Positions 1 to 64,000 of a stretch of DNA of 64,000 bases are shown in pieces (the first letter of the stretch is position 1; each line of letters opens with the position of its first letter). Location: the NCBI GenBank assembly GCA_017451525.1, contig JAFTOD010000005.1:310001-374000 (forward strand). The letters run 5' to 3'. This DNA comes from Paludibacteraceae bacterium. Its GTDB lineage: Bacteria > Bacteroidota > Bacteroidia > Bacteroidales > Paludibacteraceae. The notes below the pieces were generated by a model. It worked only from the letters and a program-made list of their open reading frames with translations, was not told where the DNA came from and did no database searches. A program made the translations under genes and the position numbers.

Positions 1-982
1 TACAGATGCTGCTTGGAATGCTCCTAAGCGTTTGGCTGTAGCTTCTGACGGTACATTGTTCATCGCAGAGTATAGCGACGGTCACAGTGGTGTGTATGTA
101 ATGGATCCTGCTCAACCAGAGAATATCACCCCATTCTTCGTCGGTACACGCGATGGCGACGGTGTTATCAGCAATAACGGTGTGAATGTAGGTGCTTCTA
201 CCGCGGGTATCTCTATCTACAAAGAGGGTGCTGAGTCTAAACTCATCGTTTACAACGAGGACTTCGGTTCTTCACTTGGTAACATCTTGATTTACAATAT
301 TGGTCAAGAAGATGGCTCTATCGTTAAGACTTGGGAAGGTGCTCCTTCTGAGGTTTATGGTAAGGGCAGCAACTTGGCTGGTCTTGTGAACAAGAATGGT
401 CAACCTATTTTGACGGACTACGGATTTTTCTGCTCAACTCTCCGATACTCAGGTGGTAACAATAGTTACGCTACTTCTGCTCGCTACTACAATTTCAATG
501 AGGAGTGCGAGTTCTCTACTCACTACGATGAGTTCGTGGGTTATGTAAACGGTAGCAACGACGGTGCTTTGGCACTCAGCAACGACCAAAAGTACCTCGT
601 ATTGCCAGATGATAACAATCAATTCATAGTATTTGAGTGCGCATGGGATTCTTTGGGTAAACTTTCTGTGAAGTATGTAGAGTCATTCGTTCACAACCTG
701 GGCCCTGTTTACCAATTGAGCTTCGACTATGCAGGTCACCTCGTAGCTTCTGCAGCTGGTCACATCTCACTCTTCACTATGCCAACTGCAGAAAATACTA
801 TTTTGATTCCTGCACGTACGGCATTGGCAGATGCAGAGCCTACGCCAGCAGCTGTGGAGGATATCCCTTCTGCTGTAGTTTTGGATATCAACGCTCCTAT
901 GTATGATATCCTTGGTCGCCAAGTGGATAAGACATACCGCGGTATTGTTATCCAAAACGGCAAAGCATTCTTGCTCAGATAA
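1..982 (+). CDS. Secreted propeller-like protein, 3' part (5' end outside window)
   Basis: The reading frame is open from base 2, so the gene starts before the window; the first internal possible start (TTG at 32) is not a real start. About 327 codons are visible. The protein resembles the frameshifted gene at 3866-6789 and the minus-strand gene at 51460-52938: all share a pattern of IY-x-x-G-x-x-x-KL, then an acidic stretch, then IGQEDGS and a W-x-x-AP motif, in keeping with a repeated-blade (beta-propeller-like) extracellular domain. The C-terminus reads YDILGRQV followed by YRGIVIQNGKAFLLR, like the short C-terminal sorting signals of Bacteroidota secreted proteins, and nearly identical to the end of the next gene. 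The substrate or ligand is unknown. A strong terminator follows at 990-1030. Confidence 0.8.
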   Translation, partial: TDAAWNAPKRLAVASDGTLFIAEYSDGHSGVYVMDPAQPENITPFFVGTRDGDGVISNNGVNVGASTAGISIYKEGAESKLIVYNEDFGSSLGNILIYNIGQEDGSIVKTWEGAPSEVYGKGSNLAGLVNKNGQPILTDYGFFCSTLRYSGGNNSYATSARYYNFNEECEFSTHYDEFVGYVNGSNDGALALSNDQKYLVLPDDNNQFIVFECAWDSLGKLSVKYVESFVHNLGPVYQLSFDYAGHLVASAAGHISLFTMPTAENTILIPARTALADAEPTPAAVEDIPSAVVLDINAPMYDILGRQVDKTYRGIVIQNGKAFLLR

Positions 983-989
983 TACTTCA

Positions 990-1030
990 AAGGTAGGGAT
1001 AGTTCCTTCGGACAGCTATCCCTACCTTAT
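990..1030 (+). terminator. Intrinsic terminator
   Basis: A perfect 13-bp stem (990-1002 with 1016-1028) and a short loop, followed by a T-rich stretch. It separates the first gene from the amidase gene. Confidence 0.8.
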
Positions 1031-1056
1031 TTATATTACTAACAATTATCAAAACG

Positions 1057-3492
1057 ATGAAACGTAATCTACTTCTTAGTGCTTTTTTACTATTTGCATT
1101 AGCACTCTCTGCTGCCCGTGTGTATATCAATCCTGGTCATGGTAGTTGGTGTGCCAACTGCCGTCCAATGGCAACGATTCCTTATCCCAATCTTTCTTCT
1201 ACTGGTATGCCCGACACTCTTGGATTCTACGAATCGAATACGAACCTATGGAAAGGGCTCTATCTGCGCGATAAACTACAAGAGGCGGGTGGATATACGG
1301 TGTTGATGTCTCGTACTGCCAACGGTCCTGCAGGCTCTACCTCTACAGCCAACAATCAATACAACAAAAAACTATCGGAGATTTGTGCAGAAGTAGATGA
1401 CAATAATATTGACTATTTCATCTCTATCCACTCTAATGCTGCCACCGAAGGTACCAACACTAACTATCCTATCATTCTATATCGCGGCACCGATAGCAGC
1501 GATAAGGTTCCAGGTAGTAAGGCGCGTGCTAATGCATCGTGGGATCGCTTGAAGGAAATCAATACTTCAGGTTTTGAGTACTATACTTCATATACCAGTA
1601 GCCGCAATGTGCGTGGCGATATTAGTTTCTACAATTCATCTTCCTCTTATGGCTACCTTGGTGCACTCAAACATAGCGCACCAGGCTTTTTGTCCGAAGG
1701 TTATTTCCATACCTACCAACCAGCGCGTCACCGTGCGCTTAACCCCGACTGGTGCTGCCAAGAGGGATTGCGCTACTTCCGCGGTATCGTGGATTATTTT
1801 GGCACTGCCAAAGATACCAAAGGCTATATCATGGGTGCGGTGCGTACTAAAGAGAAAAGTATTGAGAATAGCTTGTATCAATACAACTCCAAAACCAATG
1901 ACAAGTATGCGCCAATTCATGGTGCAAAAATAGTGCTTCGCAATGCTAGTGGTGAGGTCATCAAGACCGATTGCTACCACTACGTAAAGCGTATGCTTAC
2001 CAACCAAGACTATTATACCACCGACAACAACTACAATGGTGTCTTTGTTTTCGAAAATCTTGCTCCAGGCAATTACACCCTATCGGTACATGCCAACGGA
2101 TATAAGGATTATTCACAATCCATCACTGTTACTGCCAATGCTACCACCTATCCTCAGATTTTCTTGGAGTCTGGCACTGGCACCGAACCTAACATTCAAA
2201 CCGACATCCGTTGGGTCTTGAATGGTGGTATTGTTCCTGGTGGCGATGTGCCTACCAACGAGGAGCTATGGGCGGCTTTCAAACCCTACTATAATACCTA
2301 CTACGGTCTCAATCGTTCAGACCAAACCATTGAGAACGTAGCCACTTTTGCCAATGCTTACATGCAAGATATTATGACCAATACCAAGTCCGAGTACAAG
2401 TGGTTAGGCGATTATATCCTTTCTGTAGCGGGCTCGCTTGATGGCGAGAGTGCATGGCGTTGGCATGTGCATGCTTTCTTCAATTGCAACGATGGCACCG
2501 TACAGGGCAATCAGAAAGTAGCTACTGCCGACTTCTCTCAGGCGGGCAAACCCGAAGCGTGGGGTGAGGCGTATCAAACGGCAATGGGCACGAGTGCTGC
2601 GCTACCTACATCGGTCAAAGAGACCTACACCTTGCCAATCCCCAAGAAGGACGGCGATGTCTTCGTAGGTTGGTACGACAATCCACGTGGCGAAGGCGAG
2701 AGTATCACATCCATTCCTGCTGGCTACAAGGGTACTATCTATGCCATCTGGCAAAACGACAACCCAGACTCCGATAAGGAAATCAATATCGTCACCTGGG
2801 TACTCAATGGTGGCATTGTTCCTGGTGGTGAAGTGCCTACCAACGAGCAACTGATTGCTATTTTCAAAGACGATTATAATACCTATTTCTCACAAAGTAT
2901 AGCCACTACTCGCGAGTTGAGTAATTTCCTTTATTATGGCAATTCTCAGGGCTGTGATGTGAGTAAGATGCTCACAGATGAGCAGTCTGGATGGAAGTGG
3001 TTAGGTGATTATATTTTGTCTGTAGCTGGCTCGCTTGATGGCGAGAGTGCATGGCGTTGGCACCTCTTTGCATTCTTCAATTGCAACGATGGTACCGTCA
3101 CTGATACGCAGAAAGTAGCTACTGCTGACTTCTCTCAAGCAGGTAAACCCGAAGCATGGGGTGAGGCATATCGTATCGCGCATGGTATGAATGGCGAACT
3201 GCCCACCACTATCGAAGAACCATATACATTGCCTACGCCAGTCAAAGAGGGCTTTGTCTTTGTCGGTTGGTTCGATAACCCTGATGGAGTAGGTACACCG
3301 CTCACTGTATTGCCTGTTGGCTATGTGGGCACGTTGTATGCTATTTGGACAACAGATAGCCCGAACGCAGTGGTCACTACTCCAATGCCACTGAACCTCA
3401 ATGCTCCGCTCTACGATCTCTTAGGTCGTCAGGTCAATGCTTCTTATCGCGGTATTGTCATCCAAAACGGACAAACTTATCTCGTACGTTGA
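1057..3492 (+). CDS. Secreted N-acetylmuramoyl-L-alanine amidase with duplicated C-terminal modules
   Basis: 811 residues. A signal peptide (about 1-20) is followed by an Amidase_3 (LytC/AmiC-type) zinc amidase, about 21-250. Visible motifs are NPGHGS (zinc His28), a Glu in FYESNTN, SIHSNA, and a late catalytic Glu in FLSEGYF. This family cuts the amide bond between MurNAc and L-Ala in peptidoglycan. Next is a carboxypeptidase-regulatory-like Ig fold (about 255-375), then two near-identical blocks of about 180 residues. Each begins WVLNGGIVPGG and ends with an InlB/Listeria-Bacteroides repeat (FVGWYDNP...GTIYAIW). The C-terminus (YDLLGRQV...YRGIVIQNGQTYLVR) matches the tag of the preceding gene, so both are probably exported the same way. 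Amidase confidence is high; the role of the duplicated part is unknown. Confidence 0.9.
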   Translation: MKRNLLLSAFLLFALALSAARVYINPGHGSWCANCRPMATIPYPNLSSTGMPDTLGFYESNTNLWKGLYLRDKLQEAGGYTVLMSRTANGPAGSTSTANNQYNKKLSEICAEVDDNNIDYFISIHSNAATEGTNTNYPIILYRGTDSSDKVPGSKARANASWDRLKEINTSGFEYYTSYTSSRNVRGDISFYNSSSSYGYLGALKHSAPGFLSEGYFHTYQPARHRALNPDWCCQEGLRYFRGIVDYFGTAKDTKGYIMGAVRTKEKSIENSLYQYNSKTNDKYAPIHGAKIVLRNASGEVIKTDCYHYVKRMLTNQDYYTTDNNYNGVFVFENLAPGNYTLSVHANGYKDYSQSITVTANATTYPQIFLESGTGTEPNIQTDIRWVLNGGIVPGGDVPTNEELWAAFKPYYNTYYGLNRSDQTIENVATFANAYMQDIMTNTKSEYKWLGDYILSVAGSLDGESAWRWHVHAFFNCNDGTVQGNQKVATADFSQAGKPEAWGEAYQTAMGTSAALPTSVKETYTLPIPKKDGDVFVGWYDNPRGEGESITSIPAGYKGTIYAIWQNDNPDSDKEINIVTWVLNGGIVPGGEVPTNEQLIAIFKDDYNTYFSQSIATTRELSNFLYYGNSQGCDVSKMLTDEQSGWKWLGDYILSVAGSLDGESAWRWHLFAFFNCNDGTVTDTQKVATADFSQAGKPEAWGEAYRIAHGMNGELPTTIEEPYTLPTPVKEGFVFVGWFDNPDGVGTPLTVLPVGYVGTLYAIWTTDSPNAVVTTPMPLNLNAPLYDLLGRQVNASYRGIVIQNGQTYLVR
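2212..3349 (+). repeat. Tandem intragenic duplication in the amidase gene
   Basis: Two copies (about 2212-2752 and 2797-3349) encode the same approximately 180-residue module. They share long DNA identity around the segment encoding WLGDYILSVAGSLDGESAWR and the segment encoding QKVATADFSQAGKPEAWGEA. The copies differ mainly in a central linker. Confidence 0.85.
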
Positions 3493-3528
3493 TACTAAAT
3501 GAGCAAATAGCTCATAAGTTTATAATTC

Positions 3529-3562
3529 CAAGGAACGAGTCATCCTCGTTCCTTGTTTTTTT
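3529..3562 (+). terminator. Intrinsic terminator
   Basis: An 11-bp perfect stem (3529-3539 with 3545-3555), a 5-base loop, and a run of seven T. It ends the amidase transcript. The remaining gene-free stretch to 3865 holds an 11-bp repeat array, a mini-hairpin module region and the promoter of the next gene. Confidence 0.85.
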
Positions 3563-3581
3563 AGGTTGTTTCCTTGTTAGT

Positions 3582-3625
3582 TACGTAGGATATACGTAAC
3601 ATATACGTAGGATATACGTAGGATA
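3582..3625. repeat. 11-bp tandem array, TACGTAGGATA family (copy 1)
   Basis: Four head-to-tail 11-base units: TACGTAGGATA, TACGTAACATA, TACGTAGGATA, TACGTAGGATA. The same array, with the variant unit also second, recurs at 27686-27729. Each unit carries the palindrome TACGTA, and 11 bases is close to one helical turn. Confidence 0.9.
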
Positions 3626-3654
3626 ACGCTGTTAATAAGCAAGGAACACCGCAT

Positions 3655-3727
3655 CTCCCATAGCGCAGCGTCCATTATCCAATAGGCGCGATGCGTGCCG
3701 TCCAATGGCCCAACGAGCGTCCATTCC
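3655..3727. repeat. Degenerate CC-ATAG...CGTCC module array
   Basis: Three consecutive modules begin CCATAG, CCAATAG or CCAATGG and end CGTCC, the same framing as the hairpin modules near potB and potA (59744-59816 and 60614-60665). The inner stems are poorly conserved here. Confidence 0.45.
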
Positions 3728-3767
3728 CCCCAAAATGCACCTCCTTACTCATTTTTTTTCGAAAACG

Positions 3768-3799
3768 TTTGCAGGTTTCAAAAAAAAGTTGTACCTTTG
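3768..3799 (+). promoter_or_regulatory. Bacteroidota promoter
   Basis: TTTG (-33) at 3768-3771, 20 bases, then TACCTTTG (-7) at 3792-3799. It lies 66 bases before the start of the gene at 3866. Confidence 0.8.
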
Positions 3800-3865
3800 T
3801 CGCCGTGTTATGTAGATAACAAACTGATAACAAACAATAATTATTAACTTTAAATCTTTATTCTT

Positions 3866-6789
3866 ATGAAGAAATTAACTCTTTTTGCCATCGCATTTTT
3901 GGCAAGCGTGGTGTCTTTTGCTGCGCAACCTAAGCGAATTTATGCGCATGGACTTTCTGTTTCGGTAGCAGAAAATGTGTACACATTCTCGTTCAATGCA
4001 AACGAAACCCCAACTGCGGGTAAATTGGTGTTTTATGATGCAACATCAGCTGAAAAGGTAGGTGAGGTTACACTAGAAAATTTAGTAGAAGGTAAGAACG
4101 AAGTTGTGATAGCAGCTTATTCATTACCTGGTGATGCTGGTCAACAACTCAATTGGTCGGTAGAACTATCTGCTGCTGCGGTGACCGCGTATGAGAAAGT
4201 TTTTGCAGATGCTTCACACCAATATCGTCGCGGATTTTCGAATGTGGATATAAGTCCTGAATCTGACTATTTTGGTACTGTATATGTAGCAGATTGGTGC
4301 AAAACCAAAACTAACAGCAAAATTTACGTATATAGCCCCGTGTATAGCAAATCAGAGACGGGATACAATCCAGGTTCTCCAGACGCAGGTTGGGGATGTT
4401 CGCGCTTTACCATAGCACCTAATGGAGATTTATGGCTTACTGATTTTTCTGATGGACACTCTGGTTTATTCTTAGTGGATCCCGCTGATTTGACAAAAGC
4501 TACTCAATTCTTTGCAGGAGATAGAGCGTCTTCTGGTTTGATTAAGAATGGAGATGTTGAAGTAGGATCTTCGTTGTCTTGTGCCACATTGTATGGCACA
4601 GGAGCAAACACAAACTTGTTACTGTAGCAGAAGACTACACTGAAAAATCATTCCCTGTTGCAGTATTCAATGTCGGACAAGAAGATGGTAGTTTGTCTAC
4701 TACATGGACAACAGCACCCAATATATTGTTCAATACCTTGGGTAATGGTGCTGCAAGTTTTGATGTTAAGGCATGCAAAAAAGGCGTATGGGTAACATCT
4801 AACCGTAGCACAGGTAACAATACTAGCTTATACACCTCCATGCGTTTCTATACATGGGACGGCATCTGCACTTGGTCATCACATGAGCATACAGATGTGA
4901 TTAATGGTAATCTTGGTGCAGGCATTGCTATTACACCTGACGAAAGTCAAATAATCATGAAGATACATGATAATACAATTGCTATTTTCGATCTCACATG
5001 GGATGCGACAAAAGAAGATGCCACTCCTATCTTGACTTTGAACGCATCATTTGATAGTGGTTACGCTGCTGTATCTTCTATCAATTTAGACTATGCAGGC
5101 AATATTGTTACAGTTGCAGGAACAAATTTTGGTAACACAGATACACAACGAATGAGTTTAGTGGTTTATTCTAATCCTACTAACAATAACACCTGCGAAG
5201 TACCAGCTAAAAAGTCTTCTGTAGTGACCAAAGTGGCAGCATCAGCAACTTTGTACACCGTAGTAACTAATGTAAATGATGTTGCTATGGGAGAGGTAAC
5301 GGGTAATGCTGGTACATATGAAGAAGGTGCTACTGCGACTCTTACTGCAGAACCTGCAATAGGCTATCAATTCGTTAACTGGACTGTAGGAGAGGAAACA
5401 TATACAACAAATCCATTGGAAATTGTTGTCAATAGCGACCTTACCGTTACTGCTAACTTCGAGGCTATTTCCTACACCATTACTGCAAATGTAAACAAAG
5501 AAGGGTATGGTGAAGTAACAGGTGGTGGAGCATATGACTATAATACCTCTGCTACTTTGACTGCTACCGCTAACGAGGGTTATGAGTTCGTCAATTGGAG
5601 CAATGGCTCTAAAGAGAATCCATTGACAATTACCGTGAAGGGTGACGAAACTTTGACAGCGAATTTCCGCGCTGTATTACCAGAATCTATGACATTGAAT
5701 GCACTACCTGTTGTAGATTATAGCGCAACTATCGTGGGAACGATCAAGCGTGCGGTTCAAAATGGCGAAAATACCATCGTTCTTTCTCACGAAGACAATG
5801 GCACTCCTCACATCTATAACGTAGCACATGCTACCAAGACCGTTACCGAGATTTCTCAAGAAGGTGTGAATGCTGCGGCTGATGGTTTTCTCGCAATCTC
5901 CGATATTGCAGTTACCGAAGATGGTAAATTAGTGGCTTGTAACTATGTACATTGCACATTTACCCCTTCAAATACTTCTTATTTCTATATTTGGAATGAT
6001 TTAGCAGCAGCTCCATCTGTATGGTTTACTTCTCAAAAGTCAGGTAATTACATCGATGCGTATATGGGATATACCATGGCATTGAAGGGTACCTCTCAAA
6101 ATGCTGAAGTAACAATCTCTGCGTTTAATAAGAGCAACAGTAATACTCGTTATTCACACCTTTATGTGGTGGATGGTACTTACAGTGATGCAAGTTATAA
6201 GTATAGTCGAGATAACGCGGCATTACATCCTAATACATTAGGAAAGAATACTTATGAGTTGAACGCATCTCCACTTGCTGCTGGTAAATGGATTCTTGAT
6301 GGCGAACTAACATCTCCAATTGAATTCGTAGAGCAAAACGCGGTAGCTATTGATACTTATACTGCATTGAATTCAGATGTTCTTGGCAAAAAATACAATG
6401 GTGCTACATATCTGGCTAACTACAACGAACATCACCTTATGGTCGCTCCTTATGCTAATGGAGAGGGTTATTTGGCTGGTGTGAAAGTAGTTGACATTGT
6501 GGATGGTTTCGCTGCTGCTACTGAACTTACAACCAACACAGATCTGGCAACTGCTGAGAACGCAACTGCCGCTGCTGCTACCGCAGTCGTAGATGCTGAA
6601 GGTAAACTGACTATCCACCTCTTCTCCGATGCTAAGGTTTACACCTTTACTCAGAAAGAGCAAGGACCTACTACCGCACTTGACAACACTACCGTTGCTC
6701 CTCAAGTACAAAAGATCATCCGCGATGGTCAAGTCCTCATTATCCGTGATGGCAAGACCTTCAACATGATGGGTCAAGAGGTTCGCTAA
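3866..6789 (+). pseudogene. Secreted propeller protein with two InlB-type repeats, interrupted by a frameshift
   Basis: Frame 1 (3866-4627) encodes a signal peptide, an N-terminal domain and the first blades, then stops at TAG 4625-4627. The following frame (usable from about 4610) continues the same protein to 6789. Paralogues read through the junction (IYGSGKNTKL at 51460-52938, IYKEGAESKL at 1-982), and restoring one A in the AAA at 4612-4614 gives GTGANTKLVTVAEDY. I therefore infer a one-base deletion or a sequencing error. The restored protein would be about 974 residues: first propeller; two divergent InlB B-repeat/Flg_new_2 modules with GYQFVNW and GYEFVNW; a second propeller-like region; and the C-terminal tag KIIRDGQVLIIRDGKTFNMM. 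Whether it is a real pseudogene, a phase-variable gene or an assembly error cannot be decided here. Confidence 0.75.
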
Positions 6790-6849
6790 TCAAGCATCAT
6801 TTACATCGCTGCGCTGTCAAATGACAGAAGCGGAATTATAAACAAAATG

Positions 6850-6881
6850 ATAGGCTTTCTCAGTAGAGGAAGCCTATTTTT
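6850..6881 (+). terminator. Intrinsic terminator
   Basis: A 12-bp stem with one mismatch (6850-6861 with 6866-6877), a 4-base loop, and a T tract. Confidence 0.8.
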
Positions 6882-6932
6882 ATACAATTATTCCTTTAAA
6901 TGGCATTAAAAATACACTTTTTTACGAAAACA

Positions 6933-6964
6933 TTTGCAGATGTTAAAAAATTGTTATACCTTTG
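6933..6964 (+). promoter_or_regulatory. Bacteroidota promoter
   Basis: TTTGCA at 6933 and TACCTTTG at 6957-6964, 20 bases between the -33 and -7 cores. It drives the gene starting at 7014. Confidence 0.8.
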
Positions 6965-7013
6965 CGCTTTCAATTTAATTAACAACTATTACTAACTTTA
7001 AATCATTTTATTT

Positions 7014-8201
7014 ATGAAGAAATTTACATTATTTATTGCCGCTATTATGGCAAGTGCTGCAATGTTTGCAGAGGTTACCGTAGAGAAACTAGTTCAAGTA
7101 ACTCCAGAGACTAGTGTTTATGATGTAGCCGTTTCTCCTGATGGGAGCACTTTGTATGCTGCAAAAAAAGATGTATCTGTGGAAGTTTACGATGCAAAAA
7201 CTTTAGAATTGAAGGGCTCTTTGAAAGCCCCTACTGCATTGCCAGGTTATGGTAGTGCAGTTGCGGTAGATGATAATGGAGCTATTTATACGGTATATGC
7301 TCTTATTTCAAAATGGGGAGAATTAACTGTTTATAAATGGGCAGATGCCAATGCTGATGCACAAGTGTTTACAAAAATAGGTAATGGAACAGATTATGGT
7401 GTAGCTAATGATTTTCGCTGTGGCTATGGTTTTGATGTCAAAATAAATAATGAAGGTAATGGATTTATTCTTTACCCTCTGCCTTCTTATAAAAATGCAG
7501 AAACTACATTTGTCGCTGGTGCTAGCGTAATATATGTGCCTGTTACTAATAATGAAGCGGGAACTCCGCAACTTCTTACATTAAGCGAAACAAATTGGGG
7601 AATATATCCAGATGTAACTATTGTTGATGAAACAACATTTTGGTACGATGCCAATAATACACAACCCCAATTGTGTACTCTCTCTTTAACAGATGGCGTG
7701 GCATCTATTGCTTCGATTAAATCATTCCCAAATATGACAGAACCAGTAATGGCACCTCATGCTGTAGGTATTACAGATTTTGAACTTGCTGGCACTCGTT
7801 ATGTGGCAGTTGGATCTAATAACCATGCTAATACAGAAGATGGTGAAGGTAACCCTAATGGTCGTTTGTTTAAGAATTTAGCGATGCTTGCTAGTGTTGA
7901 AGTTGAAGAGACAATTTCTGCAACATGGTTAGCTCAATTGCCAGAAGGTGGTTTTGGTACTGCTACAAATGATGTCGCTGCTGTGCGTGCAGCTCATTAT
8001 GTAAATGGCAATGAGGCTTGGGTTTGGACTAATGCGAAATCAAATGGTATGGCAGTTACTAAGATAACAGCTTCCAGTACTACTACCGCAATTGACAACA
8101 CCACCGTTGCTCCTCAAGTACAAAAGATCGTTCGCGATGGTCAAGTCCTCATCATTCGTGATGGCAAGACCTTCAACATGATGGGTCAAGAGGTGAAATA
8201 A
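7014..8201 (+). CDS. Secreted propeller-like protein with C-terminal tag
   Basis: 395 residues with a signal peptide (about 1-19, ending MFA). The body has WD/NHL-like repeats such as YDVAVSPDGSTLYAAKKD and SAVAVDDNGAIYTVY, consistent with a beta-propeller, and resembles the second half of the preceding frameshifted gene. The last about 35 residues (TTAIDNTTVAPQVQKIVRD... to GQEVK) are nearly identical at protein and DNA level to the end of that gene, so the tag is likely spread or homogenised by duplication. Own promoter (6933-6964) and terminator (8235-8266) make it a single-gene unit. Function unknown; probably cell-surface or secreted. Confidence 0.75.
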   Translation: MKKFTLFIAAIMASAAMFAEVTVEKLVQVTPETSVYDVAVSPDGSTLYAAKKDVSVEVYDAKTLELKGSLKAPTALPGYGSAVAVDDNGAIYTVYALISKWGELTVYKWADANADAQVFTKIGNGTDYGVANDFRCGYGFDVKINNEGNGFILYPLPSYKNAETTFVAGASVIYVPVTNNEAGTPQLLTLSETNWGIYPDVTIVDETTFWYDANNTQPQLCTLSLTDGVASIASIKSFPNMTEPVMAPHAVGITDFELAGTRYVAVGSNNHANTEDGEGNPNGRLFKNLAMLASVEVEETISATWLAQLPEGGFGTATNDVAAVRAAHYVNGNEAWVWTNAKSNGMAVTKITASSTTTAIDNTTVAPQVQKIVRDGQVLIIRDGKTFNMMGQEVK

Positions 8202-8234
8202 GAATATAGAAGTTAGAAACGGGAATATATCCAA

Positions 8235-8266
8235 GGGCTTCCTCACTGTTGAGGGAGCCCATTTTT
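8235..8266 (+). terminator. Intrinsic terminator
   Basis: An 11-bp stem (8235-8245 with 8250-8260, one mismatch), loop CTGT, then five T. Confidence 0.8.
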
Positions 8267-8290
8267 ATGCATCTAAATGTTGATATTATA

Positions 8291-8371
8291 GAAAAAGTGA
8301 CAAAAATATATGCGAAAATTATGGAAAAAATGACAAAAACACCTATGAAAATCATGGAAAAAGTGACAAAC
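8291..8371. repeat. Three direct repeats with exact 33-bp period upstream of the ATPase promoter
   Basis: GAAAAAGTGACAAA, GAAAAAATGACAAA and GAAAAAGTGACAAA start at 8291, 8324 and 8357, exactly 33 bases (three helical turns) apart. The spacers are also related. The third copy abuts the -33 box at 8373, so these could be binding sites for a regulator of the following gene. Confidence 0.75.
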
Positions 8372-8372
8372 A

Positions 8373-8404
8373 TTTGCATATATCAAAGATTTTCAGTACC
8401 TTTG
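8373..8404 (+). promoter_or_regulatory. Bacteroidota promoter
   Basis: TTTGCATATA at 8373 and TACCTTTG at 8397-8404, 20 bases between cores. The -7 box lies inside the longer open frame from 8374, which rules out that ATG and points to the ATG at 8428. Confidence 0.8.
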
Positions 8405-8427
8405 CCAAAAAATTAAATATATGCACT

Positions 8428-9753
8428 ATGCTACAACGTAAATTTGCAAAGTTCTTGGAGGCATTTCTAAGTGAAAATCAAAACAAGATATTGTTAGTTA
8501 ACGGTGCCAGACAAATCGGTAAATCATTTATTATTCGACATATCGGTAGCCAATTATTTCCCAATTTTATTGAGATAGATTTGCGTGCTGATAATGAGAA
8601 TGAGCAATTATTTGCAGATGTGACTAGTGTGGATAGTTTTTATCTACAACTGAGTGCTTTTGCTGGTAACCGTTTAGGAGAAAAACAAGATACACTAATT
8701 TTCTTAGATGAGATACAAGTGTACCCTCGTTTACTAACCTTACTCAAATTCCTCAATCAAGATAATAGATTTACCTATATTGCCAGTGGTTCACAACTGG
8801 GTGTTGCATTATCCCAAACACCATCTGTACCATTAGGTAGTATATTAATTAAGCAAATGTACCCCTTAGACTTAGAAGAGTTCTTTTGGGCAATGGGCGT
8901 GGGTGAGGAAGCTATCAACACTGCGCGAACATGTTTTCAAAATCAGCAAGCACTACCAGAAAAACTGCATAGTAGGTTTATGCGTATTTTCAAATATTAT
9001 CTATTGACAGGCGGACTACCAGATGCAGTAAATCAATTTTTGAAGGACAAAAATATTCAACGAATGCGTGATATACAGCAAGATATACATGCTCTCTATG
9101 GTATAGACGCTTCGCAGTACGATCAGCAAAATCGACTAAAAATTCGCCGCGTATATGATCTGATTCCATCCAATCTTGAAAATAAGAAGAAACGTGTTGT
9201 GGTTAATCGGATTGAAAATAAAAAGGGTAAGCAATTTTCAGACTATGAATACGAATTTGATTATTTAGTACAATCTGGTATAGCATTGCAAATAGATGCC
9301 ATAAGCAATCCGCGCTTCCCATTATTGCAATCCGTAAAAAAGAGTTTACTAAAACTTTATCTAAATGATGTCGGGATATTGACGGCACTTTTGTATCAAA
9401 ATAATATCAATGCTGTTTTAAACGATGAGTGTAGTATTAACCTTGGAACAGTATATGAAGCAGTTGTAGCCCAAGAATTGCGTGCCCATGGTTTTGATTT
9501 ATATTATTATGACAACAAACAACACGGAGAGGTGGATTTCTTAATAGACAACTATTCGACACTCTCCGTAGTTCCTATAGAAATCAAATCTGGAAAAGAT
9601 TACTATGTGCATAGTGCCCTCAACCACTTTGTTTCCAACAAAGAATATGGCATACAAAATGCTGTAGTATTGTCTAATAATGGTGAAGTAGTGAAAAAAG
9701 ATAAAATCACATATATGCCTATTTATTATGTGATGTTTATGATGCCTAATTAG
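8428..9753 (+). CDS. AAA-type ATPase with DUF4143 C-terminal domain
   Basis: 441 residues from the ATG at 8428, chosen because the promoter overlaps the upstream ATG at 8374. The N-terminal half is an AAA_14 P-loop domain: Walker A GARQIGKS and Walker B TLIFLDEIQ. The C-terminal part matches the DUF4143 type, with an EVDFLID...IEIKSGK stretch that looks like a PD-(D/E)XK-type nuclease fold core. These single-gene ATPases are common and often horizontally exchanged in Bacteroidota; their substrate is not established. Low GC relative to the ribosomal genes and the isolated position support acquisition. A truncated RNase R gene lies directly downstream. Confidence 0.85.
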   Translation: MLQRKFAKFLEAFLSENQNKILLVNGARQIGKSFIIRHIGSQLFPNFIEIDLRADNENEQLFADVTSVDSFYLQLSAFAGNRLGEKQDTLIFLDEIQVYPRLLTLLKFLNQDNRFTYIASGSQLGVALSQTPSVPLGSILIKQMYPLDLEEFFWAMGVGEEAINTARTCFQNQQALPEKLHSRFMRIFKYYLLTGGLPDAVNQFLKDKNIQRMRDIQQDIHALYGIDASQYDQQNRLKIRRVYDLIPSNLENKKKRVVVNRIENKKGKQFSDYEYEFDYLVQSGIALQIDAISNPRFPLLQSVKKSLLKLYLNDVGILTALLYQNNINAVLNDECSINLGTVYEAVVAQELRAHGFDLYYYDNKQHGEVDFLIDNYSTLSVVPIEIKSGKDYYVHSALNHFVSNKEYGIQNAVVLSNNGEVVKKDKITYMPIYYVMFMMPN

Positions 9754-9892
9754 AACTCATAGACAGTCAATGGAATTGTTGTCAACTACCTTTTGCATAC
9801 TTTTTGTACATCTTGTTTTAATATTGAAACTTTGAAACAGCCCATAGGGCGTGAAACTTTTCAACGCGGCTATGCCGCAACTTAGATTGTAT

Positions 9893-11509
9893 ATGAAGAC
9901 AAAAGACCTTATAGCCAAACGAATGCGTCGCGAAAAAGCGATTAAACGTAAGAATAGAAACCAGCAACAGCTCAAGCACCAAGCTACTGTAGAGACACGC
10001 GAAGCGGAATATACGCTACCTGCTGGCTTCTCCGACGAGGTGCTCAACGAAGTGAGCAAACTGCCTTCAGAGACTATCCCTCAGAGCGAACTAATGCGCC
10101 GTCGTGATATGCGCGATGTGCTCACCTTTACCATTGATCCAGACGAAGCAAAAGACTTCGACGATGCGCTCTCATTTCAGATACTCGACACGGGCAACTA
10201 CCAGATTGGTATTCATATCGCCGACGTCACGCACTACGTCCAAGAGCAGACGGCGTTGGATGATGAGGCATATCAGCGGGGTACGAGCATCTATCTGGTT
10301 GATAAGGTGATTCCTATGTTGCCCGAACGCTTGAGCAACGAGCTTTGCAGTTTGCGCCCCAATGAAGATAAACTCTGTATGTCAGTCATTGTGGAGATGA
10401 ATCAGCAAGCCAAAGTAATTCGCCATAAAATATGCCGAACCGTTATTCGCTCCAACCATCGCTTGACCTATCGTCAAGCGCAAGAACTATTAGAAGGTGG
10501 ACAGATAAAAGCGGAAAATGCAAGACTCGTAGAGGCATTACAAGTCTTGAATGGCTTGGCTAAAAAACTCCGCACCAATCGTTTCCGACAAGGAGCAATC
10601 AATTTCGAAACACCTGAAGTGCATTTCCGTTTGGATGAGAACAACGAACCTGTCGAAATATTCTTTCACAACTCGCTTGATACCAACCATCTGATAGAGG
10701 AGTTTATGCTACTTGCCAACCGTATCGTGGCGACTGCGATTGGTAAAAGGTCAAAAGAGAAGATTCAAAAGTCGCAAGAGGCGAAGCCCTTTGTCTATCG
10801 CGTGCATGACAACCCCGACCCAGAGAAGATAGGCAAACTCAGTACCTTCATCAAGCGTTTTGGATTGAACCTTAAAGTGTCATCCAATAGCAAGACAACT
10901 CACAAACATATCAATGCCCTATTGGATGATTGTCAGGGTATGCCTTGCCAAACTCTGGTAGAGACCCTTGCCATTCGCTCAATGGCGAAAGCTGTGTATT
11001 CAACGGATAATATTGGGCACTATGGTTTGGCATTCCCCTATTATACGCATTTCACATCCCCTATCCGCCGTTACCCCGACATGATGGTACATCGCTTAGT
11101 GTCGCGCTATCTGCTGCAATCCAAAGCGAAATGCCGTACTGATAAAGACGAACTGGAGCAGGCATGTGTACATTGCTCAGAATGTGAGTTGGCTGCACAA
11201 ATGGCAGAGCGCGACTCTGTCAAAGAGATGCATGCACGGTGGATTAGTAGCCATATTGGCGAGGAGTTTGATGCGATAATCAGCGGAGTGACGGAGTTTG
11301 GATTGTTTGTTCAGTTGGCAGATACGCTCACCGAGGGGCTTGTGCCTATACGCACCATTGAACCGCACGACTATATGCAGTTTGACGAAGACAACTATTG
11401 CTTGATAGCTGCTCGTAGTGGTAATGTATATACACTATCAGATAAGGTACGCGTGCGCGTGACCAAAGTGGATATCGAGCGCAAACTAATAGACTTTGTC
11501 TTAGTATAG
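9893..11509 (+). CDS. RNase R/RNase II-family exoribonuclease lacking the N-terminal OB-fold domains
   Basis: About 538 residues from ATG 9893; GTG 9851 and ATG 9872 are alternatives and an in-frame TAG at 9845 closes the frame. The RNB catalytic domain is intact: TIDPDEAKDFDDA carries the metal-binding aspartates, and HYGLAFPYYTHFTSPIRRYPD is the usual core. A C-terminal S1 domain follows (ISGVTEFGLFVQL...). This enzyme degrades structured RNA 3' to 5'. Usual RNase R is about 700-800 residues with a helix-turn-helix and two cold-shock domains; here about 200 residues are missing and replaced by a basic tail (MRREKAIKRKNRN). The first residues overlap a mini-hairpin repeat (GCCCATAGGGC, GCGGCTATGCCGC). 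Either a functional short form or a gene cut by insertion upstream. Confidence 0.85.
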   Translation: MKTKDLIAKRMRREKAIKRKNRNQQQLKHQATVETREAEYTLPAGFSDEVLNEVSKLPSETIPQSELMRRRDMRDVLTFTIDPDEAKDFDDALSFQILDTGNYQIGIHIADVTHYVQEQTALDDEAYQRGTSIYLVDKVIPMLPERLSNELCSLRPNEDKLCMSVIVEMNQQAKVIRHKICRTVIRSNHRLTYRQAQELLEGGQIKAENARLVEALQVLNGLAKKLRTNRFRQGAINFETPEVHFRLDENNEPVEIFFHNSLDTNHLIEEFMLLANRIVATAIGKRSKEKIQKSQEAKPFVYRVHDNPDPEKIGKLSTFIKRFGLNLKVSSNSKTTHKHINALLDDCQGMPCQTLVETLAIRSMAKAVYSTDNIGHYGLAFPYYTHFTSPIRRYPDMMVHRLVSRYLLQSKAKCRTDKDELEQACVHCSECELAAQMAERDSVKEMHARWISSHIGEEFDAIISGVTEFGLFVQLADTLTEGLVPIRTIEPHDYMQFDEDNYCLIAARSGNVYTLSDKVRVRVTKVDIERKLIDFVLV

Positions 11510-11552
11510 TACGAGCAACTTTGGTGCCTCGTACTACTTTTTCTACTCAAAA

Positions 11553-11584
11553 TTTGCACATACGCAAATTTTGTTGTACCTTTG
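11553..11584 (+). promoter_or_regulatory. Bacteroidota promoter with palindromic -33 region
   Basis: TTTG at 11553 and TACCTTTG at 11577-11584. The -33 box opens the palindrome TTTGCACATACGCAAA (11553-11568), which matches 15 of 16 bases of the box at the secDF promoter. Confidence 0.8.
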
Positions 11585-11601
11585 TACCCAAATCGGGTAT
11601 T

Positions 11602-12354
11602 TTGAAATCAATTAAAACGATATTACTGGCTATGCTCTTGCTGCTTTCGCCTATGCTATGGGCGGAAGTGGTAACTTTGCGTACAGGACAAAGTATCAAA
11701 GGAGAGATTCTCTTGCAAAACGATGAGGTGGTGATTATTCGTGCTAAGAATGGCACTCGCTACCAATATCCCAAGAGTGAGATCATAGCCATCAAGCACG
11801 ACGATGCATCTCAAGACGCAACTACAGATACTGCCTCTGTAGCCAAGGCTACTCGTCCTGTCAATTTACGTTTCCAAGCCCATGGAGGTGTAGTGTGTGT
11901 ACCCACTATGGGAGTGGGCGGACAACTTGGTGCCGACTTTATGGTGGGTTCCTACGCTATTCAGGGAAAGCGTATGTTTGTTGGGGGTGGAGTAGGCTAT
12001 CGTGCGAAATGGGTAGGAGATAAGACTTATTCTTTTATCCCTTTGCAAGCAATAGTGGACATACCACTGACAACCACTCAACATGCCCCTATCTTGGGGA
12101 TGAGTATTGGATATGGTTTCTCTACCAACAAAGCTACGCAAGGTGGTATGTGCGTAGGCGCAAATGTAGGATGGAGTTATTTGTTCAACAAGCAATGCTG
12201 TTTGGTCCTCTCGCTATTGGCAGAATGGCAACAAGCGACTACCGACATGATTGATATAGTCCAAGATCCTTTGACTGGTATAGCAACTCAATATACCAAT
12301 CACAGAGGGTGCAATTTCATTTCCGTAGGCATGAAGTTAGCGGTATCCTTTTAA
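11602..12354 (+). CDS. Putative outer-membrane beta-barrel protein
   Basis: 250 residues using the TTG start at 11602 (the frame extends upstream to 11521 but that part overlaps the promoter). The TTG start gives a clear signal peptide: KSIKTILLAMLLLLSPMLWA. After it comes a short region with VVTLRTGQSIKGEILLQNDE, similar to small beta domains that follow signal peptides in Bacteroidota. Then come alternating hydrophobic strands with glycine-rich turns (GGQLGADFMVGSYAI, MFVGGGVGYRAKW, LGMSIGYGFS) and a terminal Phe (LAVSF), typical of a small outer-membrane barrel. Function unknown. The RHH gene follows 17 bases downstream, probably co-transcribed. Confidence 0.65.
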   Translation: MKSIKTILLAMLLLLSPMLWAEVVTLRTGQSIKGEILLQNDEVVIIRAKNGTRYQYPKSEIIAIKHDDASQDATTDTASVAKATRPVNLRFQAHGGVVCVPTMGVGGQLGADFMVGSYAIQGKRMFVGGGVGYRAKWVGDKTYSFIPLQAIVDIPLTTTQHAPILGMSIGYGFSTNKATQGGMCVGANVGWSYLFNKQCCLVLSLLAEWQQATTDMIDIVQDPLTGIATQYTNHRGCNFISVGMKLAVSF

Positions 12355-12371
12355 TTGTAGCATACGATTCA

Positions 12372-12575
12372 ATGAAAGCAATCAAGAAATATCATACTAA
12401 ACCAGCGCCTCGCAAACATCGTGTGAGCATCATGCTCAATGATAGCGAGATGCGTGCGCTGGAGCGCTATTGCGATCAATATACGGTAAAGAACCGCTCG
12501 CGCCTAATACGTGAAACGCTTATGCGCAATATCCTTAAGCGCTTTGATAAGGACTCTCCTACATTGTTTGATTGA
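12372..12575 (+). CDS. Ribbon-helix-helix (CopG/Arc-like) protein
   Basis: 67 residues from ATG 12372 (a longer frame from 12309 would overlap the preceding gene). RVSIMLNDSEMRALERY followed by SRLIRETLMRNI is the beta-strand plus two-helix pattern of ribbon-helix-helix DNA-binding proteins. The lysine/arginine-rich N-terminus also suits DNA binding. No toxin partner is seen next to it, so a toxin-antitoxin role is not supported. It may regulate the gene upstream or act elsewhere. Confidence 0.65.
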   Translation: MKAIKKYHTKPAPRKHRVSIMLNDSEMRALERYCDQYTVKNRSRLIRETLMRNILKRFDKDSPTLFD

Positions 12576-12599
12576 CGCCCAATAGACCGATTGCCATCT

Positions 12600-12672
12600 T
12601 ACGGGGAAAGTATTGGGTAGTAACGGAATGGTAAAGAGGTGGTAACGATGTGGTTTCGAGAAAGAAAGCAGG
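12600..12672 (+). repeat. Dispersed repeat, copy 1
   Basis: The segment starting TACGGGGAAAGTA and ending GGTTTCGAGAAAGAAAGC is similar over about 70 bases to the reverse complement of 27782-27851. It contains the repeated element GGTGGTAACGA / GTGGTTTCGAG. Confidence 0.7.
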
Positions 12673-12748
12673 AATAAGCGAATTTTGAATGATGAGTTTT
12701 AGCGGATTGCACGAAACAGCAGAGATGTAGAAAAAATGATTATATAAC

Positions 12749-12778
12749 AAAATCGCCACTCGTTTGAGTGGCGATTTT
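12749..12778. terminator. Bidirectional intrinsic terminator
   Basis: A perfect 13-bp stem (12749-12761 with 12766-12778) and a 4-base loop between the convergent RHH gene and secDF; T-rich on both strands. Confidence 0.85.
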
Positions 12779-12800
12779 GATTACTATTGCAGTGCAATGA

Positions 12801-15800
12801 TTATTTCTCAGCTTTCTTTGCTTTGCGACGAGCAATGGCCTCTTGGATATCGTAAGCAAGAGGAGATGCTACGCAGAGTGAAGAATAGGTACCTACTACC
12901 ACACCGATGAGCAATGCGAATACGAATCCGCGAATGGTCTCACCGCCGAAGCAGAAGATTGCTATCAACACAACGAGAGTTGACATAGAGGTTGAGAATG
13001 TACGGCTCAAGGTGTGGTTCAACGCATCGTTCATATTTTGCTTGAGCGCGCGTTTTGGATACAAACCTTTATACTCGCGTACACGGTCGAATACAACCAC
13101 AGTATCGTTGATAGAATAACCGATAACGGTCAAGATAGCAGCGATAAATGATTGGTCAATCTCCATAGAGAATGGCATCACCTTCCAGAGGAGCGCGTAT
13201 GCACCCAACACAATCAAGGTGTTGTGAGCCAAACCAGTCAATGCACCTACAGAGAATGCAAAATTGCGGAAACGGATCAACACGTACAAGAAGATTGCTA
13301 CCAACGCTGCCAACACAGCCCATACAGCAGATTGAGTAATGTCATCAGCCACAGCAGGACCTACCTTTTGTGATTGCATGATACCAATCTCAGGATTAAT
13401 CTCTGTGGACTTGAATTGCTCCAAAGTGATGTCCTCTGCCAAGAATGGCTTGCAACCCTCGTAGAGCAATGCTTCGATAGTCTCATCCACGTTGTCAGAG
13501 TTGTCGTTAATCATATAGTTGGTAGAGATACGTACTTGATTTGCATCACCGATGGTGATTACGTTCAGTGCGAAAGTCTCTTCGTCTGCCAACTCAGCTT
13601 TTGCAGCCATAAATACGTTGTCAAGACTTGCATTCACTTCCTCTGTGCTAACAGGTTGAGCGAAGCGAACGATATAGTTGCGACCACCAGAGAAGTCAAT
13701 ACCAAGGTTCAGTTTACCCATGATATGTGGGTTCACACCCAAGATACCTACGAGTACCAACACGCCAGACAAAATGTAAGTCACCTTGCGCGCACCGATA
13801 AAGTTAGCTGCGGTATTTTGCAAGAAGTTTTGCATCAACTTGGTAGTGAAGCTAAGTTCCTTAGCATCTTCCTTCTTAGCATATGCCTCGAGCAACAGAC
13901 GGCAAACGAATACGGCAGTCAAGAACGAGGATACGATACCAATCATATAGGTTACAGCGAAGCCCTTGATAGGACCTGTACCGAAGATAGCCAAGATCGC
14001 ACCTGTCAAGAATGATGTTACGTTAGAGTCGATAATCGCAGAGATAGCGTTGCCAAAACCGTCTTCGATAGCTTTGCGCAAGCTCTTACCAGCACGACGC
14101 TCCTCACGGATACGCTCGTAGATAAGCACGTTAGCATCCACAGCCATACCCATGGTCAACACGATACCGGCGATACCAGGCAAGGTCAATACTGCTGAGA
14201 ATGATGACAAGATACCTGCCAACAAGAAGACGTTGCAGAGCAATGCGAAGTCAGCAATCAAACCAGGAATCAAACCATAGTACATAATCATGTAGAGGAG
14301 AATCAAGATGAAACCAATCACGAAGCTCCAAAGACCATCGTGAATAGCCTCTTGACCGAGTGATGGACCTACTACATCCTCTTGGATAATGCGAGCAGGA
14401 GCAGGCATCTTACCAGAGTTCAAGGTGTTAGCCAAGTCCTTTGCCTCTTCTACAGTGAAGTTACCAGTGATTTGTGAGCTACCACCAGCAATCTCGTTTT
14501 GTACAGTTGGGAAGCTATATACATAGCCGTCAAGTACGATAGCGATAGATTTACCAATGTTATCACGTGTGATACGTTGCCAATCACGTGCGCCCTCAGC
14601 ATTCATGGTCATAGATACATTTGCGTATGCAGATGTTTGACCGAAGTCAGCGCGAGCATCGGTGATTACGTCACCTTCGAGAGAAGGACGACCATTGGTT
14701 TGTGATTTCAATGCTACCAATTGATAGAAGCTCTCTGCCTCATCAATAGCCTTTACAGTCCAGCAAAGTTTCAACTCACGTGGCAATATAGATTTAGCCA
14801 CTTGAGAATTGAGCATAGCCATAACTTTAGCAGTATCAGTATAGTGAACAGTACCTACCACTGGGCCACGATATGCTTGACCTGATTGGTTTACTGATGG
14901 GTTCAATACGGCGAACAATGGGTTATTTTTCTTGTACTCTTCTACAGCCTCTTGTTGCTCTTTCTCGAGTTGAGCCAAGCTATCTGTTGCCAAGTCCTCT
15001 ACCAATGCCTCTACATCGTCAGCAGCCACTTCTTCCTCCTCTACCACTTCTACTTCCTCTTGAGCAGCTTCGGTGCTTGCGTTAGCTTTGGCAGCTTCAG
15101 CATTGATTTGAGCCAATTGTGGAAGAATCTCTGCCAAGTCATAGGTCTCCCAGAACTCGAGGTTAGCCGAACCTTGGAGCAGTTTACGTACGCGCTCTGG
15201 CTCCTTGATACCTGGCAACTCGATGAGGATACGACCTGTTTGGCTGAGCTTTTGGATGTTTGGTTGTACCACACCAAAGCGGTCAATACGAGTACGGAGT
15301 ACGTTGAATGAGTTGTTGATTGCGCCTTCCACTTCCTCGCGAACCACCTTCTCAACCTCAGCGTTGGTAGAAGTCAAAGATACCTTATCTTTCAACTCGA
15401 AGGTAGAGAATACCGATGCCAATTGAGCATTAGGATCCAATTCGTAGAACGACTCAAAGAACAATGTCAAATAGTCTGCTCCTGATGTTTTTTGTTTTTC
15501 GTTAGCGAGTGCAAGTGCTTGGTTGAAGTTCTCAGAAGCGTTGTAACCGCTAAGTGCACGGATAATGTCAGCTACTGACACTTCCATAGTTACGTTCATA
15601 CCGCCCTTGAGGTCAAGACCCAAGTTCAATTCTTTCTCACGGCACTCTTTCAATGTGTAGCCGAACCACACCTTCTCACCTGCGATAGAGTCCAAATATT
15701 GGTACTCTTTCGCATCATCGCCTTGTGCATATTCTGCTGCCTTGTTGTCGTAATAACCTGTCACAAATGAGAATGACAAGTAGAACGCACTTACCAAAGC

Positions 15801-15842
15801 CAAGCACACTGCCAAGGTGATAACTAGTCCTTTGTTTTGCAT
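12801..15842 (-). CDS. secDF: Protein translocase SecD-SecF fusion
   Basis: 1013 residues from the ATG at 15842, preceding residues QNKGLVITLAVCLALVSAF, the first membrane segment. The frame extends to 15971 but that part covers the promoter. SecD part: LGLDLKGGMNVTMEV, and the membrane core with GMAVDANVLIYERIREE. SecF part: LGIDFSGGRNYIVRF and GYSINDTVVVFDRVRE. SecDF uses the proton gradient to help the SecYEG/SecA channel pull exported proteins across the inner membrane; the single-chain fusion is usual in Bacteroidota. An acidic insert (EEVEVVEEEEVAADDVEAL) sits in the periplasmic part of SecD. It has its own promoter (15941-15972) and is transcribed away from hisS. Confidence 0.96.
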   Translation of the reverse strand: MQNKGLVITLAVCLALVSAFYLSFSFVTGYYDNKAAEYAQGDDAKEYQYLDSIAGEKVWFGYTLKECREKELNLGLDLKGGMNVTMEVSVADIIRALSGYNASENFNQALALANEKQKTSGADYLTLFFESFYELDPNAQLASVFSTFELKDKVSLTSTNAEVEKVVREEVEGAINNSFNVLRTRIDRFGVVQPNIQKLSQTGRILIELPGIKEPERVRKLLQGSANLEFWETYDLAEILPQLAQINAEAAKANASTEAAQEEVEVVEEEEVAADDVEALVEDLATDSLAQLEKEQQEAVEEYKKNNPLFAVLNPSVNQSGQAYRGPVVGTVHYTDTAKVMAMLNSQVAKSILPRELKLCWTVKAIDEAESFYQLVALKSQTNGRPSLEGDVITDARADFGQTSAYANVSMTMNAEGARDWQRITRDNIGKSIAIVLDGYVYSFPTVQNEIAGGSSQITGNFTVEEAKDLANTLNSGKMPAPARIIQEDVVGPSLGQEAIHDGLWSFVIGFILILLYMIMYYGLIPGLIADFALLCNVFLLAGILSSFSAVLTLPGIAGIVLTMGMAVDANVLIYERIREERRAGKSLRKAIEDGFGNAISAIIDSNVTSFLTGAILAIFGTGPIKGFAVTYMIGIVSSFLTAVFVCRLLLEAYAKKEDAKELSFTTKLMQNFLQNTAANFIGARKVTYILSGVLVLVGILGVNPHIMGKLNLGIDFSGGRNYIVRFAQPVSTEEVNASLDNVFMAAKAELADEETFALNVITIGDANQVRISTNYMINDNSDNVDETIEALLYEGCKPFLAEDITLEQFKSTEINPEIGIMQSQKVGPAVADDITQSAVWAVLAALVAIFLYVLIRFRNFAFSVGALTGLAHNTLIVLGAYALLWKVMPFSMEIDQSFIAAILTVIGYSINDTVVVFDRVREYKGLYPKRALKQNMNDALNHTLSRTFSTSMSTLVVLIAIFCFGGETIRGFVFALLIGVVVGTYSSLCVASPLAYDIQEAIARRKAKKAEK

Positions 15843-15940
15843 AAATGTTAGTTTTATTTTGTTATTATTTATAGTTCTATTGTGCTTCTTGTGCGTATGC
15901 GTGCGCATGCCAATACAGCGCACGTACGCAAAATAGCGTG

Positions 15941-15972
15941 CAAAGGTACAACTTTTTTTGCATATGTGCAAA
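15941..15972 (-). promoter_or_regulatory. secDF promoter with palindromic -33 region
   Basis: On the minus strand TTTG (15972-15969), 20 bases, TACCTTTG (15948-15941). The -33 box opens the palindrome TTTGCACATATGCAAA (15957-15972), shared with the promoter at 11553. Confidence 0.85.
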
Positions 15973-16022
15973 TAAAAGTGTAAAAAAGTTGCAAATCTCG
16001 ATGTTGGTAATCAAAAAGCCTG

Positions 16023-17414
16023 CTATCCTATAGCTGCTATGCACTCATCTATACCCACCAATTGCTGCTCGCCTGATTGCATATTCTTGAGCATTACTTT
16101 GCCTGCTGCCATTTCATCACCACCCACAATAGCCACAAATGGAATATTCTTGCTATCGGCATAGCCCATTTGTTTCTTCATCTTTGTTGGCTCTGGATAT
16201 ACTTCTACGCTCACGCCCTTCTCACGTAATGCTTTTGCCCAACCTAATGCGTACAGCAATTCTTGTTCGCCGAAGGTAGCAAAGAGTAATTGAGTTGTAG
16301 ATTGCAAGTTCTCTGGATAAAGATTAAGTTCGGAGAGTACATCATAAATACGGTCTGCACCAAACGAAATACCCACGCCCGATACATTTGGCATACCGAA
16401 AATACCTGTGAGGTTGTCATAGCGACCACCACCTGTGATACTACCCATTTGTACATCCAATGCTTTTACCTCGAAGATAGCACCAGTATAGTAGTTCAGA
16501 CCACGTGCCAAGCAAAGATCCAATTCTATTTGCAAACCACTTGGCTCATAGGTAGCCAAATTACCATCTTGCGTGCTTGCAGCATACAGCGCAAAGATTG
16601 TGCGCAATTCCTCTATACCTTTCAGACCCACTTCACAACCTGCCAACACTTGCTCCAACTGATCCAATTTCTCGGTATTGGTACCACTCAAATTCAGTAT
16701 TGGTTGCAGTGCGTCCACTGCCTCTTGTGGTAAACCCTTATCAAGCAGTTCTTTATTCACATTATCAATGCCTATCTTATCAAGTTTGTCGATTGCGACG
16801 GTGATATCAATAATGCGTTCGGGCTGACCAATCACTTCAGCAATACCAGCGAGAATCTTGCGGTTGTTGATATGCAGACTTACGCGAATACCCAAACGGT
16901 GATACACTTCCTCCACGATTTGTATCAGTTCCACCTCGCTGAGTAGTGAGTTAGTACCCACCACATCCACGTCGCATTGATAGAACTCACGGTAGCGACC
17001 TTTCTGTGGACGGTCAGCACGCCATACTGGTTGAATCTGATAGCGCTTGAATGGAAATTGAATATCCTCACGATGTTGTACCACAAAACGCGCAAAAGGT
17101 ACGGTCAAGTCATAACGCAGACCTTTCTCACTCACTTTATTGGTGAGCGCACCTATGGTGGCATTATCCAATGCCTCATGGGTAACAGCCGCTTTCCAAT
17201 CGCCAGAGTTGAGAATCTTAAACAGCAGTTTGTCGCCCTCTTCTCCATACTTGCCCATCAGCGTAGAGAGATTCTCCATCGCTGGAGTTTCTATCTGCTG
17301 AAAGCCATAGAGCGAGAACACCGACTTAATCGTGTCAAAAATATAATTTCTACGTGCCATCTCCAGTGGAGAGAAATCACGCGTACCTTTTGGAATACTT
17401 GGTTTTTGTGCCAT
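16023..17414 (-). CDS. hisS: Histidine--tRNA ligase
   Basis: 463 residues, normal length for the Bacteroidota form. Class II signatures: motif 2 in [14 protein letters not shown], the histidine-binding segment [15 protein letters not shown], and motif 3 [12 protein letters not shown], plus the GGGRYDNL loop. N-terminus [18 protein letters not shown] is typical. It charges tRNA-His in the cytosol. It lies 57 bases after waaA on the same strand, and that gap holds a 7-bp TCGGGAA array (17449-17469), so hisS is probably the last gene of the lyase-waaA-hisS unit. Confidence 0.97.
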
Positions 17415-17448
17415 ATTTATTGTTTTTATTATTCTATTTTTATTTGAG

Positions 17449-17469
17449 TCGCGAGTCGGGAATCAGGAA
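17449..17469. repeat. 7-bp TCGGGAA array (copy 1)
   Basis: Three units TCGCGAG, TCGGGAA, TCAGGAA between waaA and hisS. Related arrays lie in metX (22067-22094) and at the end of the recombinase gene (37544-37571). Confidence 0.7.
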
Positions 17470-17471
17470 CC

Positions 17472-18674
17472 CTAAAATATCTCCTGATAAATTTTCTCCG
17501 TTGCACCGAGTTCGCTATTCACATAGTCGGCAGCAGCTTGTCCCATTGCTGCTTGTTGCTCAAATGCCTTGTCCAATGCCGCAGCAAACTCGCGATAGTT
17601 CTTCACACTTTTCGCTGCCCCTGCGTTTAATAGCCCACGAGCTTCACGAAACTTTTGCCACTTCGGTCCAAATACCACAGGCATACCATATACCGCTGCC
17701 TCCAGCGTATTGTGAATACCTGCGCCAAAGCCTCCGCCAATGTATGCCACATGGCCATATCGATAGATTGAAGATAGCAATCCTATCGTATCAACCAGTA
17801 GCACACGACACTTATCCACGCTCGCTGCAGTTGCCTCTGTATAGCGCACGTAGCGACCTTCAAAATATTGAAATATCTGGTGCAGGTGATCGCTGTGTAT
17901 CTCATGCGGTACAAGCACCAATTTTACATCCTCATGCTCTGCCACATAGCGCGCGAACATCTGCTCTTCCTCTGGCCATGTACTACCAGCTACTATCACG
18001 CGCTCTGCATCTGCCACAAACCCATCTACTATAGGCAAGTCCTTTGCCATCTTTCGCACTTCCACCACACGATCAAAACGCGTATCTCCTGCCACCGTCA
18101 CATCCGCTATACCATGTTGTTGCAGCAAATCAGCAGAAGCCGAATCCTGCACAAAAATATGCTTAAACGTATATAGTAGCTTCAAATAAGCTTTGCCCCA
18201 GGGTTTGAAAAACAACTGCTTAGGACGAAAGATAGCAGAAATCAGATATGTGGGTATATCATTTTTTTTGAGTGCATTAAGGTATGCTGGCCAAAACTCA
18301 TACTTGACAAACACTGCCATCTCTGGTGCAAGTACTTCTAGCCATTTCTTGGCATTGCGGTGCGTGGCGAAAGGCAGATATAGCACTTTGTCCACCAATT
18401 GGTAGTTCTTGCGTAGTTCATATCCCGAAGGAGAAAAGAAAGTCAGCAATACTTTGCGAAAAGGCAATTCCCTATGCAGTCGCTCAATGATGGGGCGTAC
18501 TTGTTCAAACTCACCCACCGATGCCACATGTATCCACAGTACTGGCATACCACACGTAGTAGCACGCCACTCTCGCAACTCTGTTATAGCTTGCGCCTGC
18601 CCAGCCACCAATTGCTTTGCTTTTCGGTGACCGAACAATGCTGCCAAACGCAATATCCAAAAATATAAATTCAA
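17472..18674 (-). CDS. waaA: 3-deoxy-D-manno-octulosonic acid (Kdo) transferase
   Basis: 400 residues. A GT-B glycosyltransferase that transfers Kdo from CMP-Kdo to lipid IV-A in lipopolysaccharide core synthesis, on the inner face of the cytoplasmic membrane. Visible features: N-terminal membrane-binding segment, LWIHVASVGEFEQVRPII with the conserved Glu, VFVKYEFWPAYL, VAGSTWPEEE, and GGGFGAGIHNTLEAAVYGMP, the usual C-terminal CMP-Kdo-binding region. Start chosen at the ATG giving NLYFWILRLAA. The upstream lyase gene ends 24 bases before, suggesting one transcript. Confidence 0.95.
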   Translation of the reverse strand: MNLYFWILRLAALFGHRKAKQLVAGQAQAITELREWRATTCGMPVLWIHVASVGEFEQVRPIIERLHRELPFRKVLLTFFSPSGYELRKNYQLVDKVLYLPFATHRNAKKWLEVLAPEMAVFVKYEFWPAYLNALKKNDIPTYLISAIFRPKQLFFKPWGKAYLKLLYTFKHIFVQDSASADLLQQHGIADVTVAGDTRFDRVVEVRKMAKDLPIVDGFVADAERVIVAGSTWPEEEQMFARYVAEHEDVKLVLVPHEIHSDHLHQIFQYFEGRYVRYTEATAASVDKCRVLLVDTIGLLSSIYRYGHVAYIGGGFGAGIHNTLEAAVYGMPVVFGPKWQKFREARGLLNAGAAKSVKNYREFAAALDKAFEQQAAMGQAAADYVNSELGATEKIYQEIF

Positions 18675-18698
18675 GTCCTAATCTTTAAGTCAAAATTA

Positions 18699-20147
18699 TC
18701 ATAGACTTTCGCCAAAATCCTCTTTGAACTTTGACACTAATTCTTCTTGCCAATGTCCAATCTCTTTCAGACGACCGAAGAAGAAACGCAACACCTGTGG
18801 TTCCTCTACCCACTTCAGTCCGCCTATGATTTGGCGGTTATCCCATAGCCATTTTACGCGGTCCGCCACATATTTCACTTGGGACAAGGTATATACACGG
18901 CGAGGCATGGCTAGTCGCATCAACTCCAGTTCTGCAAAGCGCTCTGTGCCATCTGGCTCACGTTGCTCGGACAGTGTACCACGCTCCATACCGCGAATAC
19001 CACCTGCGATATATAACGCTGTCGCCACCGCAGCAGCAGGATATTGGTCGTGTGGCATATCAGGCACAAAGCCTTGACAATCAATGTGTGCACCCAATCC
19101 ACCTGCGGGCTTAATCATAGGCACACCATAGGCATCCAACTCGTTCACCAAATAATTGATAAACTCAGGTCCGTGGCTCAAATAGTCCATATCAAGCGAC
19201 TCGTACAACCCCTCCGCCATGGACTCGATAGAGCGCACGTCTATACCTCCGTAGGTGAGGAAGCCCTCGTACAATGGAATATACTCCATCATGCTCTTGA
19301 TGAGGTCGGTATTGTGACTGATGATCGCACCACCGCGAGCGAAGCCCAACTTGCGCGCTGAGAAGTAGATGATGTCCATCTTGCCTGCCAGCAGGTGGTA
19401 GATCTCCTTGGGGGTCATATATTTGCATTGTGCCTCGCGGGTCTTCATAAAGTAGATGTTGTCTTGCAGCAGCGAGGCATCCAAGATACTTGGCACACCA
19501 TATTCATGGCAGACATCTGCTACCGCCAACATGTTCTCCAAACTCACGGGCTGACCACCAATCAAGTTGGTTCCTGCCTCCACGCGCACGTATGCCACCT
19601 TCTCAGGGGTGTATTGCTCTATCACGCGGCGCAGTTCTTGCAGATCCATATCGCCTTTGAAGGGGTCGTCGGATTGTGGGATAAGTCCTTTCTTGTGTAG
19701 CACCTCCACCACTTCTCCGCCACAACGGGTCACATGGGCTTTGGTGGTGGTGAAGTGGAAGTTCATGATAGCCACTGTGCCTGGCTTCACAAAACGTTCT
19801 GCCAAGATGTTCTCGCAAGCACGACCTTGGTGCGCAGGCAACACGTTGTCGGTGCCAAATACCTCTTTCATCGCTACTTTTAGGCGGTTAAAAGTCTCGC
19901 TACCTGCGTACGCATCATCCGCCAAGTGCATGGCAGCCGTCTGACGGTCGGACATAGCATTCACGCCCGAATCGGTCAGCATATTGAGATAAATATCTTT
20001 GTTTTGTAACAAAAAAGTATTGTTACCCGCTTTCTGGATAGCCCGCAAACGCTCATCTACAGGCAACAGATTCAACTTTTGTACCACGCGAACCTTATGC
20101 ATCTCTAATGGCACTTGGTTCTCTGATTTGTAAAATTTAACAGACAC
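18699..20147 (-). CDS. Divergent tryptophanase/tyrosine phenol-lyase family PLP enzyme
   Basis: 482 residues, fold-type I beta-eliminating lyase family. Conserved: TDSGVNAMS, DDAYAGS (Tyr80), HQGRACEN (Arg109), GGQPVSLENM, PLP-binding Lys266 in FSARKLGFARGG, and FLTYGGIDVRSIE. Family members release ammonia and pyruvate from tryptophan or tyrosine. Two features differ from E. coli TnaA: the DSAR motif near the cofactor is DASL here (Asp223 kept, Arg replaced by Leu226), and SAKKD is SARKL. So indole production cannot be assumed; the substrate may differ. The gene has its own promoter (20221-20252) and probably leads the waaA-hisS transcript. Confidence 0.8.
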   Translation of the reverse strand: MSVKFYKSENQVPLEMHKVRVVQKLNLLPVDERLRAIQKAGNNTFLLQNKDIYLNMLTDSGVNAMSDRQTAAMHLADDAYAGSETFNRLKVAMKEVFGTDNVLPAHQGRACENILAERFVKPGTVAIMNFHFTTTKAHVTRCGGEVVEVLHKKGLIPQSDDPFKGDMDLQELRRVIEQYTPEKVAYVRVEAGTNLIGGQPVSLENMLAVADVCHEYGVPSILDASLLQDNIYFMKTREAQCKYMTPKEIYHLLAGKMDIIYFSARKLGFARGGAIISHNTDLIKSMMEYIPLYEGFLTYGGIDVRSIESMAEGLYESLDMDYLSHGPEFINYLVNELDAYGVPMIKPAGGLGAHIDCQGFVPDMPHDQYPAAAVATALYIAGGIRGMERGTLSEQREPDGTERFAELELMRLAMPRRVYTLSQVKYVADRVKWLWDNRQIIGGLKWVEEPQVLRFFFGRLKEIGHWQEELVSKFKEDFGESL

Positions 20148-20220
20148 GATAATTCTATTTATGTTGATGATTTTTAATGGGTATTTTGTGGATACCTATT
20201 TTGTTTCACAGAAAAACGTG

Positions 20221-20252
20221 CAAAGTTACAATCTTTTTTTGACATATACAAA
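20221..20252 (-). promoter_or_regulatory. Promoter of the tryptophanase-like gene
   Basis: Minus-strand TTTG (20252-20249), 20 bases, TAACTTTG (20228-20221). The leader to the start at 20147 is about 65 bases. Confidence 0.75.
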
Positions 20253-20295
20253 TCTTTCATCATTTTTTCTCAATGCTCTACGATGTTCTTTTCCT

Positions 20296-20331
20296 CATAC
20301 TTCCTGTATGTCGTTGCCTATTTGCAATGAC
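20296..20331. other. Two adjacent hairpins in the divergent intergenic region
   Basis: CATAC-TTCCT-GTATG (20296-20310), then GTCGTTGC (20310-20317) pairing with GCAATGAC (20324-20331). No T tract follows. The rest of the 20148-20531 gap holds the two divergent promoters and an 11-bp array. Confidence 0.45.
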
Positions 20332-20348
20332 ACGGTGGCTATAAATCT

Positions 20349-20403
20349 TAGGTTATTCATAGGTGATTCTTAGGTTATTTATAGGTTATTCATAGGTGAT
20401 TCA
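20349..20403. repeat. 11-bp tandem array, TAGGTTATTCA family
   Basis: Five head-to-tail 11-base units: TAGGTTATTCA, TAGGTGATTCT, TAGGTTATTTA, TAGGTTATTCA, TAGGTGATTCA. Same unit length as the TACGTAGGATA arrays but a different sequence. It lies between the divergent lyase and metY promoters. Confidence 0.9.
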
Positions 20404-20479
20404 GCACACATCACAATTAGATAAAAACGACTTATCCATGAAAATACTATTTTTAATTCCGTAACTTTTCTTTGAAAAA

Positions 20480-20511
20480 TTTGTTAATACGTGTATTTTT
20501 TTGTACCTTTG
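20480..20511 (+). promoter_or_regulatory. metY-metX-thrA promoter
   Basis: TTTG at 20480-20483 and TACCTTTG at 20504-20511, 20 bases apart; the metY start is at 20532, so the leader is very short and leaves no room for a riboswitch. Confidence 0.8.
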
Positions 20512-20531
20512 CGCGCTAATTTTGTTTTGAT

Positions 20532-21824
20532 ATGAAAAAAGACCTACATATTGACACGCTGTGCGTGCAAGCTGGTTACAACCCAGGCAAGGGAGAACCT
20601 CGCCAAGTGCCAATCATTCAGAGCACTACATTCAAGTACGAGACCAGCGAACAGATGGGCAAACTCTTCGACCTTGAAGAGAGTGGCTATTTCTATACCC
20701 GTCTGCAAAATCCGACCAACGATACTGTGGCAGCGCAGATTGCAGCCATGGAAGGTGGTGTGGCAGCCATGCTCACCTCATCGGGACAAGCAGCCAATTT
20801 CTTTGCTTGCTTCAATATCTGCCAAGCAGGCGACCACATGATTACTACCACCAGTATCTATGGTGGCACATACAATCTCTTTGGGGTGACCTTCCCTAAG
20901 ATGGGCATTGAGATTACCTTCATTGACCAAGACGCCAGCGATGAGGAGTGGAACGCGGCTTTCCGCCCCAACACGAAGTTAGTGTTTGGCGAAACCCTTT
21001 CCAACCCCAATGTACGTATATTGGACATAGAGCGTATTGCGGGCTTTGCCCATCAACACGGTGTACCGCTGATTGTGGATAATACCTTCCCTACCCCCGT
21101 CAATTGCCGCCCATTCGAGTTCGGGGCAGACATCGTTACCCACTCTACCACGAAGTATATGGACGGTCATGGTGTACAAGTAGGCGGTGTGATAGTGGAT
21201 AGTGGTAACTTCGATTGGGAGTCGCAGCATGATAAGTTTGCATGCCTGACCGAGCCCGACGCATCCTACCACGGACTGCGCTACACAGAGGCATTCGGTA
21301 AATTAGCATATATCACCAAAGCTACTGCCCAACTCATGCGCGACTTAGGTTCAATCCAGAGCCCACAAAACGCTTTCTACTTGCACCTAGGATTGCAAAC
21401 CCTGCATGTGCGTATGCCTCGCCATTGCGAGAGCGCACTGAAGGTGGCTCAGTGGTTGGAGCAGCACCCCGATGTGGCATGGGTACGTTATCCCGAACTG
21501 GAGAACGACCCCGAGCATGCACGCCAACTCAAGTACCTGCCCAACGGCTCATGCGGCGTGATGGCATTCGCAGTCAAGGGCGACCGCGCTTTTGCCAATC
21601 GCTTTATGGACAACCTGCAACTGGTAACTATCGAAACGCACGTGGCAGACTGCCATACATGTATCCTGCATCCCGCTTCGCATACCCACCGCCAACTCAG
21701 CAACGAGGCGCTTCTTGCTGCGGGTATCGACCCCGACTTGATGCGCCTGAGTATCGGTCTGGAAAACGCAGACGACTTAATAGCAGATATAGAACATGCA
21801 CTTACACAAGCTCACAACGCATAA
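20532..21824 (+). CDS. metY: O-acetylhomoserine sulfhydrylase
   Basis: 430 residues, cystathionine gamma-synthase-type PLP family, long form typical of MetY. Motifs: IQSTTFKYETSEQMGKLFDL, YTRLQNPTNDTVAAQIAAMEGG, and the PLP lysine in THSTTKYMDGHG. It makes homocysteine from O-acetylhomoserine and sulfide. It leads an operon with metX (overlap 29 bases) and thrA (overlap 4 bases), which supply its substrate from aspartate: thrA makes homoserine and metX acetylates it. The cytosolic pathway ends in methionine. Confidence 0.95.
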   Translation: MKKDLHIDTLCVQAGYNPGKGEPRQVPIIQSTTFKYETSEQMGKLFDLEESGYFYTRLQNPTNDTVAAQIAAMEGGVAAMLTSSGQAANFFACFNICQAGDHMITTTSIYGGTYNLFGVTFPKMGIEITFIDQDASDEEWNAAFRPNTKLVFGETLSNPNVRILDIERIAGFAHQHGVPLIVDNTFPTPVNCRPFEFGADIVTHSTTKYMDGHGVQVGGVIVDSGNFDWESQHDKFACLTEPDASYHGLRYTEAFGKLAYITKATAQLMRDLGSIQSPQNAFYLHLGLQTLHVRMPRHCESALKVAQWLEQHPDVAWVRYPELENDPEHARQLKYLPNGSCGVMAFAVKGDRAFANRFMDNLQLVTIETHVADCHTCILHPASHTHRQLSNEALLAAGIDPDLMRLSIGLENADDLIADIEHALTQAHNA

Positions 21825-22812
21825 TTTCTCCTTTGAGGCAGGTGGCACTCTTGACCAATTAGAGATAGTCTATCACACCTCGGAGCGCAAATACCAACAA
21901 GGCAACCGCGTGGTATGGCTATGCCATGCCCTAACTGCTAACTCCGATCCAATGGATTGGTGGCCAGAGATGGTGGGCAAAGATTGTTGCATCGACCCTG
22001 AAAAGGACTTTGTCGTTTGCGTCAATATCTTCGGCTCTGCCTATGGCACCACAGGACCAAGAGATTTCGGGAATCGCGAATCGGAAATCGGGACACAGAA
22101 AGGATATCTCGATTTCCCCAAGTTCACGGTGCGCGACACTGCCCGACTATTTACGTTGGTACGCGAACATTTGGGCATCAAGCAAGTGGACTTGCTCATC
22201 GGTAGTTCCATTGGCGGTTTCCATGCCCTCGAATGGGCGATTATGGAAGGCAATATCATCCGCCGTGCAGCGTTCATTGCCACCGCCCCACGTGTATCAC
22301 CATGGCTGAGCGCATGGATGGAAGTGCAACGTATGGCATTAGAGGCTGACCCCACTTTCCGAGCGTGCGAATCGCTTGATGGCGGACGCAAAGGATTAGA
22401 AGCAGCACGCGCCATTTCGCTCATCTCATACCGCAGTTTCGATGGCTACAACCTCACACAATATGAGACAGACGACGATTGCCTCTTTGCCAGTCGTGCA
22501 GCGAGCTACGAACGCTATCAAGGCGAGAAACTAGTCAAACGCGGCTTTGATGCCTACTCCTATTACTACCTACTACATTGCGTAGATAGTCAAAACGTGG
22601 GTCGCAACCGTGGAGGTGTAGCTGCTGCTTTGGCACAAATCAAAGCACAAACGGTGGTGATTGCCATCACTTCAGATGGGCTCTTTCCTCCATGCGAAGG
22701 AAGAGAATGGGCTAAGCATATCCCTAACGCACAATACTTCGAGATCGAATCGCGCTTCGGACACGACGGATTCCTCCTCGAAACCAATCAAATAACAGAG
22801 ATATTAAAATGA
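21796..22812 (+). CDS. metX: Homoserine O-acetyltransferase with an in-frame 7-bp repeat insertion
   Basis: 338 residues, alpha/beta-hydrolase fold. Catalytic triad candidates: nucleophile Ser138 in GSSIGG, Asp in ITSDGLFPP, His in FGHDGFLLE. It acetylates homoserine with acetyl-CoA, feeding metY. The start overlaps the last 29 bases of metY, and the stop overlaps thrA (ATGA), so translation is probably coupled. Unusual: after the conserved GSAYGTTGP, residues about 91-100 (GNRESEIGT) are encoded by a 28-base TCGGGAA-type array in place of the usual loop. The frame stays open, so the enzyme is probably active, but the repeat is a site where slippage would destroy the frame. Confidence 0.93.
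   Translation: MHLHKLTTHNFSFEAGGTLDQLEIVYHTSERKYQQGNRVVWLCHALTANSDPMDWWPEMVGKDCCIDPEKDFVVCVNIFGSAYGTTGPRDFGNRESEIGTQKGYLDFPKFTVRDTARLFTLVREHLGIKQVDLLIGSSIGGFHALEWAIMEGNIIRRAAFIATAPRVSPWLSAWMEVQRMALEADPTFRACESLDGGRKGLEAARAISLISYRSFDGYNLTQYETDDDCLFASRAASYERYQGEKLVKRGFDAYSYYYLLHCVDSQNVGRNRGGVAAALAQIKAQTVVIAITSDGLFPPCEGREWAKHIPNAQYFEIESRFGHDGFLLETNQITEILK
22067..22094. repeat. 7-bp TCGGGAA array inside metX
   Basis: Four units in register: TCGGGAA, TCGCGAA, TCGGAAA, TCGGGAC. Same family as 17449-17469 and 37544-37571. Confidence 0.8.
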
Positions 22813-25229
22813 AAGTATTAAAATTCGGTGGAACCTCAGTTGGTTCAGTAGAGAGTATTCGTCATATTCAGCAGATTATCAGTCAGCAGACCGATGATTG
22901 TATCGTAGTAGTCAGTGCCTTGGGTGGCATCACCGACCAACTGCTTAGAGCAGCACACATGGCACTTGAGGCTGGCGAAGAGTACATGGAAATATATCAA
23001 GCTATTCGTTGCCGCCATATGGATATGGTCAATACGCTGATTACCAATCCTACCACACGACAAATGCTCTACCATGAATTGGAAAGCATACTTGATGAGC
23101 TACGTTCTATTCTCTTCGGTGTACACTTAGTAAAGGATTTGAGCGCGAAATCAGAAGCGGTCATCGTGAGCTATGGCGAACAACTCAGTAGCCGTATCGT
23201 CACTGCAGCCTTGACAGGTGCTGTCCGCAAGGATTCGTTGCAGTTTATTCGCACAGACCGCAAGCAAGGCCAAGTATTGCTCAACACCGAACTGACCGAA
23301 GCTTTGGTGCGCAAGACATTTGCCACAATGCCTCATCTGGCAGTCGTGCCAGGATTCATTTCGCGCGATAGCCAAACCGACGAGATTACCAACCTTGGAC
23401 GTGGCGGAAGCGACTACACTGCCTCTATTCTTGCTGCCACCTTGGGCGCAGAGGTATTGGAGATTTGGACTGATGTCAATGGCTTTATGACAGCCGACCC
23501 ACGACTCATCCCCAATGCCTATACCATCAAGAGTCTGAGTTATGTCGAGGCATCTGAACTCTGCCACTTCGGTGCCAAAGTGGTGTATCCACCTACTATA
23601 TATCCCGCGTGCGCGAAGAATATACCGATTCGTATTCTCAATACTTTCTGTCCCGATAATGCTGGCACAATCATACAAACCAAACCCGAAGACACTACGC
23701 GTTACGTGCGCGGCTTGAGTAGTATTCGTGACGTAGCATTGATTACGGTATCTGGACTCTCGATGGTGGGTGTGATTGGTGTCAACCAACGCATCTTCAG
23801 TGCCTTGGCCACAGCAGGCGTATCGGTCTTCCTCGTTAGTCAAGCATCGTCAGAAAACTCTACTACTCTGGGTATTCAAGAGAAAGATTGCGACACCGCA
23901 GTAGATGCACTCACGCACGAGTTTGCAGAAGAAATCAAAGTGGGCTCTATGTACCCTATGCTCGTACAACAAGGCTTGGCAGCCGTAAGTATCGTGGGCG
24001 AGAACATGCACAACATGCCTGGCATTGCAGGCAAACTCTTTGGTACTTTAGGCAGAAATGGTATCAGCGTGATTGCCTTTGCGCAAGGTGCCAAAGAAAC
24101 CAATATATCGTTCGTTATACCCGCTCAGCAACTCAGCAAGACAATGAACGTATTGCACGACTCATTCTTCCTTAGCGAAAACAAAGTGCTCAACGTCTTT
24201 GTTTGCGGCGTAGGTACCGTAGGTGCGCAACTGCTAGAGCAAATCCATCAGCAACAGCACATGCTACTTCATGAGCAGCATCTACAGCTCAACGTCGTAG
24301 GTATTGCCAATAGCCGAACAGCCATCTTCAATGCAGATGGAATCGACCTGAGCAATTACCGCGATCAACTCAAGTCCGCTAAGCCGCTCAGCTTGTCAAC
24401 TATCCATTGTCAATTGTCAACGCTCTACAATAGCGTATTTGTGGACTGTACGGCAAGTGCCGATGTGGCAGGCATCTACCAAACATTGCTAGACAATAAT
24501 ATCTCGGTAGTCACAGCCAACAAGATTGCTGCATCATCCGAATATAGCCACTACCTCCGCCTCAAGCAAACAGCTCTTGACCGTGGCGTAAAATTCCTCT
24601 TTGAAACCAATGTAGGTGCAGGATTGCCTATTATTGGTACTATCAACGACCTACGCAATTCGGGTGATAAGATTTTGCGTATAGAGGCGGTATTGAGTGG
24701 TACGCTCAATTTTATTTTCAACGAGATTGCTGCTGACGTACCATTCTCCGAGACGATTCGTCGCGCTAAGGAACAAGGCTACAGCGAACCCGACCCACGC
24801 ATTGACCTCAGTGGTAAAGATGTGATTCGCAAACTCGTCATCTTGGCGCGTGAAGCCGGCTATCAAGTAGAGCAAGAGGATGTGGAGAAACATCTCTTTG
24901 TCCCAGAATCATACTTCCAAGGGACAGTCGAGGACTTCTGGAAAACACTTCCTGAGTTAGACGCTGATTTCGAAACTCGCCGCAAGGAATTAGAGGCACA
25001 GGGACTGCGTTGGCGTTTTGTGGCTAAATTGGTAGAGGGCAAAACCACTGTTAGTCTAGAGACTGTGGACGCTTCACATCCATTCTACCAACTGGAGGGC
25101 TCCAATAATATCATCCTTATCACTACCGAACGCTACCACGACTATCCTATGATGATTCGCGGTTATGGCGCAGGTGCCAGCGTGACTGCAGCAGGCGTCT
25201 TTGCCAATATCATGCAGGTGAGTCATTAG
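22809..25229 (+). CDS. thrA: Bifunctional aspartokinase / homoserine dehydrogenase
   Basis: 806 residues. The aspartokinase half starts with KFGGTSVGSVESI and includes GRGGSDYTASILAA and the catalytic TDVNGFMTADPR; two ACT-type regulatory segments follow (VSGLSMVGVIGVNQRIF and VSIVGENMHNMPGIAGKLF). The homoserine dehydrogenase half begins near VFVCGVGTVGAQLLEQI (NAD(P)-binding) and contains VLSGTLNFIFNEI and GYSEPDPRIDLSGKDVIRK. It catalyses the first and third steps from aspartate towards threonine and methionine. Its place behind metY and metX (4-base overlap) points to methionine supply. A small insert (LSLSTIHCQLSTL) in the dehydrogenase N-region looks repeat-derived. Confidence 0.96.
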   Translation: MKVLKFGGTSVGSVESIRHIQQIISQQTDDCIVVVSALGGITDQLLRAAHMALEAGEEYMEIYQAIRCRHMDMVNTLITNPTTRQMLYHELESILDELRSILFGVHLVKDLSAKSEAVIVSYGEQLSSRIVTAALTGAVRKDSLQFIRTDRKQGQVLLNTELTEALVRKTFATMPHLAVVPGFISRDSQTDEITNLGRGGSDYTASILAATLGAEVLEIWTDVNGFMTADPRLIPNAYTIKSLSYVEASELCHFGAKVVYPPTIYPACAKNIPIRILNTFCPDNAGTIIQTKPEDTTRYVRGLSSIRDVALITVSGLSMVGVIGVNQRIFSALATAGVSVFLVSQASSENSTTLGIQEKDCDTAVDALTHEFAEEIKVGSMYPMLVQQGLAAVSIVGENMHNMPGIAGKLFGTLGRNGISVIAFAQGAKETNISFVIPAQQLSKTMNVLHDSFFLSENKVLNVFVCGVGTVGAQLLEQIHQQQHMLLHEQHLQLNVVGIANSRTAIFNADGIDLSNYRDQLKSAKPLSLSTIHCQLSTLYNSVFVDCTASADVAGIYQTLLDNNISVVTANKIAASSEYSHYLRLKQTALDRGVKFLFETNVGAGLPIIGTINDLRNSGDKILRIEAVLSGTLNFIFNEIAADVPFSETIRRAKEQGYSEPDPRIDLSGKDVIRKLVILAREAGYQVEQEDVEKHLFVPESYFQGTVEDFWKTLPELDADFETRRKELEAQGLRWRFVAKLVEGKTTVSLETVDASHPFYQLEGSNNIILITTERYHDYPMMIRGYGAGASVTAAGVFANIMQVSH

Positions 25230-25277
25230 TTGTTTACCGACTACAGATTTATAGTTGGTTTATACATAAACCAGAGA

Positions 25278-25312
25278 AAAATCCGTCTGCCATTTTGGCA
25301 GGCGGATTTTAT
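25278..25312 (+). terminator. Intrinsic terminator of the met operon
   Basis: A 15-bp stem with one wobble (25278-25292 with 25296-25310), a 3-base loop, and TTTTA. Confidence 0.85.
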
Positions 25313-25384
25313 GTGAAAAGTGGTTTGGTATGGGATTTGTGTGAGAACTGAAAACTGAAATGTGTAAACTAAAAACATATAACT

Positions 25385-27538
25385 ATGAATACAATGAACA
25401 ACAAAACCGAAAACCTACAGAAGTTCGCTATTAACCTTTGCGAACGTGCCCAACAGGGCAAACTCGACCCCGTGATTGGTCGTGACGACGAGATTCGTCG
25501 CGTGCTACAAATCCTCTCACGTCGTACAAAAAACAACCCTATCCTCATCGGCGAGCCTGGTGTGGGTAAGACCGCTATTGTGGAGGGCTTGGCGCATCGT
25601 ATCATTCGTGGCGATGTGCCTGAGAACCTCAAAAAGAAACAAATCTACTCCCTTGATATGGGTGCCCTTATCGCTGGTGCGAAATACCAAGGTGAGTTTG
25701 AAGAGCGCCTCAAAGGTGTCATCACGGAGGTGACTAGTGCGGCGGGCGAGATAATCCTTTTTATAGATGAGATACACACGCTCGTGGGCGCGGGTAAGAC
25801 CTCAGGCGCAATGGATGCCGCTAATATCCTCAAACCAGCTTTGGCACGAGGGGAGTTGCGTGCGGTGGGAGCGACCACTTTGGACGAGTATCAGAAGTAC
25901 TTTGAGACCGACAAAGCCCTTGAGCGCCGCTTCCAGATGGTGATGGTGGATGAGCCCGACGAGGCAGCTACTATCTCTATCCTGCGCGGACTGAAAGAAC
26001 GCTACGAGACCCACCACAAAGTGCGTATCAAGGATGATGCGCTGATTGCTGCGGTGACATTGTCCACGCGCTATATCACCGACCGTTTCTTGCCCGATAA
26101 GGCAATAGACTTGGTGGATGAGGCGGCAGCCAAACTGCGTTTGGAAGTGGACTCTAAGCCCGAAGAATTGGATAACCTCAACCGCCAAATTATGCAGTTG
26201 CAAATCGAGCGCGAGGCGATAAAGAAAGAGCACGACAAAGCTAAATTGGCTACTATTGAGGAGCAACTGAGCAAACTGCAAGCCGAGGCGAAAGAGATGA
26301 ACGCGCGTTGGGAGCAGGAGAAGGGCTATATGGCGACTATCCAAAACGAGAAAGCACATATCGAACAGATGAAACACGAAGCAGAGGTCGCTGAGCGCGA
26401 GGGCAACTACGGCAAGGTAGCGGAGATTCGCTATGGTCGTTTGCAGCAGGCAGAGGCGAACATCAAAGCCGCGCAAGAGGCACTACATGCGATGCAAGGC
26501 GAGAGTCTGATTAAGGAGGAGGTTGATGAGGACGATATTGCCGAAGTAGTGGCTCGTTGGACGGGCATCCCTGTAACGAAGATGATGCAATCCGAGCGAG
26601 ATAAACTCCTGCATTTGGAGGAGGAGCTGCACAAGCGTGTTGTGGGTCAAGACGAAGCTATTCAGGCAGTTAGCGATGCTATTCGTCGCAGTCGTGCGGG
26701 TTTGCAAGACCCTAAACGCCCTATCGGTTCGTTTATTTTCTTGGGCACGACGGGCGTGGGTAAGACGGAGTTGGCAAAAGCATTGGCGGAGTATCTCTTC
26801 GACGACGAGAATATGATGACGCGTATCGATATGTCGGAGTATCAGGAGAAGTTCGCTGCCACCCGATTGATTGGTGCGCCTCCAGGATATGTAGGCTATG
26901 ACGAGGGTGGACAATTGACCGAAGCTATCCGTCGCAAACCTTATAGCGTGGTGCTGTTTGACGAGATTGAGAAAGCGCATCCCGATGTGTTTAATGTGCT
27001 GTTGCAGGTGTTGGATGATGGTCGTTTGACCGACAACAAAGGTCGCACGGTGAACTTTAAGAATACGCTGATTATCTTCACCTCGAACCTCGGCAGTCAA
27101 CTCATCCGCGAGGCAATGGAACGCGAAGCCAATATCGCGGAGCCACTTTCGCGAAGCCAATTACGCGAAGCCACTACACAGCAAGTCATGGACTTGCTCC
27201 GCCAAACGATTCGCCCTGAGTTCTTGAACCGTATTGATGAGACGATTATGTTCACGCCGCTGAATGAGAGTCAGATCCGCGATATCGTCGGTTTGCAGAT
27301 TGAGGGTGTGCATAAGATGCTGATGCAGAGTGGTGTAGATTTGCGCATTACCGATGATGCGATCGATTATATCGCTCGTGAGGGTTATGATCCGCAGTTC
27401 GGTGCTCGCCCTGTGAAGCGTGCGTTGCAACGCTTGGTGCTCAACGAACTCAGCAAGGCCATCATCGCAGGTAAGGTGGACCACCAAAAGCCCGTGATTG
27501 TGGAGCTTCGCGATGGCAAATTGCATTTTAAGAACTGA
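25385..27538 (+). CDS. clpB: ClpB disaggregase without the N-terminal domain
   Basis: 717 residues versus about 860 for usual ClpB. The protein begins almost directly at the first AAA+ domain ([27 protein letters not shown]). Walker A1 GEPGVGKT (56-63), Walker [10 protein letters not shown], coiled-coil middle domain (about 265-370), Walker A2 [22 protein letters not shown], and C-terminal [12 protein letters not shown] are all present. With DnaK it pulls proteins out of aggregates. The substrate-binding N-domain (about 140 residues) is absent, and the 155 bases upstream hold only a terminator, so this is not an internal start of a longer gene. In E. coli a similar short form is made from an internal start. 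Residues about 580-598 are encoded by a 14-bp repeat array. Confidence 0.92.
27122..27177. repeat. 14-bp tandem array inside clpB
   Basis: Four 14-base units: CGCGAAGCCAATAT, CGCGGAGCCACTTT, CGCGAAGCCAATTA, CGCGAAGCCACTAC. They encode an insert between [13 protein letters not shown] and the FLNRIDE segment of the second AAA+ domain. The core CGCGAAGCCAA also occurs at about 35867. Confidence 0.8.
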
Positions 27539-27618
27539 GTGTAAATTTATTTGTACCAGTGTATGTTCTGTAGATAGGGCTTTTTCACCTCTTTTAACAC
27601 TTTCGTAAATTACTAATG

Positions 27619-27658
27619 CGCCTCTGAACGAACTGTCGTCAGAGGCGTGTTTTTTTTT
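27619..27658 (+). terminator. Intrinsic terminator of clpB
   Basis: A 9-bp stem (27619-27627 with 27639-27647), an 11-base loop, and nine T. It opens an 880-base stretch without a convincing gene (27539-28418) that holds an 11-bp array, a dispersed repeat, an inverted repeat, a promoter and two candidate RNAs. Confidence 0.85.
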
Positions 27659-27685
27659 GCGTTATTTTATATTTCCCTTGTCAAT

Positions 27686-27729
27686 TACGTAGGATATACG
27701 TAACATATACGTAAGATATACGTAGGATA
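27686..27729. repeat. 11-bp tandem array, TACGTAGGATA family (copy 2)
   Basis: Four units: TACGTAGGATA, TACGTAACATA, TACGTAAGATA, TACGTAGGATA. It differs from the array at 3582-3625 by one base and, as there, follows a terminator by a short distance. Confidence 0.9.
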
Positions 27730-27781
27730 ATCGGGCTACTAACCTAAGAAGGACCTATCTTCCTCCTGCCTGCTATTTTCC

Positions 27782-27851
27782 GCTTTCTTTCTCGAAACCA
27801 CCTCGTTACCACTTCGAAACCACTCCATTGCCATCCAGTACTTTCCCCGTA
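27782..27851 (-). repeat. Dispersed repeat, copy 2 (inverted)
   Basis: The reverse complement matches 12600-12672 from TACGGGGAAAGTA to GAGAAAGAAAGC, with a small indel in the middle. Confidence 0.7.
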
Positions 27852-27896
27852 CCCAGCTACCTGTCCTCCGCTCAACTCCCTAATATCCGCCACCTG

Positions 27897-27930
27897 TTTT
27901 TTGCTCGGCGATAACCCGCCGAGTAAAAAA
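27897..27930. repeat. Inverted repeat with T/A flanks
   Basis: CTCGGCG (27904-27910) pairs with CGCCGAG (27917-27923), extended by TTTTTT on the left and AAAAAA on the right. It lies just before the promoter at 27952. No T tract follows the stem on either strand, so it is not a standard terminator. Confidence 0.6.
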
Positions 27931-27951
27931 TCACAAGAAAATGCGATTTTT

Positions 27952-27983
27952 CTTGCAAATCCGCAAATTTTGTTGTACCTTTG
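27952..27983 (+). promoter_or_regulatory. Bacteroidota promoter not followed by an obvious gene
   Basis: CTTGCA at 27952, and TACCTTTG at 27976-27983, 20 bases between cores. The next gene starts 435 bases later, so this promoter probably drives a non-coding RNA or a very long leader. Confidence 0.7.
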
Positions 27984-27987
27984 CACC

Positions 27988-28077
27988 CGAAAGCTCAACG
28001 CCGGTGTATAGAGGGTGGGAGATGTCTCCTCTCGGAAAGCCAACTCGTTTGCCCAAACACCCCAGTCGTGGCTTTCA
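27988..28077 (+). ncRNA. Candidate structured RNA 1
   Basis: Beginning about 5 bases after the -7 box, the sequence can fold: GAAAGC (27989-27994) with GCTTTC (28071-28076), GGTGT (28003-28007) with ACACC (28057-28061), and an inner hairpin GGGAGA-TG-TCTCCT (about 28017-28030). A further GTTTGCCCAAAC hairpin lies in between. I do not recognise an Rfam family; it lacks the signatures of tmRNA, RNase P RNA and SRP RNA that I know. Confidence 0.4.
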
Positions 28078-28254
28078 AGACATATTAAAAAGGCGTTTAT
28101 TAGCGCTCTGTTCTGACTTGTAGAAACTTCGCAACTTTCAATAGGTATTCGGAACTTAGCAACGATAGATGCCCTACGGGATATAGATTGTCCCTCCTAT
28201 GCTTGTTTTGGTACATATTTTGCGTATATGTGTATGCGCACACGCGTACCTTAA

Positions 28255-28372
28255 CTATGTAGCACGGAGAATATTTATATTCGGCGTGGGCTTCGCGTTG
28301 TCGTTTCAATACCTAAGGCAATGCGAAGGCCCCTACAAGCGGAACGGCAGTAGTGCAGTCCCGCTTTTTTTG
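28255..28372 (+). ncRNA. Candidate structured RNA 2 ending in a terminator
   Basis: GTAG (28259-28262) pairs with CTAC (28333-28336), enclosing two hairpins. The first is CACG-GA-GAATAT-TT-ATATTC-GG-CGTG (28263-28288). The second pairs 28288-28300 with 28319-28331, 13 positions with one mismatch and one wobble. Then AAGCGG (28337-28342) pairs with CCGCTT (28361-28366), followed by a T run: an intrinsic terminator. A weak promoter may lie at 28219-28254 (spacing too long). It could be an independent RNA, or the end of one transcript from 27990. Confidence 0.45.
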
Positions 28373-28418
28373 TGTGTATTGGTGTTATAAACAATCTTAT
28401 TATTTAACATAAAACTAA

Positions 28419-28910
28419 ATGCTTATGCAAAAACTTACCATTTATTTAGCAGTATTGCTATTTTGCGTGTCGATGGGAGTGTCGGCACAGCAGCCAGAGG
28501 CAATGAATGTGCACAAAACAACTGGTGAAGTTACATCTACTTCATTGGTAAGCATTGAGCACATTACATTTGCGGATGATGTCTTGGTATTAACGACTTC
28601 CGAAGGCACGTTCAATCTTCCATTAGAAATGGTGGATTATATTGCTTTTGGAGAAAAAAGTGTTTCTACAAATGTTGAAAATGTAGATGCTACTGCACTT
28701 CGTATTTCATTAGTGGATAACACTATTGCTGTAGAAAGCGACTATGCCATCAATGCATTATATTTGGTGGATATGACAGGCAAAATGCTTGAGAGTCAAA
28801 AATTATCTGCGGTTACAGAAGCAAACGTTGTGTTGCCTAATTCGGGAGTATATGTTTTGTTTTTGGAAACCAGTCAAGGGTATGTTGCACACAAAATTAT
28901 TATGAATTAA
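28419..28910 (+). CDS. Small secreted protein with C-terminal sorting-like domain
   Basis: 163 residues (161 if the second ATG at 28425 is used). Signal peptide QKLTIYLAVLLFCVSMGVSA. A short segment (SIEHITFADDVLVLTTSEG... to VDYIAF) resembles the N-terminal region that follows signal peptides in many Bacteroidota secreted proteins and is also seen in the next gene (SLIDSIKFVLEE). The last about 75 residues, LYLVDMTGKMLES...GVYVLFLETSQGYVAHKIIMN, look like a type A C-terminal secretion (T9SS) signal domain. The DGR target gene starts 12 bases downstream, so the two are probably one operon. Its role in the DGR is unknown; it may be a partner of the variable protein. Confidence 0.7.
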   Translation: MLMQKLTIYLAVLLFCVSMGVSAQQPEAMNVHKTTGEVTSTSLVSIEHITFADDVLVLTTSEGTFNLPLEMVDYIAFGEKSVSTNVENVDATALRISLVDNTIAVESDYAINALYLVDMTGKMLESQKLSAVTEANVVLPNSGVYVLFLETSQGYVAHKIIMN

Positions 28911-28922
28911 AAATATTGCATT

Positions 28923-30806
28923 ATGAAAAAGATTTTACTTTCTGTATTGTCGTTGTTCGTGACAATAACAATGTTTGCGCAAAGCGAAGCAGTTCGCAAA
29001 ATGCGTTTGATTTATGATGGCGAGGTAGTATATTCTCGCGCAATAAGTTTGATAGATAGTATCAAATTTGTTTTGGAAGAAACTGAAGATGATGTCATAG
29101 GTGGTGGCGAAGTAGATAGCACTAAACAATTGTATGTTGGTGTAGTAGCGTTCAACCAATCCGTTCGCCAAATGCCTATCACCAGTGATGTGGAAGCTGT
29201 AAAAGCATTTATTAACGAGCAAACAAATGATAAGGATTTTACTTCATTTGCTTATTCTGTATCCAAAGGCAATCAAATGTTTGATGCAGAAACGTTGCCA
29301 ACCTTTGATAAAATATTTATGCTCAACTTCTCAGATGGAACAGACAACTACTCGAATATGAAATGGGGTGAAGAAGGGCGCATGGTTGCTCAACGCAATG
29401 TGTACGATACTGCTCAATACGATTTGCAGCAACGTGTAGGGTTAAACTCTTATGCTTTGGGCTTTGGTAATGATGTAGGTTTTGGAACAAATATGAAAAA
29501 AGTAGTGATGGGTTCGGGTAGTTATTTTAATGTGACTTCCGCCAACGAACTGCAATCTACTTTCAACGAGATAGCACAATCCATGCTTGCTTCTTCCAAG
29601 AATGTGTTGCTAAAAACCAACCCGGGTTATTATATAGGTGGCGAATGTAAGTATTTCCGTTTTACTTTTACTGCTGAAGGAGGTTATACAGATACAATCT
29701 ATGCACAAATGGATGGTTATCCAGCAATTGGCTATACTTTATCCATCAGTAAAGTAGCAAAGAATTATGCTTATTTTGATGCCCCAGCCAAAGGAATTGT
29801 AGATGATGAAACAGGCAAGGTACAAATCCCATTGAATAATCTGAAGTTTGTAAAGGATGGCGAAGAGTTGCAGTATAAGTTTGCAATAGAAGTGTCATTC
29901 GATGGGGAGTTGTATTATGAAGATGTAGAGGAAGCTTCTACAGCAGAAGAGATTGATAAGCGCATAGCGGTAGTATTAGTACTTGACTGCTCAAGTTCAA
30001 TGGGTGATGCTTTTGCACCAATGAAGGCAGCAGCGGTGAACTTTATCGAAACGATGGAGAAAATGGAAGTGGATGATTCAGAGCCCAATATCCCAGACCC
30101 AAATACAGGTGGTACTCAAACCTTCACAGTAAATGGAGTATCGTTTACTATGGTTGGTGTCGAAGGTGGCACTTTTACGATGGGTGCAACATCGGAACAG
30201 GGGACGAGTGACCCTTATGATGATGAATATCCTACTCACTCTGTGACATTATCTAATTTTTCTATTGGCGAAACGGAAGTAACACAAGAGTTGTGGCAAG
30301 CGGTGATGGGTAGCAACCCAAGTAATTTCTCGGGTACGAATTTACCAGTGGAAAAGGTTAGTTGGAACGACTGCCAAACATTTATCACGAAACTCAATCA
30401 ATTGACGGGTAAGCAGTTCCGTTTGCCTACCGAGGCGGAGTGGGAGTATGCTGCTCGCGGTGGCAATAAGAGTAAGGGGTATAAATATGCAGGTAGCAAC
30501 ACGTTGAGCGATGTGGCTTGGTATGGAGATAATAGCAGCAGTAAGACACACCCAGTGAAACAAAAACAAGCGAACGAATTGGGTATTTATGATATGAGTG
30601 GTAATGTATATGAGTGGTGCCAAGATTGGTTTGGTGACTACAGTAGCAGTGCGCAGACCAATCCTATGGGTCCTGCAAGTGGCTCTGGCCGCGTGAACCG
30701 TGGTGGCTGCTGGACCAGCCTCGCCTGGCGCTGCCGCGTGTCGCTTCGGCACGACGGCACGCCTACGCTCACCTACTACCACCTCGGCTTACGCCTTGTC
30801 CTATAG
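28923..30806 (+). CDS. DGR target: secreted protein with VWA-like segments and variable FGE-sulfatase domain
   Basis: 627 residues. Signal peptide about 1-20. Residues 68-220 look like the back half of a von Willebrand A domain (YVGVVAFNQSV, DFTSFAYSV, FMLNFSDGTDNYS). Residues 346-385 look like its front half (AVVLVLDCSSSMG, MIDAS Asp355-x-Ser-x-Ser359), so the parts are in swapped order. From about 400 to the end is an FGE-sulfatase (SUMF1) domain: GGTFTMGATSE, FRLPTEAEWEYAARGG, LGIYDMSGNVYEWCQDW, ending LGLRLVL. This fold is related to C-type lectins and is a known DGR display scaffold. The last 41 codons are the variable repeat. The protein is exported and probably binds ligands at the cell surface, with binding residues changed by the retroelement; the ligand is unknown. 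Confidence 0.93.
   Translation: MKKILLSVLSLFVTITMFAQSEAVRKMRLIYDGEVVYSRAISLIDSIKFVLEETEDDVIGGGEVDSTKQLYVGVVAFNQSVRQMPITSDVEAVKAFINEQTNDKDFTSFAYSVSKGNQMFDAETLPTFDKIFMLNFSDGTDNYSNMKWGEEGRMVAQRNVYDTAQYDLQQRVGLNSYALGFGNDVGFGTNMKKVVMGSGSYFNVTSANELQSTFNEIAQSMLASSKNVLLKTNPGYYIGGECKYFRFTFTAEGGYTDTIYAQMDGYPAIGYTLSISKVAKNYAYFDAPAKGIVDDETGKVQIPLNNLKFVKDGEELQYKFAIEVSFDGELYYEDVEEASTAEEIDKRIAVVLVLDCSSSMGDAFAPMKAAAVNFIETMEKMEVDDSEPNIPDPNTGGTQTFTVNGVSFTMVGVEGGTFTMGATSEQGTSDPYDDEYPTHSVTLSNFSIGETEVTQELWQAVMGSNPSNFSGTNLPVEKVSWNDCQTFITKLNQLTGKQFRLPTEAEWEYAARGGNKSKGYKYAGSNTLSDVAWYGDNSSSKTHPVKQKQANELGIYDMSGNVYEWCQDWFGDYSSSAQTNPMGPASGSGRVNRGGCWTSLAWRCRVSLRHDGTPTLTYYHLGLRLVL
30681..30806 (+). repeat. DGR variable repeat (VR)
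   Basis: 126 bases, codons 587-627 plus stop, aligned without gaps to the template repeat 32399-32524. There are 22 differences, all where the template has A: to C at 30715, 30720, 30725, 30729, 30744, 30750, 30768, 30780; to G at 30687, 30688, 30718, 30730, 30753, 30756, 30757; to T at 30708, 30721, 30726, 30745, 30769, 30774, 30777. Residues changed: 589, 596, 598-600, 602, 603, 608, 610-612, 616, 618-620. The last 26 bases (30781-30806) are identical and would include the initiation of mutagenic homology. Confidence 0.97.
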
Positions 30807-30833
30807 TTCATCTCAAAAGTTCTGAGCAAAAAG

Positions 30834-30906
30834 TACTCGCCCTTTCTAAAAGCGTGCAAGTAGGGTGCGGGACGCACCAAACGGCACGCAGAAGAAAGGG
30901 CGAGTA
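30834..30906. other. Nested three-helix inverted repeat downstream of the VR
   Basis: A 14-bp perfect outer stem (30834-30847 with 30893-30906), a 6-bp middle stem (30852-30857 with 30884-30889), and a 6-bp inner stem (30864-30869 with 30873-30878, loop GGA). It starts 28 bases after the VR stop codon. Known DGRs carry hairpin/cruciform structures just after the VR that help target recognition; it could also act as the mRNA terminator. Confidence 0.8.
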
Positions 30907-30922
30907 AAAATAAGTGATAATC

Positions 30923-31396
30923 ATGCAAATACGTGTATTTACCATACCTGCATTAGCAGGACAAGAGATGCAAGAAGAAATGAATAAGTTCCTTCGTGGT
31001 CATCGCGTGATGGAAGTAAAGCAGCAATATGATGCAGAACGAGGGTATTGGACTTTTGCGGTAAATTATATTGAGGGTTCTACTCCTAACAATAATGCTC
31101 CTGCTATTCGTCCTGAGAAAGTGGATTATAAGACGGTTCTCTCGCCCGAATCTTTTGATGTTTTTACCAAATTACGTGATGCTCGTAAACAAATCGCCAA
31201 GGACGAGAGTGTACCTGCATATGCAATATTTACGGACAAAGAGTTAGCAGATATTGCTCAATTGAGCGAACTTTCGCCTGCTGCTATGCTCAAGATAGAA
31301 GGCATTAATCACGGACGTGTAGATAAATATGGCGAGCGTATGTTACATAGAATTATTGCTCAAGTACAACCAACAGAAGCGGAAAACCTATTCTAA
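30923..31396 (+). CDS. DGR accessory protein with HRDC domain
   Basis: 157 residues from ATG 30923 (GTG at 30914 is an alternative). N-terminal part (QIRVFTIPALAGQEMQEEM, then RVMEVKQQYD) is a small domain seen as a general partner of HRDC in DGRs, as far as I recall. Residues about 77-147 are an HRDC (helicase and RNase D C-terminal) nucleic-acid-binding domain: LRDARKQIAKDESVPAYAIF, ELADIAQL, MLKIEGINHGRVDKYG. It occupies the place that avd has in the Bordetella phage DGR, and HRDC accessory genes are a described alternative. Its stop overlaps the reverse transcriptase start by one base (TAATG), so expression is probably coupled. The likely job is RNA/cDNA binding with the reverse transcriptase. 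Confidence 0.88.
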   Translation: MQIRVFTIPALAGQEMQEEMNKFLRGHRVMEVKQQYDAERGYWTFAVNYIEGSTPNNNAPAIRPEKVDYKTVLSPESFDVFTKLRDARKQIAKDESVPAYAIFTDKELADIAQLSELSPAAMLKIEGINHGRVDKYGERMLHRIIAQVQPTEAENLF

Positions 31397-32385
31397 TGAA
31401 GCGGCGTGGGTATGTGATAGAAGAGGTCTGCGAGATGGATAATCTGCGCTTGGCATATTGGAAAGCCAAACGGGGAAAGAGTGCGAAGCAGGAGGTAGTA
31501 CGCTATACCCAAGATTTGCAAGCACATTTATTAGAACTGCGGGAATTGTTATCGCAAGGAAAGATGCCTCCAATCGACTATCATTATTTTACAGTCTTTG
31601 ACCCTAAGAAACGTCAAATATGTGCTACAGTTTTTCATCAGCGCGTGCTTCAACATGCACTGATGAATGTGTGTCATGCAGACTTCGAACGCTACCAAAC
31701 CAATGATAGTTATGCCAGTCGTTTAGGAAGAGGTACGTATGCTGCATTAGAGAAAGCCATTGCCAACCAAAAACGATACCGCTATTGTTTGAAATTGGAT
31801 GTACGCAAGTACTTTGATTCAATACGGCATGATGTGTTAAAAACACTGCTCCTTCGGCTGTACAAGGATGTTCGATTGATAAAGATTTTTGAGCAGATTA
31901 TTGATAGTTATTCGGTCTGTGAGGGTAAGGGATTGCCTATCGGCAATTTGACCAGTCAGTATTTTGCCAATCACTATTTGGCGGTGGCAGACCATTATGT
32001 ACGTGAGCAGTTGCATGTGAAAGCATATGTGCGCTATATGGATGATATGCTGCTGTGGGATAATGATAAACAAACTCTCAAACAAATCGGAAAAGCGATG
32101 CAGCAGTTTATAAAAGTAGAGTTAGGGTTGCAACTGAAAGTATTTTCTCTCACTTCAACCGAGCAAATGTGTACATTCTTAGGGTATCGTATATCACGAA
32201 CTCGCCAATGTCTATCGCCTCGTAGTATTGCTCGTTATGAACAGAAAGTGCGTGATTTATATTGGCAATATAACCAAAATATGCTCACACAGGAAGATAT
32301 GAATAGCCATTTATTGCCATTGGTGGGGTTTACGATGCATGTGGCATCAGGATTTCAGCGTGCAAATGTGATGGTACGATTATAG
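31396..32385 (+). CDS. DGR reverse transcriptase
   Basis: 329 residues, a bare RT with no maturase, endonuclease or RNase H domain. Catalytic aspartates: Asp135 in KLDVRKYFDSI and Asp216-Asp217 in YVRYMDDMLLW. Motif 4 is IGNLTSQ (182-188), with SQ rather than the SP of group II intron RTs, which is diagnostic for DGRs. The C-terminal thumb contains CTFLGYRISRT. It copies the template-repeat RNA with errors at adenines, and the cDNA replaces the VR of the target gene. It is co-translated with the HRDC gene upstream, and the template repeat starts 14 bases after its stop codon. Confidence 0.96.
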   Translation: MKRRGYVIEEVCEMDNLRLAYWKAKRGKSAKQEVVRYTQDLQAHLLELRELLSQGKMPPIDYHYFTVFDPKKRQICATVFHQRVLQHALMNVCHADFERYQTNDSYASRLGRGTYAALEKAIANQKRYRYCLKLDVRKYFDSIRHDVLKTLLLRLYKDVRLIKIFEQIIDSYSVCEGKGLPIGNLTSQYFANHYLAVADHYVREQLHVKAYVRYMDDMLLWDNDKQTLKQIGKAMQQFIKVELGLQLKVFSLTSTEQMCTFLGYRISRTRQCLSPRSIARYEQKVRDLYWQYNQNMLTQEDMNSHLLPLVGFTMHVASGFQRANVMVRL

Positions 32386-32398
32386 GTAATCCATGGTA

Positions 32399-32524
32399 GG
32401 CTCTAACCGCGTGAACCGTGGTGGCAGCTGGAACAACAACGCAAGGAACTGCCGCGTGTCGAATCGGAACAACAACACGCCTACGAACACCAACAACAAC
32501 CTCGGCTTACGCCTTGTCCTATAG
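32399..32524 (+). repeat. DGR template repeat (TR)
   Basis: 126 bases, ungapped match to the VR. It has 37 adenines, largely in AAC triplets that, in the VR frame, are 13 AAC and one AAT codons. This AAY design gives wide residue choice at positions 1 and 2 while stop codons cannot arise. 22 adenines differ in the VR; no C, G or T differs. The 3' end is identical to the VR, and the first bases beyond differ (C versus T at 32525/30807). Confidence 0.97.
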
Positions 32525-32692
32525 CTCAGAGCAGATAGTGGATGCTATCATGAGATGAACACATGGACATACCTGATTGGTGGTTTGTAACTGTTGGGAG
32601 TTGCAAATAGAATCAACAAATAACATGTCGTGCACATGTATAACCTTCGCCTCAAGTAGTTATTTGTATAGTTGAACGATGCGAATGGTAAT
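32525..32692 (+). ncRNA. Probable 3' part of the DGR template RNA (spacer)
   Basis: Directly after the TR a hairpin forms: CTCA (32525-32528) with TGAG (32551-32554), and GATAG (32534-32538) with CTATC (32545-32549). A second self-complementary element ACATG...CATGT lies at 32623-32639. In the Bordetella phage DGR the RNA downstream of the TR is needed to prime cDNA synthesis. No open frame is present before lpxD. Confidence 0.55.
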
Positions 32693-33712
32693 TTACACTT
32701 TCTTCTCCAATTCTTGCAGGCGTTTCATGATGTCGGGGAGGTTCTTAAAGCCGACAATGCTGCGGCGCCAGTTCATCGCATCGATGATAGGCGACCCCTG
32801 GTACATACCCGCCTTGCGGACATTGCTTGGGATACCTGATTGTGCACCAAAAATGCAATTATCAGCGATTTCAAGGTGCCCCGCCACACCTACTTGTCCT
32901 GCAAGGATACAATGACCACCAATCTTTGACGAACCAGCAATGCCTACTTGTGAGCAGAGGAAAGTGCTCTCGCCTACTTCCACATTATGCGCTACCTGCA
33001 CAAGGTTGTCTATCTTTGCATTACGGCGAACAATAGTAGAACCCATCATTGCACGATCAACAGTCGTATTAGCACCAATCTCCACATCGTCTTCAATAAT
33101 CACATTGCCAATCTGTGGGAGTTTCTGATTTACACCCTTCGCATCGGGTTCAAAACCAAAACCATCGCTACCAATGACCACACCTGCGTGCAAGATACAA
33201 TCGTTGCCCACAACGCAGTTGTAATACACCTTCACGCCCGAATAAAGGATGGTATTATCACCAATTCGCACATTATCACCGATATAGGTATGCGGATAGA
33301 TTTGCACGCCTTTGCCCAGTTGCACATTCTTGCCGATATACGCAAATGCTCCGATATAGGCATCTTCGGGCACAGTAACGCCTTCGCTGATGAAAGAGGG
33401 CTGCTCTACGCCTTGCTTGGCAGGATTCATGGCTTTTGCCACGAGTGCAAGCAGTTGGCCCATCGCTGCGCGAGCATTCTCCACGCGGATAAGAGTGGCA
33501 TTAGTAGAACCAGAAAACTCGATGGAATCGGTCATAAGTACCACACTGGCACCCGTTTGAGGCAAGTGCGGTAAGTACTTGGCATCGCAGAGGAAAGTGA
33601 GTTGTCCCTCTTTGGCACTTTCGATAGAGCCCACGTCCCAAACTTGGCGATTGGCATCGCCTGTAATCTTACCGCCAAGCAGTGCGGCTATTTGTTGTGC
33701 AGAAAACTTCAT
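32693..33712 (-). CDS. lpxD: UDP-3-O-acylglucosamine N-acyltransferase
   Basis: 339 residues with the N-terminal uridine-binding domain ([12 protein letters not shown]) and a left-handed beta-helix of hexapeptide repeats ([20 protein letters not shown] and further). The catalytic His lies in [13 protein letters not shown]. It adds the second acyl chain in lipid A synthesis (third LpxA-C-D step) in the cytosol. It follows the HD-domain gene by 31 bases, an arrangement usual in Bacteroidales. In relatives lpxC-fabZ and lpxA normally come next; here the DGR template lies at that place, so the cluster has been broken. Confidence 0.95.
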
Positions 33713-33743
33713 AATAAAGTGAACGGTGAAAACTGATAAGTTA

Positions 33744-34979
33744 TTATTTCATTCTAAATAAGTAGCGTTTTTGTGGTTTGTAAGTGAGGGTTTCCATGTT
33801 GAGCATATCGGAAGCCTCGGCGATATCGCGAACCGTACCATCCTTGAGAAGAATACCGATGGATTCGCCCTTTTCGCTATAGGTATTCGATGTAGAGATA
33901 TGCTCCACAAAGAAGTATGCTCCTTCCTCAGGGCTAATGCCAAAGCGAGTGGCATATTCTTGAGATAACTCTTCGCGTTCGGCTGTTGTGAGCGGTTGTT
34001 CAAGGAGATTACCTTTGAAGAGGTTGCGATTGGTGAAACATTCGCACAAGATACGAAGCACTTTGTCATCGCTATTCGCCCAAACCTTGATGGCAGAGAG
34101 GAGATCAGAGTCGTCTAATTGGGCATAATGAGCGAGTAAAATGGAACTGTTTTGTATGTTCGATTGCAGAAAATAATGCAACGCAGGCGAAGCAAAAAGT
34201 TGTACACCAGCAGCTATTAAATGCTTAGCGCGAGTGAGGATTTTGATAAGTAGTTGTTCGGCTGCCACGCTGGTATGGTGCAGATATACTTGCCAATACA
34301 TCAGTCGGCGAGCTACGAGGAACTTCTCTACAGAATAAATACCTTTGGCTTCTACTACAAGGTGGTTGTCCACCACATTCATCATCTTAAGAATACGCGC
34401 ACTGGCTACACTACCTTCGGTCACTCCGCAGAAGAAGGAGTCACGACATAAATAATCCAAACGATCTACATCTAGCTGCGAAGAAATAAGCTGATGAAGA
34501 AAATGCTTTGGGTAGTTATCTTGGAAGATATCTATTGCAAGTGATAACACTTGTTCATAGTTTTCCGATTCAAGTTTTCCCATTTCACTTCTAATCTCCT
34601 GCATCATCATCAGACTGATGTCCTCGTGCGACATACCTTCGGGTAACATGCCTGCCTCCTCAAACACATGGGAGAAAGGACCATGACCAATATCGTGCAT
34701 AAGGATGGCAGCCATAGAAGCAGTGGCTTCATTGTCGGTAATCTCCACTCCTTTCTCACGGAGCGAAGTGATGGCCTCGTGCATGAGATGCATCGCTCCT
34801 AGCGAGTGTAAGAAGCGGCTATGCATCGCACCTGGATAGACAAAGAAACTCAAACCTAACTGACGAATGCGGTTGAGGCGTTGCATAAAAGGATGTTGCA
34901 AAATATGAAACAGTACACCATCGGGAATACTGAGGAAACCAAAAACAGGATCGTTGATAATTTTACGCGTCTTTGTCAT
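33744..34979 (-). CDS. HD-domain phosphohydrolase (dGTPase-like)
   Basis: 411 residues from the ATG at 34979 ([20 protein letters not shown]); the longer frame to 35126 covers the promoter. HD metal ligands are visible: [15 protein letters not shown] and [19 protein letters not shown], then a distal Asp in [18 protein letters not shown]. The family is related to SAMHD1/dGTPases and is a likely nucleotide phosphohydrolase; the exact substrate is unknown. It is divergently transcribed from the first deoxynucleoside kinase gene, and the two may balance deoxynucleotide pools. Confidence 0.88.
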
Positions 34980-35023
34980 AGATTTACTCTCTAGTTCTCT
35001 ACATGAGTTTACTAAATAATGTG

Positions 35024-35055
35024 CAAAGGTACGGAAAAAATCACATGCATGCAAA
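35024..35055 (-). promoter_or_regulatory. Promoter of the HD gene and lpxD
   Basis: Minus-strand TTTGCATG (from 35055), 20 bases, TACCTTTG (35031-35024). It fixes the HD gene start at 34979. Confidence 0.8.
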
Positions 35056-35081
35056 TTTATTGGTAAAAAAGTTAATGGATA

Positions 35082-35113
35082 CTTGCGTATGTCTGTTATT
35101 TTTTGTAACTTTG
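35082..35113 (+). promoter_or_regulatory. Promoter of the first deoxynucleoside kinase
   Basis: CTTG at 35082-35085, 20 bases, TAACTTTG at 35106-35113. The start codon at 35125 is only 11 bases beyond, so the mRNA has almost no leader. Confidence 0.7.
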
Positions 35114-35124
35114 CACCGAAAATC

Positions 35125-35766
35125 ATGTATATAGCGATTTCGGGAAATATTGGTGCAGGGAAAACAACATTGACAAAGATGTTGGCGAAGTACTATGGCT
35201 GGGAACCAAGATTCGAGTCGGTGAGTTTTAATCCGTATTTGGAAGATTATTACACCGACATCGAACGTTGGTCGTTTGCCGTAGAGACATATTTCTTGAA
35301 GGAGCGTTTCAAAGATATGCTCCGCATCAACGAGGTGGGGCACACCATAGTACAAGATAGAAGTATATTTGAAGGTGTGTACGTGTTTGTAACCAACAAC
35401 TATATGCGGGGCGACTTGTCCGAGCGTGATTATCAGACATATATGGAGCTGTTTGAACATATGAAGCGGATGATGAAGTTGCCCGATTTGATGATTTATC
35501 TGCGCAAATCAGTGCCTTCGCTCATCGCACAAATACAAAAACGTGGACGCGATTATGAAAAGACAATGCAGATAGATTATTTGCGCGATTTGAACGAACG
35601 ATACGAGGATTTTATCTTCAAACAATACGAAGGCAGAGTGCTGGTGATAGAGAGCGATGGGATGGATTTTGAGGGGAATGCTGAGGATTTTAGGAAGGTG
35701 ATCAATAAGATAGATGCGGAGCTGTTTGGGCTTTTTAGTGCCGAAGCATTTGCTTCGGGTACGTAG
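35125..35766 (+). CDS. Deoxynucleoside kinase (copy 1)
   Basis: 213 residues from ATG 35125, chosen because the upstream frame (from 35083) overlaps the promoter and the protein then starts YIAISGNIGAGKTTL, the P-loop. Other kinase signatures: QDRSIFEGVYVF (DRS/ERS motif) and LPDLMIYLRKSV, with RGRDYEKTMQIDYL. It phosphorylates deoxynucleosides for salvage. A paralogue follows after 157 bases, and such pairs with different base preference are known in Bacteroidota. The last residues (EAFASGT) and the stop are encoded by a CCGAAGC-ATTT-GCTTCGG hairpin repeat, so the natural C-terminus has been altered. Confidence 0.9.
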   Translation: MYIAISGNIGAGKTTLTKMLAKYYGWEPRFESVSFNPYLEDYYTDIERWSFAVETYFLKERFKDMLRINEVGHTIVQDRSIFEGVYVFVTNNYMRGDLSERDYQTYMELFEHMKRMMKLPDLMIYLRKSVPSLIAQIQKRGRDYEKTMQIDYLRDLNERYEDFIFKQYEGRVLVIESDGMDFEGNAEDFRKVINKIDAELFGLFSAEAFASGT

Positions 35767-35916
35767 GTGGTCGCCGTAGGCGACGAAAATGGCACCTATG
35801 GTGCGAACTGGGGTCTTCGACGAAAATTACGTAAAACCACATTTCGTAAGCGAAGCGCACCATCAACGCGAAGCCAACAACGTGAGCGAAGCGAACTAAT
35901 AACATGAACAAAGTGA
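35741..35916. repeat. Mini-hairpin and 22-bp repeat block between the kinase genes
   Basis: Consecutive hairpins CCGAAGC/GCTTCGG, GTCGCC-GTA-GGCGAC and GGCACC-TAT-GGTGC. They are followed by CGCGAAGCCAA (as in clpB) and two diverged 22-base units, AACGTGAGCGAAGCGAACTA.. and AACATGAACAAAGTGAATTA.., running to just before the second kinase start at 35924. Confidence 0.7.
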
Positions 35917-35923
35917 ATTAATT

Positions 35924-36574
35924 ATGCATATAGCAGTAGCAGGAAATATTGGTTGCGGCAAGACGACGCTGACCAACATGCTCGCCAAACATTATGGTTG
36001 GGAGCCACGTTTTGAGAGTGTGGAGTTTAATCCTTACTTGGAAGATTTTTATGCGGATATGGGCCGCTGGTCGTTTAACTTGCAAGTCTATTTCTTGAAC
36101 AAACGCTTCAAGGATGTGGTGGATATTTCGAAAGAAGATAAATATATCATCCAAGACCGCACTATCTACGAAGATGCACGTATCTTTGCGCCCAACTTGC
36201 ACCGTCAAGGGTATATGTCGGACCGCGACTTCGATAACTACCGCGATCTCTTCGACCTGATGATGTCGCTCGTGAAGATGCCTGACTTGATGATTTATAT
36301 CCGCTCAACTATTCCTAACTTGGTGGCACAGATTCAGAAACGTGGTCGTGCTTACGAAGCAAGTATGCGTATTGACTATTTGCAGGGATTGAACGAACTC
36401 TACGAGAACTGGATTGCTGATTACAAGGGCAAACTACTGATTATAGATGGTGATACGATTAAGTTCGGCGATAATCCAGAAGACTTCCGCCATGTTACCG
36501 ACCGCATTGATGCGGAACTCTTTGGCTTGTTCCCATTTGAGAAAACGGAAGAAAGAGGAAAAGAGGTGAAGTAA
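35924..36574 (+). CDS. Deoxynucleoside kinase (copy 2)
   Basis: 216 residues. P-loop AGNIGCGKTTLTNMLAKHYG, QDRTIYEDARIFAPN, LPDLMIY-type segment (MPDLMIYIRSTI), and RGRAYEASMRIDYLQGL. About half of the residues match copy 1, so the two arose by duplication but have had time to diverge. Members of this family in Bacteroidota split into deoxyadenosine- and deoxyguanosine/deoxycytidine-preferring types; sequence alone does not tell which is which here. Confidence 0.92.
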   Translation: MHIAVAGNIGCGKTTLTNMLAKHYGWEPRFESVEFNPYLEDFYADMGRWSFNLQVYFLNKRFKDVVDISKEDKYIIQDRTIYEDARIFAPNLHRQGYMSDRDFDNYRDLFDLMMSLVKMPDLMIYIRSTIPNLVAQIQKRGRAYEASMRIDYLQGLNELYENWIADYKGKLLIIDGDTIKFGDNPEDFRHVTDRIDAELFGLFPFEKTEERGKEVK

Positions 36575-36576
36575 AC

Positions 36577-36609
36577 CCCACCTAGCCTCCCCTCAAGGGG
36601 GGGGGAGGT
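36577..36609. repeat. C-rich/G-rich inverted repeat with nine-G run
   Basis: CCTCCCC-TCAA-GGGG, with the G run extended to nine, then AGG. It resembles the CCTAGCCTCCCCTC elements that I recall as intergenic repeats in other Bacteroidota. It may end the kinase transcript. The G run is prone to length errors. Confidence 0.55.
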
Positions 36610-36617
36610 TTGTGTAT

Positions 36618-37577
36618 ATGATTAAGCGATTTTTGGATCATATTGCGATAGAGAAACGATATTCACCACGGACTGTAAAAGAGTATGGAGATGACTTGCG
36701 AGCGTGGTGCGCGTTCTTGGGGTGGGAGATTGAGGATTTTGACCCAAAACAATTAGACGCAGAGGATGTGAAGGCGTGGATGCTGCAGATGTTAGAAGAT
36801 GGGCAGTCGCCGCGTAGCGTAAAACGCAGACTATCAGCAGTGAAGAGCTTGTATCGGTTTTTGCTAGGTTTAGGATTAGTGAAAATCAATATTACGAGCA
36901 AGGTGATGCTTCCGAAAGTAGATAAACCCCTTCCAATATTCTTTCGTGAAAGTGAAATGCAGGCGTTTAAGAAGCAGAATAGGGTGCCGAAATATGACGA
37001 GGGGATGGATAAAGAAGACTGGTTGGAGGCGATGCGCGATTATCTGTTGGTAGAGATGTTGTACCAAACAGGAATGCGACGAGCAGAATTGGCAGCATTG
37101 GAAGATAAGGATGTGGACATACAAGGACGGCAGATTAGGGTGTTTGGAAAGCGAAGAAAAGAGCGGATGGTGCCGATGGGTGAGCAACTGGCGCAAGAAA
37201 TAGAGGCATATTTGCGGGTAAAACAAGAAATATTGTATGGACATGAAGGGTTTGGCATATTTCTTGTACGAAAAAAGAGAAACGGAGAATGGGTTGCCTT
37301 GGGTGCTGCGGGGATATATAATGTGGTACGCGCGCGTATGGGAGATGTGAGCACATTGAAGAAACATTCACCACACGTATTGAGACATACGTTCGCAACA
37401 ACGATGCTCAACAACGGGGCAGATATACGATCGATACAAACACTACTGGGACATTCGAGTTTGGAAGCGACGCAGGTATATACCCATACGACTTTCGAAC
37501 AGATGAAAGAGGTATATGAGACGGCGCATCCGCGTTCGTTGACTCGGGAGTCCAAAGTCGGGAATCAAGACGAATAG
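36618..37577 (+). CDS. Xer-type tyrosine recombinase
   Basis: 319 residues from ATG 36618 (GTG 36612 possible). SAM-like N-terminal domain (FLDHIAIEKRYSPRTVKEY, RSVKRRLSAVKSLYRFL). Catalytic residues: Arg in QTGMRRAELAAL, Lys in GKRRKERMVP, His-x-x-Arg in PHVLRHTFAT, His in LLGHSSLEATQ, and Tyr in VYTHTTFEQM. XerC/XerD resolve chromosome dimers at dif. Its place before hpf, the tRNAs and tuf is the usual housekeeping location in Bacteroidales, so it is unlikely to be a mobile-element integrase. The last residues (TRESKVGNQDE) come from a 7-bp TCGGGAA array and look like a late addition. Confidence 0.9.
   Translation: MIKRFLDHIAIEKRYSPRTVKEYGDDLRAWCAFLGWEIEDFDPKQLDAEDVKAWMLQMLEDGQSPRSVKRRLSAVKSLYRFLLGLGLVKINITSKVMLPKVDKPLPIFFRESEMQAFKKQNRVPKYDEGMDKEDWLEAMRDYLLVEMLYQTGMRRAELAALEDKDVDIQGRQIRVFGKRRKERMVPMGEQLAQEIEAYLRVKQEILYGHEGFGIFLVRKKRNGEWVALGAAGIYNVVRARMGDVSTLKKHSPHVLRHTFATTMLNNGADIRSIQTLLGHSSLEATQVYTHTTFEQMKEVYETAHPRSLTRESKVGNQDE
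37544..37571. repeat. 7-bp TCGGGAA array at the recombinase 3' end
   Basis: Four units: TCGGGAG, TCCAAAG, TCGGGAA, TCAAGAC, reaching to the stop codon. Confidence 0.7.
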
Positions 37578-37624
37578 CCAAGTGTAAGCTTGGGTGAATA
37601 ATAATAACTTAACCAATAAAAAAA

Positions 37625-37630
37625 AGGAGG
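37625..37630 (+). promoter_or_regulatory. Strong Shine-Dalgarno site of hpf
   Basis: AGGAGG four bases before the ATG at 37635. Such perfect sites are rare in this window, where most genes have A-rich leaders as usual in Bacteroidota. Confidence 0.7.
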
Positions 37631-37634
37631 ACTT

Positions 37635-37922
37635 ATGAAACTGAACGTAAAAGCTGTGAACTTCGAGATTGCAGATCGCCTCGAGAAACACATTGAGAAG
37701 AAAACTAAACGCTATGAGAAGTTGCTCCCAGAGTCCGCAGAGATGGAGATTCAGTTGACGGTCGTAAAACCAGAAACGAATCTTAATAAGGAAACGCACG
37801 TGCGCGTAGTGGGTTTTGGCGCAGAGTTATTTGCCCAAAAAGTATGTGATACTTTTGAAGAGGGAATAGATGATTGCCTAGAAGCTATTGAGAAACAATT
37901 GGAAAAACGCAAAGATAAGTAA
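37635..37922 (+). CDS. hpf: Ribosome hibernation-promoting factor, short form
   Basis: 95 residues. The HPF/RaiA fold is visible: KLNVKAVNFEIADRLEKHIE, KKTKRYEKLLPESAEMEIQL, and DDCLEAIEKQLEKRKDK. It binds the decoding region of the 30S subunit when growth slows and stabilises inactive ribosomes. It sits between the Xer recombinase gene and the tRNA-tuf block, the common order in Bacteroidales. It ends at its own terminator (37947-37971). Confidence 0.92.
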   Translation: MKLNVKAVNFEIADRLEKHIEKKTKRYEKLLPESAEMEIQLTVVKPETNLNKETHVRVVGFGAELFAQKVCDTFEEGIDDCLEAIEKQLEKRKDK

Positions 37923-37946
37923 AAAATAGATTGAATTTTCATGTGA

Positions 37947-37971
37947 GAGGGGCGAAAAAGCCCCTCTTTTT
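37947..37971 (+). terminator. Intrinsic terminator of hpf
   Basis: GAGGGGC (37947-37953) with GCCCCTC (37960-37966), loop of A-rich bases, then five T. Confidence 0.85.
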
Positions 37972-38012
37972 ATGAAAAAATACAGAAAAAATGCATTTTT
38001 TTTGGAAAATAT

Positions 38013-38043
38013 TTTGTCAGTTAAAAAAAATGTAGTACCTTTG
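38013..38043 (+). promoter_or_regulatory. Promoter of the tRNA-tuf block
   Basis: TTTG at 38013-38016 and TACCTTTG at 38036-38043, 19 bases apart. Confidence 0.75.
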
Positions 38044-38096
38044 CACCGCTTTTCCGCCGACGTGTAACAAGGCGTGGCAAAAAGTACGTAAGACCC

Positions 38097-38173
38097 GCCT
38101 CTTTAGCTCAGTTGGCCAGAGCACGTGATTTGTAATCTCGGGGTCGTTGGTTCGAATCCGACAAGAGGCTCCA
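38097..38173 (+). tRNA. tRNA-Thr (anticodon TGT)
   Basis: Acceptor GCCTCTT/AAGAGGC, T arm with TTCGAATC, anticodon loop TTTGTAA, and an encoded CCA. The anticodon stem has a T-T pair, as I recall for this tRNA in other Bacteroidota. Confidence 0.93.
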
Positions 38174-38196
38174 AAACGAACATTGAAATAGATATT

Positions 38197-38279
38197 GGGA
38201 GTATTCCAGAGCGGCCAAATGGGGCAGACTGTAAATCTGCTGGTTTTCACCTTCGGTGGTTCGAATCCATCTGCTCCCA
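38197..38279 (+). tRNA. tRNA-Tyr (anticodon GTA)
   Basis: Acceptor GGGAGTA/TGCTCCC, anticodon GTA at 38231-38233, and the long variable arm of tRNA-Tyr. CCA not encoded. Confidence 0.93.
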
Positions 38280-38316
38280 CAACTTAACTAACCGTCGCGG
38301 AAGTCGTGGTTAATTC

Positions 38317-38389
38317 GCGGAAATAGCTCAGTCGATAGAGCACTAGCCTTCCAAGCTGGGGGTCGCGGGTTTGAGCCCCGTTTTCCGCT
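38317..38389 (+). tRNA. tRNA-Gly (anticodon TCC)
   Basis: Acceptor GCGGAAA/TTTCCGC, anticodon TCC at 38350-38352. CCA not encoded. Confidence 0.93.
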
Positions 38390-38443
38390 CAATTTTTATT
38401 TATACACTCGTATATTCGAGTAGTGGCGAACGTGGTTCGTGTT

Positions 38444-38515
<72 letters not shown>

Positions 38516-38630
38516 CAAACACATAATACCGTGAGGTACTTCCGCTATATGGGAGTATTGCGGTGTGTAAAGAAAGTAAGTAAAAAATACATTAGTATTA
38601 ACGTTAATAACTAAAAATTATTCTAGAATT

Positions 38631-39818
38631 ATGGCAAAAGAAAAATTTGACCGTTCGAAACCACACGTGAACATTGGTACAATTGGTCACGTTGATCACG
38701 GTAAAACTACTTTGACCGCTGCTATTACAACTGTATTGGCTGCTAAGGGTCTTTCTGAGCTTCGTTCATTCGACTCTATCGACAATGCTCCAGAGGAGAA
38801 AGAGCGTGGTATTACTATCAACACTGCACACGTTGAGTATCAAACCGCTAACCGTCACTACGCTCACGTTGACTGCCCTGGTCACGCTGACTACGTAAAG
38901 AACATGGTTACTGGTGCTGCTCAAATGGACGGCGCTATCATCGTAGTAGCTGCTACTGATGGTCCTATGCCTCAAACACGTGAGCACATCCTTTTGGCTC
39001 GTCAGGTGAACGTTCCTTCATTGGTTGTGTTTATGAACAAGTGCGACCTTGTTGATGACGCTGAGATGCTTGACCTCGTTGAGATGGAGATGCGTGAGCT
39101 TCTTTCATTCTATGAGTTCGACGGCGACAATACTCCTATCATCCGTGGTTCTGCTCTTGGTGCGTTGAACGCAGTTCCAGAGTGGGAGGAAAAAGTTATG
39201 GAGTTGATGGAAGCTTGCGACACATGGATCCAATTGCCTCCACGCGCTGTTGACAAACCATTCTTGATGCCAGTTGAGGACGTATTCTCAATCACTGGTC
39301 GTGGTACTGTAGCAACAGGTCGTATCGAGACAGGTATCGTGAAAGTTGGTGACGAAGTCCAATTGATCGGTCTTGGCGCAGAGGGTAAGAAGTCAGTTGT
39401 AACTGGTGTTGAGATGTTCCGTAAGTTGCTTGACCAAGGTGAGGCTGGTGATAACGTAGGTTTGCTCCTCCGTGGTATCGACAAAGACGAGGTTCGTCGT
39501 GGTATGGTAATCACCCACCCAGGTGTGGTTAAACCATATAGCGAGTTCAAGGCTTCTGTTTATATCTTGAAGAAAGAGGAAGGTGGTCGTCACACTCCAT
39601 TCCACAACCACTATCGTCCACAATTCTACATCCGTACTATGGACGTAACTGGCGAGATCACTTTGCCAGAGGGTACTGAGATGGTAATGCCAGGTGACAA
39701 CTTGGAGATTCAAGTTAAGTTGATCTACCCAGTTGCTTGCTCTGAGGGTCTTCGTTTCGCTATCCGCGAGGGTGGTCGTACCGTAGGTTCTGGTCAGATT
39801 ACCAAATTGATTGACTAA
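38631..39818 (+). CDS. tuf: Elongation factor Tu
   Basis: 395 residues, full length. G motifs: [25 protein letters not shown], and GSALGAL. Domain 2 and 3 hallmarks such as [17 protein letters not shown] and [14 protein letters not shown]. It carries aminoacyl-tRNA to the ribosome as a GTP complex. Codon use is strongly biased (highly expressed). It follows four tRNA genes and precedes tRNA-Trp and secE, the normal order. Confidence 0.98.
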
Positions 39819-39837
39819 TATTTAGGTCAATGATAAA

Positions 39838-39871
39838 TGATTGCCGAAGTTTCGGCTTCGGCAATCAATTT
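39838..39871 (+). terminator. Hairpin terminator after tuf
   Basis: A perfect 12-bp stem (39838-39849 with 39856-39867), loop TTTCGG, then ATTT. The T tract is short, and tRNA-Trp begins right after, so it may be a processing or partial termination site. Confidence 0.6.
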
Positions 39872-39942
39872 ACGGAAGTCTTCTAATGGTAAGAAAGCGG
39901 TCTCCAAAACCGTCAATGTGGGTTCGATTCCTGCCTTCCGTG
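39872..39942 (+). tRNA. tRNA-Trp (anticodon CCA)
   Basis: Acceptor ACGGAAG/CTTCCGT, anticodon loop CTCCAAA, T arm GGTTCGATTCC. CCA end not encoded. Between tuf and secE as in many bacteria. Confidence 0.93.
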
Positions 39943-40035
39943 CTGTTACATGACATAGCTTCCATCTGACTTCAGCAACTGCTGAGGCCAGATGTTTGGC
40001 GCGAAATAAGTACAATAGAAAAAACAACTACTGAT

Positions 40036-40224
40036 ATGAAGTTTGTAGAAAACCTAAAAGAGTCTTACACGGAGTTGGTTCACAAGGTGAGTTGGCCTAC
40101 GCGTAAGGAGTTGTCCAAGAGTGCAGTGCTAGTGTTGATTGCTTCCATAATACTGGCGCTCATTGTATGGCTCATGGATTTTTGCTTTGAGTCAATCATG
40201 ACATTTGTTTACGGCTTGTTCTAA
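40036..40224 (+). CDS. secE: Preprotein translocase subunit SecE
   Basis: 62 residues, the short single-span form. KESYTELVHKVSWPTRKEL is the conserved amphipathic helix, followed by one membrane segment (SAVLVLIASIILALIVWLM). It clamps the SecY channel. It is followed after 21 bases by nusG, the standard pairing. Confidence 0.95.
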   Translation: MKFVENLKESYTELVHKVSWPTRKELSKSAVLVLIASIILALIVWLMDFCFESIMTFVYGLF

Positions 40225-40245
40225 TTAATTAAAAGGAATTTGAAT

Positions 40246-40797
40246 ATGGCTGAGAACAATTACAAGTGGTATGTGCTCCGTGCAATAAGTGGAAAGGAGA
40301 ACAAGGTGAAAGAGTATATCGAAGGCGCCTTGGTAACTTCTACTTTGTTCAAAGAGTATGTGTCGCAAGTCTTGATTCCTACAGAGAAGGTGGTGGCATT
40401 GCGTGGAAACAAACGCGTGATTAAAGAACGCAATATGCTTCCAGGTTATGTGTTGGTGGAGTGTAACTTGACCGACGAGTGCTATCCATTGTTGCGTAAC
40501 ATCCCTAATGTCTTGGGTTTTTTGAGTGACGGTAAGTCGAGCACAAAACCCAAACCTGTTCCACAATCCGAGGTGAATCGCCTTGTTGGTGAAGTGGACG
40601 AGGCTGCTATTGAAGCAGTGTTGGATGAGACCTACTTGGTAGGCGAGCATGTTAAGGTAACCGATGGTCCTTTCAATGGTTTTGAAGGTGTCGTTAATGA
40701 GGTTGTCCAAGACAAGCGTAAACTCAAAGTGGTTGTTACAATCTTCGATCGTCAAACTCCATTGGAGTTAGGTTACGATCAGGTAGCAAAGGAGTAG
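40246..40797 (+). CDS. nusG: Transcription termination/antitermination factor NusG
   Basis: 183 residues from ATG 40246 (TTG 40240 is open but not needed). NGN domain: KWYVLRAISGKENKVKEYI and MLPGYVLVECNL, NVLGFLSDG. C-terminal KOW domain: GEHVKVTDGPFNGFEGVVNE. It binds RNA polymerase and couples it to Rho or the ribosome. Confidence 0.96.
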   Translation: MAENNYKWYVLRAISGKENKVKEYIEGALVTSTLFKEYVSQVLIPTEKVVALRGNKRVIKERNMLPGYVLVECNLTDECYPLLRNIPNVLGFLSDGKSSTKPKPVPQSEVNRLVGEVDEAAIEAVLDETYLVGEHVKVTDGPFNGFEGVVNEVVQDKRKLKVVVTIFDRQTPLELGYDQVAKE

Positions 40798-40878
40798 GAG
40801 GCACTGTTACGGGCCGTTGTACTACTCGATAGTTTCTTATTAACAAAACTATTAACAAAGTAAAACAAACAAAAAATT

Positions 40879-41301
40879 ATGGCTAAAGAAATTGCTGGAT
40901 TTATTAAACTCCAGATCAAGGGTGGCGCTGCTAATCCATCACCTCCAGTAGGTCCTGCTTTGGGTTCTAAGGGTGTGAACATTATGGAGTTTTGTAAACA
41001 ATTCAATGCCAGAACGCAGGAAAAAGCAGGTAAAGTGTTACCTGTTGTAATTACTGTTTACGCTGACAAAACATTCGACTTCGTTGTTAAAACTCCTCCT
41101 GTAGCAGTACAGTTGTTGGAGGCTGCTAAGGTTAAGAGTGGTTCAAACCAACCTAACCGTAACAAAGTGGCTACTATCACAGAGGAGCAAGTCGTTGCTA
41201 TTGCAACCGACAAGATGGTCGATTTGAACTGCTTTACCGTAGAAAGCGCCGTTAAGATGGTGAAAGGTACAGCACGTAGTATGGGTATTACCGTTAAATA
41301 A
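40879..41301 (+). CDS. rplK: 50S ribosomal protein L11
   Basis: 140 residues. [21 protein letters not shown] is the conserved N-domain motif; the C-domain ends [16 protein letters not shown]. It binds 23S rRNA at the GTPase centre. L1 follows after 19 bases. Confidence 0.97.
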
Positions 41302-41320
41302 TTAAACTTCAATCACTATT

Positions 41321-42013
41321 ATGGCAAAATTGACAAAAAATCAAAAGCTTGCTGCTGAGAAGATTGAAGCAGGTAAGTTCTACACAGTGGCTGAGGCTGC
41401 TGCGCTCGTAAAAGAAATTACGACTACAAAGTTCGATGCAAGCGTAGATATCGATGTACGTCTTGGTGTAGACCCACGTAAAGCTAACCAAATGGTTCGT
41501 GGCGTGGTAAGTTTGCCAAACGGTACAGGTAAAGAGGTTCGCGTTCTTGCATTGTGTACTCCCGACCAAGAGGCAGCTGCAAAAGAGGCAGGTGCTGATT
41601 ATGTAGGTTTGGATGAGTATATTGAGAAGATCAAAGGCGGTTGGACAGACATTGACGTGATCATCACTCAACCTCAAATCATGGGTAAGATTGGTGCTCT
41701 CGGTCGTGTACTTGGTCCTCGTGGCCTTATGCCTAACCCAAAATCAGGTACAGTGACAATGGATGTTGCTAAGGCTGTGAAAGAGGTTAAGCAAGGTAAG
41801 ATTGACTTCAAGGTGGATAAATTTGGTATTGTACATACCTCTATTGGTAAAGTAAGCTTTACTCCAGAGGCTATCGCACAAAACGCAAACGAGTTTATCC
41901 AAACGCTCATTAAGTTGAAACCTGCAGTAAGCAAAGGTACTTATATCAAGAGTATTTATCTTTCCAGTACAATGAGTCAAGGTATTAAGGTTGACCCAAA
42001 ATCAGCTGAGTAA
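41321..42013 (+). CDS. rplA: 50S ribosomal protein L1
   Basis: 230 residues, full length. Motifs [20 protein letters not shown] and [18 protein letters not shown]. It forms the L1 stalk at the exit site and, in many bacteria, represses its own mRNA; I did not find a clear L1 site in the short leader here. Confidence 0.97.
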
Positions 42014-42037
42014 TCAATTTAATTATTAAAGAGAATT

Positions 42038-42571
42038 ATGAAGAAGGAAGATAAAACCGCGATTATTGCCCTCCTTGGTGAGCAACTCGAGCAATACTCT
42101 CATTTCTATATCACCAACATCGAAGGTCTGAACGCTGAGAAGACTAGCGCATTGCGTCGTGAATGCTTTAAGCAAGACGTTAAACTGTTGGTGGCTAAGA
42201 ATACTTTGCTCCAAAAGGCTCTTGAGGCAAAGGGTATCGACGAAGCAATCTTTGCTGCGTTGAAAGGTAACACCGCTTTGATGCTCTCTAACACAGGTAA
42301 TGCTCCTGCAAAATTGATTAAGGAGTTTACCAAGAAGGAGAAGAATAAAGAAGAGGCTAAGCCACAGTTGAAGGCAGCTTATGTAGAAGAAACTGTTTAC
42401 GTAGGTGCTCAAAACTTGGATTTCCTCTCTACCATCAAGTCAAAGAACGAACTCATTGCAGATTTGGTTGCATTGCTCCAATCTCCTGCAAAGAACGTTG
42501 TTTCTGCACTCCAATCAGGAGGTACTACCATCCACGGCGTGTTGAAAACGCTGGGTGAACGTGCTGAATAA
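42038..42571 (+). CDS. rplJ: 50S ribosomal protein L10
   Basis: 177 residues. N-domain LEQYSHFYITNIEGLNAEKT, KLLVAKNTLLQKALE. The C-terminal helix (NVVSALQSGGTTIHGVLKTL) would carry L7/L12 dimers. It is followed after 55 bases by rplL. Confidence 0.96.
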   Translation: MKKEDKTAIIALLGEQLEQYSHFYITNIEGLNAEKTSALRRECFKQDVKLLVAKNTLLQKALEAKGIDEAIFAALKGNTALMLSNTGNAPAKLIKEFTKKEKNKEEAKPQLKAAYVEETVYVGAQNLDFLSTIKSKNELIADLVALLQSPAKNVVSALQSGGTTIHGVLKTLGERAE

Positions 42572-42626
42572 TCAGCAAACCAAACTAATTAACATTAAAA
42601 AAATAACACTTTAAAATTATACAACA

Positions 42627-43007
42627 ATGGCAGATTTGAAAGCTTTTGCTGAACAATTAGTAAACCTTACAGTTAAGGAAGTTAATGAACTCGCTCAAAT
42701 TTTGAAAGAGGAGTATGGTATTGAACCTGCAGCTGCAGCTGTTGCAGTTGCTGCTGGTCCTGCAGCAGGTGGCGACGCTCCTGCAGCAGAGGAGAAAACA
42801 TCTTTTGATGTAGTATTGAAATCAGCTGGTGCTAACAAACTTCAAGTAGTTAAAGCAGTTAAAGAGCAAACTGGTCTTGGTTTGAAGGAAGCTAAAGACA
42901 TCGTAGATGCAGCTCCTGCAAACGTTAAGGAAGGCGTAGACAAAGCTACTGCTGAGGCTCTCAAGAAAGCTCTTGAAGAGGTAGGCGCTGAGGTAGAGTT
43001 GAAGTAA
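42627..43007 (+). CDS. rplL: 50S ribosomal protein L7/L12
   Basis: 126 residues. N-terminal dimerisation helix region, an alanine/glycine-rich hinge ([20 protein letters not shown]), and the C-terminal factor-binding domain with [20 protein letters not shown]. An attenuator-type terminator follows before rpoB. Confidence 0.97.
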
Positions 43008-43028
43008 TAATACCTACTTAATAGTGCT

Positions 43029-43063
43029 AGGTTTAGACCCTAAAAAGGGGTCTAAACCTTTTT
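43029..43063 (+). terminator. Terminator/attenuator between rplL and rpoB
   Basis: A 12-bp stem (43029-43040 with 43048-43059) and a T run. Partial termination here is usual and gives less rpoBC mRNA than ribosomal-protein mRNA. The AT-rich remainder to 43221 shows no gene. Confidence 0.8.
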
Positions 43064-43221
43064 CTCTAAATAGGAAGTAATGTTGAAAAAAAGTTAAAGT
43101 CTGATAATTTTTGAGCGGTTATTGTTAAAAGTTTATAAATTACAAAACCATTTATTTAGATTTAAATAGTTTATTATCAGACGATTATAATTTTTGAAAC
43201 ATATTAAAACCATAAAATTAA

Positions 43222-46200
43222 ATGGCAAATCAAAAACAAACCCAGCGAATCAATTTCTCGGCAATGCAAAAGCAGATGCCTTATCCTGATTTTCTGGAAA
43301 TTCAATTGAAATCCTTCCATGATTTCTTCCAAATGGATTCTACTCCAGAGGTCCGTCATACGGAAGGTTTGTTTAAGGTTTTCTCGGAGAACTTTCCAAT
43401 TCAAGACACGAGAAACAACTTCACGTTGGAGTTCTTGGATTATCACATTGATCCTCCTCGTTATTCAATCGAGGAGTGCTTGCTCCGTGGATTGACCTAT
43501 AGTGTGCCTTTGAAGGCTAAATTGTTCTTGACCTGTACTGATCCTGATCACGAGGATTTTGAGCCAGTTCTTCAAGAGGTATTCTTGGGTAATATCCCAT
43601 ACATGACCCCAAAGGGAACTTTCGTGATCAATGGTGCTGAGCGTGTAATCGTTAGTCAGTTGCACCGTTCACCAGGTGTGTTCTTTGGTACATCTATGCA
43701 CTCCAACGGAACAAAGTTGTACTCTGCTCGTATCATCCCATTCCGTGGTTCATGGATTGAGTTTGCGACGGATATTAATCGCGTGATGTATGCTTACATT
43801 GATCGCAAGAAGAAATTACCTGTAACCACCTTGTTGCGTGCAATTGGTTTTGAGAGCGATAAGGATATCTTGGATTGCTTTGGTTTGGCAGAGGAAATCA
43901 AGTGTACCAAGGAGAACTTGGATGCCGTAGTTGGTCGCACTTTGGCTGGTAACGTATTGAAGGGTTGGACCGAGGACTTTGTGGATGAGGATACTGGCGA
44001 GGTTGTAACCATCGAGCGTAACGAGGTAATCATTGAGCGTGAAACTGTATTGACAGAGGAATTGTGCGAAGACATTCTTGAGTCTGGTACCAAGACCATT
44101 TTGCTCCACAAAGAGGAGGCAAACGAGTCTGATTACTCTATCATCTTCAATACTTTGCAAAAAGACCCTTCTCACTCAGAGAAAGAGGCTGTTCTCTACA
44201 TCTATCGTCAGTTGCGTAACGCAGAGCCTGCAGATGATGCTACAGCTCGCGAGGCTATTCACAACCTCTTCTTCTCTGAGAAGCGTTATGACTTGGGTGA
44301 GGTAGGTCGCTATCGTATCAACCGCAAGTTGAATATGGATATTCCTATGGAAACCCGTACCTTGACCAAGGAGGATATGATTGAGATTATCAAGTATTTG
44401 GTTGAACTTATCAACTCCAATGCTGAGGTGGATGATATTGACCACTTGAGTAACCGTCGTGTTCGTACCGTGGGCGAGCAATTGTACAACCAATTCGGTA
44501 TTGGTCTTGCTCGTATGGCTCGCACTATTCGTGAGCGCATGAACGTGCGCGACACTGAGGTGTTCACTCCAACCGATTTGATCAACGCTAAGGCTATTTC
44601 TAGTGTAATCAACTCATACTTCGGTACCAATGCACTTTCTCAGTTCATGGATCAACAAAACCCATTGGCTGAGATCACTCACAAACGTCGTATGTCTGCG
44701 CTTGGTCCTGGTGGACTTAGCCGTGACCGTGCAGGTTTCGAGGTGCGTGACGTTCACTATACTCACTATGGTCGTCTTTGTCCTATTGAGACTCCTGAGG
44801 GTCCAAACATTGGTTTGATTTCTTCTCTTTGCGTTTATGCGAAGATTAATGATCTTGGGTTCATTGAGACTCCATACCGTAAGGTAGAGAATGGAGTAGT
44901 TAACCTTAACAACGATGAGGTAGCATATTATACTGCTGAGGATGAGGAGCAAGCTATTGTAGCACAAGGTAATGCTCCATTGGATAAGGATGGTAAGTTT
45001 ATCCGTACCAAGGTTAAATCTCGTTTCGAGGCTGACTTCCCTGTGGTAGCACCATCAGAGGTAAACTTGATGGACGTTTCTCCATCACAGATTGCTTCTA
45101 TTGCTGCTTCTTTGATTCCATTCTTGGAACACGATGATGCTAACCGTGCGTTGATGGGTTCGAACATGATGCGTCAGGGTGTGCCATTGCTTCGCAGTGA
45201 GGCTCCTATCGTAGGTACTGGTATTGAGGCGCAATTGATTCAAGATTCTCGTACTCAAATTATGGCAGAGGGTGATGGCGTGGTAACGTACGTAGATGCT
45301 GACAAAATTGTCATTAATTACACTCGTAGCAAGGAAGAAGAGTTCATCTCTTTTGAAACTTCAGAGAAAGAATACAAATTGCCAAAATTCCAACGTACAA
45401 ACCAAAATACCACCATTGACCTTCGTCCAATCGTTCGCAAAGGCGATAAGGTAACTAAAGGTCAGATTTTGACTGAAGGTTATGCAACCGAAAACGGTGA
45501 ATTGGCTTTGGGTAAGAACTTGAAAGTGGCATATATTCCTTGGAAAGGTTACAACTACGAGGATGCTATTGTGTTGAGCGAGCGCATCGTTCGTGAAGAT
45601 ATGTTTACTTCTGTTCATGTGGTAGAACAACTTTTGGAAGTTCGTGAAACGAAACGTGGTGCAGAGGAATTTACAGCTGACATACCAAACGTGAGCGAAG
45701 ATGCTACTAAGGACTTAGATGAGAATGGTATCATTCGTATCGGAGCTCATATTAATCCGGGCGATATCATCGTAGGTAAGATTACTCCTAAAGGAGAGTC
45801 GGATCCTTCTCCAGAAGAGAAACTTCTTAAAGCAATCTTCGGTGACAAGGCAGGTGATGTGAAAGATGCTTCCCTGAAGGCTACTCCATCACTCAGCGGT
45901 GTGGTAATTGGTAAGAACCTTTATAAGAAGGCTATCAAAGATCGCAAACAAAAATTGGAGGATCGTGATACCATGGCTCAATTGGATGCACAAACTCAAG
46001 TTAAGGCAGAACAACTTAAACAATTGTTGATTGATAAGTTGGTTGTCTTGCTCAAGAAACGTGTATCTGCTGGCGTAGTAGATTATGCCAACACCGAAGT
46101 TGTGGCTAAAGGTCTTGAATTTACTGCAGAGCGCTTGAAGAATATTGACTATATGTCGGTGATGTTGGCGAACTGGACTGATGATGAGCACACCAATGAT

Positions 46201-47034
46201 TTGGTATGTCGTTGTATTATGAATTACATCGCAAAATACAAAGAGATGGATGCTCAACTCAAACGCGAAAAATTCAATTTAACTATAGGTGATGAGTTGC
46301 CTAACGGTATTTTGGAGATGGCTAAGGTATATATTGCTAAGCGTCGTAAGATTCGCGTAGGTGATAAGATGGCTGGTCGTCACGGTAACAAGGGTATTGT
46401 TTCTAAGATTGTTCGTGTAGAGGATATGCCATTCTTGGCGGATGGTACTCCTGTGGATATCGTATTGAACCCACTGGGTGTGCCTTCTCGTATGAACATC
46501 GGTCAGATCTTCGAGGCAGTTCTTGGTTGGGCTGGTCACGAGTTGGGCGTTAAGTTTGCTACTCCAATCTTCGATGGCTGTACTTTGGATTCGCTCAATG
46601 AATGGACTGACAAAGCAGGTCTCCCACGTGCAGGTAAGACTCAGCTCTACGATGGTGGTACTGGCGAGGCATTCGACCAAATGGCAACCGTGGGTGTGAC
46701 CTACTTTATGAAGCTTGGTCACATGGTTGATGATAAGATGCACGCTCGTTCTATCGGTCCTTACAGCTTGATTACTCAACAACCATTGGGTGGTAAAGCT
46801 CAGTTCGGTGGTCAACGTTTTGGTGAGATGGAGGTTTGGGCACTTGAGGCACACGGTGCTGCTCATATCCTACAAGAGATCCTCACAGTTAAGTCAGACG
46901 ACGTAACAGGTCGTGCACGTACATACGAGGCAATCGTTAAGGGCGAAGCAATGCCTACACCAGGTTTGCCAGAGTCACTCAATGTATTGTTGCACGAGTT
47001 GCAAGGTCTCGCTCTCTCAATCACAATGGAATAA
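43222..47034 (+). CDS. rpoB: DNA-directed RNA polymerase beta subunit
   Basis: 1270 residues, usual for Bacteroidota. Hallmarks: rifampicin-region sequence [20 protein letters not shown], then [19 protein letters not shown], with the wild-type-looking residues (Asp-Gln-Gln-Asn, His, Arg, Ser) that go with rifampicin sensitivity. Further [14 protein letters not shown], and near the end [19 protein letters not shown]. It forms one jaw of the polymerase. rpoC begins 12 bases later. Confidence 0.98.
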
Positions 47035-47046
47035 AATTCAAGAATT

Positions 47047-50000
47047 ATGGCTTTTAAACAAGATAATAAGAAAAACGGTTTCTCCCGCATCTCTATCGGA
47101 CTCGCTTCTCCAGATGAGATTATGCGCCTTAGCTCGGGAGAGATTCTCAAACCTGAGACCATCAACTATCGTACTTACAAACCTGAGCGTGATGGTTTGT
47201 TCTGCGAGCGCATCTTTGGTCCTACCAAGGACTATGAGTGCCACTGCGGTAAGTACAAACGTATCCGTTACAAAGGTATTGTCTGCGAACGTTGCGGTGT
47301 AGAGGTAACTGAGAAGAAAGTGCGCCGTGAGCGTATGGGACACATCAAGTTGGTGGTTCCTGTTACACATATTTGGTACCTCCGTTCATTGCCATCCAAG
47401 ATGGCTGCATTGCTCGGTGTGCCTACCAAGAAGCTTGACTCCGTCGTTTACTACGAGAAGTATATCGTTCTCCAAGCTGGTATGCTCGCTGGTCAAGAGA
47501 TTGATGACGAAATTGTAGAAAACAAGATGCTCCTCGACGAGGATCAATACATGGAGTTGATGGGTCGTCTTCCACAAGACAACCAATTGCTTGATGACAC
47601 CGATCCTGATAAGTTCATCGCTAAGATGGGTGCTGAAGCTATCGAAGAGTTGCTGATGGGTCTTGACCTCGACGCGCTCAGCTTCGAGCTTCGCGACCGT
47701 GCTAATAGCGACTCTTCTATGCAACGCAAAGCTGAAGCTTTGAAGCGCTTGCAAGTGGTAGAGAACTTCCGCGCCAGCAAGGGTAAGAACCGTCCAGAGT
47801 GGATGGTATTGCGTGTCATCCCTGTGACTCCTCCTGAGTTGCGTCCGCTCGTTCCACTGGATGGTGGTCGCTTCGCAACTTCTGACCTCAACGACCTCTA
47901 TCGTCGCGTAATCATTCGTAACAACCGTCTGAAACGCCTCGTAGAGATCAAGGCACCAGATGTGATCTTGCGCAACGAGAAACGTATGCTCCAAGAGGCA
48001 GTGGATTCACTCTTCGACAATAGCAAGAAGACTACCGCTATCAAGTCCGACGCTAACCGTCCTTTGAAATCACTCTCTGACTCGCTCAAGGGTAAACAAG
48101 GTCGTTTCCGTCAGAACTTGCTCGGTAAACGTGTGGACTACTCTGCTCGTTCGGTAATTGTTGTAGGTCCTGAGTTGAAGATGCACGAGTGCGGTTTGCC
48201 AAAAGATATGGCTGCTGAGCTCTACAAACCATTCATCATCCGCAAACTTATCGAGCGCGGCATCGTGAAGACGGTTAAGTCTGCTAAGAAGATCATCGAC
48301 CGCAAAGAGCCAGTCGTATTCGATATCCTCGAAAACGTAATGAAGGGTCATCCAGTGCTCCTCAACCGTGCTCCTACCTTGCACCGTCATGGTATCTTGG
48401 CTTTCCAACCACGTATGATCGAGGGTAAGGCCATCCAATTGCACCCACTGGCTTGTGCCGGCTTCAACGCCGACTTCGACGGTGACCAAATGGCTGTGCA
48501 CTTGCCACTTAGCAACGAGGCAATCCTTGAGGCACAACTCCTCATGCTTGGTTCGCACAACATCCTTGACCCTGCTAATGGTAACCCAATTACCGTACCT
48601 TCTCAGGATATGATTCTCGGTCTTTACTATATTTCTAAACCACGCACAGGCGTGAAGGGTGAAGGCCTCACATTCTATTCTCCTGAGGAGTGCGAGATCG
48701 CGCTCAACGAAGGCAAAGTGGATATCCACGCGAACGTGAAAGTGCGTATCTTGGACAAACGTACCAACACTACTTCATTGGTAGAGACTACTCCTGGTCG
48801 TGTGCTCGTTAACCACTTCGTACCAGAAGAGGTTGGGTATCAAAACGTTACTCTCGGCAAGAAAGCCGTTAAGAATATCATTACTGATGTCATCAAGACT
48901 TGTGGTGTAGCTCGTACCGCTCTCTTCTTGGACAACATCAAGGACCTCGGTTACAAGATGGCGTTCAAGGGTGGTCTTAGCTTCAACCTCAACGATATCC
49001 TTATCCCAGAGGAGAAGAACGAGTTCGTTGCTAAGGGTAACCAAACCGTAGAAGAGGTGACCGAACTCTATATGGAAGGTCTCATGACCGACAACGAGCG
49101 TTACAACAAGGTCGTTGCTGCTTGGGGTGAGGTCGATGCACAAGTGACCAAAGTCCTCATGCAACACATGAAAGAGGCCGACCAAGGTTTCAACTCTGTG
49201 TACATGATGATGGATTCTGGTGCCCGTGGTTCACAACAACAGATCAAACAGCTCGCTGGTATGCGTGGTCTGATGGCGAAACCACAAAAGGCAGGTGTAG
49301 CAGATAGCCGCCAAACAATTGAGAACCCTATTCTCTCTAACTTTAAGGAAGGTTTGAGCGTGCTTGAGTACTTTATCTCTACCCACGGTGCGCGTAAGGG
49401 TCTTGCCGATACCGCGTTGAAGACTGCCGATGCTGGTTACCTCACTCGTCGTCTTGTGGACGTTTCTCACGACGTTATCATCAACGAGGAGGACTGCGGT
49501 ACATTGCGTGGTTTGACCGCTCGTGCGGTGAAGCAAAACGACGTGGTTGTGGCTTCATTGACCCAACGTATCTTGGGTCGTGTCAGTGTTCACGATATCT
49601 ATGACCTCGAGGGCAACCTCATTGTGGCTTCTGGCGAAGAGATTCGCGAGGCAGCATGCGAAGCTATCGAAGCTGCTGGTATTGAGGCAGTTGAGATTCG
49701 TTCTGTACTCACTTGCGAGGCCAAACATGGTGTCTGCGCTAAGTGCTACGGTCGCAACCTTGCTACCCGTAAGATGGTTCAGAAGGGTGAAGCTGTCGGC
49801 GTGATCGCAGCGCAAGCTATTGGTGAGCCTGGTACACAGTTGACATTGCGTACTTTCCACTCTGGTGGTGTCGCTGGTAATGCAGCTACTCAAAACACCT
49901 ACGCGATCCCAGCTAACGGTCGCGTTGAGATTGACGATTTGCGCACTATCACTACCGAAGCAGGTGAAGTGATTGTTGTCAGCCGTCTGAATGAGATGCG

Positions 50001-51342
50001 TCTTGTGGACGAGAATACAGGTGTTGTATTGACTACTTTCAATATCCCTTATGCTTCCAAACTCTTCATCACTCCAGGTGAGTCTTACGAGAAGGGTACC
50101 AAGGTTTGCGAATGGGATCCATATAAGGCAGCGTTGATTATCGAGCAAGCGGGTCGCCTCCAATACGAAGACGTTATCGAGGGTGTAACTGCTAAGACCG
50201 AGATTGATGACCAAACAGGTAAGAAAGAGGTGACTATCACCGAAACTAAGGACAAAACCAAGATGCCATCTGCGCATATCCTTGATGCTGAGGGCAATAT
50301 CTTGCGTACTTACAACCTCCCAGTGAAGGCATTGCTCGTCAACGAGGATGGCGCTGAGGTGAAAGTCGGTGATTCACTCTTCACACAAACACGTTCGTTC
50401 GGTACTGCAGGCGATATCACGGGTGGTCTTCCACGTGTTACCGAGCTCTTCGAGGCACGTAACCCATCCAACCCAGCTATCGTGGCTGAGATCGATGGTG
50501 AGGTGACCTTCGGACGTATCAAACGTGGTAACCGTGAGCTCACCATCACCAGCAAATTGGGTGAAGTGAAGTCTTATCTCATTCCACTGGGTAAACAAAT
50601 CCTCGTTCAAGAGGGCGACTATGTTCGCGCAGGTGTGGCTCTCTCTGACGGTGCTATCACTCCTAACGATATCCTTGCTATCCAAGGTCCTACTGCGGTG
50701 CAAGACTATATCGTCAACGAGGCACAATCGGTTTACCGTATGCAAGGTGTGGAGATCAACGATAAGCACTTCGAGATTATCGTTCGTCAAATGATGCGTA
50801 AGGTAGAGATCCAAGACGCAGGTGATACACGTTATCTTGAGAAGCAAATCGTTGATAAGATTGACTTCCTTGAGGAGAACGACCGTATCTGGGGCAAGAA
50901 AGTGGTAACCGACGCAGGTGAGAGCGAGACTCTCAAAGCTGGTCAAATCGTTACCGCACGCCGTCTCCATGATGAGAACTCTTCACTCCGTCGTAAGGAT
51001 AAGAAACTCGTGGTTGCTCGTGATGCGATGTGTGCTACTGCTAGCCAAGTGCTCCAAGGTATCACTCGCGCTGCTCTGGCTACCAAGTCCTTCATGTCGG
51101 CTGCTTCCTTCCAAGAGACTACCAAGGTGCTCAACGAAGCGGCTATCCAAGGCAAGGTGGACTACCTCGATGGTATGAAGGAGAACGTTATCTGCGGTAA
51201 CTTGATTCCTGCAGGTACTGGTCTTCGCGAGTTCCAACACATCAGCGTTCACAATGCTGAGGAGTACGCAGCTATCCAAGCTGCACGTGCAGCAGCGGCA
51301 GCTGAGGCACAACTCCGCCAAGAGGAACTCAACGAACTATAA
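47047..51342 (+). CDS. rpoC: DNA-directed RNA polymerase beta' subunit
   Basis: 1431 residues. Zinc-binding cysteines ECHCGKYK...VCERCGVEV near the N-terminus; catalytic NADFDGD (in [20 protein letters not shown]) with the three magnesium-binding aspartates; the second zinc site in [18 protein letters not shown]; bridge-helix and trigger-loop region [16 protein letters not shown]. Ends in an Ala/Glu-rich tail. It completes the catalytic core with rpoB. Confidence 0.98.
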
Positions 51343-51362
51343 TTTAACAGGCTCATTTATAT

Positions 51363-51399
51363 CAACCGCCTCCTTGATAATAGACCAAGGGGGCGGTTG
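51363..51399. terminator. Terminator between rpoC and the convergent gene
   Basis: A perfect 14-bp stem (51363-51376 with 51386-51399) and a 9-base loop; AT-rich on both sides. Confidence 0.85.
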
Positions 51400-51459
51400 T
51401 GTTATTAATTATTTTGTGATTGTCACAATAATTCCAAAATAAGCAATATGCTTCAGTTA

Positions 51460-52938
51460 CTAAAAACCGAGGATTGTGTATGTTTGTCCGTGATGGAGAA
51501 TATACAGATGTCCGTTGCGCAGAATTTTAGTAGGAGTGGATTCGTCTGGAAATAGCAATTGAAAATGAGATGTACCTGTTCCACTTCGTTGGATGTGTTG
51601 CGATGTACGGGCTGGAACAACTATGGTGTTGCTGTCCGTAGGGGTGGAGTAGATTACAAGGCGCAAGTCATCTTTGCTGCCTCCGAAATTGTTGCCCGAG
51701 GTGGTAATGAGGTTACCCGCATAGTCGAAATGTATGCTACCAATAGCACTGAATGTGGTGGTATAGGTAGTGCGCAAAGATAGAGTAGGGGTATCGCCTT
51801 GCCATGTAATATCAAATATGAGGATATTTCCGTCTGCATTTACCATTGCCAATTGATTTTCTTCGCGATTGAGTGCAATGCCAGCACCATTGGAACCATT
51901 GATGAGTGTGGCATCGGTAGATGCATATTGTCGCGTGCCTTGATGGTCGTAGAACATCAGGGCATAGGTACCCGCTTGGTTAGTAAGCGTATGCTGACAA
52001 AGCCAAGCACCATGACTACAAGCTACGATGGCAAAGTTGCCATTGGTATTGTTGTCTTCCACTGCTATAACTTGAGTGGGCGCTGTCTTCCACTGGCGGG
52101 AGATAGTGCCATCTTCGTTGCCGATTTGATAGATGACAAAACCTTTTTTAGTGAGTTGGCTATATTCGCCTATATCTTCGTTCATGGCGTAAAGTTTGGT
52201 ATTTTTACCAGACCCATAGATGGAAACGCCAGAGCAGGATGAGCCCAAATCGGTGTTGGTGACGGAATTGTACCATACGCCATTGTCGTCATTCTGTATG
52301 CCACTAAAGAATTGTTTCTCGCTATAATCGACGGGATTCATGATGGTGATGCCGCTTTTGAGATCTCCCCAATCGGGCCAATAGATATAACCTTCGCTGT
52401 CAATAGCTGGACGACCTGTAGAATTGAATGTGATGTAATCGTTGCCTGTTGCGAATGTGGGTTGGTAGGCATAATCAAAGGCATGGATATGGCATAGCCC
52501 TACTCCCTTTCGGTTGGCAAGGTAGATATAGCCGAAGTAGTCTGATTCTGGATGATTGTTAATTGCTGCATAAGCGCGAGTGCAAACCTCTCCCTCATAG
52601 ATAATACCAAACTGTGGATTGCTTGCAGCAGATAGTTGTAAACTCCAAGCTATGGTAGTGTGGGATGAAGGTAGTGCAGATGCGGGAATAGTAATGGTAT
52701 TATCGCCAGATTGGAGCGGTTGAGGAATCGTATATTCGCCAAGCGATTCGCCACTGATGGTGTGGAAAAGCAGTTTGCCCGAAATAGGTTGGGTGTTGGC
52801 AAAGAAAGTGAATGTATAATCATTTCCACTCTGTGCTACACGCAAATCATATGCCATGATATGTGGGACGGTAGTAGCAGATATGGCGATATTTCCCCAT
52901 AGACATGCTATGATAAGGCAGAAGAGGAGTCGTTTCAT
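51460..52938 (-). CDS. Secreted propeller-like protein with C-terminal tag
   Basis: 492 residues with a signal peptide (about 1-21). A paralogue of the gene at 3866-6789 and of the partial gene at 1-982: shared N-terminal domain (NDYTFTFFANTQPISGKLLF), PESDYFGYIYLAN, and the IYGSGKNTKL...IGNEDGTISRQW pattern. It is intact and so served to locate the frameshift in the 3866 gene. The C-terminus, KILRNGHLYILHHGQTYTIL, is a version of the RDGQ...GKT tag. Last gene of a unit with the outer-membrane protein (9-base gap) and TPR protein upstream. Confidence 0.75.
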   Translation of the reverse strand: MKRLLFCLIIACLWGNIAISATTVPHIMAYDLRVAQSGNDYTFTFFANTQPISGKLLFHTISGESLGEYTIPQPLQSGDNTITIPASALPSSHTTIAWSLQLSAASNPQFGIIYEGEVCTRAYAAINNHPESDYFGYIYLANRKGVGLCHIHAFDYAYQPTFATGNDYITFNSTGRPAIDSEGYIYWPDWGDLKSGITIMNPVDYSEKQFFSGIQNDDNGVWYNSVTNTDLGSSCSGVSIYGSGKNTKLYAMNEDIGEYSQLTKKGFVIYQIGNEDGTISRQWKTAPTQVIAVEDNNTNGNFAIVACSHGAWLCQHTLTNQAGTYALMFYDHQGTRQYASTDATLINGSNGAGIALNREENQLAMVNADGNILIFDITWQGDTPTLSLRTTYTTTFSAIGSIHFDYAGNLITTSGNNFGGSKDDLRLVIYSTPTDSNTIVVPARTSQHIQRSGTGTSHFQLLFPDESTPTKILRNGHLYILHHGQTYTILGF

Positions 52939-52947
52939 ACGTATGTG

Positions 52948-54591
52948 TTAGAATTTGAATTTAACACCCGCCAAAAAGTGGATACCTTGTGAATGATAAC
53001 CGTAGAAGTATTCGTTTCTGCGATGGAGGTAGTCATTGAGTTGCAAGTAAGCAACCAACCAACGATTGACAGCATATTGACCACCAATATTGAGCGATAT
53101 GATTGGGGCAAGTGTTTGATCGCCTTGGGTGGTATGTGCTAAGCGACTGCCTGCGAAATAATTGTCGGAGTAGATGCTCCATTTAGAGTCGATATGCACG
53201 TCCAATCGCGCTTTAATATCCCAATTAGGACGGTCGTAGATAGGCTGTTCCGCAGTCCAGAAATAGTAGTTTCCTGCTACGTTAAGTTCAAGGATATCGC
53301 GGTAGTGGTAGTGCATAGAGGCACCCACTTTCCATCGTTGGTAGTTAGTAAACCACAGATGGTAGTCTGTGATAACATTCGCATCGTTTAATATGGCCTT
53401 CATATTGTATGCGTTCATCATATACGCATACCCGCCGTAGATGTCAATGAGCATAGTGGCGACAGGGCGAATCTTGAAGCCGAGTTGTGCATCTATAGGA
53501 GTATAGTTGCGCGGATGTTGGAGAGTAAGCCCTTGATGCAAGTTTAGATAGCGGTTGTAACTCGTGAACTCTTGTAGCGAACCATTGCCAAAATAGCCAT
53601 GAGCATTGGTATAGAGATGGAAGACATTGTCCATCATATGCCATTCGAATTCTACATTTGGTGAAGGTGCGAAACTGATGTCCTCTGCACCGCTGAGCAA
53701 CTGACCATTGCCCAGATTGATGTCTAAATTGACACCAGCATGTAGGCGAATGTTTTTGCTATGGAACTCATAGAATGGCTCAAGATGAATGGCATGGCGA
53801 GGAGCGATGGATGCGGTGAAGGTGGTGTCGGTGATGGTGTAGAATGCATTGAGCACCGATGCATTGATACCAGCTTTGTGGTAGTCGGCTTTCCATGCGA
53901 AGTCAAGATAGGAGCGTACTTGATGTTCGATGGCGTGGTTGGTAGCGAAGAAAGCATTATAACCTGTTTGTATGCGGTAGAGAATACCATCTTTCTTGGT
54001 GGATTGTACACCTATTTTGGCTTGTGCATTCCAGAATGTACGCCAAGGGAAAAATGCCTTGTATGCCGTGCTATCAAGTTGATATGCAAACGCTTCGTTT
54101 TGTCCCTCAAGTCCGAAATAGAAGTCTGTGCCCGAGAAGTGGCGTGTAGCCTGCATGCCTAATGTAGATTGAGAAAGTGCATCTTTTCCCCAATACGCAT
54201 CGTGGTTGGCATAGAGGTCGAGCGACATCTTCTTTTTGTGTTTGATTTGGTAGGCAAACAGCATGTGCGTATTGCGGTAGCCAAGTGCTCCCTCTATCAC
54301 TCCGTTGAGTGGAGTAGGTGTGGAGAACTTAGTGGAAGAAGCGGGTAGAGCGTGGAGGTTATAGCCAATAGAGAGCGGGTTAGAGTAGGTGGAATACACT
54401 ACAGGATTGAGTTGTGGGGTGTATTGGATGAAAGTAGGTGTGGTAGTGATAGCTTGTGTTTGCTCAATCTCAGGCTGATAATCGCGCTCCACAGTGACCA
54501 CACGATTGAATACTGTGTCTTGTGCTTGAGCGACGCAAGGAATGCTCAATATCAGTACGCACGCAAGGGCTATTGGATATAATCGTATCAT
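52948..54591 (-). CDS. Outer-membrane beta-barrel protein (TonB-receptor-like, no plug seen)
   Basis: 547 residues, signal peptide about 1-23. The mature N-terminus (DTVFNRVVTVERDYQPEIEQ) is of a type often paired with the TPR protein upstream in Bacteroidales. The body has many amphipathic strands with aromatic girdles (LDLYANHDAYWG, FYFGLEGQNEAFAYQLD), and ends in FLAGVKFKF with the terminal Phe of barrels. No TonB box or plug motif is evident. Start overlaps the stop of the TPR gene by four bases (ATGA), so the two probably work together, but their job is unknown. Confidence 0.7.
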   Translation of the reverse strand: MIRLYPIALACVLILSIPCVAQAQDTVFNRVVTVERDYQPEIEQTQAITTTPTFIQYTPQLNPVVYSTYSNPLSIGYNLHALPASSTKFSTPTPLNGVIEGALGYRNTHMLFAYQIKHKKKMSLDLYANHDAYWGKDALSQSTLGMQATRHFSGTDFYFGLEGQNEAFAYQLDSTAYKAFFPWRTFWNAQAKIGVQSTKKDGILYRIQTGYNAFFATNHAIEHQVRSYLDFAWKADYHKAGINASVLNAFYTITDTTFTASIAPRHAIHLEPFYEFHSKNIRLHAGVNLDINLGNGQLLSGAEDISFAPSPNVEFEWHMMDNVFHLYTNAHGYFGNGSLQEFTSYNRYLNLHQGLTLQHPRNYTPIDAQLGFKIRPVATMLIDIYGGYAYMMNAYNMKAILNDANVITDYHLWFTNYQRWKVGASMHYHYRDILELNVAGNYYFWTAEQPIYDRPNWDIKARLDVHIDSKWSIYSDNYFAGSRLAHTTQGDQTLAPIISLNIGGQYAVNRWLVAYLQLNDYLHRRNEYFYGYHSQGIHFLAGVKFKF

Positions 54592-57527
54592 AATGTTTCC
54601 TCCTCTGTTTCGGTAGTTGGTTGTTCGTTTTGCTGCTCTAATTGTGCAATCGCTTGTAACTTAGTTTCTATAAGCGCAGGGATATCATCTTGCAGTTTGT
54701 AGTTGGATTGCAACGCCAATAGGTATTGCTTAGCTTGGAAGATTTCATTGCGTTCCACGTTGATATCTGAGAGTAATATCAGACTCTTAGCCAGCCAATA
54801 CTGGTGTGATGTCTGAAGTTGGGTAAAGGACATTATTTCATGTTCTGCCATATCGATGGCACCAAGGTGGAAGTAGCAGTCGGCTAATTGGTATTTCGCT
54901 TCAGCTCCCCATGCGGTGCGTACCTCTTTAGCTAGTGGTGTGAGGTCCACAACAGCCAGTCCATATTGCTTGTCATGTAAATGACCTTTAGCACGGCAGT
55001 AGAGTGCTTCGTTGCGTATGTCAGTGGTTAGATTGTCTTGCTCAAGTAACTGTGTAGCAGCTTGAATAGTGGCTGTTTGGTCACCGATATGGTGGTTGCA
55101 GCGCAAGATACCAATCATGGCGGTGAGGCGGTTGGCAGATGATGATGCCACCTCTTGCATACGTTGGAAATAATAGAGGGCGGTGCGGTATTCTTGCTTG
55201 TCGTAGCTCAGTTCTGCTACGCGCATGCACGCCTCCTCCATATATGGGTTGCCTTGTATATCAGCCAAGGTGCTGTATTGATCGATAGCTTGGTCGTACT
55301 GCTTGAGTTGGTAGTAACTATTGGCTGCATAGTATGTGGCATTGGTGCAATGACGTCCACCTGGACAGAAACGAGTGAGATAGGTGGTAAGTCCAGCAGC
55401 AGCTTGCGCATAATTGCCAAGCATATATTGTAGTTCGGCAGTGACATATACGAGCGAATCTTCGCTGGTAGAAGATTGCATCTTCATACGATTGAGTGTC
55501 TTAGTATAGGCAATATACTCATCAATCTTGTTGGTTTCTACATATACTTGCTCCAGTCCTTCGAGGGCTGCATATGCTTCCTCTGTGCCAGGATAGTGTT
55601 CAATCGTGGATTTGAAGGATAGAATAGCTTGGTCATATTGCTTGGTGGTGCGATAGGTCATACCCAATTCAAGTGAAGATTTAGATGCTTGACTGCTGTT
55701 AGGATATTTCTTTAGCAATTGTTGATAGGTATGAATCGCATCCTCGTTTTTATTTTGTTGCAGTTGTGCACGTGCAATCTCATACATAGCATCATCTGCA
55801 TAATCCGAACGAGGATATTGTTCGATAAGCGATGTCAGCACTGCTGCTTTCTCGGCGTAATGATGTAGCAGACCTTGTGCATAGCCTTGCTGCAGGATGG
55901 CGTAATCGGCACCATTACTCTTGAGTTCCGCCACTTGGTGGTATACGTCGCTTGCTTGTTGGAAATCGCGTGCTTGGAAGAGGCAATCGCCGATACGATT
56001 CAATGCGTCGGCATACGTGGTATTGGCGGTATTATTGCCCATTGCTGCTACGTATTGGCGGAAGATAGGTGCTGCTGCGGCAAAGTCCTTTTGATTGAAC
56101 AAGGCGTATGCATGCAGATAGAGAGCCGTTGTCTTGTTGGTTGATTCCGCGATATTAGGTTGCTGTAGATAGCATTGTAGTTGTGCAATGGCTTGTGGAT
56201 ATTGGTGTATGCGGTAATGCGCTTGCGCAGCGAGGTAATATGCCTCTGTCTTGTAGGTAGATGGTTGAGTGGCGTTCTCAATCACGGCGTTTGCCCATTT
56301 GAGTACATCAATCATCTTGCCCTGTACAAATGCATCCACAGCCAATTGATAACGCAGGTGCTGCATGGTTTGCAACATCTGTTCGTTGGGTGTAGAGATG
56401 GTTTGCAATGCATCCAATGCCGATTGGTAGTTTTTGCTGGTGAGGTATAAATCTGCCATCAAAGCATACACCTTATTGATATATTGTGAGTTGGGGTACT
56501 CACGAATGAAGTCTTGGAATGCCGTCACACTTTCACCCAAAGCGGAGTTTTGGATATAGGTGGCTTGTACGTAGTTGTACATGGCTTCTTCGCGAAGTTT
56601 AGGATTGATATTGTAGCGAATGGCAGTAGCGTATGCAAGTTTCGCTTTTTCAATATCTTCTAATCGCAGATAAGCATGGCCGAGGTGTAAGCATGTGTTT
56701 TCGGATATGGAGTCCTCTTGCAGTTTGATGAGTTTGAGATTGTCAACAGCTTCTTGCCAATCTCGATTCATATAGTGTGACATACCGAGCAGGTACATAT
56801 CGTTGCGTACGATTTCTTTCTTTGCCTCTTGTCGCAATGTGCGATATGCTTCCAGATGGCGCACAGCATCGTTATAGGCAGAGTCTTGGTAGTACATTTC
56901 GCCTAACATGCGATGGAGCTCATCATTGTATTGGTTATCGGGGTAGTTCTTCAGCAACTCCTCAGCGCGTTGATAGACTTTGTCATACTCTTGCTGTGCA
57001 TAGTAGATTTGCACGATGTAATAGGGTGCAATTTGCTTGTAGCCACCAAGCTGCTCAATGGAGAGAAATTCAGCCAATGCCTGTGGGTAATACTTTTGGC
57101 TGTAATAGGCGTAGCCCGTGTAATAGGTAGCTTGCAATGAATATGCAGATTGTTTGTTCTTTACTCGCAACATACATGGCAGTGCCTTCTCATAATCTTT
57201 TTGCTGCAAGTGAGCATAACCCAAGTAAAAATAGTACATGGGTTCTGATCTACGTGAGAGATTTTTAACCTTTACCTTACTGAAAATCTTAATGGCATTT
57301 TTATACTTTTCTTTTTCAGTATATAGCACGCCTTGCATAGTTCGAACTTCATCTTCGTAAGTCGTGTAAGGATATTGGTCAAGATACTGTTTTAGGTTGT
57401 TTTGCGTATTAGGCATACGTTGTTCAAACTGCTGTTGAACATTCTTGAATGCCTGTTCGTAGTCTTGAGCTATTGTATAGGATATTCCCAAGACCACACT
57501 TGCTATGATACAAACAATTCGTTTCAT
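54588..57527 (-). CDS. Large periplasmic tetratricopeptide-repeat protein
   Basis: 979 residues, signal peptide about 1-20, then TPR repeats along nearly the whole length. Examples: YFYLGYAHLQQKDYEKALP, AYYSQKYYPQALAEFLSI, ELGMTYRTTKQYDQAILSFK, AANSYYQLKQYDQAIDQYS. It resembles BamD/YbgF-type envelope TPR proteins, which act as assembly scaffolds. The overlapping outer-membrane protein gene suggests it helps that barrel or a complex at the outer membrane. Acidic C-terminal tail (TTETEEETL). Confidence 0.85.
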   Translation of the reverse strand: MKRIVCIIASVVLGISYTIAQDYEQAFKNVQQQFEQRMPNTQNNLKQYLDQYPYTTYEDEVRTMQGVLYTEKEKYKNAIKIFSKVKVKNLSRRSEPMYYFYLGYAHLQQKDYEKALPCMLRVKNKQSAYSLQATYYTGYAYYSQKYYPQALAEFLSIEQLGGYKQIAPYYIVQIYYAQQEYDKVYQRAEELLKNYPDNQYNDELHRMLGEMYYQDSAYNDAVRHLEAYRTLRQEAKKEIVRNDMYLLGMSHYMNRDWQEAVDNLKLIKLQEDSISENTCLHLGHAYLRLEDIEKAKLAYATAIRYNINPKLREEAMYNYVQATYIQNSALGESVTAFQDFIREYPNSQYINKVYALMADLYLTSKNYQSALDALQTISTPNEQMLQTMQHLRYQLAVDAFVQGKMIDVLKWANAVIENATQPSTYKTEAYYLAAQAHYRIHQYPQAIAQLQCYLQQPNIAESTNKTTALYLHAYALFNQKDFAAAAPIFRQYVAAMGNNTANTTYADALNRIGDCLFQARDFQQASDVYHQVAELKSNGADYAILQQGYAQGLLHHYAEKAAVLTSLIEQYPRSDYADDAMYEIARAQLQQNKNEDAIHTYQQLLKKYPNSSQASKSSLELGMTYRTTKQYDQAILSFKSTIEHYPGTEEAYAALEGLEQVYVETNKIDEYIAYTKTLNRMKMQSSTSEDSLVYVTAELQYMLGNYAQAAAGLTTYLTRFCPGGRHCTNATYYAANSYYQLKQYDQAIDQYSTLADIQGNPYMEEACMRVAELSYDKQEYRTALYYFQRMQEVASSSANRLTAMIGILRCNHHIGDQTATIQAATQLLEQDNLTTDIRNEALYCRAKGHLHDKQYGLAVVDLTPLAKEVRTAWGAEAKYQLADCYFHLGAIDMAEHEIMSFTQLQTSHQYWLAKSLILLSDINVERNEIFQAKQYLLALQSNYKLQDDIPALIETKLQAIAQLEQQNEQPTTETEEETL

Positions 57528-57541
57528 TGGCTATAAAGTAA

Positions 57542-58873
57542 TTATCTTTTTCTACGGTTACGTTTTTTGCGTTGCATATCGCGTTGGCGTTTGCGATTGA
57601 TGGCTTGGATAATCACCACCACCATGATGAGCACCAATACAACGATGATGAATATCACCAATCCGCTGCTCAAGTTGTCGCCCTTGACACGTGACCACAT
57701 AGCCAACATATCCTCGGTCTTATCACCGCAGTCGTGCATGAGTGCGCAACGCTCAATTACTTTGGCATCTGGATAGAAGACGTGGTTGGCATGTACCGCC
57801 TCTGCTCCTTCGCCAAAGAAATAAGTTAGGTCGGAGGTCGCTTCAATCTCCTCATCGTTTGCCCATGCAAGAATAGTAGAGTCTGCTACTACGCTCACAT
57901 AGCCAATCTCCTCCATGTTGAGGATGGCGTTCTCTGGCATACACATATAGTTGATGAAGTAGCTTGCGGCCTTGGTGTTCTTCGCATAGATAGGGATACA
58001 CCATCCGTCGAACCACACATTGCTACCCTCTTCAGGCACAAAGTATTCGAGGTTAACGCCCACTTCGCTTGCCTCATCGATTGCCCATTGTGCATCGCCT
58101 GACCAGCTGAGGTTGAGCCATGCTTTGCCTTTGGTCATCTCCTCTTTGCCGAAGTCCACTTCCCAACCTGCGATATTGTCTTTCATGCTGGTGAGGAACT
58201 CCTCTACGCGTTGAATACGCTTATCGGTCACGTTTGCCACCAACTCATCGCGGGTCACTTCGCCACGGGCAATCTCGTCACGGTAAGCATAGAGTACTAC
58301 TACGGAGTAGATGTCGCGGAAGGCATCTTTCATAAACACTTTGCCAGCAAACTTAGGGTTCTGCAAACCGCCTAAAGAAAGTATTTCAGATTTGTCCACC
58401 AATGCGGTGTTATAGAGAATACCAGTTGTACCCCACATATAGCCCACAGTGTAGTCTGCTACGCATACACTGCTGTCGGGTGCCATCTGTTGGAACTTAT
58501 CTACAGCAAAAGGGGAAACCAGTTTGGTATAGTCGGGTGTCTGCCCAAAATCTTTATTGATAGGTTGCAGCAGTCCGTTGCGCAACATGCGCTCAATGAT
58601 GTATTCCGATGGACAAATCACGTCGTAATCCTCTTGTCCCACCTCAATCTCGGTGAGCATCGACTCGTTGATGTCGAAAGTTTGGTATAGCACTTCTACC
58701 TGCTCTCCCGTTTGCTCGTAGTACCAAGCAGGGAAACCGTTGAGCACGTTCATGTCGATATAATCGGCCCAGTTATAAACTTTGAGCGTATGCTCGCGAT
58801 CAGCAGCAAAAGCGTTAGATACCAATACACAAGGTAGCACCAAAGCGGCTACAGCAAAAAAGAACTTTTTCAT
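57542..58873 (-). CDS. potD: Spermidine/putrescine-binding protein with C-terminal membrane anchor
   Basis: 443 residues. Signal peptide, then the PotD fold: LKVYNWADYIDMNVLNGF, DVICPSEYIIERML, YMWGTTGILYNTALV, WLNLSWSGDAQWAI, and WFDGWCIPIYAKN. It binds polyamines outside the cytoplasmic membrane. Unusual: after the usual end (about residue 400) it has a hydrophobic segment (LVIFIIVVLVLIMVVVIIQA) and a very basic tail (NRKRQRDMQRKKRNRRKR), i.e. a C-terminal transmembrane anchor with a cytoplasmic tail instead of a lipid anchor. It overlaps potC by four bases. Confidence 0.92.
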   Translation of the reverse strand: MKKFFFAVAALVLPCVLVSNAFAADREHTLKVYNWADYIDMNVLNGFPAWYYEQTGEQVEVLYQTFDINESMLTEIEVGQEDYDVICPSEYIIERMLRNGLLQPINKDFGQTPDYTKLVSPFAVDKFQQMAPDSSVCVADYTVGYMWGTTGILYNTALVDKSEILSLGGLQNPKFAGKVFMKDAFRDIYSVVVLYAYRDEIARGEVTRDELVANVTDKRIQRVEEFLTSMKDNIAGWEVDFGKEEMTKGKAWLNLSWSGDAQWAIDEASEVGVNLEYFVPEEGSNVWFDGWCIPIYAKNTKAASYFINYMCMPENAILNMEEIGYVSVVADSTILAWANDEEIEATSDLTYFFGEGAEAVHANHVFYPDAKVIERCALMHDCGDKTEDMLAMWSRVKGDNLSSGLVIFIIVVLVLIMVVVIIQAINRKRQRDMQRKKRNRRKR

Positions 58874-59730
58874 TTCGTTTTGTTTTGTTGTTTATGGGTT
58901 CGTATATTCATTATTATCAGCAAGACCAAAATGGTCAAGAATATCAGTGAAAATAGGGGTCTGAGCTCAGGTGTCAAACCACCTTTGCGCGCGTCCGCGT
59001 AAATGAAAGTGGAGAGGGTTTCTAGTCCGCTACTACCTTTGGTGAAGTAAGTCACACCGAAGTCGTCAATGCTCAATGTTAAGCTCAAGATAAATCCGCT
59101 AATCATTCCTGGCCATAGTTCGGGCATCATCACTTTGCGCAATGCTTGGAAGGGGGTAGCACCTAAGTCCAATGCTGCTTCGTAGATGTTTGGATTCATT
59201 TTCGTGAGGCGGGGCATCACACTCAGTACTACATACGGCGTACAGAACACCACGTGTGCAGCAATCACCGTGCCCAGTCCGCGACTGATACCCAAGAACA
59301 CGAATAGCAAGAACAGACTGATACCTGTCAGAATATCGGGGTTAATCATCGGGATGCTATTCATAAAGGTCATTATCTTTCTATCGCGCGAACGCATATG
59401 ATAGATACCAATCGCTGCCAATGTGCCCAACATAGTGGAGATGATTGCCGAAGCGAACGCAATCACCACTGTGAAGAAGATGGCACGGTACAAGTTCGGG
59501 TCCACTTTCACTTGCGCCACAGCATCGTAACCCGTGAATAGGTTCTCGTATAACCCTAACGTAAATCCCGTCCAGTTACCAAACACTTTGCTCTGTGTGA
59601 ACGAGAATATGATAATCAGCAGAATAGGGGCATACAACACCACCAGCAGCAACCACAAGTATGCTTGTGCTGCTATGCGCGATGTTAAACTGCGCTTCTC
59701 CACTTTTGATTTCTTATAATTTTCAAACAT
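58870..59730 (-). CDS. potC: Polyamine ABC transporter permease PotC
   Basis: 286 residues with about six membrane segments, including AYLWLLLVVLYAPILLIIIFS. The EAA loop that contacts the ATPase is visible as EAALDLGATPFQALRKVMMPELWPG. With PotB it forms the channel. Its stop overlaps the potD start (ATGA). The 88-base gap to potB is filled by hairpin modules. Confidence 0.93.
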   Translation of the reverse strand: MFENYKKSKVEKRSLTSRIAAQAYLWLLLVVLYAPILLIIIFSFTQSKVFGNWTGFTLGLYENLFTGYDAVAQVKVDPNLYRAIFFTVVIAFASAIISTMLGTLAAIGIYHMRSRDRKIMTFMNSIPMINPDILTGISLFLLFVFLGISRGLGTVIAAHVVFCTPYVVLSVMPRLTKMNPNIYEAALDLGATPFQALRKVMMPELWPGMISGFILSLTLSIDDFGVTYFTKGSSGLETLSTFIYADARKGGLTPELRPLFSLIFLTILVLLIIMNIRTHKQQNKTK

Positions 59731-59743
59731 ATATCCTTGCCTT

Positions 59744-59816
59744 TAACCTATAACCTATAGCGGCTTTGCCGCGTCCTATAGCCCCTCAGGGCGTCCCATA
59801 GGCGCTTGCGCCGTCC
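59744..59816. repeat. Array of three mini-hairpin modules between potB and potC
   Basis: Modules framed by CCTATAG or CCCATAG and CGTCC contain GCGGC-TTT-GCCGC (59760-59772), GCCC-CTCA-GGGC (59781-59792) and GGCGC-TT-GCGCC (59801-59812). Preceded by TTTAACCTATAACC, as at 60614. Confidence 0.85.
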
Positions 59817-59818
59817 TA

Positions 59819-60613
59819 TTACCTATTTATATCCTCCTTATCGCCTCCAAAGAAGCTGGTCAATCCTATGATTATCAGCATTATCAGCGACAATGCTGCG
59901 CCGTAGTTCCACATTGCTATACCGCCTTCGCCGAAGCAGCGTTGGATGAGTGAGCCGAATAAGGTCACCTTGTTGTGGGTCAGCAACTCAGCGATAGCAA
60001 AGGTAGAAACCGTAGGCATAAACACCATCACGATGCCCGAATAGATACCCGGCATGGAGAGTGGCAAAGTCACTTTCAAGAATACTTGATGACGCTTTGC
60101 GCCCAAGTCGTGTGCTGCCTCAATCAGACTAGTGTCCATCTTCTGCAAGGTGTTGTAAATCGGGTAAATCATGAAGGGCAGGAAGTCATACACCATGCCA
60201 AACAGCAGAGCCCCTTCGCCCAGTGGCAAACCGAACATGCGGAATAACTCCACTGTCGCAATCGTGCGGAGCAAGAAGTTTATCCACATGGGCAGAATGA
60301 ATAGCATCGCCATCACTTGTGGTGTCTTGAAGTCTGCCATCGCCATGATATATGCTGCGGGGTAGCCCAATAGCAGGCAGATGATTGTGGTGATTAGTGC
60401 GATAGCCAAGGAATAGATAAATGTGTTTATCGCTTCGGACTTGGTGAAGAAACTCACAAAGTTCTGTATTGTAAAGCTGCCGTTCGCATCTGTGAAGGCA
60501 TACACCGCAATCAGCAATAGCGGCAGTACCACCAAGCACAGCATAAACAGCGCATAGGGCCATGCCCATGTACTCCGCGACTGAAAAACCATTCTTAATT
60601 TACTATTTTTCAT
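59819..60613 (-). CDS. potB: Polyamine ABC transporter permease PotB
   Basis: 264 residues, about six membrane segments. EAA loop: IEAAHDLGAKRHQVFLKVTLP. First transmembrane segment follows a basic N-terminus (STWAWPYALFMLCLVVLPLLL). It pairs with PotC. The stop codon overlaps the edge of the hairpin array. Confidence 0.93.
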   Translation of the reverse strand: MKNSKLRMVFQSRSTWAWPYALFMLCLVVLPLLLIAVYAFTDANGSFTIQNFVSFFTKSEAINTFIYSLAIALITTIICLLLGYPAAYIMAMADFKTPQVMAMLFILPMWINFLLRTIATVELFRMFGLPLGEGALLFGMVYDFLPFMIYPIYNTLQKMDTSLIEAAHDLGAKRHQVFLKVTLPLSMPGIYSGIVMVFMPTVSTFAIAELLTHNKVTLFGSLIQRCFGEGGIAMWNYGAALSLIMLIIIGLTSFFGGDKEDINR

Positions 60614-60665
60614 GCCTATAACCTATAGCGGCTTTGCCGCGTCCTATAGCCCTTCAGGGCGTCCT
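60614..60665. repeat. Two mini-hairpin modules overlapping the potA stop codon
   Basis: CCTATAACCTATAGCGGC and on: GCGGC-TTT-GCCGC and GCCC-TTCA-GGGC. The same two modules as at 59744. On the minus strand the second module encodes the last potA residues (GRPEGL) and its TAG stop. Confidence 0.85.
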
Positions 60666-62098
60666 TTAACCTCTTTCTTATAAAGACGTATATAACTTGG
60701 TGCAATACGTATTCCCACTCGGTCGCCGTCATCCCACACGTCGTTGGTGTCCACGTACAGGTCGTCGCCGTCATCGGTGCGGACGGTCAAATGATAATGG
60801 TCGCCTTTGTACAAGATGAAATATACCTCGCCGCACAGCACGCCATCTTCCTCATCATCCTGCAAGTTTACACGATTGAAGTCCACTTCCACTTCCACTT
60901 CTTCGCCCACTTCAAAGCGTTCTGCCACGCGCTCTGGAATATCCCATTCCTCATCTAAGAAACGCACACGGTTGTCTTCCAACACTTCGCCATCAAAAGT
61001 GTTGCATAGGCGTTCTTTCTTCATTACTTGTATATCTTCTGGCTTGACCAATAGTCCTACATTCGTGCCTGGTTCAAAGGCATGGTAGTCTTGAATCATC
61101 AATTCATATCCGTTGTCGGTCAGCACGGTCATCTCATAGTGCACACCTTTGAAGATACAACTCTGCACCTCGCCATGCAATTGCCATGGGCTCTCCTTGC
61201 CTTTCGCCTCTTTGCCTTTCGCCTCATCGCCTAATCGCCCGATATAAATATCTTCGGGTCTTATCACCACATCCACCTCTTGGTCTTCGCCAAAGCCTTT
61301 GTCCACGCACTCGAAGTCCTTCTCGCAGAAGTTCACCACGCCGTCCTTCACCATAGTAGCGTCTAAGATATTGCTCTCACCAATGAAGTCGGCTACGAAG
61401 CAGTTTTGCGGTTCGTTATACACGTCCGTAGGTGTACCAATCTGCTGAATCTTTCCCTCGCGCATGACCACCACGCGGTCGCTGAGGGTGAGTGCCTCTT
61501 CTTGGTCGTGCGTTACGTATATGAAAGTGATGCCGAGTTTCTTGTGCATCTCGCGTAGCTCCATCTGCATGTCTTTGCGCATCTTCAGGTCGAGCGCAGC
61601 CAATGGCTCATCCAGCAGCAGCACCTCTGGCTCGTTGATAATCGCACGAGCAATAGCCACACGTTGTTGCTGACCGCCCGACAAACTGTCCACGTCCCTA
61701 TATTCATAGTCCGTCATGCCGACAGTTTTCAGTGCCTGCTTTACCTTCTTTTCAATGACTTTCTTGTCCATCTTCTTCAGTTTCAGACCGAAAGCCACAT
61801 TATCAAATACGTTTAAGTGTGGGAAGAGCGCGTATTTCTGAAACACCGTGTTCACATCGCGCAAGTGCGGAGGCATTTGTGTTACGTCCTCGCCATTTAA
61901 TAGAATGTCCCCTTCTGTGGCTACTTGAAAACCTGCTATACAACGTAGCAGGGTAGTCTTACCGCAACCCGAGGGGCCTAAGATAGTTACGAACTCGCCT
62001 TTCTTCACTGAGAGGCTTACATCGTCTAAGGCAAATTTTCCATCTGCGAATTGTTTGGAAACGTGATTTACCTCAATGATATAATCCGATTTCTGCAT
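60644..62098 (-). CDS. potA: Polyamine ABC transporter ATPase PotA, long form
   Basis: 484 residues versus about 370-380 usual. ATPase: Walker [13 protein letters not shown], signature [14 protein letters not shown], Walker [14 protein letters not shown], His-loop [13 protein letters not shown]. The C-terminal part holds two TOBE-like regions, apparently an extra one compared with E. coli PotA, with acidic stretches ([19 protein letters not shown]). Between them is a 15-bp tandem repeat encoding [10 protein letters not shown] (about 61193-61225). It powers polyamine import and leads the operon potA-potB-potC-potD. The last residues and the stop come from a hairpin module. Confidence 0.94.
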
Positions 62099-62162
62099 TT
62101 CTTTTATCTACTATGGTACACTAAATGAATAACGCATAAATTCCTTTTTTGAATTTGGGCTG

Positions 62163-62194
62163 CAAAGGTACAAAAAAAAATGCACATACACAAG
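62163..62194 (-). promoter_or_regulatory. potABCD promoter
   Basis: Minus-strand CTTG (62194-62191), 20 bases, TACCTTTG (62170-62163). The leader to 62098 is about 60 bases. Confidence 0.75.
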
Positions 62195-62334
62195 AGTAGG
62201 TGCATTTTTTTGTTGTGTCTTGTTTTGCAAGAGGTTGTGTCGGCATTGCGAGGTGGTGCGCCTTTGGCGGGTTGTGTGCGCTGTGCGTAGGTGTAAGGTG
62301 TTGATGATGGTTCTCTGTGCTGAGGGATAAAAGT

Positions 62335-62357
62335 AGCGCGGGCTTGATGCCCGCGCT
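62335..62357 (-). terminator. Terminator of the last gene
   Basis: A perfect 9-bp GC-rich stem (62335-62343 with 62349-62357). On the minus strand it is followed by CTACTTTTAT. The stretch between here and the potA promoter holds nothing else that I can recognise. Confidence 0.7.
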
Positions 62358-62368
62358 TGAACTCTAAA

Positions 62369-64000
62369 TTACAACTCTATTCCCATTATGCTATAGGTTT
62401 TGCCATTGTGGAGAATGAGGAATTGTCCTTCTCGTATGATTTTCTGGTACGAGGATTGGGAAGTGGAAATGTCCTCTACCGATGTTGGTTCTTGGTTATA
62501 GACACAACCGAAGGTTTCGTAGTCGGGGTGGTTGGTGGTGTAGAGGCAACTATCTTCGCGCCAAGCGCAGAGCATGACTGAACTTTCTGTTTCGCTGCTG
62601 CTAGCACTTCTGCTTGGGGCAGCGTGAGCGTTGTTTGTTCGTTTGGCTGCGTTATGCACAATGCCATCGATAGAACCGAGACCTGCTAACCAGACTTTTT
62701 CTGCGTTTTCGGCAGTCGTGGTTTCTTCTGGGAATACTACCTCCAGGAACATTCTGCAAGCTCCATCTTCAGTGGTGTCTTTATCAACCACCACATGGGT
62801 GTAGGTGGTTTCTTGAGGGTAGTTGTTGATACCTGCGAAGATTTCCACAGTGTCGCCTATTTCGGCGGTGAAGTCGTAAAGGACATATTCTACTCCATCG
62901 CGGAGGAAGTACACGCGGTTGTCTTCATCTTTGCCGAAATGCAGTGCACCTACTACAGACTTGGTGGTGGCAGTATCTTTGGTAGATTGGCGTGCGAGTT
63001 GGAAATAAGTTTTGTTGTTCACCTGTTGCGAGATGTCTTCTAACGTGTAGCTGAATGTCTCTGCTTGCAAGATAGTGTGGTTGTTATCCATTTGGCGAAG
63101 CACAACTTCTAACTGATTCCATTGTGTAGGGGTTGGTCTGCCACCAATCTGTCCATCTTTGGCATTGTCCTTGCGAGGTCCACGATTGTAGTCGCATAGG
63201 CACTCTGCGCCTAATTCATCCATTTTAACAGGATCCATCTGGTAGAGGAGTTTGTTGTTCTTGCTTACGCAGACAAGGTAAGAACCTAAATAACTCACAG
63301 GAACAGGTAAATGATCCGCAATGTGATGGAAGAATGTTTCGCTCATTGAACCGATACCTTCTACATACACCGTACCATCGCTAAATTTCCAGCGTGTATA
63401 TTCTTTTCCATCCAACAATGTCTCTTTTGATAACTCAGTAACAACCAATGTGTCAATAGGATATGTATAGTCATAATCTGACAGAGGATAGTCCACAATT
63501 CCTACAATTCCTTCGTATTCGAGGAATTCAGGAGTTACCAAATTTAAAGTGGTCAATGTATCTCCTAACTCCAATGTGAAATCATACAACACCAAATCTT
63601 TTTTCTGTATTTCGCTATAAACGAGGATTTTGTCATTCTCCTCTCGTAAGTACCAACTTCCCCATTGAAGGTAAGGTTTGCCATCCATCATTGTTATTTC
63701 TTGGCTTGGACCTGTCAGTCCTGATGCCCATTCATCACCTTCTTCGCCATAATAACCACTACAAATAGTCTGCTGCAAGCCCCAAAGGGTTGGGAAGAGG
63801 TCTTCGGGAGTCTCTGCTTCACATAGGCACGCTGTGCCAAGGCGTTCCATTTCGGCGTCGTCCATTTGGTAGAGGAGTTTGCCATTTTTGCTTACGCAGA
63901 CGAGGTGTGTGCCAATGTGACATGGAACAACGACTTCCTGAATCAATCCGAAGAAATTACCGTTGCGACGACCGCCATACATGCCAATACCCTCTACATA
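62369..64000 (-). CDS. Secreted repeat protein with C-terminal tag, 3' part
   Basis: The frame is open to the window end (YVEGIG precedes the ATG at 63982 and matches an internal YVEGIG), so the gene starts outside. At least 543 residues are visible. Two repeats of about 240 residues share LVCVSKNGKLLYQMD / LVCVSKNNKLLYQMD, CLC, and a FTLELGDTL / FTAEIGDTV pattern typical of a family of Bacteroidota secreted proteins that I know only as hypothetical. C-terminus: SYQKIIREGQFLILHNGKTY, the same tag type as in the genes at 3866, 7014 and 51460. Function unknown. Confidence 0.7.
   Translation of the reverse strand, partial: YVEGIGMYGGRRNGNFFGLIQEVVVPCHIGTHLVCVSKNGKLLYQMDDAEMERLGTACLCEAETPEDLFPTLWGLQQTICSGYYGEEGDEWASGLTGPSQEITMMDGKPYLQWGSWYLREENDKILVYSEIQKKDLVLYDFTLELGDTLTTLNLVTPEFLEYEGIVGIVDYPLSDYDYTYPIDTLVVTELSKETLLDGKEYTRWKFSDGTVYVEGIGSMSETFFHHIADHLPVPVSYLGSYLVCVSKNNKLLYQMDPVKMDELGAECLCDYNRGPRKDNAKDGQIGGRPTPTQWNQLEVVLRQMDNNHTILQAETFSYTLEDISQQVNNKTYFQLARQSTKDTATTKSVVGALHFGKDEDNRVYFLRDGVEYVLYDFTAEIGDTVEIFAGINNYPQETTYTHVVVDKDTTEDGACRMFLEVVFPEETTTAENAEKVWLAGLGSIDGIVHNAAKRTNNAHAAPSRSASSSETESSVMLCAWREDSCLYTTNHPDYETFGCVYNQEPTSVEDISTSQSSYQKIIREGQFLILHNGKTYSIMGIEL

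What the first reader, a model, noticed from the sequence alone, without database searches (positions are those of the whole stretch)
28419..32692. Complete diversity-generating retroelement with a secreted lectin-fold target
Seen: target gene ending in a VR, HRDC gene, RT with YMDD and IGNLTSQ, then a TR, all on one strand and tightly spaced. The gapless 126-base VR/TR alignment has 22 differences, all at TR adenines (8 to C, 7 to G, 7 to T), out of 37 adenines; the other 89 positions are identical. Known: this pattern is unique to DGR mutagenic retrohoming. Inferred: the cassette is or was recently active, and it diversifies 15 residues of a surface ligand-binding site.
Basis: partly seen in the sequence, partly recalled or inferred. 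Interest (0 to 1): 0.97.

Follow-up and report, generated by a model that had tools for sequence, protein, structure and literature searches.

The report
Self-mutating surface protein gene cassette
A gut bacterium carries a known kind of targeted-mutation cassette, a diversity-generating retroelement, that rewrites the binding tip of what looks like a secreted protein; the unusual part is the tip's carrier, a protein domain whose segments seem to run in a rotated order.

Summary
VR 30681-30806 and TR 32399-32524 align without gaps; 22 of 126 positions differ, all 22 at TR adenines (8 C, 7 G, 7 T), 0 of 89 elsewhere (chance 4.6e-15). The RT has the SQ motif and groups with DGR-type RTs (100/99), in a nine-row subclade whose loci all hold an HRDC gene. 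The target's C-terminus is an FGE domain whose best solved match is a Treponema denticola variable protein. So this is a genuine DGR of the known VR-HRDC-RT-TR kind, intact and probably recently active, in a draft genome of a probable Paludibacteraceae. The new part is the carrier: residues 61-384 read as a von Willebrand A domain in circularly permuted order. At E 1e-4 Pfam VWA matches 2 of 11 family members as encoded, 9 of 11 rotated, 4 of 11 in an order control. Relatives carry this module with other C-terminal domains. Three literature searches gave no permuted vWA (passages of five of the seven listed papers). Folding was unavailable. The cassette is a new member of a known kind; its carrier a new variant.

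The parts
28419..28910 (+). small secreted-type gene (163 aa) with a T9SS type A sorting tail, directly upstream of the target; proposed partner or anchor (inferred)
   Evidence: NCBIfam TIGR04183 25.6 bits over its 23-bit cut-off (the Pfam model, 18.6 bits, is under its cut-off of 27); tblastn match upstream of the module gene in 4 of 10 loci, one of them partial
28923..30806 (+). DGR target gene, 627 aa
28923..28982 (+). signal-peptide-like start of the target (aa 1-20), judged by eye
   Evidence: sequence; no prediction tool used
29127..29603 (+). vWA segment from strand 2 to the last helix (aa 69-227), encoded first
   Evidence: rotation test; in the relative L067 the same segment matches VWA profile 32-173 in its native order
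29604..29957 (+). linker region (aa 228-345) between the two vWA segments; fold unknown
   Evidence: position between the two segments
29958..30074 (+). vWA first strand and helix with the DxSxS motif (aa 346-384), encoded last
   Evidence: Pfam VWA profile positions 2-32 at aa 350-379
30147..30800 (+). FGE-sulfatase / C-type-lectin-type display domain (aa 409-626)
   Evidence: Pfam 165.8 bits; best PDB match 2y3c, T. denticola variable protein 1, E 1.2e-47
30681..30806 (+). variable repeat (VR), includes the stop codon
30834..30906 (+). long branched inverted repeat 27 bases after VR, no T-tract after it on this strand; candidate target-recognition hairpin/cruciform
   Evidence: DNA fold of 30803-30915: -30.7 kcal/mol, z -9.6; RNA z -9.55
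30923..31396 (+). HRDC accessory protein gene
   Evidence: Pfam HRDC 60 bits
31396..32385 (+). DGR reverse transcriptase gene
32399..32524 (+). template repeat (TR)

Best explanation
A complete cellular DGR of the VR-HRDC-RT-TR type. The RT copies the TR RNA and misreads adenines; the cDNA replaces the VR (mutagenic retrohoming), so the last 42 codons of the target (stop included) can be rewritten opposite 37 TR adenines (19, 15 and 3 by codon position) while TR stays fixed. Shown: the TR/VR pattern, the DGR-type RT, the HRDC linkage and the family of the variable domain. From established knowledge of DGRs: the homing mechanism. Inferred: that HRDC stands in for Avd in this lineage, and that the hairpin after VR marks the target site. 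The target is a modular, probably exported protein: signal peptide, a circularly permuted vWA domain (with a linker region between its two segments), then the FGE-type domain that bears the VR. The permutation is supported by sequence only. Surface display, possibly with the T9SS-tailed upstream gene, is inferred.
For: 22 of 22 differences at TR A. RT: best PDB match 8ub7 at 126 bits against 68.5 for the best group II RT; the 18 rows I labelled DGR-type (window, 11 relatives, 6 phage or plasmid RTs) stand together at 100/99. HRDC in 11 of 13 relatives' RT loci, one of them an exact copy of another. TR/VR pairs in 11 of those 13; without the copy, 185 of 191 mismatches in 10 pairs lie at TR A, but the scan's score and its 70% print filter both favour A. 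Related pair L058/L059: one TR difference, mirrored in the two VRs; 14 of 16 VR differences over shared TR A, one at the mirrored base, one at a TR T. The target tip's best solved match is 2y3c. Rotation: the window module's VWA score goes from 22.9 bits, best stretch profile 2-32, to 36.9 bits over profile 2-173 of 174; family 2 of 11 to 9 of 11 members, and 4 of 11 when the linker is cut out but the native order kept. 16 of 16 family proteins have one strand-2 motif followed, 282-306 residues on, by one LDCxxS motif.
Against: No second allele of this species is held, so activity of this very copy is not shown. 6 of 191 mismatches in the relatives' pairs are not at TR A. No remote VR. Profile searches of the module against solved structures found nothing at E 0.01 in either order, and 2 of 11 members stay without a VWA match at E 1e-4 after rotation. 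Strong hairpins also follow family genes without a VR (L112, L115, L116), so a hairpin alone is not a DGR sign.
Confidence: 0.9

Rival explanations
1. The cassette is a recently silenced DGR: parts intact but no longer homing, and the VR is a frozen allele.
For: A close homologue of the target (G287/L111) keeps a VR-like tip, but its 96%-complete genome gave no RT match at E 0.001 and no second copy of its VR-like stretch at E 0.01, so loss may happen in this family.
Against: The ORFs are intact, YMDD is present, and 0 of 89 non-A positions have drifted between TR and VR.
Confidence: 0.12
2. The vWA is not permuted: the protein holds remnants of two vWA domains, one lacking its start and one lacking its end.
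For: Only sequence evidence is available; the two segments lie 118 residues apart, and no solved structure was matched in either order.
Against: 16 of 16 family proteins have exactly one of each motif, in the same order; L115 ends 25 residues after the start of the LDCxxS motif (as G025), and L118 ends shortly after it. The two fragments together fill VWA profile positions 2-173 of 174 in the window.
Confidence: 0.12
3. The target belongs to the known vWA-FGE DGR targets of MoxR/VMAP ternary conflict systems rather than to a surface display system.
For: Such vWA-FGE fusions under DGRs are described in PMC7159879 and PMC10907252 (passages).
Against: The target starts with a signal-peptide-like sequence (by eye). 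Ten neighbouring proteins scanned with Pfam at E 1e-10 are housekeeping types; the only AAA+ protein among them is Clp-type (ClpB_D2-small; it also has a weaker AAA_5 match). The rest of the genome was not searched for MoxR or VMAP.
Confidence: 0.05

Closest known systems
Treponema denticola HRDC-type DGRs with TvpA-like FGE targets (PMC4891356, passages)
   Same: FGE target, HRDC accessory gene next to the RT, adenine mutagenesis; the best solved match of this tip is T. denticola variable protein 1, 2y3c (that this is TvpA is recalled)
   Different: in the passages the HRDC gene lies between TR and RT and overlaps RT, and targets are called lipoproteins; 'von Willebrand' has 0 hits in that paper. 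Here the order is VR-HRDC-RT-TR and the carrier is a permuted vWA. The T. denticola RT was not in my tree
Bordetella phage BPP-1 DGR
   Same: the RT of the related phage BMP-1 lies in the same DGR group; a hairpin after VR, 4-34 bp away in phage-type DGRs (PMC3240598, passages)
   Different: BPP-1 uses Avd and a phage tail protein as target (recalled); here HRDC and a cellular protein
vWA-FGE DGR targets of VMAP ternary conflict systems (PMC7159879, PMC10907252, passages)
   Same: vWA plus a C-terminal variable FGE domain in one target
   Different: those sit with MoxR ATPases; here a signal-peptide-like start, no MoxR or VMAP among 10 neighbours, and permuted segment order
Same-genus DGRs fetched here (L054, L056, L058, L059)
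   Same: FGE target, HRDC, RT, TR in the same order
   Different: their target N-termini look unrelated to the vWA module (by eye; for L058 Pfam gives FGE only), and the three of their RTs in the tree form a group (100/99) without this RT

Membership tests
Diversity-generating retroelement | TR/VR pair with substitutions confined to TR adenines | tested here: met
   22 of 22 at A, 0 of 89 elsewhere
Diversity-generating retroelement | RT of the DGR group with the SQ motif instead of QGxxxSP | tested here: met
   IGNLTSQ; 18 rows labelled DGR-type together at 100/99 against 4 group II and 8 retron-like rows
Diversity-generating retroelement | VR at the 3' end of a target gene in a C-type-lectin-type domain | tested here: met
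   Pfam FGE aa 409-626, 2y3c E 1.2e-47; the fold itself was not modelled
Diversity-generating retroelement | accessory protein (Avd or HRDC) | tested here: met
   HRDC, 60 bits; none of the four proteins scanned matches bAvd
Diversity-generating retroelement | hairpin/cruciform just downstream of VR | tested here: inconclusive
   strong hairpin at 30834-30906, but hairpins also follow family genes without VR
Diversity-generating retroelement | mutagenic homing in vivo (several VR alleles over an invariant TR) | not testable with these tools
   one genome per species is held; evidence from two related cassettes only
von Willebrand factor A domain, circularly permuted | both segments complete one VWA profile when rotated | tested here: met
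   9 of 11 rotated against 2 of 11 native and 4 of 11 order control at E 1e-4
von Willebrand factor A domain, circularly permuted | single Rossmann-type sheet with a MIDAS in a structure | not testable with these tools
   prediction not accepted
VMAP ternary conflict system | MoxR ATPase and VMAP neighbours | tested here: not met
   10 flanking proteins scanned at E 1e-10, no such match; whole genome not searched for them
Group II intron or retron RT | clusters with those RTs, QGxxxSP motif | tested here: not met
   NCBIfam group II model 97 bits against a 300-bit cut-off

The most novel reading that the evidence does not exclude
The target defines a new family of exported carrier modules: a circularly permuted vWA in which the MIDAS-bearing first strand and helix come last and lead straight into an exchangeable C-terminal binding domain. 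Members in Bacteroidales and a Spirochaetota MAG carry FGE, weakly Lcl_C-like, other or no tips, and in this lineage a DGR supplies a hypervariable tip. The rotation would couple tip binding to the metal site, or let the last strand complete a neighbouring subunit's sheet and build a filament.
Probability: 0.25. Interest if true: 0.65.

Novelty: new variant of a known kind. Interest (0 to 1): 0.42.

Why it matters
It adds a clean, intact HRDC-type DGR among chromosomal housekeeping genes of a gut Bacteroidales, and a natural test set for HRDC-dependent homing. The permuted vWA shows that DGR tips can ride on interchangeable carriers, and it gives a concrete fold prediction that one structure would settle. 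The G287 homologue, with a VR-like tip but no cassette found, may show what is left after a DGR is lost.

Tried and rejected
Other RT types: rejected by tree and motifs. Remote VRs in the own genome: none found. RT searches by peptide patterns in viral contigs and genome contigs found no relative, and the module none in viral contigs. Profile search of the module against PDB: nothing at E 0.01 in either order. Rfam: nothing at gathering in 26000-36000, only sub-threshold matches in the leader and the VR-TR stretch. A degenerate VR pattern in viral contigs gave 84 stretches, not followed because the pattern is too loose. Empty site: lpxD is followed by lpxC-like and lpxA-like genes in the 3 relatives whose ORFs I listed (names by recall from the sequences) but by the cassette here; clpB was not found in the 5 fetched stretches beside lpxD, so there is no clean empty site. 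An alignment of 7 stretches after TR showed a block conserved in relatives that the window matches only partly; not pursued. PADLOC gave generic RT, HRDC and AAA matches and none for the target or the upstream gene.

Rows left out before counts: RT tree: of 12 retron-like loci I chose 9, and L135 dropped out because no frame was recovered; L013 and L017, copies or near-copies of used RTs, were not put in; phage, plasmid and group II rows were my choice from spread listings. TR/VR scan: 19 stretches scanned, the window included; only pairs with at least 5 mismatches and 70% at A were printed; L062 and L066 (with RT) and L067, L069-L072 (without) gave no DGR-like pair; L055 was dropped as identical to L054. 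L119 was left out of the module alignments because its frame is broken.
Full report
Observation. VR 30681-30806 and TR 32399-32524 align without gaps over 126 bases; all 22 differences are at TR adenines (8 C, 7 G, 7 T of 37 A) and the 89 other positions are identical. The chance that 22 random mismatches all hit adenines is 4.6e-15. At protein level 15 residues differ; 13 of 14 AAN codons are changed; no adenine change in the 41 sense codons can make a stop; about 4.5e19 variants are possible if every TR adenine can change. In the own genome (1.84 Mb, 84% complete) the TR query gives the TR, the VR and four short matches at E 1 to 3.5.

The machinery. RT 31396-32385 matches RVT_1 and the PHROG reverse transcriptase phrog_1423 at E 2e-85. 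Against PDB its best match is 8ub7, 126 bits, ahead of group II intron RTs at 68.5 bits and below; that 8ub7 is the BPP-1 DGR RT is recalled, not from the call. In a 30-row tree the 18 rows I labelled DGR-type (window, 11 relatives, 6 phage or plasmid RTs) form one group (100/99), apart from 4 group II and 8 retron-like RTs, and this RT lies in a nine-row subclade (100/100). All 18 carry a GxxxSQ motif; the 4 group II rows and 6 of 8 retron-like rows carry QGxxxSP, the other 2 neither. The SQ motif as a DGR feature is from PMC3521204 (passages).

HRDC. The gene at 30923-31396 has an HRDC domain (60 bits). A tblastn match lies in 11 of 13 relatives' RT loci (L055 being an exact copy of part of L054); the two without are L063 and L065, and L065 has a bAvd-like protein. 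None of six fetched phage or plasmid RT stretches has it. All nine rows of the RT subclade come from loci with HRDC. HRDC as a DGR accessory is known from Treponema denticola (PMC4891356, passages).

Relatives show the same mutagenesis. RT relatives at E 1e-20 occur in 12 of 200 genomes searched, the own genome included. Of 13 relatives' loci with an RT, 11 gave a TR/VR pair. Without the copy L055, 185 of 191 mismatches in 10 pairs are at TR A. The scan's score favours A mismatches and only pairs with at least 70% at A were printed, so this is supportive, not independent. The most telling pair is L058/L059: RTs 969 of 1011 bases identical, targets upstream of the VR 89% identical over 1099 aligned columns, TRs differ at one base, and each VR carries the base of its own TR there. 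Of 16 VR differences, 14 lie over adenines shared by both TRs, one is that mirrored base, one is at a TR T. The simplest reading is that both VRs have been rewritten from their own TRs since these cassettes parted.

The target. Pfam finds FGE-sulfatase at aa 409-626 (165.8 bits) and, below its cut-off, only the first 32 positions of VWA at aa 350-379. The best solved match of the tip is T. denticola variable protein 1, 2y3c (E 1.2e-47), ahead of FGE enzymes. A search of 399 genomes with aa 61-384 found the module in 15 at E 1e-5, the own genome included, and 10 loci were found in GTDB contigs: five Paludibacteraceae, one other Bacteroidales, Candidatus Aphodosoma, Candidatus Symbiothrix, one Bacteroidia and one Spirochaetota MAG. 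Three of the Paludibacteraceae contigs have the same lengths as contigs of same-genus genomes here, so the host is most likely of that family; its own name was not given.

Permutation. The module starts with what looks like vWA strand 2 and ends with the DxSxS first strand and helix. Rotating the segments in silico raised the window's VWA score from 22.9 bits (best stretch profile 2-32) to 36.9 bits over profile 2-173 of 174. The Spirochaetota copy rose from 15.3 bits (profile 38-168) to 31.2 (2-168). A distant copy (G041), whose first segment alone gave no match, gave VWA_2 at 29.1 bits when rotated. In the relative L067 (G058) the first segment matches VWA profile 32-173 in place (24.0 bits). 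Over 11 members at E 1e-4: native 2, rotated 9, linker removed but order kept 4. In 16 of 16 family proteins one strand-2 motif is followed, 282-306 residues later, by one LDCxxS motif, and one protein (G025/L115) ends 25 residues after the start of that motif. Profile searches against PDB found nothing in either order, and folding was unavailable, so the structure is untested.

Exchangeable tips. The module carries FGE in the window, L111, L113 and L114; weak, below-cut-off Lcl_C matches in L091 (the same gene as L112) and L116; Flg_new repeats in L116 and L117 and a T9SS tail in L117; no Pfam match in the tip of L067; and no tip in L115. FGE and module are 78% and 81% identical between window and G287/L111, so that fusion is old. 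G287's tip is VR-like: 10 of 14 TR-AAN codons differ in residue against 6 of 27 others (Fisher P 0.006; by base 16 of 37 A against 21 of 89 non-A, P 0.03), and its gene is followed by a hairpin with the same GGTGCGGGACGCACC core. That core occurs exactly once in the own genome. No RT match at E 0.001 and no second copy of the tip was found in G287. A lost cassette is the simplest reading, but a lone fast-evolving tip, or a gap in the assembly, is not excluded.

Hairpin. 27 bases after VR lies a 14-pair outer stem with inner stems, DNA fold -30.7 kcal/mol, z -9.6, 0 of 200 shuffles as low; the stretch after TR has z -1.2, 21 of 200. It has no T-tract after it on the + strand. In RNA folds with 60 shuffles, z after VR ranges from -7.4 to -1.1 in 11 DGR loci (G287's tip -5.9), and after TR from -2.2 to +1.1 in 10. 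In BPP-1 such a structure is required, and in phage-type DGRs it lies 4-34 bp from VR (PMC3240598, passages). Against over-reading: L112, L115 and L116, family genes without a VR, also have strong downstream hairpins (z -4.0 to -6.5), which look like terminators.

Export and partner. The target begins with a signal-peptide-like stretch (by eye). The gene just upstream has a T9SS sorting tail (TIGR04183) and has a match upstream of the module gene in 4 of 10 loci. A GldK over the cut-off (510 bits) shows that a T9SS component is in this genome. Surface display is inferred.

Known versus new. DGRs, HRDC accessories, FGE targets and even vWA-FGE targets are published; the last in MoxR-linked conflict systems (PMC7159879, PMC10907252, passages). 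MoxR and VMAP were not found among 10 neighbouring proteins. Searches for a permuted vWA listed 7 different papers in all. I looked up passages on permutation or vWA in 5 of them (PMC8195603, PMC7824862, PMC9503650, PMC2430557, PMC7911831): the permutation there concerns other proteins or virus genome ends. PMC11771901 and PMC4822843 were seen as listings only. No paper held in the library has both Paludibacteraceae and diversity-generating retroelement. The library lacks most subscription journals. I rate the cassette ordinary and the carrier a new variant.

Noticed in passing
L111 (G287 contig C1) 4519-6405: Close homologue of the target with a VR-like tip and the same hairpin core, but no RT match or second tip copy found in that 96%-complete genome: a possible relic of a lost DGR.
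   Followed up: partly
window 32693-35126: lpxD with its HD-domain neighbour is followed by lpxC-like and lpxA-like genes in the 3 relatives listed, but by the DGR cassette here, so a rearrangement breakpoint lies just after lpxD.
   Followed up: partly
L054 and L055 (G062 C98, G008 C48): The whole 3,684-base G008 contig, VR included, is identical to part of another same-genus genome held as a different species; possible cross-binning or very recent transfer.
   Followed up: no
L070 (G025 C108) and L071 (G053 C112): Several FGE-type matches close together, three of them in one 1210-aa open frame in G025, in genomes without a good DGR RT match.
   Followed up: no
window 28069-28141: Noncoding stretch 77% identical over 73 bases to a stretch of a same-genus genome at another place (L175 3641-3711); no Rfam family at gathering.
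   Followed up: partly
window 32525-32640 and the stretches after TR in L054, L056-L060: A conserved block follows the TR in related DGRs and may be part of the DGR RNA; the window matches it only partly.
   Followed up: partly
window 27976-27983: TACCTTTG resembles a Bacteroidetes-type -7 promoter box (recalled consensus), about 435 bases upstream of the first gene of the cluster.
   Followed up: no
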